IMG/VR virus record: IMGVR_UViG_3300044631_003673
Coordinates: 1 to 30,705 of that record
Reading direction: 5' to 3' (one strand)
From: a virus
DNA: 30,705 bases
The stretch's first letter is position 1. Every line of letters starts with the position of its first letter. A program made the translations under genes and the position numbers. Under the pieces are notes generated by a model that was given only the letters and a program-made list of their open reading frames with translations, did no database searches and was not told the DNA's origin. This document shows positions 1-30,705 of this stretch, piece by piece.

Positions 1-1
1 C

Positions 2-88
2 GTCGGCAACGGCGGCACGGGCGGGCGGCGTGGGCGTGAGTGGCGAGCGGCAGCAGTCGGGCCGAGTCCGTATCTCGCAGGCATCTAG
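2..88 (+). CDS. possible 3' end of an upstream gene (partial)
   Basis: This frame is open from the left edge to a TAG at 86-88, ten bases before the next start, and would give about 28 C-terminal residues rich in Gly and Arg. The tight spacing to the gene at 98 fits the dense + strand operon. The other two frames end at 39 and 149, so the assignment is weak. No function can be read from so short a piece. Confidence 0.2.
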   Translation, partial: VGNGGTGGRRGREWRAAAVGPSPYLAGI

Positions 89-97
89 GGGTGGACA

Positions 98-325
98 GTG
101 GACGAATACCAGAGACACGAGGCAGCGCAGCCGGACCCGGACGAGGTAGGGCCGTCGCAAATCGAGCAGGTCGAGGACCTGTGCAACGACATCACCGACG
201 CGGCGCGCGGGGTGCTCGACGGCGTGGCGACGACGGCCGTCACCGTCGCGGAGTTGCGACGGCGCGAGAGGCTGCTGCGCGAGTGCGTGGCGCGCTTGTA
301 CCGCGAGCTGGGGATGCGGCCGTGA
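98..325 (+). CDS. small phage protein of unknown function (75 aa)
   Basis: I do not recognise this protein. It starts at a GTG preceded by AGGGG (87-91), a good Shine-Dalgarno at normal spacing, and its stop overlaps the next start as GTGA. The N-terminal 20 residues are acidic and polar. The rest looks like two helices, ending in an Arg/Glu-rich amphipathic stretch (RRRERLLRECVARLYREL). It is the first complete gene of the early-type + strand operon that leads into the recombination genes. A small accessory or regulatory role is possible but nothing in the sequence fixes it. Confidence 0.6.
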   Translation: MDEYQRHEAAQPDPDEVGPSQIEQVEDLCNDITDAARGVLDGVATTAVTVAELRRRERLLRECVARLYRELGMRP

Positions 326-636
326 GCGCGCACACGCCGGGGCCGTGGATGGTTGGTGGTCCGTTCCCAGCCGTCTCGGTGTGCTTTGAGTCGATTCCGG
401 GTGACGGCGAGACGCCTCCCGTCTGGGAGCCGGTGTGCGTAGTCGACCAGCGCACGCAGGGCCCGCAGGACCCGCGCGCTCTTGCCGACGCCCGTCTCAT
501 CGCGGCCGCGCCGGAGCTGCTCGCGGCGCTGGAGACGTTGCTCGACAGCGAGATGCCCGTCTGGCGGAGTGGCGAGGTCGCGCGCGTGTGGCGGAAGGCA
601 TCGCAGGCCGTCGCGAAGGCCCGGGGTGAGCGATGA
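322..636 (+). CDS. conserved small phage protein with LIAAAPELLAAL motif
   Basis: The product of 104 aa starts at GTG 322, overlapping the previous stop, and reads MSAHTPGPWMVGG at its N-terminus. It carries DARLIAAAPELLAALE near residues 60-76. The pair HTPGPW near the start and LIAAAPELL further on is a familiar signature of small phage and prophage proteins of unknown function, often found near recombination and early genes. The frame is open further upstream, but GTG 322 is preferred because of the four-base overlap and the family-like N-terminus. Its stop overlaps the next ATG. The biochemical role is unknown. Confidence 0.75.
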   Translation: MSAHTPGPWMVGGPFPAVSVCFESIPGDGETPPVWEPVCVVDQRTQGPQDPRALADARLIAAAPELLAALETLLDSEMPVWRSGEVARVWRKASQAVAKARGER

Positions 637-842
637 GTGCGCTCGTCGTGCTGTTGGGCGGGCGCGTGCCGTTGTGGGTCGAGGGCGGCCGTGGGTGGCT
701 CCTCGACACGCAGTCGCGCGAGTGGCGCGCGCTCGACGTGTTCTCGCCGTTCGGCGGCCGGGCGCTGCGTGAGGACGAGGTGCAGACGGTAGTCACGCTG
801 TACGGACGGCCGCAACAGGCGGCCCAAGGGGTGGAATCATGA
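633..842 (+). CDS. small hypothetical phage protein (69 aa)
   Basis: I do not recognise this protein. It starts at ATG 633 overlapping the upstream stop (ATGA), and its own stop overlaps the annealing-protein gene by 4 nt, so it is almost surely co-translated with both. The N-terminal half looks beta-rich with several Trp and Gly residues (LLGGRVPLWVEGGRGWLL). The C-terminal half is polar and ends in a Gln-rich stretch. There is no membrane segment or cysteine motif. Its place directly before erf suggests an accessory role in DNA metabolism, which is inference only. Confidence 0.6.
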   Translation: MSALVVLLGGRVPLWVEGGRGWLLDTQSREWRALDVFSPFGGRALREDEVQTVVTLYGRPQQAAQGVES

Positions 843-1468
843 CGACGGAGACGACTGGGAGCGCGCTCGCGAGGGCGCTGGCGAAGGCGCAGGGCGTGAT
901 GGCGGGCGCCGCGCGGGACAAGACGAACCCGGCCTTCAAATCGCGCTACGCCGACCTCGCGTCGGTGTGGGACGCCTGCCGAGAGCCGCTGTCGAGCAAC
1001 GGCCTCGCGGTGGTGCAGCTCGTGACGGCGGCCGATAAGGCATCGGTGACCGTCGAGACGCGGCTGCTGCACGAGTCGGGCGAGTCGGTGTCGTCAGTGC
1101 TGACGATGCCGGTCGAAAAGCCCACGGCCCAGGGCGTCGGGAGCGCCATCACCTACGCGCGTCGGTACGCACTGAGTGCGCTGGTTGGCGTCGCGCCGGA
1201 CGACGATGACGACGGCAACGCGGCCAGTGGCGTCGCTCCTCGCAACGCGGCGCCCCCTGCGCAGGTGGTGCCGGTCCCAGCATCGGGGGCCTACGTCGCG
1301 GAGTCGTGGGCGCAGCGTATCGCGGCGGCTGAGACGTTGTCGGGGCTGACGCTCATCGGCTCCGAGTTGGCCGCCAAGCAGGACAAGGCGCTGTCGGACA
1401 GACTTCGTGCGGCGTACACGGCGCGGCACTCGTTGCTGGCGGCGCGCGAGAAGGGCGGTGGCCAGTGA
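839..1468 (+). CDS. erf: Erf-family single-strand DNA annealing protein
   Basis: The 209-aa product matches the ERF superfamily of phage recombinases, which anneal complementary single strands during recombination and genome circularisation. The family core is visible: KTNPAFKSRYADLASVWDAC (residues 28-47), the SNGLAVVQ segment (53-60), then VGSAITYARRYALSALVGVA (100-119) followed by five Asp. The C-terminal part after about residue 130 is Ala/Pro-rich and probably a flexible linker with a short helical end, as in other Erf proteins. The gene directly downstream encodes a RecB-like nuclease, overlapping by 4 nt, so the two form a nuclease/annealase pair like lambda Exo/Beta in logic. The ATG at 839 overlaps the previous stop. 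Confidence 0.9.
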   Translation: MTTETTGSALARALAKAQGVMAGAARDKTNPAFKSRYADLASVWDACREPLSSNGLAVVQLVTAADKASVTVETRLLHESGESVSSVLTMPVEKPTAQGVGSAITYARRYALSALVGVAPDDDDDGNAASGVAPRNAAPPAQVVPVPASGAYVAESWAQRIAAAETLSGLTLIGSELAAKQDKALSDRLRAAYTARHSLLAAREKGGGQ

Positions 1469-2715
1469 CCCTCACCGCCTCCGGCCTCGAGGCCGCCGAG
1501 CGGTGCCCGTCGTCCTTTGCGCTGCCCCGCGTGCCGGAGTCCACCGAGGCCGCCGAGGACGGCACGCGCCTGCACGAGGTGCTGGCGGCGCGCGTCGCGT
1601 ACCTGCGCGGCGAGACGCTGCGAGGGCCCGACACCGTGACGCCCGGGGAGATGGACTGGTCCGACATCGTGCTCGAGCGCCACCCGTGGCTCACGTCGCA
1701 CGTGTCCGAGGTGGCCTACGCCTACAACACCCTGCCGGCCCGGGGGCGGTTGCTGGGACGCAACCTGGGGCGCGCCTACGACGTCGGGCCGACGGAGATT
1801 GCCGGCACGGCGGACTACGTGCGCGTTGACGACGAGGCCGGCGTCGTCGAGGTCGCCGACCTGAAGACCGGCCGCGCGGACGTGACGGCGCCGTCGGAGA
1901 ACCTCCAGCTCGCGCTGCTGGCCCTCGCTGCGGCGTCGTGGCACGGCGTGACGACGGTGCGGGTGGGCATCCTCGCCGCGCCGGTGGGTTCGACGCCGTG
2001 GGTGACGTGGCACGAGCTCGGCCCGCTCGACCTACTGCACGCCGCCGCGCGCATCCGTCGCGTCGTGGAGGCCGTCGAGGCCGCGAAGACGACGCCCCGC
2101 TACAGCGTCGGCGGGTGGTGTGGCCACTGCCCAGCGCGGCGCGCGGGCCCGACTCAGACGGCCATGTTGCGCCGACTGGCCCTCGACCCACAGGCCGTCG
2201 CGGAGGACATCGCCACGGGCATCGTGACGCCCGACGTCGCGCGCATCGCCTACCAGCGGTATCGCGCGGTGAAGGCGGCGATGGCCCAGGTGGAGGCGCA
2301 GCTCCACGCATGGGCGAAGGAGAACGGCGGAATCCCCCTCGGCAACGGGCGCGTGTGGGGCCCGCGCGAGTCGCAGCGCGCCGTCATCGACGTCGAGGTG
2401 GCGTGGCCGGAGCTGGTTCGCAGGTACGGCGTCGACGCCGCGCGCGAGATGATGACGATGCGGACGAGCAAGACCGCCATCGGCCGCGTCGCGTCGAAGC
2501 TGGCCCCGCGCGGCCAGAAGGCCGACGCCGCGAAGACGGCGCTGGCGCTGCTGACGGCGGCGGGCGCGGTGACGATGAAGACGGTGACGGAATTCGAGGA
2601 GTACCAGGTGACGAGCGCGACGGCTGCGCTCCCGGCCGCTGCGTCCGCTCCCCCCTCGGGCGCCGCGCCGGTTTTTTCCGAGGACGAGGGGAACGAAGAC
2701 GAGGAGACGACATGA
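1465..2715 (+). CDS. RecB-like PD-(D/E)XK nuclease, phage recombination exonuclease
   Basis: The 416-aa protein starts at GTG 1465, overlapping the erf stop. It shows the RecB/Cas4-type nuclease motifs in order: GTRLHEVL (His37), GTADYV (Asp117), VADLKTG (Asp132, Lys134) and NLQLALLAL (Gln148). A Cys at 14 and a Cys-x2-Cys at 219/222 sit where AddB/Cas4-like proteins carry iron-sulphur ligands, but only three cysteines are evident, so a cluster is doubtful. After about residue 240 comes a mostly helical C-terminal region with Lys-rich stretches and an acidic tail. Next to Erf, the likely job is to resect double-stranded ends for annealing; this pairing is inferred from gene order. Confidence 0.85.
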   Translation: MTLTASGLEAAERCPSSFALPRVPESTEAAEDGTRLHEVLAARVAYLRGETLRGPDTVTPGEMDWSDIVLERHPWLTSHVSEVAYAYNTLPARGRLLGRNLGRAYDVGPTEIAGTADYVRVDDEAGVVEVADLKTGRADVTAPSENLQLALLALAAASWHGVTTVRVGILAAPVGSTPWVTWHELGPLDLLHAAARIRRVVEAVEAAKTTPRYSVGGWCGHCPARRAGPTQTAMLRRLALDPQAVAEDIATGIVTPDVARIAYQRYRAVKAAMAQVEAQLHAWAKENGGIPLGNGRVWGPRESQRAVIDVEVAWPELVRRYGVDAAREMMTMRTSKTAIGRVASKLAPRGQKADAAKTALALLTAAGAVTMKTVTEFEEYQVTSATAALPAAASAPPSGAAPVFSEDEGNEDEETT

Positions 2716-3086
2716 GCAGCGCAGAACGAGTCATCGCATGGAACGAAGTCCTCACCGCAGCCGGGCTCGACCCGCACGCCGTGCCGGACGACGTGAAGCG
2801 CATCATCCACTCGGCCGTCATGCGCTACGCGAAGGCGTCGGGGTGGCGAGAGCCAACCGCAGCGCCGCAGCGCGTGGCGTCGGGCGAGCGCAGCGCCGTG
2901 GCGGGCGACGGGCCCCTGGTGAGGTTCGGCCGCGACAAGGGCAAGCGGTTGTCGGAGGTGGCCGACCTGTCGTGGTACCGCCGCGCCATCGCGGAGAGTG
3001 TGGAGGACCCGTCGCGGGAGCGGTACCGCGCGCAGAACGAGGCGCACCTGGCCGAGGTGGACGCCGAGATTGCGGGAAGGACGTAA
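2712..3086 (+). CDS. small protein with DUF3820-like FGxxKGK domain
   Basis: The 124-aa product begins at ATG 2712, overlapping the nuclease stop. Residues 70-90 read VRFGRDKGKRLSEVADLSWY, which resembles the DUF3820 motif (fGkhkGkpl.evp..YL.W) found alone in small proteins and at the end of some DnaQ/ExoX-type exonucleases, where it may contact DNA. The first 45 residues look helical and the C-terminal 30 residues are charged and helical. No exonuclease active site is present, so this is a stand-alone domain. Position after Erf and the nuclease suggests an accessory recombination or DNA-binding role. Confidence 0.65.
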   Translation: MSSAERVIAWNEVLTAAGLDPHAVPDDVKRIIHSAVMRYAKASGWREPTAAPQRVASGERSAVAGDGPLVRFGRDKGKRLSEVADLSWYRRAIAESVEDPSRERYRAQNEAHLAEVDAEIAGRT

Positions 3087-3316
3087 TGCGAGGGAAGCGA
3101 GGAAAGAAGCTGCCGTGGGGCGTCGTGCAAATCGTGGCGGGTCGACTGAAGGGCCGGCTCGCGTTCTACGACGACGACGGAGAGGGTGGGCTCGCTGTTG
3201 TCTATCCAGAGGGAGAATACCCGTCCGTGGGGAGGTATTTTCTCGTCAGGCCTTCGTCCATGCGAAGAGCGTCCCCGGCGCAGGTGGTGCGATACTGGTC
3301 GTCGCTGCGGGAGTGA
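3086..3316 (+). CDS. small basic protein with KOW-like segment (76 aa)
   Basis: The ATG at 3086 shares its A with the preceding TAA stop, and GGGAAGG lies just upstream as a ribosome site. The N-terminus is basic (MRGKRGKKLPWG), followed by VVQIVAGRLKGRLAFYDDD, which resembles a KOW/SH3-like beta segment (hydrophobic-x-Gly-x2-Lys-Gly). The remainder is beta-like and ends in a short helix. It is the last gene of the + strand operon before the convergent junction. The KOW comparison is by eye and the function is unknown. Confidence 0.6.
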   Translation: MRGKRGKKLPWGVVQIVAGRLKGRLAFYDDDGEGGLAVVYPEGEYPSVGRYFLVRPSSMRRASPAQVVRYWSSLRE

Positions 3317-3338
3317 CCATGACTGACAGGCGGTGACA

Positions 3339-3354
3339 GGCCGGAGAGACGGCC
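3339..3354. terminator. possible bidirectional terminator at convergent gene ends
   Basis: A five-base GC stem GGCCG / CGGCC with a GAGAGA loop lies in the 40-bp gap between the + strand operon (stop 3316) and the - strand late operon (stop 3357). The position is right for a shared terminator, but there is no T-run on either strand, so it is at best a weak or factor-assisted site. Confidence 0.35.
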
Positions 3355-3356
3355 AC

Positions 3357-4592
3357 CTATACGAAAACCGGCGCCACGACGGTCTTCTCGCCGCCGTTGC
3401 GCGCGTCGATGAGGTAGAACACCTGCTGCGGTGGCTCGTAGCTCGCGCCGATGGCCTGAGCGAACTCGTTGTAGCCGATGAGGCTGCCGTTCACGAGGAA
3501 CGAGCCGCCATCGACCTTCTGGTGGAAGTGGCCGAGCGTCGTGAGGTTGGCGCGAGTCGCTGTGTCCCACTTCGCGATTTTCTTGTTGAGCGGGATGGTG
3601 AGCCCGCCGACACCGCCGCCATACTTCACCTCGTACCCGTGAATGTGCCGCACCACGAATCGCTCATGGAAACGCCGGTACACCGTCCCGTGCTTCGCCA
3701 CGTCGAGCTGGACGCGCGGGTTGCCGGCAAAGCGGTCGGCGATGGCGTGGTAGGCCACCGTCTCGAGCGACGTGCCCGTCGGGTCGCCGTAGTGCACTTT
3801 CTTCGTCATGCGCCCGTGGTTGCCCGGCAGCATCACCCCGGTGACGCGGAAGTCGCTGTTGTCGAGGATGTGCTGGATTCCGCTGGCGAAGATGCGGGCG
3901 AATTCGGTCGCGGCGTCGCCCGGCGCGAGCAGCGTGTTCGCGATGGACTCCTCGTGTAGCCAGCCGGTGAACATATCGCCGAGTACTTGGAGGTCGAGCG
4001 TCGTGATGCGTTGTTCGCGCGCGAAGATTCCGGCCAGCTTCACGACGTTGCGGAAGAAGTTTTCGGCCCTCGCGCGCGCGACGTCGAGGTCGTATGCGTT
4101 GAGTCCGTTGATGGCACCTGGGTCGACCGGCTCCTCGATGTGCCAGTCCGACGCCATCGCGCACGCCACCGCGTCGGAGCGGTCCTCGGCGCGCTCGCGG
4201 TAGACGATGACGTCCGGCACGCGCACCTTCTCGGCCTCGTGCACCAAGGCGCGCAGTCGCGTCACCTCGTCGACGAGCGCCTTGTGCTCAGCGCGGAGGT
4301 CGCGCGCCGCGCGTTGCCCCTGCGCGGCCTCCACCGCGGTTTCAAGCGGCGGCTTCGGCGATTCGCCGAGGGACGGCAGGGGTTTCGATTCCCGCTGCGC
4401 CTCCCTGCAGGGGAAACACACCAGGCGGCGCGGGGGCAACTTGTGCCCCGGTCCGTCGGGCCTGCCGCACAACCGGCACGCCCTCACGGCGTCACCCACC
4501 GCCGCACCGAGTCCGCGCGGACGGCGGGCGTGACGCGCGCGGATTGGATTCGCGAAGCCATGCCGCTCCCCGTCACGCCAGCGAGTCCACAA
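3357..4592 (-). CDS. calcineurin-like metallophosphoesterase with N-terminal zinc ribbon
   Basis: The protein of up to 411 aa carries all motifs of the calcineurin-like metallophosphoesterase fold: DWH (Asp149, His151), GD (205-206), GNH (257-259), HG (318-319) and GHFH (354-357). These bind two metal ions and cleave phosphoester bonds. N-terminal to this is Cys-x2-Cys (39/42) and Cys-x2-Cys (59/62), a zinc ribbon, followed by a helical, probably coiled-coil stretch (about 85-122). The longest start is TTG 4592, overlapping the upstream gene by 20 nt with a poor ribosome site and an Arg-rich leader; GTG 4499 or GTG 4487 are credible alternatives. It is the last gene of the late operon. Substrate unknown; a nucleic-acid substrate is suggested by the zinc ribbon. 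Confidence 0.85.
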   Translation of the reverse strand: MWTRWRDGERHGFANPIRARHARRPRGLGAAVGDAVRACRLCGRPDGPGHKLPPRRLVCFPCREAQRESKPLPSLGESPKPPLETAVEAAQGQRAARDLRAEHKALVDEVTRLRALVHEAEKVRVPDVIVYRERAEDRSDAVACAMASDWHIEEPVDPGAINGLNAYDLDVARARAENFFRNVVKLAGIFAREQRITTLDLQVLGDMFTGWLHEESIANTLLAPGDAATEFARIFASGIQHILDNSDFRVTGVMLPGNHGRMTKKVHYGDPTGTSLETVAYHAIADRFAGNPRVQLDVAKHGTVYRRFHERFVVRHIHGYEVKYGGGVGGLTIPLNKKIAKWDTATRANLTTLGHFHQKVDGGSFLVNGSLIGYNEFAQAIGASYEPPQQVFYLIDARNGGEKTVVAPVFV

Positions 4593-4902
4593 CCACGACG
4601 GTGACGTAGCTATTGGTGGGCACCGTCTGCACGAGGCCGGAGAATGCGCACGCGAACTCCGCCTCGAACGAGCCTACGGTGTCCGTGTCGCCCGTCGCCC
4701 ACGCGTACTGCACGACGCCGTCCGCGCCGCCGTTGGGCTTCGTGGTGCTTCCAGCCGCAACCTTCAGCACCTTGGTGCGCGCGTCGCGCATGCGGAACGT
4801 CACCGTCGCGCTGGTGACGTCGAGTGCGGCGCCGGTGGCGTCGAGGAGCTGGACGCGCAGCGCGGGGAGTCGGTCGCCCTGCTTCATGTAGACGGTACTC
4901 AT
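4573..4902 (-). CDS. BppU-like baseplate or tail-associated beta domain protein
   Basis: The 109-aa product starts MSTVYMKQGDRLPALRVQLL and continues with a DVTSATVTFRMRD segment and a YAWATGDTDTVGSFEAEF segment. This pattern (KQGDTLP..., D.tgAtV.f.mr..., W..GDTd..G.Y.aEf) is familiar from N-terminal domains of phage baseplate upper proteins and related small tail genes. The protein is a single beta-sandwich domain with no other parts. It overlaps the start of the preceding repeat-protein gene's stop by 4 nt, and lies in the baseplate/fibre end of the late operon. Likely a structural adaptor in the virion. Confidence 0.7.
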   Translation of the reverse strand: MSTVYMKQGDRLPALRVQLLDATGAALDVTSATVTFRMRDARTKVLKVAAGSTTKPNGGADGVVQYAWATGDTDTVGSFEAEFACAFSGLVQTVPTNSYVTVVVVDSLA

Positions 4903-5681
4903 TGGACTACCTCGATTCGTGCGGCGGGTGAGGAGACGACGACGGCGGTTGCGTCGGTGCGCGGGACGTCGACGCGGGACTCCAGCGCCGAGAGGACGAG
5001 GCCGCGCGCGTTGCCCGACAGCACGAGGACGACGGCGCCGCCCTGCCCCGGGTAGACGAAGGGTAACGGCGCCCGCCCGTCGACGGTGGCCACGCCGGCC
5101 GCCGATGCCACCGACGAGGCGATGGCGAGGAAAGCGCCGACGCCCTCGGCCGTCGCGGTGCCCGTCGAGCTCGCCGCCGCGCTGGCCGTCGCCCGGCCCG
5201 TGGCGCTGGCTGCCCCCGCGCCGGCCGACGAGGCCGCGCCCTGGGCGAAGGCCCGTCCCGTCGCCGACGCCGCGCCGACACCCGCCGACGTGGCGCTCGA
5301 GGCGATGAGGGCGGTGCCGATGGCCGACGCCGTGGCCACGCCGTCCGACGTCGCGACGCTGCCAGAGGACGTCGTCGTGCCCGTGGCGCTCGCGGCGCCC
5401 GTCCCTGCCGTCGAGGCGACGCCTTGGGCTGTCGCCCGGCCGACGACAGACGACGCCGCTACGCCTGCGCTGGAGGCCGTCGCAGCAGCCGTGCGGGCGC
5501 CTGTGGCTGTCGCCGTCGCCACGCCTGCGGACGTGCCCGTGCCGCTGTTGATGCCGGGGGCGCCGACGGGCGACTCGAGCGGCAGCGGCGGGTTCGGGTC
5601 GTGCTCAGTGAGAGTCGGCGCCCACTGCTGCTGCGCCCACCGGAAGACACCACCCGACGTCGGGACGAAGGCGCCCGCCAC
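4899..5681 (-). CDS. Ala/Ser/Gly/Thr-rich tail-associated protein with 20-residue repeats
   Basis: The 260-aa protein starts at GTG 5681 with GGGGTGG upstream. Residues 1-49 are an ordinary N-terminal region with aromatic residues. Residues 50-192 consist of seven tandem units of 20 to 22 residues with the pattern [ST]-S-A-G-V-A-x-A-S-A-T-G-R-A-x-A. The C-terminal 60 residues form a compact beta-like domain containing VYPGQGGAVVLVLSGNARGL and ending in beta strands. Regular Gly/Ala/Thr/Ser spacing suggests a solenoid or fibrous shaft. Neighbours are baseplate and fibre genes, so a virion fibre or spike shaft is the best guess. Confidence 0.75.
   Translation of the reverse strand: MAGAFVPTSGGVFRWAQQQWAPTLTEHDPNPPLPLESPVGAPGINSGTGTSAGVATATATGARTAAATASSAGVAASSVVGRATAQGVASTAGTGAASATGTTTSSGSVATSDGVATASAIGTALIASSATSAGVGAASATGRAFAQGAASSAGAGAASATGRATASAAASSTGTATAEGVGAFLAIASSVASAAGVATVDGRAPLPFVYPGQGGAVVLVLSGNARGLVLSALESRVDVPRTDATAVVVSSPAARIEVVQ
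5106..5534 (-). repeat. tandem 60-66 bp coding repeats (20-22 residue units)
   Basis: Seven units encode residues 50-192 of the repeat protein; units start at residues 50, 70, 90, 111, 131, 151 and 171. Most are exactly 20 residues; the third has one extra residue and the seventh two. The units at 131-150 and 151-170 are the most alike (both contain GAASATGRA). DNA identity is partial, so the duplications are not very recent. Confidence 0.75.
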
Positions 5682-5684
5682 GAC

Positions 5685-5900
5685 TCACCACCCCAGCGCG
5701 ACGCGGGCGGCGTCCTGTACGGCGGTGACGGTGGCCTCGTCGACGCGCCCGGCCAACGCCGCTTCCACGCGCGCCGTCACAAGCCGCGCCGCCGCCAGCG
5801 CCGCAGCCAGGGCCTCGGGCGAGTCCTCGCGCTGCGCGTCGGCCAGCGCGGGAGACACCAGCGAGACGGCCTGCAGCGCCGCGTCGACGAGGGGCTCCAC
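5685..5900 (-). CDS. small Ala-rich helical protein (71 aa)
   Basis: I do not recognise this protein. It starts at GTG 5900, three bases after the preceding stop, and ends three bases before the next gene, which fits the operon spacing. The sequence is almost entirely helical and Ala-rich (SPEALAAALAAARLVTARVE), with no Cys and no membrane segment. It sits between a conserved structural protein and the repeat protein, so it may be a small virion component or chaperone. The open frame opposite it on the + strand has no ribosome site. Confidence 0.6.
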   Translation of the reverse strand: MEPLVDAALQAVSLVSPALADAQREDSPEALAAALAAARLVTARVEAALAGRVDEATVTAVQDAARVALGW

Positions 5901-5903
5901 GAG

Positions 5904-7010
5904 TCAGCCCGCCACCGTGGTGAAGGCGCCCGTGTAGGTCGTCGCGCCGGTCGCGGGCTTCAGCACCTCGAGGAAGGCGAGGCACGCGTCGTCGAAGACG
6001 CGCGTGAGGTTGAAGGCCGTGTTGATGCCGTCGGTGATGCACGCGAGGTTGGCCAGCGGCACCGGCAGGAAGGCAATGGGGTGACCGATGACGAAATCGA
6101 TCGCCCCCGTGGCCACGGCGGCCGAACATTGCATCTGAGTCAGCGTGCGGACGCCGCGGTCCCCCGCATCCAGTGGCGCGAAGAATTGGCCAGCGGGCTG
6201 GTCCAGGCGGTTCACGATGTTTCCCGAGTTCCCGGTGAGGGACGGGAGCGTGGAAGCGCCCCCCCCCTGATTTGTGTAGGTGCACACGGTCCAGTTGTGG
6301 GCGGTGGCCGGGAGAACGGTCCCGCATTCCACGAAGAGGAAGTTCCCCTCCGCCGAGTCCGCCGTGCCGGCCGTGGTGTTCTGGTACCGCGTGGGAGCGC
6401 CGGTCACCGCCTCGGTCGCCGTGCTGTTCATCGTCTTCGCCACCGCGAAGAGGCGGTCGTACAGCAGCAGCGTGTTAGCCAGCGACGCCAGCACGTCCGC
6501 GCGCACGAAGTGCTGCGTGTCTCCACCCGTGGGGTTGACGAAGGGGAATGCCCCCGTCGTAGCGTCCGTCGGAACCGTCCCGCCGGGCGCAGCCGCAGCC
6601 GCCGCGCCCGCCGACGGTAGGCTGCCGACGCGCCACAGGGAATTCGTCGCGCCGACGACGCCGGTGGTGCCCACCTTCTGAAACCGGAAGTCCCGGCCCT
6701 TGCCTGCCGTTCTCTCAGCGATGAGGTCGGACAGCGAAGAGAAGCCCGCGTGCGCCGTGCCCATGTTGAGCCGCGCCGCCTTTCGCAGCCGCCGCAGGAA
6801 GTCCTCGGCCATGCACTGCGCGGTGGCGCCGATGCCCGCACCGATGCGCCCGCGGAAGTCTCCCCCGCGGTGGGCGAACACCTTGCCCGGGACGCCGCCG
6901 ACAGGAATGGGCGGGCCGTACCAGTCGCGCATGGAAACGGAGAGTCCCTCCACCGTCTCGCGGCCCAACCAGCGCTCGAGCTGCTGCGCATGCGTGCCTA
7001 GGGCGCCCAC
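5904..7010 (-). CDS. conserved phage protein, likely virion-associated, unknown function
   Basis: The 368-aa product starts at GTG 7010, one base after the preceding stop. It contains LYDRLFAVAKTMNS (about residues 183-196), TQMQCSA, a DFVIGHPIAFLP stretch and RVFDDACLAFLE near the C-terminus. I recall this combination from other tailed-phage genomes as an uncharacterised conserved protein, usually next to the tail-fibre-like gene that precedes it here. It lacks a signal peptide or membrane segment and has a Gly/Ala/Pro-rich linker near residues 130-145. A structural role is inferred from its neighbours. Confidence 0.75.
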   Translation of the reverse strand: MGALGTHAQQLERWLGRETVEGLSVSMRDWYGPPIPVGGVPGKVFAHRGGDFRGRIGAGIGATAQCMAEDFLRRLRKAARLNMGTAHAGFSSLSDLIAERTAGKGRDFRFQKVGTTGVVGATNSLWRVGSLPSAGAAAAAAPGGTVPTDATTGAFPFVNPTGGDTQHFVRADVLASLANTLLLYDRLFAVAKTMNSTATEAVTGAPTRYQNTTAGTADSAEGNFLFVECGTVLPATAHNWTVCTYTNQGGGASTLPSLTGNSGNIVNRLDQPAGQFFAPLDAGDRGVRTLTQMQCSAAVATGAIDFVIGHPIAFLPVPLANLACITDGINTAFNLTRVFDDACLAFLEVLKPATGATTYTGAFTTVAG

Positions 7011-7011
7011 G

Positions 7012-7440
7012 TCAGTCCTCCGTGACGGTGCTGGCGGTGGTGAGGCGCGGCGTGATTCCGTTGCCGCACACGATGGTGGGCGAGATGGCGCCCTTGTAGA
7101 GAATCTTCCCCGCGCCGCTGGACGCCGTGCCGATGGCGAAGTGCGTGGCCGTGCCGCTGCCGCCCGTGCCGGTGGGGAAGTCGATGTTGGCCGCCGGACT
7201 CACCGAGTTGCCGGTGACGGTGAAGCCGGAGCCGCTCCGCGCCACGGCGACGCGCGCATAGGAGGTGTAGGCGATTTCGCTTGTCGTCTGGTCGCCCGCT
7301 TCCCCTGGGTCGCCCGTGTGCAGCGAGACGTGCAGGTTGGTAAGGGGCGCCGACGCCGCGTTGTCCGCGAGGTTGGCAATGGCGGTTGCGTTGAAAATCA
7401 GCCGCAGCAAGTCGTTCTCGAAAGTGTTTCCCTTTGACAT
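7012..7440 (-). CDS. phage tail fibre-like structural protein (142 aa)
   Basis: The N-terminus MSKGNTFENDLLRLIFNATA, followed by the LHVSLHTGDPGEAGDQTTSE segment and the Tyr-rich YTSYARVAVAR, is a widespread phage family often labelled tail fibre protein. The middle has VTGNSVSPAANIDFP and the end has HFAIGTASSGAGKILYKG and TPRLTT. The protein is a small beta-rich domain. It lies between a small membrane protein of the lysis region and the conserved gene at 5904, the same order remembered from other phages. The true virion location is not proven by sequence. Confidence 0.8.
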   Translation of the reverse strand: MSKGNTFENDLLRLIFNATAIANLADNAASAPLTNLHVSLHTGDPGEAGDQTTSEIAYTSYARVAVARSGSGFTVTGNSVSPAANIDFPTGTGGSGTATHFAIGTASSGAGKILYKGAISPTIVCGNGITPRLTTASTVTED

Positions 7441-7443
7441 GGC

Positions 7444-7671
7444 TCAGCTCTCCTTCTGCGGTTGCTGGTTGGGGCGCCGAGCGGCGAACGACTCCGCAAC
7501 GCGGCTGCCGTGCGCCGACGCCACGACGGTGACGATGGCGATGCAGTACTCGCCGAAGCCCGCTGCAGTGCCGGCGACGTGCACGACGAAAACGAAGACG
7601 AACGTGAGCACCGCGATGGCGATGCACGCGAGGTGGAGCTTCGTGCTGGCCCAGCCGCTGCGAGGTTGCAT
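7444..7671 (-). CDS. small membrane protein with two predicted TM helices, holin candidate
   Basis: The 75-aa product starts at ATG 7671, overlapping the upstream stop (ATGA). A first hydrophobic helix spans about residues 12-36 (LACIAIAVLTFVFVFVVHVA) and a second, weaker one about 39-54. The C-terminal 20 residues are polar with Gln and Lys. Two TM helices, short length and a place at the end of the lysis block fit a class II-like holin. It has no family motif I recognise, and another holin candidate exists at 8596. Confidence 0.65.
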   Translation of the reverse strand: MQPRSGWASTKLHLACIAIAVLTFVFVFVVHVAGTAAGFGEYCIAIVTVVASAHGSRVAESFAARRPNQQPQKES

Positions 7672-8192
7672 CACCACTCCAGGGAGACGGAGGCGCCGGC
7701 CGCGCCCACGGTGTTGACCCATGCGCCCGCCGAGACGCCGCCCACGATGCGCCGCTCGAGCGACGCGCCCAGCACGAGAGGCCCGGCCAGCGGGACGAGC
7801 GGCTCCCGCAGCGACGCCCCGACAAGCACGCCCACCCGCCAGTCAGGCCGGAGGGTGGTGGTGCTCGAGCTGGTTGCCTCGGTCTTGCCGCTGCTCTCCG
7901 ACGCCCTCCCGAGGTCGACGAGCTCGCGCGTGTCGGCCTTCGTCGTGGTGAGGCGCCTCTCGCGCACCTCGCCCTCGGGGCTGACGACGCGGTCGACGTA
8001 CACCACGCGCTCCTCGGCCTTCGCGCGCCGGGTGACGACCTTCTCGACGATGCGGTCCTTCCAGACGACCTTCTCCACCTCGCGCACGTCCACCTTCACC
8101 GGCGCAGAGAAGCGGCCCGCCGAGAACGCAGCCGCAGCCGTGCCCACGAGGGCAACGGCCGTGACGACGCGCTGGCGAGCCTCGGGCGTCAC
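7671..8192 (-). CDS. N-terminally anchored coiled-coil protein of the lysis block, spanin-like candidate
   Basis: The 173-aa product starts at GTG 8192, overlapping the lysin stop (GTGA). Residues 8-27 form one TM segment or signal anchor (RVVTAVALVGTAAAAFSAGR). Next is a strongly charged, Val-rich heptad-like stretch (about 32-75) and then a beta-rich Gly-containing C-terminal half (WRVGVLVGASLREPLVPLAG) ending in VSLEW. Membrane anchor plus coiled coil next to a lysin is the layout of an inner-membrane spanin, but the C-terminal beta domain is not typical of Rz. Similar uncharacterised genes sit beside DUF5675 genes in other phages. Confidence 0.7.
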   Translation of the reverse strand: MTPEARQRVVTAVALVGTAAAAFSAGRFSAPVKVDVREVEKVVWKDRIVEKVVTRRAKAEERVVYVDRVVSPEGEVRERRLTTTKADTRELVDLGRASESSGKTEATSSSTTTLRPDWRVGVLVGASLREPLVPLAGPLVLGASLERRIVGGVSAGAWVNTVGAAGASVSLEW

Positions 8193-8599
8193 GGTGGTGG
8201 CCCGATGGTGATGGTGATGTGGTGCGGCCCCTGCGCGTTCTTGAGCTTCTCGAAGAGCGCATTGAAGGCCGCTGTCGATTCGAGCACCTTGTCGGCCTCG
8301 CGCTTCCGGCCCGGGAGGAGACAGCCCTCGGTGTGGCTGGCGTCGTTGCCCGCGTGGATGCGGATGCCCTTGAAACCTGGGACGTCCATCACGAGCGGCA
8401 AGTCGCGCTTGAAGCGCGGCGACGGCGTGATGCGCACCTCGAAGCGCCCGCAGGGGATGGCCGTCTGCCCGTACACTTTCGGCTCCGGCGGGGGCCGGTA
8501 CCTGTCCTCGAGAATGAAGCACTCGAAGGCGCCGTCCGCGTACAGCTCACCGATGGTCGATCGCGGGGTGAGCCAGCGCCGTTTCAGCTCAAGATTCAT
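8189..8599 (-). CDS. DUF5675-family protein, probable peptidoglycan-acting lysin
   Basis: The 136-aa product starts at ATG 8599. It reads GELYADGAFECFILEDRYR (17-35), GQTAIPCGRFEVRITPSPRF (44-63), then PGFKGIRIHAGNDASHTEGC (74-93). This is the DUF5675 family pattern. The GIRIH...HTEGC part (His82, His89, Cys93) resembles the His/Cys catalytic segment of L,D-transpeptidase-like enzymes, so peptidoglycan peptide cleavage is plausible but not proven. It lies between genes for membrane-anchored proteins, with 4-nt overlaps on both sides, as expected of a lysis cassette. No signal peptide is present, so it would depend on a holin. Confidence 0.8.
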   Translation of the reverse strand: MNLELKRRWLTPRSTIGELYADGAFECFILEDRYRPPPEPKVYGQTAIPCGRFEVRITPSPRFKRDLPLVMDVPGFKGIRIHAGNDASHTEGCLLPGRKREADKVLESTAAFNALFEKLKNAQGPHHITITIGPPP

Positions 8600-8970
8600 C
8601 GCCGCCGCCTCTCTCGGGTGCGCTCGTCGAGACGCTGCACGAGGGCTTCGAGGTCGCCCAGCCGCCGGCCGTACGTCTGGCCGATGCCGTTGATGCGCTC
8701 CTCGACCTTGTCGAGGGCTCCCTTCATCTGGTTCTGCAGCGCGTCCGACAGCGAGAGGCGGTGACTCAACCCGGACACCTCGCTCTCCAGCCGCTTCGCG
8801 ATGCCCAACACCTCGTCCAGCTTTGCCGTCTCGGCCTCCTTCAGCGCAGCGCCCAGTGCGTCTTGGCGCTTCAGCCACCGCGTGAAGAAGAAGGCCGCGG
8901 CACCAGGGCCGAACGTCGTCAGCACGGCCAGCAACCCGAGCGCCCACGGCGGCATCGACACGGACTCCAT
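8596..8970 (-). CDS. membrane protein with coiled coil, holin candidate
   Basis: The 124-aa product has one strong N-terminal TM helix (about residues 8-31, WALGLLAVLTTFGPGAAAFF) followed by a long charged heptad-rich helix to residue 115 and a basic tail (RERRRR). Two starts are possible, GTG 8973 and ATG 8970; GAGG spacing favours ATG 8970. It precedes the lysin with a 4-nt overlap. TM helix plus cytoplasmic coiled coil is seen in many phage proteins upstream of lysins and often annotated as holin-like. A role as an anchor or as an antiholin is equally possible. Confidence 0.7.
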   Translation of the reverse strand: MESVSMPPWALGLLAVLTTFGPGAAAFFFTRWLKRQDALGAALKEAETAKLDEVLGIAKRLESEVSGLSHRLSLSDALQNQMKGALDKVEERINGIGQTYGRRLGDLEALVQRLDERTRERRRR

Positions 8971-9194
8971 CACCCGCCTCGTTTCGTCACGGCGTCGACG
9001 AGTTGCCGCAGGGTGCGCTCGATGCGCTCGAGCGAGTACGTCTGGGTGGTGGCGACGTCGGAAAGACGGGTCAGCGTCGACAGCGCGGCGAGGCCTCGAG
9101 TCAGCTCCGCAACGCGGGCGTCGACGTCGGCAGCGCGGGCCTCGAGTAGACGGACACGGGCCTCCACGTCGTCGAGGTTGCGTGGGTCGGACAT
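8970..9194 (-). CDS. small coiled-coil protein, first gene of the lysis block
   Basis: The 74-aa product starts at ATG 9194. Residues 8-45 form heptad repeats (VEARVRLLEARAADVDARVA) and the remainder is also helical. It has no TM segment. The gene has no Shine-Dalgarno: the bases before ATG are CCCACCGTCCCGTC. Instead it begins exactly 21 nt after the conserved 18-mer described at 9216-9233, so it may be translated from a leaderless mRNA. It may partner the coiled coil of the next gene; this is inference. Confidence 0.65.
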   Translation of the reverse strand: MSDPRNLDDVEARVRLLEARAADVDARVAELTRGLAALSTLTRLSDVATTQTYSLERIERTLRQLVDAVTKRGG

Positions 9195-9200
9195 GACGGG

Positions 9201-9233
9201 ACGGTGGGGGTCGCGCTGCTACGCCTCAACACC
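9201..9233 (-). promoter_or_regulatory. late-promoter candidate before the lysis block (copy A)
   Basis: Read on the - strand, GGTGTTGAGGCGTAGCAG (9233-9216) is followed by 9 nt, CACCGT (9206-9201), 6 nt and the ATG at 9194. TTGAGG (9229-9224) as a -35 box, a 17-bp spacer and CACCGT as a GC-shifted -10 box put the expected transcription start on the ATG itself. Copy B at 26812-26844 has the same parts at the same distances. The exact conservation outside coding sequence is the main evidence; promoter function is inferred. Confidence 0.6.
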
Positions 9234-9252
9234 TCTGGGTGTAGAGTAAGGC

Positions 9253-9678
9253 ATGCGCTTCCTCCTTGCGTTGGCGGTGTCCGTTGCCTCCTTGGGTTGT
9301 GGATCGACCTGCGACCCCTCAAACTGCTCCGGGTGTTGCTCTGAGCGCGGCACCTGCGTCGCCGGCAACACGCCGGCCGAGTGCGGCACGGCCGGCGCGA
9401 TGTGCGCGACGTGCGCAACCGGCGCGGTGTGTGTCTCTGGCGCCTGCCGGCCGAAGTGCCAGTGCAACAACGGGTGCTGCGACTCGGAGGGGCGGTGTGT
9501 TGCGTCCCCACGGGCCGGCCAGCCATCCCTGTTCTCCTCGAGCCTTTGTCCTCCTGAGCCCGGACTGAACCAAGGCTACTGCGTGACGTGTCTCGCCAAC
9601 GCAGCCTGTGACTCCGGCCAAGTCACGCCTTCGGCTCCGCCCCTCTACCAGTGCCGCCCGACTCAGGGCGCGCCGTAG
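9253..9678 (+). CDS. cysteine-rich secreted lipoprotein, probable moron
   Basis: This is the only + strand gene inside the late region. The 141-aa product has a short signal peptide (MRFLLALAVSVASLGC) with a lipobox-like end at Cys16, imperfect at the -3 position. It has 21 Cys in all. Two modules share the pattern Cys-x2-3-Gly-Cys-Cys-x5-Cys (near 25-35 and 71-82), and further pairs such as CATCATGAVC follow. Such Cys-rich lipoproteins with GCC modules are common in myxobacterial genomes. TAGAGT (9242-9247) close before the ATG could be a -10 box. Its end overlaps the - strand tail gene by 16 nt. A surface role in the lysogen, such as receptor masking, is a guess. Confidence 0.75.
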   Translation: MRFLLALAVSVASLGCGSTCDPSNCSGCCSERGTCVAGNTPAECGTAGAMCATCATGAVCVSGACRPKCQCNNGCCDSEGRCVASPRAGQPSLFSSSLCPPEPGLNQGYCVTCLANAACDSGQVTPSAPPLYQCRPTQGAP

Positions 9679-10226
9679 ACGGCCGCGGTGAAGTCGAACT
9701 CGGCCGGCAGAAACGCGCCCACGCCACCTGAGTCTTGCTGGTAGAGCTCGAACCGCAGCACGGCCCGGCCTTGGGACGGGAAGATGCTGGTCGGCGTGAC
9801 GATGCGCTGCGCGCCGGCCGAGGTGCCGAAGGGCGTCGCCTCCGCGTAGAACTCGGACAACCCCAAAACCGGGAAGTCGAACACGCCCGTCGACAGCCGG
9901 ACAGGCGCCCCGAGGATGCCTGGCTCCCCGCTCGCACCGACGACGCTGGCGAAGGTGCTCCCGATGGCTGCGCCCTGCACCCTCACGACGACGCGCGGAA
10001 TACGGACGTCGTTGTGCTGCCCGTACCGTCGCGTGATTCGTGGAGGGTTGATGCTGGCGCCGCCACCCGGAAAGCCCGGGACGGGCGGGAATTGGAGCGG
10101 CTCTTCCCATCCGTGACGCAGCGTCAGCTGCAACCAGCACTCCTGCAGGTTCTGCTGAGCGAGGTTCACCTGCTGAAAGGTGATGGGCATGTCCTGGCAG
10201 ACGAAGACCGGCTTTGCGTACGGCAT
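9663..10226 (-). CDS. tail-associated protein of unknown function (187 aa)
   Basis: I do not recognise a domain with certainty. The protein starts at ATG 10226, one base after the preceding stop. The N-terminal 40 residues are polar, rich in Gln, and contain two Cys (FVCQDM and ECWLQL). The rest appears beta-rich, with VRIPRVVVRVQG and a C-terminal FDFTAAVYG. Membrane segments are absent. It follows hub and fibre-like genes and precedes the lysis block, so a minor tail or baseplate role is most likely. Confidence 0.6.
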   Translation of the reverse strand: MPYAKPVFVCQDMPITFQQVNLAQQNLQECWLQLTLRHGWEEPLQFPPVPGFPGGGASINPPRITRRYGQHNDVRIPRVVVRVQGAAIGSTFASVVGASGEPGILGAPVRLSTGVFDFPVLGLSEFYAEATPFGTSAGAQRIVTPTSIFPSQGRAVLRFELYQQDSGGVGAFLPAEFDFTAAVYGAP

Positions 10227-10227
10227 C

Positions 10228-11247
10228 TCACCCTCCGTGCCAGACAGCCCAGAAGTCGGCGCGAGCGCGCTCCCATCCGTTGTTGGCCTTGTTGTACTTG
10301 TAGCTCCACAGCGTGGTGACGGTGGTGGACGTCACCTCGGCGTGCGTCACCAGCACCGTGCCGGCGGGTGTCTGCGTCGCGTCCTGGCGCGTCCAGTCGG
10401 GACAGATGAATGGCGAGATGCCCGCCACCAACGCCGTGCCGAACGTCACCGACACGCGCCCCAAAGACACCTCCGCGAGAGTGATGGTGGACGGGCTGAG
10501 TTGCTGAATCTTGTCGTAGAGCCCCACGGACTTGAATCGCCCCTGCACGAAGTGACGCGCCACTTGTCGCGTGTTGTGGTTTCCGTCTGCGGCGTGCTCG
10601 GCAAGGAACTGCGTCTCCCAGTCGGCCGTGTGAAAAAGCGTCTCGTTGTAGTCCTGCGCGACGCCCGAGAAGTACCCGGGCGCGCCCACCGTCTGCCCGC
10701 GCGTCCACCCCTCGGGGAAGCGAGTGCCGGGGCCGATGATGGCGGTGGCCCAGTTGGTGGCAGTCAGCGGCGTGGAGTGAATGGCGATGTCGAAGGTGGC
10801 ATCTGCCGCCGCCCATGTGTTGCCATTGACGGCGCCAAGCGCCGACGACAACTGCGACAGGTACACCTCGAGCTGCGTCGCCGACGTCACCTCGACGCGG
10901 TGAAGCCACGGCTTCGACTCAATGCCGGTGCCAGAGACATTCACCTGCACGCGCATGTCGGTGGTGAAGCGCCCCGACGCGAGCGTCAGGCGGATGTGTC
11001 CCGTCCCCACGCGCGTCACGGCTGTGATGTCCGTCGACGCGTTGGCGAGGGCGTAGGTGGACGGGCCGGTGAAGGTGATACGCCGGCAGACGCGGGGCAC
11101 CTCCATCACGTTGTGCTCTCCGTTGGAGGCCTGGTGTTGCTGTGCGAAGCCGCCGCGCAGCCAGCCGAGGTTGTCGCGCCACGTGTTGAGTCGCCCTGGG
11201 CCGAGGGGCGTCTTTCGCGCGGTGATTGGCAGGTTGACGAAGGGCAT
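10228..11247 (-). CDS. tail/baseplate structural protein with repeated EHN-type segments
   Basis: The start is set at ATG 11247, just after the hub stop at 11250. The 339-aa protein opens with MPFVNLPITARKTPL and RLNTWRDNLGWLRGGF, then QHQASNGEHNVMEVPR. The pattern (RxNLxxL...H....GEHN..EVP) is typical of the N-terminal part of phage fibre or baseplate-attached proteins. A related segment recurs as EHAADGNHNTRQVARHF near residue 220, which suggests an internal duplication. The C-terminal part is beta-rich with several Trp. It probably attaches to the hub encoded by the preceding gene. Confidence 0.7.
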   Translation of the reverse strand: MPFVNLPITARKTPLGPGRLNTWRDNLGWLRGGFAQQHQASNGEHNVMEVPRVCRRITFTGPSTYALANASTDITAVTRVGTGHIRLTLASGRFTTDMRVQVNVSGTGIESKPWLHRVEVTSATQLEVYLSQLSSALGAVNGNTWAAADATFDIAIHSTPLTATNWATAIIGPGTRFPEGWTRGQTVGAPGYFSGVAQDYNETLFHTADWETQFLAEHAADGNHNTRQVARHFVQGRFKSVGLYDKIQQLSPSTITLAEVSLGRVSVTFGTALVAGISPFICPDWTRQDATQTPAGTVLVTHAEVTSTTVTTLWSYKYNKANNGWERARADFWAVWHGG

Positions 11248-11249
11248 CG

Positions 11250-13637
11250 TTACCCCGTGGAGAGTCGGTTGCCGGTGTCGCTGTTGCTGTAGACGCCGGC
11301 CGTCTTCGTGTCGGCGGCCTTCCCGTACATGCGGCTGCCGTCCGGGTAGTTCGTGGCGTCGGAGATGGCCGTCGGGTAGGTGGTGTGTCCGCGCAGAATC
11401 TTCCACGTCGAGATGGCGATAGTGCCGCCGACGGCGCGGATGGTGTCCGACACCGTCAACTCGAAAGCCGAGTTGATAACGGTGATGCGAATGCCCCGGT
11501 TGTGGGCGAACTCCGTTGAGGCCTCGTTTGCGTCGCCGTCCTGCAGCACGAGGATGTCTCCTGCCTGCACGCCAGCCGAGGTGAGGTTGCCGGCCGAGAA
11601 GGTGGCCACGTTGTCGTCAAGCACGCTGACGGTGACGCCGCCGCCGTTGTACGTGGCCGAGTCGGCCCGCGTGATGAGCGCCTCGTCGTCGAGAAGGAAC
11701 GGCACCTCGGTGAGGATGTCCGACGCCCAGACGGCCTCCACCTCCACCTGCCCCGTCTCGTGCAGGTAGTTGAGCGACTCCACCTTCCAGATGGCGTCGG
11801 TGTACGTGTCCGGGAAGGACGCGCCGCCGCGAGTGACGGACATCTGGAAGAAGTCGCCCAACTCGAGCGCCATCGCCTCGGGCCCGTAGCGGAAGGACAC
11901 CGCCGGCCGCACGCGCGACTCCAACTGAAACTGCCGCTCCACCACCTCGAAGCCCTGCGGGTTGCCGATGCCGAAGACGTCGCCGATGGTGAGGCCAACG
12001 TCGGTGTACGACGCATCGACGACGCGGGTGAAGGGCTTGCCCCAGTCGACGATGTTGCCGGTGTGGTCGAACGGCCCGCGGCGCTGCCCGCCCGTTTCGA
12101 TGTAGACGCGGTTGTACGGCGCCCACCGCTGCCCCTGGGAGGGCGTCCGCAGCCGCAGCGAGTCGGCCACGATGCGCGTCTCGTCGAGCGTCGTCAGCCC
12201 CACGCCGGTGCTGGCCGTGGCGTACTGCGCGAAGGTGGCGGTGTTGGCGAGCGCCCGCACGCGCCCGTCGGGCAACACCGACAAGTCGAACTGCCCAGAC
12301 GACGCCAGCGTGCGGAGGACGCCGCGGAGCTGCCCCGCCTCGGTGACGACGGTCGTCTCGGCGCGCGCCGTCGACAGGAGTCCGATTTCCCCGACGTACA
12401 CGGCAGCTTGATTCCCTGGGTTGGCCGCCGCCACGTCATTGAAGGATGTCGCGTCCACCGACAGCGTCCCGCGCGAGTATTGCTGGATGAGGTCGCGCGC
12501 CACGTTGCTGCACGGAATGGCAGCATTCAGCCGCCCACCAAACGCGTCGAACGAGGGCGGGTACGTGTGCGAAGACAGAGGGAAGGCCAAGGCGCTGATG
12601 CCTCCACCACACGCCTGCCAGAACGCCTCCCAGAAGGCGCCGAGATCGACGCTCGACACCAGCGCACCAGGCGCGCCGAACTGACCGCCCAAAAGGTCAT
12701 TCATCACGAACGGCACGGACAACATCAGCGTCAGGTCGAAGTCCACGAACCAGATGCGCCAGTTCTTCCCGGACTTCGTCACCTGCACCGACTTGTTGAG
12801 CGCGTACCAAGCCTGAGGCGGGCCGGGAAACGAGTTGGTCTGCTTGTCGGGGATGAGCTGAAAGAGTGCCGAATCAGGAGGACCAACAAGGTTGTCGAGC
12901 GTCGTGCAGCACAACACACACTGCACTCGCGGTGACGTCAGCGAGTTTCGCGTCAGCGTGTTGACCCACTTGCGCACCGTCGGGAGCAACGGCACGCGGA
13001 CGCTTCCGAATGCCAACGGCAACGGCCGGCGCGCGTCTGTCCCCCAGTTGCCGTCGACGCCAGCGTAGGCCCCGCTCGCGTTGCCGAAGTCGGCAGCCAC
13101 GCCACCAACACCGCCCGTCGCCCTCATCCAGTCCAGCAGCGAGGGCGGGGTGGCGATGTCGGCCGCCGCCAGCGCATCGTCGGCGAGCTCGAGGAAGACG
13201 CGCGACTCGTCTCGAGACGGGAAGTCCAGGCACGTGAAGACGCCCATCAGCCGCCCGCCCTCGGACGTCGGCTGCGCTGGGTCGAACAACGACAGGGCCA
13301 CGCGGAAGCGCGCCTTCAGCAGCGTCGACGTCACCGTCTCGGGCTTCGTCATCCAGTCGAAGGTGCCGTCGGTGTTGTCCAGCACCATCGACAGCGTCGA
13401 CGCCGCCATGAGTCCGTCGGCCGACAGGCTGCGCTGGTGACGCCCCACCGAGATGATGCGCCCGTCGAACTCGATCAACGGGGAGCCGACGATGGGCACC
13501 GTGAAGCTGCCCGTCACAGTACTCCACCGCTGCGTGACGCCGTCCACCACCAGCGTGGTGGCGAAGTTGTCCGTCGACACTTCCATGGTGATGGCCGCAC
13601 CGGGGACGGGCTGCGGCGAGAGAAGGGCGAACGTCAT
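11250..13637 (-). CDS. large tail hub / baseplate protein (795 aa)
   Basis: At 795 aa this is the largest gene product of the window. The N-terminal part contains STLSMVLDNTDGTFDW (80-95), FRVALSLFD (111-119) and a GRLMGVFTCLDF segment (128-139), the pattern of siphovirus central tail-hub proteins, where a beta domain is followed by large gp27-like domains. It lies after the tape measure and a distal-tail-like gene and before fibre-like genes, the usual position of a hub. It has no visible peptidase motif. The ATG at 13637 overlaps the previous stop by 4 nt. Assignment rests on order and motif style. Confidence 0.75.
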   Translation of the reverse strand: MTFALLSPQPVPGAAITMEVSTDNFATTLVVDGVTQRWSTVTGSFTVPIVGSPLIEFDGRIISVGRHQRSLSADGLMAASTLSMVLDNTDGTFDWMTKPETVTSTLLKARFRVALSLFDPAQPTSEGGRLMGVFTCLDFPSRDESRVFLELADDALAAADIATPPSLLDWMRATGGVGGVAADFGNASGAYAGVDGNWGTDARRPLPLAFGSVRVPLLPTVRKWVNTLTRNSLTSPRVQCVLCCTTLDNLVGPPDSALFQLIPDKQTNSFPGPPQAWYALNKSVQVTKSGKNWRIWFVDFDLTLMLSVPFVMNDLLGGQFGAPGALVSSVDLGAFWEAFWQACGGGISALAFPLSSHTYPPSFDAFGGRLNAAIPCSNVARDLIQQYSRGTLSVDATSFNDVAAANPGNQAAVYVGEIGLLSTARAETTVVTEAGQLRGVLRTLASSGQFDLSVLPDGRVRALANTATFAQYATASTGVGLTTLDETRIVADSLRLRTPSQGQRWAPYNRVYIETGGQRRGPFDHTGNIVDWGKPFTRVVDASYTDVGLTIGDVFGIGNPQGFEVVERQFQLESRVRPAVSFRYGPEAMALELGDFFQMSVTRGGASFPDTYTDAIWKVESLNYLHETGQVEVEAVWASDILTEVPFLLDDEALITRADSATYNGGGVTVSVLDDNVATFSAGNLTSAGVQAGDILVLQDGDANEASTEFAHNRGIRITVINSAFELTVSDTIRAVGGTIAISTWKILRGHTTYPTAISDATNYPDGSRMYGKAADTKTAGVYSNSDTGNRLSTG

Positions 13638-14467
13638 GCACCCACCTCACGCCCCTGGCTGCGGATGACGAAGTCGGGCGGCTTCACGATGCTGAAATCC
13701 TGCCACCGCCACGAGTAGGCGGGCATCTCGAGGTGCCCGTACAAGCACCGCTGCTGCGCTTCACCGAAGACGCCTTGCCGCCAGTCGTCGCACCACAGCA
13801 GCGGGATGGCGGGCCCGCGGCAGTCGCGCCACAGCGTGCGCAGGATGGCGTTCTCGGCCTCGGTGAATTCCGCGAAGATGAGGCTCCGCGTCAGCACCGG
13901 CCCCGCGAGGAAGATGCCCCGGACGCCACCGTTTGCCAGCTCTACCGTCGGCGCCCGCACGCGCTCGTCGTCCCCGCTGCCGTCGAGTTCTCCCCGCGAC
14001 AGCGTCGTCGCGGCACCAAGCACTACCTCACCGACGCGCAACACGCCGGACCCGCCGCCGCCCCAGACGAAGGTGAAGCGCCAGTAGCGCTTGGTGGCCT
14101 GCGTGAAGGCTGCGCACGTGTCCTTCGCCCTAGGCCCGGTGCCTGTCAGCGTTGACGCGAATGGTCCGACCACTCCCGTCGTAAAACCGGAGTCATCCGC
14201 CCCGCGCACCTCGATACTGCGCGTGCCGGAGCCGATCGTCAGCAGGTTGTGGTTGACAACGGCGGCGGTGTCGATTGCCTGCGCAACGGTGAGGTCGACC
14301 GTCAGCGTCACACCCGACGACGCCGACGTGAAGACGAATTGCCTGTCGAGACGCCTGTCGTTGAGCCGAGTCCGCGTGTCGTTGGACGGCCCGGACGACG
14401 CGGTAAACTGCGATGCCGCCAACCCTCCGGCGCGGTTGCGTGTGGCTGGGATGAATCCGTAAGGCAT
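13634..14467 (-). CDS. distal-tail-like protein
   Basis: The 277-aa product starts at ATG 14467, whose A is shared with the TAA of the tape measure gene; longer in-frame starts would run inside the tape measure gene and are rejected. The N-terminal half is a beta domain with FTSASSGVTLTVDLT and AVVNHNLLTIGSG, followed by YWRFTFVWGGG. The second half contains FAEFTEAENAILRTLWRDC and PLLWCDDW. Gene order (tape measure, this, hub) matches a Dit-type distal tail protein, with discoidin-like N-terminal features. Confidence in the exact class is moderate. Confidence 0.7.
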   Translation of the reverse strand: MPYGFIPATRNRAGGLAASQFTASSGPSNDTRTRLNDRRLDRQFVFTSASSGVTLTVDLTVAQAIDTAAVVNHNLLTIGSGTRSIEVRGADDSGFTTGVVGPFASTLTGTGPRAKDTCAAFTQATKRYWRFTFVWGGGGSGVLRVGEVVLGAATTLSRGELDGSGDDERVRAPTVELANGGVRGIFLAGPVLTRSLIFAEFTEAENAILRTLWRDCRGPAIPLLWCDDWRQGVFGEAQQRCLYGHLEMPAYSWRWQDFSIVKPPDFVIRSQGREVGA

Positions 14468-15945
14468 TACCGGCCTCCCTGTCCGCGGCCCGTGCGCTGC
14501 GCGTTGTAGAAGCCGCGCCCGCCGTCCGCCTCGAAGAACTCCCTCGTGTTGCGTGAGTCGAAAGTGTTGATATTGACGGTCGGCCCTGCGGCAGCTGCGC
14601 GCACGCCCGCGCCGGCCAACCCGCCGATGGCTCCACCCAGCGCGCCACCGATACCGGGCAGCAGCACGTTGCCGACGATGGTGCCGAGCGTCTGCAACAG
14701 CCCCGCGAGGATGTTGGCCACCACCTGCCCGGCGTCCTGCTCCCCGCCAGACGCAAGCGCCTGAATGCCCTGAGACACTGCGTCGGCGAATGCCGCGCCT
14801 ACCTGTGCGCCGGCTTGGGCAAAGCGCGCCTGCTCGGCCGCCAGCTTCGACGCTGCCTCGCGCGTGGCCTTCAGGTAGTCCTCGAGCGACTTGGCGTGCG
14901 ACTCGGCCATCTGTCGCTCTGCCGCGCGCTGTGCCTCGGCCATCTGCTGCCACTGCGCCCCCGACGGCGCTTCAGGCCCTTCGGGCGTGAGGTCGATCTC
15001 GAAGCGCGACATGTCCATGACGCCGCCGTCACCTCGGTTGCGACCTCCTCCAGTCACGACGTCGTCGTCTTCACCGGCCGGCTTCTTTCGTCTTTTGAGC
15101 GCCTCTTCTGCCGCGCGCTGCGCCTCGCGCTCGGCCATCATCATGTCGACGGCGCGCGCGCGGGCCTGCTCCAGCCCAATCTTCGCCGACCGTACATCTC
15201 CCTCTTGCGCGCCCGGGAGAAATGAAAGCGCCGCATCCTTCAGCGCCCCGAGTCCACCAGCCTTGACGAAGAACTGCGCCTCGCGCAGCGACTCGCCGAA
15301 TGTCTTGAGCAGCGAGTTGACCTTACTCAACGCTCCCGACTTCTCGGCCGTGTCGGTGATGAACCCGCCGAATGCCTTTCGCACGTCGTCAAAGGCGTCT
15401 TCTGCCAGTCGCACTTGTCCCGCCAGCGAGGCCGCGTCAGCCGCTCCCGCACCGCCGAACTTCTTCCCGAGGGCATCGGCCGCTCGCCGCAAGTCCTCGC
15501 TGCGCTTGCCGGTGGCGTCGAACGTCACGCCCATGGCCTTGAGGGAGCCCGACCCCGTCTCGACTCCCCGAGTCAGCGCCTCCGCCGCCGCGCGCGCATC
15601 CGTCCCCGTCGCCGCGGCGAAGTCGAGGACGGCCTGCGTAGTGGCCTCGACGTCCTTGGGTGCCGCGCCGTACCGCAACAGCAGCGTCTGGATGGACTCG
15701 ACGAGCTCGCCCGAAACCGCGTTGGCCTGCGCGAGGGCCGACGCCTGGGCCTGAAACGCGCTCGTCATCTCCTTCGCGACGACGGCGAGTTGGCGCTGAC
15801 TGCGCTCGGCCTCCATGTAGCTGCGCACGCTGGCGCGCGCGAAGTCCACCAGCACCTGCTGGGCGCTGCGTGCCGCTGACGACACGGACGTGAAGGCCGA
15901 CGACGCGGCGTCCTCACCCAGAATGCGCAGCTGCAAGTCAGCCAT
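14467..15945 (-). CDS. tail tape measure protein (short, 492 aa)
   Basis: The protein is long, helical and Ala-rich, beginning MADLQLRILGEDAASSAFTS. It contains a TGTDARAAAEALTRGVETGS segment with KAMGVTFDATGKR just after, which is characteristic of phage tape measure proteins. A charged low-complexity section follows (about 270-350). A Gly-rich hydrophobic segment lies near the end (about residues 422-458, LLPGIGGALGGAIGGLAGAG), a likely membrane-active part. At about 1.5 angstrom per residue the tail would be near 70 nm, a short siphovirus tail. Its start overlaps the second chaperone gene by 8 nt. Confidence 0.85.
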   Translation of the reverse strand: MADLQLRILGEDAASSAFTSVSSAARSAQQVLVDFARASVRSYMEAERSQRQLAVVAKEMTSAFQAQASALAQANAVSGELVESIQTLLLRYGAAPKDVEATTQAVLDFAAATGTDARAAAEALTRGVETGSGSLKAMGVTFDATGKRSEDLRRAADALGKKFGGAGAADAASLAGQVRLAEDAFDDVRKAFGGFITDTAEKSGALSKVNSLLKTFGESLREAQFFVKAGGLGALKDAALSFLPGAQEGDVRSAKIGLEQARARAVDMMMAEREAQRAAEEALKRRKKPAGEDDDVVTGGGRNRGDGGVMDMSRFEIDLTPEGPEAPSGAQWQQMAEAQRAAERQMAESHAKSLEDYLKATREAASKLAAEQARFAQAGAQVGAAFADAVSQGIQALASGGEQDAGQVVANILAGLLQTLGTIVGNVLLPGIGGALGGAIGGLAGAGVRAAAAGPTVNINTFDSRNTREFFEADGGRGFYNAQRTGRGQGGR

Positions 15946-16264
15946 GTCCGCCTCCGCGCTGCGTCGCCTCCCACGAGAGGAAGGCCTTGATGGATTCCAT
16001 CTCCGGCCTCGCTACCTTCAGCACGTCCACCACCCACGCAGGCCACGCGTCGAGGACGCCGCCCGAGTACAGCGGGGCGTCAGTCGCCACGGACACACCC
16101 CACACCCGGAGCGCCGGCTCCGACACGACGAAGGCCCGCTCGATGTCGACACGCACGTCCTTGTGCAGCGGCTGCGCGGGAAGCCCCTGCCGAGGCGGCG
16201 GGCGTCGGCCCAGCCACCCTTGTTCCGCGTCGAACCGCCACTTCGCGCTCGGCCGCCACGTCAC
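15938..16264 (-). CDS. second tail assembly chaperone (gpT-like), possibly made by frameshift
   Basis: This 108-aa open frame can start at GTG 16264, overlapping the stop of the first chaperone gene (GTGTGA). It lies one base behind that gene's frame, which is the arrangement of lambda G/GT. The frame is also open upstream of the GTG, where it reads ALWYGAWYRDDGPSPADG, so a -1 fusion product is possible. The product is rich in Trp and Pro and lacks a recognised motif. It sits directly before the tape measure gene, as chaperones do. Classification comes from position. Confidence 0.6.
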   Translation of the reverse strand: MTWRPSAKWRFDAEQGWLGRRPPPRQGLPAQPLHKDVRVDIERAFVVSEPALRVWGVSVATDAPLYSGGVLDAWPAWVVDVLKVARPEMESIKAFLSWEATQRGGGHG

Positions 16265-16701
16265 ACCGTCGGCGGGGGAAGGCCCGTCATCCCGGTACCA
16301 AGCGCCGTACCAGAGGGCCGCTCGAAAAGCTGGGCCGCCTCCGAGTCCCAGCTGTTGGCGCGAAGGGCGAGGCGCAGCAACTCCTGTGTGTACCGACTCA
16401 GCGCCAGCTCGACGAACACCAACCGCGCGTACCCCTCCAGCGTCGTCACCTCGCCGCCCTCCCAGCGCAGCGGCACGCCGCCCCAGCGCAGATGCATCGA
16501 CAGCACCGCGGCCAGCTTGTGCAGGGCGTCGTCGTCGACACCCAGCACGCCCAGCGCCTCGCCCAAGGCCTTCGAGAAGGCCTCGCGCTGGCGCACCGAC
16601 AGCCCGCGCTCCACCTCGAGGAAGACGCGCTCGGCCTTCGGCAACTCGCGGTTGTTGCCGATGTCCAACTCGTACCTATCCCACTGCGTCAGCGTCAGCA
16701 T
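16261..16701 (-). CDS. first tail assembly chaperone (gpG-like)
   Basis: The start is placed at ATG 16701 (MLTLTQWDRYELDIGNN), 8 nt after the tail tube gene; longer in-frame starts would run through the end of that gene. The 146-aa product is mainly helical, with VLSMHLRWGGVPLRWEGGE in the middle and a Pro-rich end. Small acidic-to-neutral helical proteins between tail tube and tape measure are normally chaperones that coat the tape measure before tube assembly. Sequence motifs for the family are weak, so the call rests on gene order. Confidence 0.7.
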   Translation of the reverse strand: MLTLTQWDRYELDIGNNRELPKAERVFLEVERGLSVRQREAFSKALGEALGVLGVDDDALHKLAAVLSMHLRWGGVPLRWEGGEVTTLEGYARLVFVELALSRYTQELLRLALRANSWDSEAAQLFERPSGTALGTGMTGLPPPTV

Positions 16702-16708
16702 GTGCGCC

Positions 16709-17890
16709 TCAGGTGAGGGTGAGAGAGAGGGAGTCGTTGCCCGCGTTGTCGCGCACGCGGAACGAGAGGTCGACGAGCGCCACATCATCCGCCGAGTCCG
16801 CCGAGTCCGGGGCGATGACTTCCGCGAAGGGCATCGACAGCGTCAGGATGCGCCCCGCGCCCGTGCCCTGCACGATGGTGACGGGGCAGTTGCGCCGCGC
16901 CGTGCTGCGCCCGCGGAAGGACTCATAGTCCTCGTAGAGGACGCCGCGCATCGACAGCTCGACGTTGTACCGAATCGCCTTCAAACCCTGCACGCGCCGG
17001 TTGCCCGTCTCGCCCGGCAGGTGGCTGATGCCCGTGGTGAAGGCCACCTCCCACGACTGCATGCGCAGCGAGACGCCGTCGACGGTGACGGTGGACGTCG
17101 ACTCGGGCAGCGGCCGGCCCGTGGGGTTGCTGACGGAGGGGACGAAGGGCACCAGCGGCTGCGCCGTATGGGCTGCGGCCGTCGTCGAGAGGACGCCGCG
17201 CACGATGGTGGCCGTCGTCCCGCCCGGCGTCACCGCCGTCACCTGGATGGCCTCCGACTCGCACAGGTAGAAGCCCAGGCCCAGCCGGTACGACTCCTCG
17301 GCCGTGATGGTGAGGGACGTCGCCGTGCCGTTGGCCAGCGTGATGGAGTCCAGCTTGCCGCGCAGCTCCTTCCCGACGAAACGCCCCGACGCCATGAGGC
17401 CCGCCTCGGTGTCGCCGCCCTTCCACGTCAGGCGCTCGACGGCCCCGCCGTACCCGCGCTCGGCCGACTGCGCGCCCAGCTGCGTCGAACCACCGCGCAC
17501 GCGCTCGAGCGTGAGGCCCGAGAGGAGGGGGTTGGGCTCGCCCGCCGTCGCATACACCACCGACGTGCCCGCGTTGACGGTGCGCGCGAGTCCCGCGGCG
17601 CGGTACAGCGCGTCTTCGGCCGGCACCGTGTCGACGGCCGCGCGGCCCTTCAGCGACGTCTCGAGGCTCCAGGGGATGAGCTCGACGCGCCCCTCAATGA
17701 AGTCGTTCTGTGCGCCGCGGCCCAGCGCCCGGTCGCGCTTCGGGCGGATGACGCCGGCTTCGACGGGGCCCATGTTGACGGCCACTACCTCGAGCGCCTG
17801 CGCGGCGGCCGGGTTGGGCGGCGTGCCGAACGTCGTCTCGAGGACGGCAAGGACGCGGGAGTCGTACGCGCGGATGGGGACGATGGCCAT
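16709..17890 (-). CDS. major tail (tube) protein
   Basis: The 393-aa protein starts MAIVPIRAYDSRVLAVLETT and contains VVAVNMGPVEAGVIRPKRDR (35-54), which fits the first strands of a tube-forming protein. The central domain carries DSITLANGTATSLTITAEES, and the end has VDLSFRVRDNAGNDSLSLTL. It lies between the tail terminator candidate and the chaperones, the standard tube position. It is longer than typical tubes of 150-250 aa, which suggests an extra surface domain. No sheath gene is found nearby, so the tail is non-contractile. Confidence 0.75.
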   Translation of the reverse strand: MAIVPIRAYDSRVLAVLETTFGTPPNPAAAQALEVVAVNMGPVEAGVIRPKRDRALGRGAQNDFIEGRVELIPWSLETSLKGRAAVDTVPAEDALYRAAGLARTVNAGTSVVYATAGEPNPLLSGLTLERVRGGSTQLGAQSAERGYGGAVERLTWKGGDTEAGLMASGRFVGKELRGKLDSITLANGTATSLTITAEESYRLGLGFYLCESEAIQVTAVTPGGTTATIVRGVLSTTAAAHTAQPLVPFVPSVSNPTGRPLPESTSTVTVDGVSLRMQSWEVAFTTGISHLPGETGNRRVQGLKAIRYNVELSMRGVLYEDYESFRGRSTARRNCPVTIVQGTGAGRILTLSMPFAEVIAPDSADSADDVALVDLSFRVRDNAGNDSLSLTLT

Positions 17891-17899
17891 GGGGCTACC

Positions 17900-19294
17900 T
17901 CACGGGGTGATGCTGGGGCGGTGAAACACCTTGACGGTGACGGTGAGTGACGCGACTTCGGTGGGGCCCCCGACGGGCCGCTTGGCCTCGTCGAACGCCT
18001 GAAACGGCATGCCCTTGATGCGCATGCGAGTGACGTCGGTGTGCACGACGTCGCCGACGCGCGCACGCCCGAGGGTGCGGCCGTCGTCCGACGTCAACAA
18101 CTCGTGCACGGCACGCGCGCACGACTCCAGCGTCTCGCGGCTGCGGTGTCCGCCAGCGGCCCTGTCGGCCACCCACACGGCAACGTCGAGGGTGACGGTG
18201 TGCTCGTCTCGACGCACGCCGCCCAGCGGCACGGCGTCCCTGTCGCCGATGATGACGGCGAACGTCCGCCCCATGTCCGGCAGCGACACCGGCCAGCCGT
18301 CGAGGACGCCCTTGTGCGTTGGCGCTGTGAGGGCCGTTGTCGTCTCGTACGCGCCTTCTTGTGGCCACCCGAAAAGGGCATTCGACGCGCCCGCCGTCAC
18401 ACGCGCCACCGACTGCACGCCCTCTGTGGGCGCGGCTGCCGTGAGGACGAGACGCCCATCGCCGTCGGCCGACGCGGTGAGGCCAGGGACGGGCGCGGCG
18501 TTGATGGCCGTCGCCACCTGCGCCGCCGTGACGGCCGGCCCCGTCGGCAGCGTCACCGTCGTCACCACTCCCTCTCGGGCTGTGGCGAGGGCGAGGCTGC
18601 CGCTGGAGATGTTCCACGTCCCGACGGCGGGCGACTTCAGCACAGCGCCGCGCAGGGCGTTGAGCTGCGCCACCTTCGCGGGGAGGTAGCGCAGGAGGTA
18701 GTCCCGTAGCGCGCCGGCCGCCAACCGCGTCGGCTGCACTCCCACCGACGGGGCGAGGGGCAACGGCGCGCCGCCACCTTCGACGAGGGGCACCGACGAG
18801 AAGGCCCAGTACGGCTGGTTGCTGCCTGCTGGGCCGTCCAGCCGCCCCTCGATGCCCGCCGCGACGTCGGCCGACGTGGGCGTCAGCGCGAAGAGGTACG
18901 CGCCAGCAACGACGGCCAGCGACGGCGGCGTGCGCGGGTTGCCTGCGCTGTCGTCGTACAGGCCCACCGTCGGCGCAGCGCCCGTCCACAGCGCACCCGC
19001 CTCGTCCTCGACGTGCGCGGCCCAGAACTGGTTGCTGCCGTCGGGCAGGTGCAGGCCCCACGTCACGCGGCGCGGCTCCGCTCCGGCCCCGAAGTCCACC
19101 AGCGCGACGGTGCCCGCCGTCTCGTCCGCGTCCGACGGCGTGAAGGCCCAGACGCCGCCGCCGAGGTGCGACGGCGCGGCCGGGGGCGTGCGCGCGCTGC
19201 CCGCCCTGTCGCGGTAGTCGACAAAGGACGGCGAGCCCGTCGTCAGCGGGGCGCCGGTGGAGTCCAGCACGAGAATGGAGCGAGCGTCAGCCAT
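17900..19294 (-). CDS. tail terminator candidate fused to duplicated beta domains (464 aa)
   Basis: The C-terminal part (about residues 320-464) has the features of a tail terminator/completion protein: GVRRDEHTVTLDVAVWVADR, a TLESCARAVHELL helix and terminal strands ending in TVTVKVFHRP. In front are two related beta units (about 10-95 and 96-170), each with a TPP motif and a pattern like GGVWAFTPSDADETAGTVAL / GAYLFALTPTSADVAAGIEG. A middle unit (about 225-315) with TAAQVATAINAAP resembles a flagellin/hook-type inserted domain. Terminators are usually only 130-150 aa. Position before the tail tube supports the call. The added domains may decorate the neck. Confidence 0.65.
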   Translation of the reverse strand: MADARSILVLDSTGAPLTTGSPSFVDYRDRAGSARTPPAAPSHLGGGVWAFTPSDADETAGTVALVDFGAGAEPRRVTWGLHLPDGSNQFWAAHVEDEAGALWTGAAPTVGLYDDSAGNPRTPPSLAVVAGAYLFALTPTSADVAAGIEGRLDGPAGSNQPYWAFSSVPLVEGGGAPLPLAPSVGVQPTRLAAGALRDYLLRYLPAKVAQLNALRGAVLKSPAVGTWNISSGSLALATAREGVVTTVTLPTGPAVTAAQVATAINAAPVPGLTASADGDGRLVLTAAAPTEGVQSVARVTAGASNALFGWPQEGAYETTTALTAPTHKGVLDGWPVSLPDMGRTFAVIIGDRDAVPLGGVRRDEHTVTLDVAVWVADRAAGGHRSRETLESCARAVHELLTSDDGRTLGRARVGDVVHTDVTRMRIKGMPFQAFDEAKRPVGGPTEVASLTVTVKVFHRPSITP

Positions 19295-19297
19295 GCG

Positions 19298-19534
19298 TCA
19301 GGGCGTCTGGTCGACGTCGGGGAGCGGCTGCGCGTCGACGAAGCTGTTGAACTGCCCGGGCCGGTCGGCGGCGAAGTCGCGCTCGGCGGTCGCGCGCTGT
19401 GCGTCCAGCTTCGCAGCAAGGTCTTGAATCACCGCGATTGCGTCGCCGAGCTCTTCGCGAAGGCGTCGCCGGGTCGCGGTACCCGTGCGCACCGCGTCGA
19501 TGAGTGTCCGCGCCTGCTGTCGTCCGATGCCCAT
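19298..19534 (-). CDS. small helical protein (78 aa), unknown function
   Basis: I do not recognise this protein. It starts at ATG 19534 and ends three bases before the terminator candidate. It is highly charged and helical (RRLREELGDAIAVIQDLAAK), with an acidic Pro-rich tail, and no Cys or membrane segment. A longer overlapping open frame on the same strand (19287-19541) is Arg/His-rich and looks like a shadow. Being between the fibre-like gene and the terminator candidate, it may be a small neck or chaperone protein. Confidence 0.6.
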   Translation of the reverse strand: MGIGRQQARTLIDAVRTGTATRRRLREELGDAIAVIQDLAAKLDAQRATAERDFAADRPGQFNSFVDAQPLPDVDQTP

Positions 19535-19542
19535 GAGCCACC

Positions 19543-20721
19543 TCAGATGATGTTCGATATTTCCCAGCTGAACGGAAGCGCTGCCGTCGCGTTCGCCGTG
19601 CCTGACACCGTGAAAGAGCCCGCGGCCGGAACTGCGATGATCTCCTTGCAGGTCGCGTCGCGGGCGTGCGGGGTGATGATCACGCGTGAGGCCGCCGTTA
19701 CCAGCGAGTTCGTGATGACGACGGACGACGCGCCCGCCGCGATGGCGCTTTTCCCCGTGGGGCGGTTGATGGTTGCTGCGCCGGGCGTGCCGGTCGAGTC
19801 GGTGCCTAGATGAGATTGCCGCCCGTTTATCTCAAACCGTACAAGGTTCCCAAGCACAGCCTGGTCGGTCAGCGTGGCGCTTCCGTTGTCGAGAACCCAT
19901 CGAATAGCCCCGAACCGCATTTGAGCGCCAATCGAGTCGTCGACAGAAACAAATCCGAGAGAGGCTGACGCGCCGCGGAACAACCCGAACGTGGGCGCTC
20001 CGGCCCGAAAGTCGCCTTGCTTGTCGATCCAGATCTTCTCGACCTCGGTCCCACCGAGGCCTGTCCGCACGGAGAACAGCTTGGCGAGCGCGTTCACCGA
20101 GCCATCGGCGAGAGTCGTTCCGACTTTACTCACGACGTCGGAGGCGCCCGCGCCGAGCGTACCTCTGACGTCAACGCTCATGCCTGCGCCAGCGGCGAAC
20201 ACGCCCGCGGTCGAGTTCAGATTGCCGCCCGCCGTGAACGAGCCACTCGCCCGCGACGATCCCGTGCCGAGGTTGAGAGCGAGCGCGCCCGCGCCGTTCA
20301 GGTTGTACAGCCCGAGTTCGGCGAGCGCGATCCGGTGCCCGACCTGCCCTTGCGAAACACCCGGTCGGTCTGAGAGGAAGCGACCGAACGCGACCGACTC
20401 ATCGACGATCATTGCACCCTTGACCAGGCGGGCGTGCGTCACCTCGGTTCCACCGATTCCAGTTCGCGCGCTCCAAAGGTCGGCGGTCGCGTTCACGCTC
20501 GCATCGGCCACGGTCGACCCGACAACGTTGCACACGTCGGACGCACCCGCGCCGAGGTCCGAGCGCAGGTCGAGCCGCGCGAGTCCTGCGGTGATGCCGA
20601 GCTGGAACACCGCGCGGGCGAGGAACGTCTTCGCCCCGGCGAACGTCTGCGCCAGCGTCGAGACGAGGCCGCGCACCGTGGCGCTGGCGTTGGGCGGCGA
20701 GCTGGGCGTCAGGCCGGGCAT
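19543..20721 (-). CDS. fibre-like or neck appendage protein with duplicated module
   Basis: The 392-aa protein begins with Pro/Ser-rich residues, then GLVSTLAQTFAGAKTFLARA (18-37), a segment resembling the start of phage fibre domains. Two copies of a module of about 45 residues follow: LGAGASDVCNVVGSTVADAS (56-75) to RTGIGGTEV (86-94), and LGAGASDVVSKVGTTLADGS (189-208) to RTGLGGTEV (219-227). The C-terminal domain has VVITNSLVTAASRVIITPHA and ends in FSWEISNII, typical of small fibre-tip domains. It lies among head-tail connector genes rather than with the distal fibres, which suggests a neck whisker or head fibre. Confidence 0.7.
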   Translation of the reverse strand: MPGLTPSSPPNASATVRGLVSTLAQTFAGAKTFLARAVFQLGITAGLARLDLRSDLGAGASDVCNVVGSTVADASVNATADLWSARTGIGGTEVTHARLVKGAMIVDESVAFGRFLSDRPGVSQGQVGHRIALAELGLYNLNGAGALALNLGTGSSRASGSFTAGGNLNSTAGVFAAGAGMSVDVRGTLGAGASDVVSKVGTTLADGSVNALAKLFSVRTGLGGTEVEKIWIDKQGDFRAGAPTFGLFRGASASLGFVSVDDSIGAQMRFGAIRWVLDNGSATLTDQAVLGNLVRFEINGRQSHLGTDSTGTPGAATINRPTGKSAIAAGASSVVITNSLVTAASRVIITPHARDATCKEIIAVPAAGSFTVSGTANATAALPFSWEISNII

Positions 20722-20722
20722 G

Positions 20723-21268
20723 TCACTCGTCTCCCTTCACGTCGGCGAACTCGTCGAGCCCCGACTCCCGCACCGCGTTGCGTACGCCCCGCGCGGCGGC
20801 GCGCTGAAGCTGCCGGTCGAAGTCTGGACCGAAGTCGAACGGCGGACGCGGCGGCATGCGCGCCGTGCCCGTCTGGTGAAAGCTGGCGTAGTCGAGCCCC
20901 TGCGTGCCGTAGTTGAATTGCACGTCGGAGTAGTCGCGCAGCGCGTGCGGGCTGCCCTCGACGGTGAGCGCGTCACGCAGCGCGCCCGTCGCGACGAGGA
21001 GCGGCTGCCCGGGGAACGCGTCTTCCTTCCACGCGGCGTAAGACGCCGACAACTGCGCCCACGCACCGGCCACCGGCCCTGCGCCCTCGGCGTCGAACTG
21101 CGCCTTCACGCCCGCTTCGAGGACGGGCACCAGCTCGGGGAAGATGTGCTTGCCAAAGTTTGCCGTCTCGGCGCCCGCACGCTCGAAGGCCACGGCAAGG
21201 CGCTCGAACTGCTGTTCGCCCGAGGCGTTGCCCACCTGGTACTCCAGCGTGATGGCGACGGCAGTCAC
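20723..21268 (-). CDS. gpS/HK97 gp10-like head-tail joining or tail completion protein
   Basis: The 181-aa product has the layout of phage virion morphogenesis proteins: an N-terminal amphipathic helix (GEQQFERLAVAFERAG), then AWAQLSASYAAWKEDAFPGQ (69-88), PLLVATGALRDALT (89-102), and DYASFHQTGTARMPPRPPFD (126-145). The pattern L.aTGaLr.alt...Y.a.hq.Gt...ppRpf is well known in these families. It precedes the tail tube module as expected for a neck protein. The start is ATG 21268, overlapping the upstream stop by 4 nt. Confidence 0.8.
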   Translation of the reverse strand: MTAVAITLEYQVGNASGEQQFERLAVAFERAGAETANFGKHIFPELVPVLEAGVKAQFDAEGAGPVAGAWAQLSASYAAWKEDAFPGQPLLVATGALRDALTVEGSPHALRDYSDVQFNYGTQGLDYASFHQTGTARMPPRPPFDFGPDFDRQLQRAAARGVRNAVRESGLDEFADVKGDE

Positions 21269-21750
21269 AGGGCGTCATCCTTCCGAAGGCGCGGAACCGT
21301 GGTGGACATGTCCGTCGCCGAGTCGGTGGTGAGTCGGTACTGGCTGATGTGAGTCGTGGGCCCGTCGGGTGGGGAGTCGCCCGTCGACGTCGCGCCGCCG
21401 CCCAACGCGTCCGCACCGCCCTCGGCCAACTCGGCGAAGCGCGCGTCCACTTCACTGCGCCACACGCGCAGCAACTCGTAGTCCTTGTGCGTGGCGGCCT
21501 CGGCGACACGGACGGCCACCATCAACTCCAACGTCTCTTGGCACCACAGGTACGCCGCTGACGTGGCGTCGGTGATGTCTTCCGGGACGATGGCTTCCAG
21601 CAACAGCTTGCCAGCCAGACGCGCAGACGCCCGGCCCACCGCCTCCTCCACCGTCGACAGCGTCGGCACCGTGCTGGGGCCGAAACTGTCGAGGTGGGGG
21701 AAGCGATGGCGACGCACGGAGTCAGGCGTGACGCCGAACGTCGCAGGCAT
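21265..21750 (-). CDS. putative head-tail connector / adaptor protein (161 aa)
   Basis: The protein starts at ATG 21750 and overlaps the next gene by 4 nt. The first 25 residues (MPATFGVTPDSVRRHRFPHL) and the following helical part (DITDATSAAYLWCQETLELM) fit a small helical adaptor of the gp6/gp15 type that joins the portal to the neck, but no decisive motif is visible. The last third is Gly/Ser/Thr-rich and flexible. Position between the capsid and the gpS-like gene is the main evidence. Confidence 0.65.
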   Translation of the reverse strand: MPATFGVTPDSVRRHRFPHLDSFGPSTVPTLSTVEEAVGRASARLAGKLLLEAIVPEDITDATSAAYLWCQETLELMVAVRVAEAATHKDYELLRVWRSEVDARFAELAEGGADALGGGATSTGDSPPDGPTTHISQYRLTTDSATDMSTTVPRLRKDDAL

Positions 21751-21753
21751 GGG

Positions 21754-22035
21754 TTACCCCTTCGCCTTCAGGCCGCGGGCCAACTTCTCCATGGCCTTGC
21801 TGCCGTAGGGAGTGCCGGCCTCCTCCGTCGCCTCGATGCTCTTCTTGAGCGCGGAGAACTTCTTCTCGTCGGTGAGGAAGCCGTCGGCCACCAACTGCCT
21901 GGCCTGCGCCTCCGTCAATTCGACGGACTCGCCGATGCCCACCTTGATGGGCTCGGGAGTCACCCGTTCGTGCGGGGGCGGCAGCGGCTTCCCGGGAAGC
22001 GAAAGGCTGCCGTGGATGACGACGTACTTGGGCAT
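21754..22035 (-). CDS. small protein following the capsid gene (93 aa)
   Basis: The product starts at ATG 22035 with GGAGAGG upstream. Residues 1-15 look like a beta strand (MPKYVVIHGSLSL), a Pro-rich stretch follows, then VELTEAQARQLVADGFL, a pattern common to small phage proteins encoded after the capsid gene and sometimes described as head-tail or head fibre proteins. The C-terminal 30 residues are a Lys-rich helix. Function is not established. Confidence 0.6.
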   Translation of the reverse strand: MPKYVVIHGSLSLPGKPLPPPHERVTPEPIKVGIGESVELTEAQARQLVADGFLTDEKKFSALKKSIEATEEAGTPYGSKAMEKLARGLKAKG

Positions 22036-22050
22036 GGTGGCCTCTCCGAA

Positions 22051-23028
22051 TCAGCCGATGATGTTCTTGAGGAGGTAGCCGGCGATGAAGTCGCCGTCGG
22101 CCGCCGACACGGTGGCGCCAGGGGCGAGCACCCACTCCCAGCCCATCTCGAGCTCGGACACGCGGCCGTCCGCGCTGCCGCGCTTCGGGTCCTCGGCCTC
22201 GTGCGTGTACAGCTCGTTCCGCACGTACCACGCACCGTACCGCATCGAGCGCTTGTTGGACGACGACTCCTTCACGAAGAAGAGGATGTCGTCCGGCCAG
22301 ATGTCGGCCAGCGACGCAGCCGCACCCTCGAGGGCGCTGTTGACGCTCGCGCCCGCGATGATGAGTTCCTGCACGCCGAGGAGGTTGGCGATCTGCGACT
22401 CCGTCGCCTTGCCGCCCTCGACGTACTGGATGCGGGTGACGACGGACGGCGCGGCGCGGATGCGCTCGAAGCCCGTCGACGAGATGACGGCCGCGTTGGC
22501 GCGCTTGCCGCACTGCGTGCGCAGGGCCGCGTGCGCGAGGGCCGCTTCGGACTCGACGTTGCCGCCGGACGCGGTGAGCGTCGACGTGCCGTCCACCAGC
22601 GTGCGCGTCAGCGCCGCGGGGTAGTTGGCCGCCGTGGTGGCCAGCGTCGTCATCGCCACCTCACGCTCGATCATCAGGTGGCTCCAGATGGTGTCGGCCG
22701 CGTCGACGCGAACGTCCGCGACGGCGGGGTCAAACGTCTTCGAGTCGCGCGGGTCGACGTCGGTCTTCAGCTTGTGCAGCACCGAGTCGTAGTTGCGCTT
22801 GAAGACGCCCCAGTCGACGCGGTTGGCCTCGGCCTTCGAGCTGGAGGCGCTCGAGATGTTGCGGAGGTGCCGCGCGTCGTACTGGTACACCTGGAAGATG
22901 TCCTTCTCGTCCGTGTAGACGGGCGTGAAAACCCGGTCGGCGACGAAGTCCTCCTTGGAGTTGATGATCTTGAAGCTGATGTTGTCCAGCGGGGTGCGAG
23001 TCTTGAACTCGCTCGGGTTGATGGCCAT
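22051..23028 (-). CDS. major capsid protein
   Basis: The 325-aa protein begins MAINPSEFKTRTPLDNISFK and has the length and mixed alpha/beta makeup of an HK97-fold capsid protein. It carries a RVDAADTIWSHLMIEREVAM helix (spine-helix style), ALAHAALRTQCGKRANAAVI in the middle and VQELIIAGASVNS near the A-domain. Its place after the protease/scaffold gene and a decoration protein gene is decisive. A strong Shine-Dalgarno (AAGGAGA) precedes the ATG, as expected for a highly expressed protein. No prohead protease delta domain is evident in the coat itself, in line with a separate scaffold. Confidence 0.85.
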   Translation of the reverse strand: MAINPSEFKTRTPLDNISFKIINSKEDFVADRVFTPVYTDEKDIFQVYQYDARHLRNISSASSSKAEANRVDWGVFKRNYDSVLHKLKTDVDPRDSKTFDPAVADVRVDAADTIWSHLMIEREVAMTTLATTAANYPAALTRTLVDGTSTLTASGGNVESEAALAHAALRTQCGKRANAAVISSTGFERIRAAPSVVTRIQYVEGGKATESQIANLLGVQELIIAGASVNSALEGAAASLADIWPDDILFFVKESSSNKRSMRYGAWYVRNELYTHEAEDPKRGSADGRVSELEMGWEWVLAPGATVSAADGDFIAGYLLKNIIG

Positions 23029-23052
23029 GACAGTGTCTCCTTGAAGGTTGGG

Positions 23053-23445
23053 TTACGCGTTGGCGGCGCTGCGCAGGGTGGGGATGAGGAGCAGCTCGAA
23101 CAGGCCGTTGTCCGCGCCGGGGTTGCTGAGAGCGATGCCGCACGAGAGGGACGTCGCGCCGGCCGCCGTGACGAACTTCCCGGGGCCGGTGGCCTGCGGC
23201 ATCACCTGCGCACCGACAGTGATGGCCGCGCCTCCGATGGCCGTGACGACAGGCCCCGACGGCATGAAGGTGCAGATGGCGCCCGACTCGGCGGACTCGA
23301 GGGCGACGCCCGCGATGGCCTCGGTGATGGCGGTGGACGCGACGACGGCGCCCGACGAGTTGATGACGAGCCCCTGTCCGCGGAGGATGGTGCCGCCCGC
23401 GACGCGGGCCAGCGGGGCGAGTCCGATGAAGTTTTCCTGAGCCAT
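23053..23445 (-). CDS. capsid decoration protein, DUF2190-like
   Basis: The 130-aa beta-rich protein reads MAQENFIGLAPLARVAGGTI, then QGLVINSSGAVVAST, EAIAGVALESAESGA and TVGAQVMPQA. This is the DUF2190-type pattern of small head proteins that bind the capsid surface and stabilise it, also seen at this position in Mu-like and related heads. Its own Shine-Dalgarno (GAGAGGA) lies within the 19-bp gap. It is encoded between scaffold and capsid genes. The role as outer decoration is taken from the family. Confidence 0.8.
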   Translation of the reverse strand: MAQENFIGLAPLARVAGGTILRGQGLVINSSGAVVASTAITEAIAGVALESAESGAICTFMPSGPVVTAIGGAAITVGAQVMPQATGPGKFVTAAGATSLSCGIALSNPGADNGLFELLLIPTLRSAANA

Positions 23446-23464
23446 GGTGGTGGTGTCCTCTCGT

Positions 23465-24016
23465 TCAGCGGTGGGTGGGGATGGAGGCGACCATCGCCTT
23501 GGCCATCTCGGGGTTGGCGCGGTGGAAGGACTGGACGGCCTCGCGGCCCTTGAGTCCTGACTTCTTCTCGTGCTCGTTGAGGGCGACCGAGTACTCCTCG
23601 GCGGATGCCGTCAACTTCTTCTCGGTGCTGACGCCGGCCGACTTCATCGCCAGCTTGGGCGCCGACTGCGCCAGCGTCTTCGCGGCCTCGAGGCCCTTCG
23701 CCGACGCCACCAGTTGGATGGCCTCTCGCATCGGCTCGCACGCGAAGCCTTCAGCCTTTGCCGCCTCGATGACGCCGTCCACGTCGCGCTGGAACAGCTG
23801 CGCCTCGAGGGTCGCAGCCTTCTCGTTGGCTGCCTTGAGCGACGCCTGCAGCGGCTCGACGGCCTTGAACACCTCGGCCCGAACCGACGCCTGCATCACC
23901 CCAGGCGGCTGCATCTGCTGCATGCCGCCCTTCATCTTCATGCACTCGGCCACGATGGCCTCCTCGGTGCTGTCCTCGGGCATGCCGAGGGCAGCGGCGA
24001 TCTTCGCGTACGACAT
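23465..24016 (-). CDS. nested scaffold protein from internal in-frame start
   Basis: Inside the protease gene, ATG 24016 (MSYAKIAAALGM) is preceded at 6 nt by AAGGAG, a perfect Shine-Dalgarno, placed right at the end of the Pro/Gly linker. The product of 183 aa would be the coiled-coil scaffold alone. Lambda C/Nu3 and Mu I/Z use the same arrangement to make protease-scaffold fusion and excess free scaffold from one gene. The start is strongly supported by sequence; expression ratio cannot be seen. Confidence 0.75.
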   Translation of the reverse strand: MSYAKIAAALGMPEDSTEEAIVAECMKMKGGMQQMQPPGVMQASVRAEVFKAVEPLQASLKAANEKAATLEAQLFQRDVDGVIEAAKAEGFACEPMREAIQLVASAKGLEAAKTLAQSAPKLAMKSAGVSTEKKLTASAEEYSVALNEHEKKSGLKGREAVQSFHRANPEMAKAMVASIPTHR

Positions 24017-24565
24017 GAGCTGCTCCTTGTGTGGGGTGCCCGTGGGACTGCCCGGCGGGAGTGCCGTCGACGCGGCCACGGCCGGCATCGAGTGAAAGAA
24101 AGGGTCGTTGGTGAGGGCGACGCCTGACAGCCACCACCCGCGCGCCTCGCCCGTGCGCCTGTCGCGGTGCTGCGGCTGCCACTCGGGGCTCCAGAAGTTC
24201 CACGCGCCGCTACGCACGGCCTCGACGCCAGCGGGCGCCCACTCCGTCAGCACCTCGAGACCGTCGGCGGTGACGCGCATGTCGGTGAGGAGACCGACGG
24301 CGCGCTCGAGCTCGAGCCGCTTCACCGGGTCCGCCTCGTCGAGGTGCGCGTGCGTCACCCGCACCGGAAGCGCCGGTCGCCCGGCCGCGCCCCAGTTGGC
24401 CACCATCTCGCGCAGCATGGCGTCGTCGATGTCGATGCTTCCGCCGATGGCGCCGAGGTTGGGCCCGTGCCACTGGCCGCGCGGGAAGATGAGGTTCCAC
24501 GCCTTCGACTCCGTGGCCTGCGCACGCAGCGACGCCGACGCGCCGCGAAGGGTTGGCGTCGTCAT
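23465..24565 (-). CDS. Mu I-like prohead protease with C-terminal scaffold region
   Basis: The 366-aa protein starts at ATG 24565, overlapping the portal stop. Residues 1-160 are the protease domain of the Mu I type: RGQWHGPNLG (29-38), ALPVRVTHAH (64-73), a GLLTDMRVTADGL segment (91-103), WNFWSPEW (122-129) and LSGVALTNDPFF (146-157). His71/His73 and the Ser of SPEW (Ser126) are candidate catalytic residues. A Pro/Gly linker follows, then a helical coiled-coil scaffold (about 184-366, EPLQASLKAANEKAATLEAQ). The same 3' end encodes a nested scaffold product. This protease cuts scaffold and coat during head maturation. Confidence 0.85.
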   Translation of the reverse strand: MTTPTLRGASASLRAQATESKAWNLIFPRGQWHGPNLGAIGGSIDIDDAMLREMVANWGAAGRPALPVRVTHAHLDEADPVKRLELERAVGLLTDMRVTADGLEVLTEWAPAGVEAVRSGAWNFWSPEWQPQHRDRRTGEARGWWLSGVALTNDPFFHSMPAVAASTALPPGSPTGTPHKEQLMSYAKIAAALGMPEDSTEEAIVAECMKMKGGMQQMQPPGVMQASVRAEVFKAVEPLQASLKAANEKAATLEAQLFQRDVDGVIEAAKAEGFACEPMREAIQLVASAKGLEAAKTLAQSAPKLAMKSAGVSTEKKLTASAEEYSVALNEHEKKSGLKGREAVQSFHRANPEMAKAMVASIPTHR

Positions 24566-26805
24566 TCGTCACCTCCGGGCACGTACACAACGAGACAGCG
24601 GCAGTTGGCGCCGCCGTCGCAGTCGCGGTTGGGCGGCAGCATGGCGTCGTGCTCGGCACTGCCGAAGCGCGCGCGACGCCCATCCATGCGGCGGCACGGC
24701 TCGCACACGCGAGTGTCGAGCAGCGCGCTGTATTCGACGGTCTGCACACCGCCGACAATGCGCGCGGCCTCGTCTCGGCCGACGTTGAAGACGCGCGTCA
24801 CGACGGCGCCCGCGTCGCTGCGGAAGGCGCCCGTCTCGAGCTGCCGCGTCAGCACGCGCGCCACCACCTGCGCGGCGTCGCCGCCGGTGCGCAGCACGTC
24901 GAGCGCCTCAGCCTCCAACTCGTTGCGCAGGCGCGACGTCATCCGCCGCACCAACGCCCGCTGCTGTGCCTCGAGCACCTCGTCGGCGTCATCCTCGGCT
25001 TCGTCGGCTAGCCTATCGTCTTCCTCGGCCGCCGCCGACAGACGCCGCGCCTCGGCCAAGTCCTCCGACGTGTCGCGGCGCAACTCGCTGCGAGCCATGC
25101 GCCCGCCCGTCTCGCGCACGTCGTCGAGGAATGCTTCAAGGGCCGCGTCGAGTCGCGACGTGTCGAGGGGTAGCTCGGCCACCTCGGACGGGTTGCCGTC
25201 GGACATGGCGCGCGTGATGTCACCGGCCGCGCGCGCCAGCATCTCGACGACGATGGGCCGCACCTGGCGCTCGAAGGCGTCGCGCCGCGTCGAGAGGTAC
25301 TCGTCGATGCGCGTCCAGTCCGTCCGCGACTCCGACGCACGCAGCGGGCGCCACGGCTGCCACGCGACGGCGGCACGCAGCGTTGGCGTCTCGCACGCAC
25401 TACACGCGCACTCAGCCTCGTGCGAGGCACGGAAGGGCGGCGGTCCCACGGGCGGCGCGACGACGGGCGGCGCCGCGGCGCGCTCGGCCTCGGTGATGGG
25501 CGAGAAGCCCAACTCCTCGCGCATCTGGTTTTCGTCCTTCAGTGTCGGCGTGAAGACGCCCGCGGCCTTTGCGATACCGGTCGCCTCCGCGCGCGTCTTC
25601 GGGTCGAGCTCCGGGCGACGCAGCGTCAGCTTCGCCGTCGGGTAGGCCACCTGCGGGCCCCAGTTGGCGTCGACGAGCTTCTTCGTCAGCTCGGCCATGC
25701 CGGCGTGAAGCACCGCGGCCACCTTGCGCACGAAGGCGAGGCTGCGCGCGTCGTGCACCTCGCCCACGCTGCGGCTACCCGTGTCGCCCGTGCCGAGGGC
25801 CAGTTGCTGCGCGCCCACCTGCTGAAGCACGACAGTGCCCAACTGTTGCCACGCCTCAAGCACGTGGCCCTTGTTGGCGCCTGGGGAGAAAATCCAGTCC
25901 AGCTTCCAGCCGGCCGGAAGCACCGCGCTCGCGTTCTCGTGGTAGACGAGGTTGGCGAGCAACTCGTGCAGTTTCTCGCGCTCCGCGACACCTAGCGGCG
26001 TCTTCGGGTCGACGGCCGACGCCACCGGAACGCCCGCGCCCTCGCGCTGGTATGTCACGCCGATGAGCCGCAGCAACTCCGGCTGCACCCGGCCCGCGAT
26101 GTACCAGACGGGCCGGAACGCGCTGAAGCCTTGGTAGTTGCGTCCGGCCTGCTGCCACGTGAAGCGCAACAACTGCTCGACGGGCATCTCACCGTAGAAC
26201 CACCCGCCACCACCCGGCGCAGGCGCCGATTGCTTCACGGCGTACAGGCGCCCCGTCTCATCTTCGAGCCACGGGTTGGCCGACAGCGACGACGGCGAGC
26301 GCTCTTCCAGCGCCGGGATGAAGAACGCCCCGCCCGGCACCTCGGGCCGCGGCGTGCGCGCCCACGGGTGCTCAAACAGCGAGAAGCCCGCCGTCAGCAT
26401 GCCGTCGGCGGCGCGCGTGCGGAGCGGCATCTCAAGCAGCTCGAGGTTCCATCTCACGAAGTCGGCTTGCGCCTTCGCCAGGGCCGGGTTGGGGTGCGCC
26501 TCGGCCGCCTCGACGTCGAGCCGCGCCTCGCCCAGCGGCGCGAGGACGAACTCGATGCCCGCCGCCACGAAGGGGTTGGTGCGCCGAATCTCCTCCCACT
26601 CGCCCCACTCCTGACTGCCGGCCCGGCCGTAGCCGAGCTCGTCCCGCAGCGCCGCGTTGCGCTCGGCGAGGATGCGCCCGTTCCAGTTGGTGGTGCCCTC
26701 GGTGCCGCGCGTCGGCGTCACCACCTGTCCCTCGACGGTGGCAGACGCGACGACGGAGGGCCGCGTCAGGCCAAGGCGTTGCCCGATGGTGGCGAGGAGG
26801 CCCAC
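24562..26805 (-). CDS. portal protein (DUF935/gp29-like) fused to Mu gpF-like head morphogenesis domain
   Basis: The 747-aa product starts at GTG 26805. The first 450 residues match the DUF935 portal type: REELGFSPIT-like endings, EIRRTNPFVAAGIEFVLAPL (about 72-91), ADGMLTAGFSLFEHPWAR and YQGFSAFRPVWYIAGR. After a Pro-rich linker and a small Cys cluster (ECACSACE) comes a helical part and a gpF/SPP1 gp7-like end with LLDTRVCEPCRRMDGRRARF and LPPNRDCDGGANCRC; Cys701, Cys704, His719, Cys729, Cys735 and Cys737 could bind zinc. The GTG lacks a Shine-Dalgarno and follows promoter element B by 21 nt. The two functions are separate genes in Mu. Confidence 0.85.
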   Translation of the reverse strand: MGLLATIGQRLGLTRPSVVASATVEGQVVTPTRGTEGTTNWNGRILAERNAALRDELGYGRAGSQEWGEWEEIRRTNPFVAAGIEFVLAPLGEARLDVEAAEAHPNPALAKAQADFVRWNLELLEMPLRTRAADGMLTAGFSLFEHPWARTPRPEVPGGAFFIPALEERSPSSLSANPWLEDETGRLYAVKQSAPAPGGGGWFYGEMPVEQLLRFTWQQAGRNYQGFSAFRPVWYIAGRVQPELLRLIGVTYQREGAGVPVASAVDPKTPLGVAEREKLHELLANLVYHENASAVLPAGWKLDWIFSPGANKGHVLEAWQQLGTVVLQQVGAQQLALGTGDTGSRSVGEVHDARSLAFVRKVAAVLHAGMAELTKKLVDANWGPQVAYPTAKLTLRRPELDPKTRAEATGIAKAAGVFTPTLKDENQMREELGFSPITEAERAAAPPVVAPPVGPPPFRASHEAECACSACETPTLRAAVAWQPWRPLRASESRTDWTRIDEYLSTRRDAFERQVRPIVVEMLARAAGDITRAMSDGNPSEVAELPLDTSRLDAALEAFLDDVRETGGRMARSELRRDTSEDLAEARRLSAAAEEDDRLADEAEDDADEVLEAQQRALVRRMTSRLRNELEAEALDVLRTGGDAAQVVARVLTRQLETGAFRSDAGAVVTRVFNVGRDEAARIVGGVQTVEYSALLDTRVCEPCRRMDGRRARFGSAEHDAMLPPNRDCDGGANCRCLVVYVPGGDE

Positions 26806-26811
26806 GCGCGC

Positions 26812-26844
26812 ACGGTGCGTGCGGGCCTGCTACGGCTCAACACC
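26812..26844 (-). promoter_or_regulatory. late-promoter candidate before the portal gene (copy B)
   Basis: Read on the - strand, GGTGTTGAGCCGTAGCAG (26844-26827), 9 nt, CACCGT (26817-26812), 6 nt, then the GTG start at 26805. It begins one base after the terminase TAG. TTGAGC (26840-26835), a 17-bp spacer and CACCGT mirror copy A, with the expected transcription start on the first base of the start codon. The 40-bp gap holds nothing else. Confidence 0.6.
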
Positions 26845-26845
26845 G

Positions 26846-28261
26846 CTACATCCTCATCCGTCGCAACGGCGGCGCGTGCGTCGGTGCGGTCGGCTCGGTC
26901 GGCACATCGCCCGACTCCGGCATCGTCGACAACTCGGTGAGGCCCCACACCAGCGCGTCGAGCCTGTCGGGCGACGCCTCGCCAGACTTCGCGCTCCATC
27001 CCGTCAGCTGGTCCTCGAGGCCTTCGAGTCCCGGCACGTGCGTCACGCGGCCTTGCTCGTACAGCGCCGCAACCGGCTCCGCGCGCGCACGCTTGCCCTT
27101 TGACGCGCGCACCTCGTGCACGAGGGGAAGCCCCGGCCGGCCCAGCGCCTGCCACTCCATGCGCAACGTGTGGGCCACCATCTGCCCGCCTTGGTTCGTC
27201 TCGACGACAAAGGCCTGCGCGCCCACGGCGTCGTACAGCGCGATGGCGGCGCGCGCCCACTCCGAGGGACTGCCCTGCAGCGACGCGTCGCCCAGCACTG
27301 CGTAGCGCGCGGCCGTCGATGGCTCTCCCGGTGCTGGCTCGAGCTGCCCCGCCGCCACGATGCCCGTCTCGTCGCTGTCCTCGCCGTCCGTCGTCGCTGG
27401 GTCGATGGCCACCACCACGCGGCTGCACGCCGACGCCTCGACGGCGACGTAGCGGAACCCTCCCGCCTTCCACAGCGCGCCAGGCACGTCCTCGAGCAAC
27501 TCGCCGTGAATCTCTTGTCGGCCGAAGCGCGTCCCCTCGTACTTCGCGATGACCTCGGTGAAGAAGTTGGCCGCGAGGTTCGCCTTGTTCGCGTACGTCG
27601 ACGCGCGGCTGTAGATGAGGTCGGCCCGCTGCATCAGCTCGTGCATCAACTTGATGGCCAGCGGCGTCGTGGTGATGACGCCTTGCACGTGCGTGCCGAG
27701 TCGCAGCGCGAAGTTGAGGTTGTCCCAGGCCAGTCGCGGGTACTTGAAGTGCGGCAACTCGTCGACCCACGCGTGCGTGAGGTTGACGCCGCGGATGCCC
27801 GCAGGGTGCGCGCCCGACAACAGGAAGGCCTTGGCGCCCGACGGCCACGTCAGCTCGCCACCCGACACCGACGCGGCGAACGTCGGCCGCTCCTCGGGCG
27901 GCGTGATGGCCATGAGGCCAGACGGCCCATCGAGCAAGTCGCGCCGCACGTCGTCGGGTGTCTTGCCGAGGATGCCGATGCGCGCGTCGCTGCGCTTCGC
28001 CCACACGCGCACCCTCTCCGCGCCGCTGCGCGTCTTTCCGCTGCCGCGGCCGCCCGACAACAGCCACCACGTCCACGCGCCGGGCGGGGGTAGTTGCTCG
28101 GGGCGCGCGTGGAGCTCCCATGCAAAGGGCCATGCCGACGCGTCAGGCCGCCCCTGCACCTCGCGAACGAATCCGTCGACGCCGAGCAGCCGGATGAGGC
28201 GATCGCCGACCGATTCGCGCGGCAACCCCGCCGCCTGCGCTGGGTGAATGCGTGCAGGCAC
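26846..28261 (-). CDS. terL: terminase large subunit
   Basis: The 471-aa protein packages DNA into the prohead. Walker A GGRGSGKT lies at 70-77, Walker B THAWVDE at 162-168 and the coupling motif VITTTPLA at 195-202. The nuclease domain shows VVAIDPATTDGEDSDETG (283-300, Asp287), FVVETNQGGQ (351-360, Glu354) and PDRLDALVWGL (431-441), the three acidic clusters of the RNase H-like fold. The GTG at 28261 directly follows the small terminase gene's stop, with GGGG upstream as ribosome site. Length is typical. Closest in style to the terminases of Mu-headed siphophages. Confidence 0.92.
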   Translation of the reverse strand: MPARIHPAQAAGLPRESVGDRLIRLLGVDGFVREVQGRPDASAWPFAWELHARPEQLPPPGAWTWWLLSGGRGSGKTRSGAERVRVWAKRSDARIGILGKTPDDVRRDLLDGPSGLMAITPPEERPTFAASVSGGELTWPSGAKAFLLSGAHPAGIRGVNLTHAWVDELPHFKYPRLAWDNLNFALRLGTHVQGVITTTPLAIKLMHELMQRADLIYSRASTYANKANLAANFFTEVIAKYEGTRFGRQEIHGELLEDVPGALWKAGGFRYVAVEASACSRVVVAIDPATTDGEDSDETGIVAAGQLEPAPGEPSTAARYAVLGDASLQGSPSEWARAAIALYDAVGAQAFVVETNQGGQMVAHTLRMEWQALGRPGLPLVHEVRASKGKRARAEPVAALYEQGRVTHVPGLEGLEDQLTGWSAKSGEASPDRLDALVWGLTELSTMPESGDVPTEPTAPTHAPPLRRMRM

Positions 28262-28603
28262 TCACTGCCCCATCTCACCCACCCGACGACGCGCCCACTC
28301 GACCAAGCTCGTGGCGTCGGAGGTGTTGACGGTGTGCTGAAACTTCACGGCCTCGAGGCCCTCGAGGAGCGCCTTGGCCGCGGCAATCTGGTCAGAGTGC
28401 TTCGCCGTTGGGTCGACGAGAATCTCCCCGAGTCGCCGCACCGCATCCGGCTGCAGCTGCGCCTTCAACTCCTTCGCGAGTCGCTGCGCCTCGGTGGGTG
28501 ACGCCCTTCCGCCCGGGTTGCCGGATTGGCCGGGCTTCCACGCGGTGCGCGGCGCCTTACGCTTCGCCTTGGGCTTGTCTGCTTGAGGTGTGCTGTCAGA
28601 CAT
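28262..28603 (-). CDS. DUF5681-type small terminase candidate
   Basis: The 113-aa product has a Lys/Arg-rich N-terminus and TAWKPGQSGNPGGRASP (residues 20-36), the WKPGQSGNPGGRP signature of DUF5681, a domain frequent in genes directly upstream of large terminases. The rest is helical (AKALLEGLEAVKFQ). GGGAG precedes ATG 28603 by 7 nt. Adjacent to terL without a gap, it is the best small-subunit candidate by position. The upstream HTH gene is a rival for that role. Confidence 0.75.
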   Translation of the reverse strand: MSDSTPQADKPKAKRKAPRTAWKPGQSGNPGGRASPTEAQRLAKELKAQLQPDAVRRLGEILVDPTAKHSDQIAAAKALLEGLEAVKFQHTVNTSDATSLVEWARRRVGEMGQ

Positions 28604-28841
28604 CGCTCGACTCCCGTCTCAGTCCCGCGCCTACGTCGCGCGTGTTCCAGCGTAGCCCAAGGAAAGAGCGGTACTTCCGCACCGTCACCGCCCGCATCTC
28701 GAGCCGCTCGGCCGACACCGACGACGAGAGGCCTTCTGCCCAGTGCACCATCACCAACTGCAGCACGCGCAGCTTGTCTTTCGCGCGCTCTCTCGCGGCC
28801 TCGACGGCGTACTCGCTGCGTTCGATGTGAGCGCGGCTCAC
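28596..28841 (-). CDS. small helix-turn-helix protein upstream of the terminase genes
   Basis: The start is GTG 28841, overlapping the zinc-ribbon gene's stop by 4 nt; the frame runs on upstream but would be Arg-rich shadow. The 81-aa product has a helical N-terminal half (ARERAKDKLRVLQLVMVHWA) and a helix-turn-helix-like segment SSVSAERLEMRAVTVRKYRS. It may bind phage DNA, either as terminase small subunit partner or as a regulator of the late operon. It overlaps the DUF5681 gene by 8 nt. Confidence 0.65.
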   Translation of the reverse strand: MSRAHIERSEYAVEAARERAKDKLRVLQLVMVHWAEGLSSSVSAERLEMRAVTVRKYRSFLGLRWNTRDVGAGLRRESSDV

Positions 28842-29029
28842 GTCGTCGTCTCCCTCGGCATCTCGCCCTTGCCCACGCCCGCCGCCCTCGAACAGAACGC
28901 TGCGTCCGCGCACTCGACGCGCACAACTGACGCGCCCTGTGCATGCATCGTCAGCGTCACCAGGTGCGCCACCGGTCGTAGTGCACCGCAGCGCCCGCAC
29001 TGTGCGTAGCCGTGCCTGTCCGGCGTCAC
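28838..29029 (-). CDS. small zinc-ribbon-like protein (63 aa)
   Basis: The product starts at GTG 29029 with GGAGGT upstream. It has CGRCG near residue 11 and two further Cys (VECADAAFC), spaced as in a treble-clef or zinc ribbon, with a beta-like middle (AHLVTLTMHA). Overlaps of 4 nt on both sides show co-translation with its neighbours. Small zinc proteins of this kind are common in phage early/packaging regions. Function unknown. Confidence 0.6.
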   Translation of the reverse strand: MTPDRHGYAQCGRCGALRPVAHLVTLTMHAQGASVVRVECADAAFCSRAAGVGKGEMPRETTT

Positions 29030-29235
29030 GACTCCACCTCCGGGCTGCCGGTGTGTGCGACGTAGCGCCGCGAACGGATTTCACTCTCGGCCGCCCGCGC
29101 CAGGGCCAGCGCCATTTCATCCAGCACGTCCGCGCGCTCGTCCTCCGGCACCTCCGCGCGCACGACGGCCACCAGCGCCTCGATGAGTTGCGCCGTCCAG
29201 CGTCGGGCCTGGGCCTTCGCCACCTCGTCCGTCAT
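29026..29235 (-). CDS. small helical protein (69 aa), unknown function
   Basis: I do not recognise this protein. It starts at ATG 29235, overlapping the HNH gene's stop, with GGAGGT eight bases upstream. It is charged and helical (AQARRWTAQLIEALVAVVRA), with ERADVLDEMALALARAAESE after it, and without Cys or membrane segment. Its last codons (EVES-stop) contain the GGAGGT that serves as ribosome site for the next gene. Confidence 0.6.
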   Translation of the reverse strand: MTDEVAKAQARRWTAQLIEALVAVVRAEVPEDERADVLDEMALALARAAESEIRSRRYVAHTGSPEVES

Positions 29236-29711
29236 GATTCAACCTCCGACCCAACGTGACGCCACGACTCGCGTCGGATGATTTTGCTAACGCGCGCCGT
29301 CGTCACACCATAGCGCACTGCAAGGTCAGCTTGTCGCCATAGCCCCGAGTCGTACAGGCGCCTCATCTCAGCCACCTTTCCCTCGGTCAACTTCGCGGCG
29401 CCGCTGGAACTACCACGTGGCGTGTTTGCTCTCCCCTTGGCCACCATGTCGCGCATGTTGTCAAAGCGAGTTCCAAGCCAAAGATGGGCTGGATTGACAC
29501 ACGCTCTCACGTCGCACCGGTGTAGTACGTGGAGTTTCCCGGGGTCGCCAAAGCGCAGCAACCAAGACACCCTATGGGCTCTCTCCAGGCGCTCGCCGTT
29601 CTGAATGGCGCCGTAGCCATCTCGAAAGGTCGCACCGGTCCACAGCCAGCACCCGACATTGGGTTCTGGAGTCCACTTCTCGTCAAACCGCTGCTCAAGT
29701 GTCGTCCTCAT
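29232..29711 (-). CDS. HNH endonuclease with C-terminal HTH (homing-type)
   Basis: ATG 29711 is chosen because it overlaps the RusA gene's stop by 4 nt (ATGA); GTG 29720 is an alternative. The 159-aa product has CWLWTGATFRDGYGAI (21-36), AHRVSWLLRFG (45-55) and VLHRCDVRACVNPAHL (63-78), the HNH_3-type fold with Cys66/Cys71, Asn73 and His76. LTEGKVAEMRRLYDSG and LAVRYGVTTARVSKIIRR (108-147) form a helix-turn-helix. GC content is lower than in neighbours (57% in one 60-base row against 75% in a row of the DUF5681 gene), so recent arrival is likely. Free-standing homing endonuclease is the best call. Confidence 0.88.
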   Translation of the reverse strand: MRTTLEQRFDEKWTPEPNVGCWLWTGATFRDGYGAIQNGERLERAHRVSWLLRFGDPGKLHVLHRCDVRACVNPAHLWLGTRFDNMRDMVAKGRANTPRGSSSGAAKLTEGKVAEMRRLYDSGLWRQADLAVRYGVTTARVSKIIRRESWRHVGSEVES

Positions 29712-30136
29712 TCGAGCCACCAGATCCGCGCCTCCACCTTGGCGTCAGGCCCCCGCGTCCAGTCATAAAGCCACACCACGTCAGGCCCGCCATCGTCCAC
29801 CTCCCAGCGGGCTGCAATCCCGTCGCGAATCGACTTGAACGCCGCCGCGAGGTTGTCGTCGTCGAACGGCCTCGACGACACGCGCGTCAGCACCACCGCG
29901 CACCGACGGCCGTCCCGAATCTCGGCCGCACCTCCAAGCCCCGCGGCCAGCAAGGCGCCGAGCTGTCGCTCCAACTTGCGTCGCGAGTTGGCCGCCATGC
30001 GCGCGCCTCGCGTCGTGCCGCCGCTGCCGTTGAGCGGGTTCTTCAGCTCGTACCGCGCGGACGCCTCAGCGTGCGCGTCGTGCGTCGCGACGCGGGCCAT
30101 CGCCAGGGCCTTCTGTCGGAATTCGTCAGACACCAT
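29708..30136 (-). CDS. RusA-like Holliday junction resolvase
   Basis: The 142-aa product is started at ATG 30136, with GAGGGG 8 nt upstream; GTG 30139 is possible. The RusA signature is visible: VSSRPFDDDNLAAAFKSIRD (86-105) followed by GIAARWEVDD (106-115). The acidic residues of FDDDN, Asp105 and Asp114/115 are the expected metal ligands that cut four-way junctions. A basic region (about 43-58) precedes. Resolution of junctions before packaging agrees with its place upstream of the terminase genes and with Erf-type recombination in the same phage. Confidence 0.8.
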   Translation of the reverse strand: MVSDEFRQKALAMARVATHDAHAEASARYELKNPLNGSGGTTRGARMAANSRRKLERQLGALLAAGLGGAAEIRDGRRCAVVLTRVSSRPFDDDNLAAAFKSIRDGIAARWEVDDGGPDVVWLYDWTRGPDAKVEARIWWLE

Positions 30137-30320
30137 CACGTTGTCCCCTCGCTCGCACTGCGTCCAACAGCAACCTCGCGTCCATCGGCTCCATCACGGC
30201 CCGCTCGCCTCGCGTGTACGCCTCGGCGCGCTCAAGCGCCTGCGCCCATCTGCGCTCCGTCTCGCGCTTGCGCGCGTCGTCGGCCGCGGCCCTAGCCCTC
30301 GCGTAGTTGGGGTGACTCAC
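30126..30320 (-). CDS. small charged helical protein (64 aa)
   Basis: The start is GTG 30320, overlapping the stop of the 37-aa membrane peptide (GTGA); the longer upstream frame is shadow. The product begins MSHPNYARARAAADDARKRE and is almost all helix, rich in Arg, Glu and Ala. No family was recognised. It overlaps the RusA gene by 11 nt. Similar small helical genes fill phage early operons. Confidence 0.55.
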   Translation of the reverse strand: MSHPNYARARAAADDARKRETERRWAQALERAEAYTRGERAVMEPMDARLLLDAVRARGQRDGV

Positions 30321-30430
30321 GACAGCCACCACGCCAGTCCCGCCAGCGCCAGCAGCGTCAGGGTGTGGCACAGCGCCTCGAATTGGTCGCGGCGGCGCTC
30401 CTTGGTCTCGTGTCTCTCGAACGGCGTCAT
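30317..30430 (-). CDS. 37-aa single-TM membrane peptide
   Basis: The gene starts at ATG 30430, overlapping the methyltransferase stop (ATGA), after GGGGGAACC as ribosome site, and ends overlapping the next GTG. The peptide starts with a charged half (MTPFERHETKERRRDQFEAL) and ends with one hydrophobic helix (about 21-36, CHTLTLLALAGLAWWL). The double 4-nt overlap with real genes and the clean charged/hydrophobic split support a true gene in spite of the size. Confidence 0.6.
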   Translation of the reverse strand: MTPFERHETKERRRDQFEALCHTLTLLALAGLAWWLS

Positions 30431-30705
30431 GGTTCCCCCATCGCGTCGAAGATGGACGTCTGCCCCGCCCGCGCGTCACGCAGCGTCAGCCCGCGCGCCT
30501 CGGCCTCCAATCGCTCACGCGCAACGGCGGCATAGGTGGCGTCCTTCTCAACGCCGATGAACCGCCGCCCGAGACGTAGGCACGCAACGCCGGTGGTGCC
30601 AGAGCCGCAGAACGGATCGAGCACGAGATCGCCGGGGTCGGTGAAGTCGGCGACCAACTCCAGCATCAGCGACAACGGCTTGGGCGTGAGGTGCTGGCTT
30701 CGGCC
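30427..30705 (-). CDS. DNA methyltransferase, N-4/N-6 type (C-terminal part; runs off the right edge)
   Basis: The frame is open to the edge and reads HLTPKPLSLMLELV, then DPGDLVLDPFCGSGTTGVAC and RRFIGVEKDATYAAVARERL. DPFCGSGTT is the AdoMet-binding motif I of the PF01555 family; in the beta class the catalytic DPPY motif lies N-terminal to it, so it would be outside the window. The product methylates adenine or cytosine amino groups in DNA. In phages a lone methyltransferase often protects the genome from host restriction. TTG at 30675 is not a real start because the family motif continues upstream of it. Confidence 0.9.
   Translation of the reverse strand, partial: GRSQHLTPKPLSLMLELVADFTDPGDLVLDPFCGSGTTGVACLRLGRRFIGVEKDATYAAVARERLEAEARGLTLRDARAGQTSIFDAMGEP

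Follow-up and report, generated by a model that had tools for sequence, protein, structure and literature searches.

A decorated tail terminator, whose front module docks the adjoining fiber in a cassette mounted on neck or baseplate, is the reading favored here for a 464-residue viral protein, with a probability of about 0.55. The protein joins two Ig-like units at its N-terminus to a predicted terminator that carries an inserted flagellin-like (IN-like) domain. A portable fiber socket is probable because the front part is found on tail-cap or tail-base proteins, and a fiber gene adjoins it almost always. The window, meaning the whole stretch of DNA analyzed, is the complete IMG/VR virus record IMGVR_UViG_3300044631_003673 (30,705 bases, 70% GC). 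L and G numbers are handles for the records compared with it. The features discussed are the following.

17900..19294, minus strand: whole gene, 464 aa, front module plus predicted tail terminator with inserted IN-like domain (open reading frame; fusion recurring in L003, L007, L028/L030, L035 and L041)
19031..19294, minus strand: front module, Ig-like unit 1, residues 1-88 (duplication; model and fold)
18779..19030, minus strand: front module, Ig-like unit 2, residues 89-172 (duplication; model and fold)
18659..18733, minus strand: first helix of the terminator fold, residues 188-212 (model; start of the terminator alignments)
18338..18652, minus strand: IN-like domain of flagellin/FliD type within the terminator, residues 215-319 (PF07196 at residues 256-287; flagellin and FliD matches)
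17912..18325, minus strand: remainder of the terminator core, strands and second helix, residues 324-461 (model; T5 p142, lambda gpU, Mu and GTA matches)
19298..19534, minus strand: small cassette protein, 78 aa, helical by reading (small open reading frame at the equivalent place in 14 of 16 module records)
19543..20721, minus strand: fiber-like cassette protein, 392 aa, C-terminal part resembling K1-lyase_C (Pfam E 0.0053, under the cut-off; N- and C-domain profiles)
20723..21268, minus strand: Neck1/tail completion protein (phrog_26, E 5.8e-13)
16709..17890, minus strand: probable tail tube protein (phrog_290 'minor tail protein', E 5.4e-11)

The Gene and Its Neighborhood

Head and tail genes are carried on the minus strand and include terminase, portal, Mu-like protease, cement protein, major head protein and Neck1. 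Beyond Neck1 the order is fiber-like gene, 78-aa gene, 464-aa gene, probable tail tube gene and possible tape measure gene (phrog_167, E 6.4e-4). The product of 16709-17890 is probably the tube protein, a weak assignment in that the match to RcWaterboi gp46, annotated as tail tube, has an E of only 0.07. Elsewhere the plus strand encodes an ERF-type recombinase (839-1468, E 5.2e-24) followed by a PD-(D/E)XK nuclease (1465-2715, E 2.6e-12). An HNH endonuclease (29232-29720, E 2.8e-8) and, at the record edge, the end part of a DNA methylase (30427-30675, N6_N4_Mtase, E 6.4e-18) are found on the minus strand.

By their sequences, the 464-residue gene and its fused architecture are real and recur in diverged relatives. 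GC content by codon position in the reading frame 17900-19294 is 0.72/0.59/0.90, and other long genes of the record are similar. The in-frame fusion is also present, along the entire protein, in L003 (96%), L007 (52%) and L028/L030 (48%), and it recurs in L035 and L041, whose C parts are 46% and 47% identical to that of the window. Counting the window, six records carry it, one of them in a bacterial genome.

Predicted Terminator Fold

The 464-residue protein is best explained as a tail terminator, with a predicted fold, that would form the ring capping the tail tube under the neck. Eight homologues served to build a model of residues 185-464, with a mean pLDDT of 79.4 and a pTM of 0.74. In structure comparison it matched T5 p142 (Z 13.6, 146 residues aligned, rmsd 3.3), GTA (Z 12.2), lambda gpU (Z 11.1) and Mu (Z 11.0), and rows 1-23 of the list, at Z 10.0-13.6, all come from necks, collars, tail caps or terminators of phages or phage-like particles. 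Foldseek returned five matches at E ≤0.001, down to 5.3e-5, three of them to terminators or necks and two to flagellar proteins. The terminator matches span the model from about the first to the last residue and align 114-153 of its 280 residues; the flagellin and FliD matches occupy model residues 28-138. The IN-like domain thus appears to be an insertion that separates the first helix (188-212) from the strands, which would put the start of the terminator near residue 187, not 320.

An earlier note, made from the letters of the window alone, had seen terminator features in the C-terminal 145 residues and counted 320 residues added in front of them. Structure prediction, which it had proposed as a check, gives a terminator fold for the C part, and this identification is supported by the modeled likeness to T5 p142 and lambda gpU. 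The extent has to be redrawn: about 185 residues lie in front, and about 105 are inside the terminator fold. The gene position on which the note relied is upheld. Neck1 (phrog_26) lies upstream, past the fiber and small genes, and the phrog_290 or tube-like gene downstream; L030 and L120 are arranged alike.

Other searches for the terminator gave little. A Pfam search of the 464-aa protein matched no terminator family, and a first full-length model had most of the C part below pLDDT 50 and no Foldseek match at E 0.001. Comparison of the C part by hhalign with PF12691-type terminators and RcWaterboi gp44 gave probabilities below 1%, and again below 1% with the IN columns removed. Two Pfam-positive terminators failed mutually in both runs as well, so the comparison is judged powerless, not negative. 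Genome searches of 11 records found one match to PF23840 (RcWaterboi) and none to PF12691, although L014 and L019 pass by hmmscan; these searches are therefore blind. RcWaterboi gp44 itself (L010, 9334-9765), deposited as a hypothetical protein, passes the Pfam Phage_tail_terminator cut-off with E 1.3e-9.

Inserted IN Domain

Pfam Flagellin_IN (PF07196) is matched by the 464-aa protein with E 5.3e-5 and 23.8 bits, the cut-off being 22.7. The modeled unit resembles Vibrio cholerae flagellin (Z 10.2 over 91 residues; 9.6-10.2 for V. cholerae flagellins overall) and FliD (Z 9.2 over 95 residues). What the earlier note called a hook-like unit is thus flagellin-like as supposed, and it belongs within the terminator, where it follows the first helix and precedes the first strand. 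Among relatives, L033 passes PF07196, and L007 (E 0.041) and L035 (E 0.0043) fall under the cut-off. The PF07196 search of L030 and L120 gave no match, although the IN stretch aligns across the family.

Similar units are found in tail sheaths. The IN-like unit matches the Milano sheath at Z 5.2 and, at Z 5.9, a chain in the Mu trunk structure whose 494 residues suggest that it is the sheath. Parts of the report on phage XM1 describe a sheath insertion that resembles FliD D3 (PMC10457771). A long open reading frame, L004:1811-4591 (+), has three stretches in which the family profile is matched, clearly in one (i-E 1.2e-7) and weakly in the other two; by reading it is a tail sheath with IN-like units. 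Tail proteins with IN-like insertions are thus already known. For an insertion of this kind in a terminator, none was found among the matches listed from open-licence PMC literature (titles and abstract starts).

Front Module and Its Anchors

A duplication of one Ig-like unit makes up the front 172 residues, and in the model both copies contain a short helix. Unit 1 against unit 2 has a local score of 101, compared with a shuffled mean of 30.3 (sd 6.2), and none of 500 shuffles scored as high, which bears out the duplicated N-terminal beta units of the earlier note. The duplication test was extended to 15 module proteins (L017 not among them), and in 13 the score was matched by at most 5 of 500 shuffles; the exceptions are L021 (126/500) and L035 (37/500). 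In the fold list for the module, the top places go to a translocon chain (Z 7.0) and to antibody domains (Z 5-6), a level at which the likeness may reflect a common arrangement.

The module is carried in frame by several kinds of protein. A scan with the family alignment detected eight further loci that have only about the first 170 residues in common with the family and have differing partners behind them. Such partners include PF12691 terminators (L014, L019), Tail_P2_I (L018) and DUF2612 (L017); that of L021 is Ig-like by reading, with no Pfam name above the cut-off. Behind the module, L015, L016 and L018 are mutually 62-66% identical, L015 and L016 having no Pfam match of their own. L023 is 79% identical there to L014 and L020 99% identical to L019; L040, with no Pfam match, was grouped with L019 by eye.

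The surrounding genes place the module at two sites of the virion. L023, from a Myxococcaceae MAG, is a prophage whose head genes are of HK97 type, and its module gene lies between those for Neck1 and the major tail protein; in L030 it is between the Neck1 and phrog_290 genes. Baseplate_J is upstream of the module gene in L015 and L018, and in L021 the module gene is between the baseplate hub and the wedge/Baseplate_J genes. The non-redundant set has 16 module records (the window, L012, L007, L014-L021, L023, L030, L035, L040 and L041), from which exact or near copies such as L002 and L036 were left out. The anchors comprise six IN-terminators and five of the second terminator type, giving 11 at the neck, and five at the baseplate; neck placement was checked by context for part of the cases, the remaining ones being assigned by homology.

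Two relatives of the terminator lack the module. L120 and L121 have identical match statistics, were counted once, and encode a bare IN-terminator between the Neck1 and phrog_290 genes. L033:1359-2810 (+), with a C part 69% identical to that of the 464-aa protein, is a terminator in which a GDSL hydrolase domain (PF13472, E 1.1e-11) replaces the module at the N-terminus. At the place of the fiber, L033 has an open reading frame that is possibly lectin-like, its LamG match being under the cut-off. When the fiber, small-protein and module profiles were run against L120 and L033, neither of the two gave any match.

Homologues elsewhere are few. A tblastn search of 50,697 phage records found nothing for the 464-aa protein, the L016 module, the L040 protein or the MCP, and two records for the L023 fiber, in its C-terminal part. 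Profile searches of genome contigs gave none with the whole family and one, L023, with the module. In 195 genomes of one phylum the module profile had three matches, of which G117 (E 1.1e-5, 48 positions) is not phage-like by reading and was not counted as a module phage protein. The C-part profile had two matches in these genomes, one of them weak (E 7.6e-4) and to the IN part only.

Linkage of Fiber and Small Protein

The mark of the proposed fiber-docking module, a fiber gene adjoining it, was found throughout. A match to the fiber N-terminal profile lies upstream of the module in all 16 records, neck and baseplate alike, that of L017 being partial (50 residues, E 1.8e-8, with a LamG reading frame in between). 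The fiber C-domain is present in 15 of the 16, weakly in L041 (E 5e-5) and not in L017. The fiber profiles were built from the window, L007 and L023, which therefore match by construction, and the N-terminal matches of L040 and L041 come from a scan with a widespread fiber motif.

A small protein of 77-88 aa is encoded between the fiber and module genes in 14 of the 16; L041 is without one. At the corresponding site of L017, before the module-bearing baseplate-type gene, 7333-7992 (+) encodes a LamG lectin-like protein (E 2.2e-14). Between the two groups into which the small proteins fall, identity is just 21-43%, which makes a single common family or origin uncertain. Closer pairs can be found, for example the window with L015 (84%) and L012 with L023 (74%).

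The fiber motif scan also provided a control. The short motif is widespread in phages (the best 80 of 113 loci were kept), and the idea that it is specific to module phages was rejected. In the 79 loci examined (from the best 80 of 113), the fiber C-domain turned up six times, the module five times and the small protein five times. All five modules lie among the six loci with the fiber C-domain, and three of the five are on contigs already known, so that the new evidence consists of L040 and L041 in favor of linkage and L039 against it. L039 matches fiber and small protein and has no module within the stretch covered.

Covariation was examined in 14 of the 16 records, L020 being dropped as a near copy of L019 and L017 lacking a full fiber. 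The covariation of the module with the fiber N-terminus is weak (r 0.26, p 0.017), and without one near-copy the correlation is lost (r 0.07, p 0.28). In these 14 records, covariation of the module with either fiber or small protein is not robust.

Apparent Exchange Around the Cassette

The DNA likeness between the window and the otherwise unrelated, baseplate-type L015 is concentrated on the cassette, with 91.9% at 20513-20722 and 71.9% at 18848-20157. Outside the cassette the two share 7467-8587 (88.8%) and a 53-base piece; by reading, the window genes at 7467-8587 look lysis-related. Across most of 7700-28261 the window and the L012 contig are collinear at 91-96%; collinearity is interrupted within the fiber (20158-20440) and at 15028-15327. 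Small-protein pairings (window with L015, L012 with L023) differ from anchor pairings, and the identities of the fiber N- and C-parts are uncorrelated (r -0.06). At the level of DNA, the exchange pattern looks like that of a shuffled host-interaction cassette.

Role of the Module

A socket role is favored by the linkage to the fiber, the joint presence or absence of the parts and the use at two virion sites. In this scheme, for which we infer the symmetry of the ring, the number of fibers and what the IN domain does, the module would be a socket holding the fiber on a six-fold ring. The small protein may help to seat or assemble the fiber, and the IN domain could be an outward spacer or stabilizer. 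Fiber, small protein and module would together be a cassette mountable on neck or baseplate, and here the outcome would be a collar of about six neck fibers meeting the host surface. The earlier note had expected a ring of decorations at the neck. The extra domains on the terminator are there, and their likely role shifts from plain decoration to fiber docking, since the fiber and small genes are directly upstream and the module is also found on baseplate-type proteins. Against docking stand the covariation that disappears when one near-copy is dropped, L041 without a small protein, the partial match in L017 and L039 without a module.

A wider proposal, which we put at slightly below even odds, is that of plug and socket: one Ig-like socket grafted onto neck terminator or baseplate, with fiber, small helper and socket exchanged between unrelated phages. 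If this is true, either end of the tail can bear receptor-binding fibers of one kind.

The main rival to docking, which we regard as unlikely, makes the Ig-like module itself an adhesin or decoration that binds the host surface, the fiber being a separate host-range gene that shares the exchange region. It would suit the Ig-like fold and the fragile module-fiber covariation, and the GDSL hydrolase domain that replaces the module in L033 suggests a surface-directed role for that position. It does not account well for the upstream fiber match in 16 of 16 records (L017 partial) with both anchor types, and in neither of the two module-free relatives.

It is more improbable still that the head-tail joint is strengthened by the extra domains, which would act as a built-in neck decoration or collar, with the fiber attached elsewhere. 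Parts of two reports offer precedents, in that decoration proteins of phage 812 are thought to reinforce neck joints (PMC12886913) and XM1 gp40 reinforces the neck (PMC10457771); yet the same module is also on baseplate-type proteins, and a bare version of the same terminator exists (L120). Mis-joining of a separate front gene, an error that the earlier note had itself raised and that the start of the L120 and L121 terminators without a module might recall, is contradicted by the diverged in-frame fusions of six records (window included, one in a bacterial genome) and by in-frame modules on other anchor classes, and can hardly be credited.

Comparison with Known Systems

Neck fibers and collars are known, and the mounting of new appendages on symmetric rings has mostly been seen case by case. 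The module occurs on terminators of two types and on proteins of baseplate type, a fiber is linked to it, and a matching bare ring is available for comparison; together these amount to a natural experiment in how phages mount and move appendages. For attaching surface proteins to phage particles, the module is a candidate portable mount. Terminators are usually treated as caps, and the present cases suggest that they can act as platforms, even for a hydrolase domain (L033).

The predicted core fold (Z 11.0-13.6) and gene position are like those of the T5 p142, lambda gpU, Mu and GTA terminators. Unlike these proteins of 129-174 residues, the 464-aa protein adds an IN domain and a 172-residue module. 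The statement of the earlier note that terminator rings are normally bare is too strong, for an additional beta-sandwich is described on the phage 812 terminator (parts of PMC12886913), and a portion of PMC11784142 mentions larger terminators that carry further domains. A terminator module common to the baseplate was not found among the matches listed from open-licence PMC literature (titles and abstract starts).

Neck collars with fibers include the T4 whiskers named in a passage of the Milano paper (PMC10491603). In Staphylococcus phage 812, the neck is similar in having, besides the terminator with its beta-sandwich, neck decoration proteins, and the stopper decoration probably attaches whiskers (parts of PMC12886913). 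In contrast, those decorations are separate proteins, and the passages of PMC12886913 describe no module shared with the baseplate. Phage XM1 is alike in that its gp40 collar spikes join the neck at the terminator, where the junction includes an Ig-like domain, and in its FliD-like insertion, there in the sheath (parts of PMC10457771). As described there, the Ig-like domain is part of the spike gp40; in the present case it is part of the terminator, and the fiber is encoded by a gene of its own. The neck passage structure of 936/TP901-1 phages is another parallel; passages of PMC6669499 propose that the BppU N-terminus serves both neck collar and baseplate appendages, with exchangeable tips. 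In those passages the shared domain is on the appendage protein, whereas the present one is on the ring protein. The present arrangement thus differs from known neck collars in that the shared domain sits on the ring protein.
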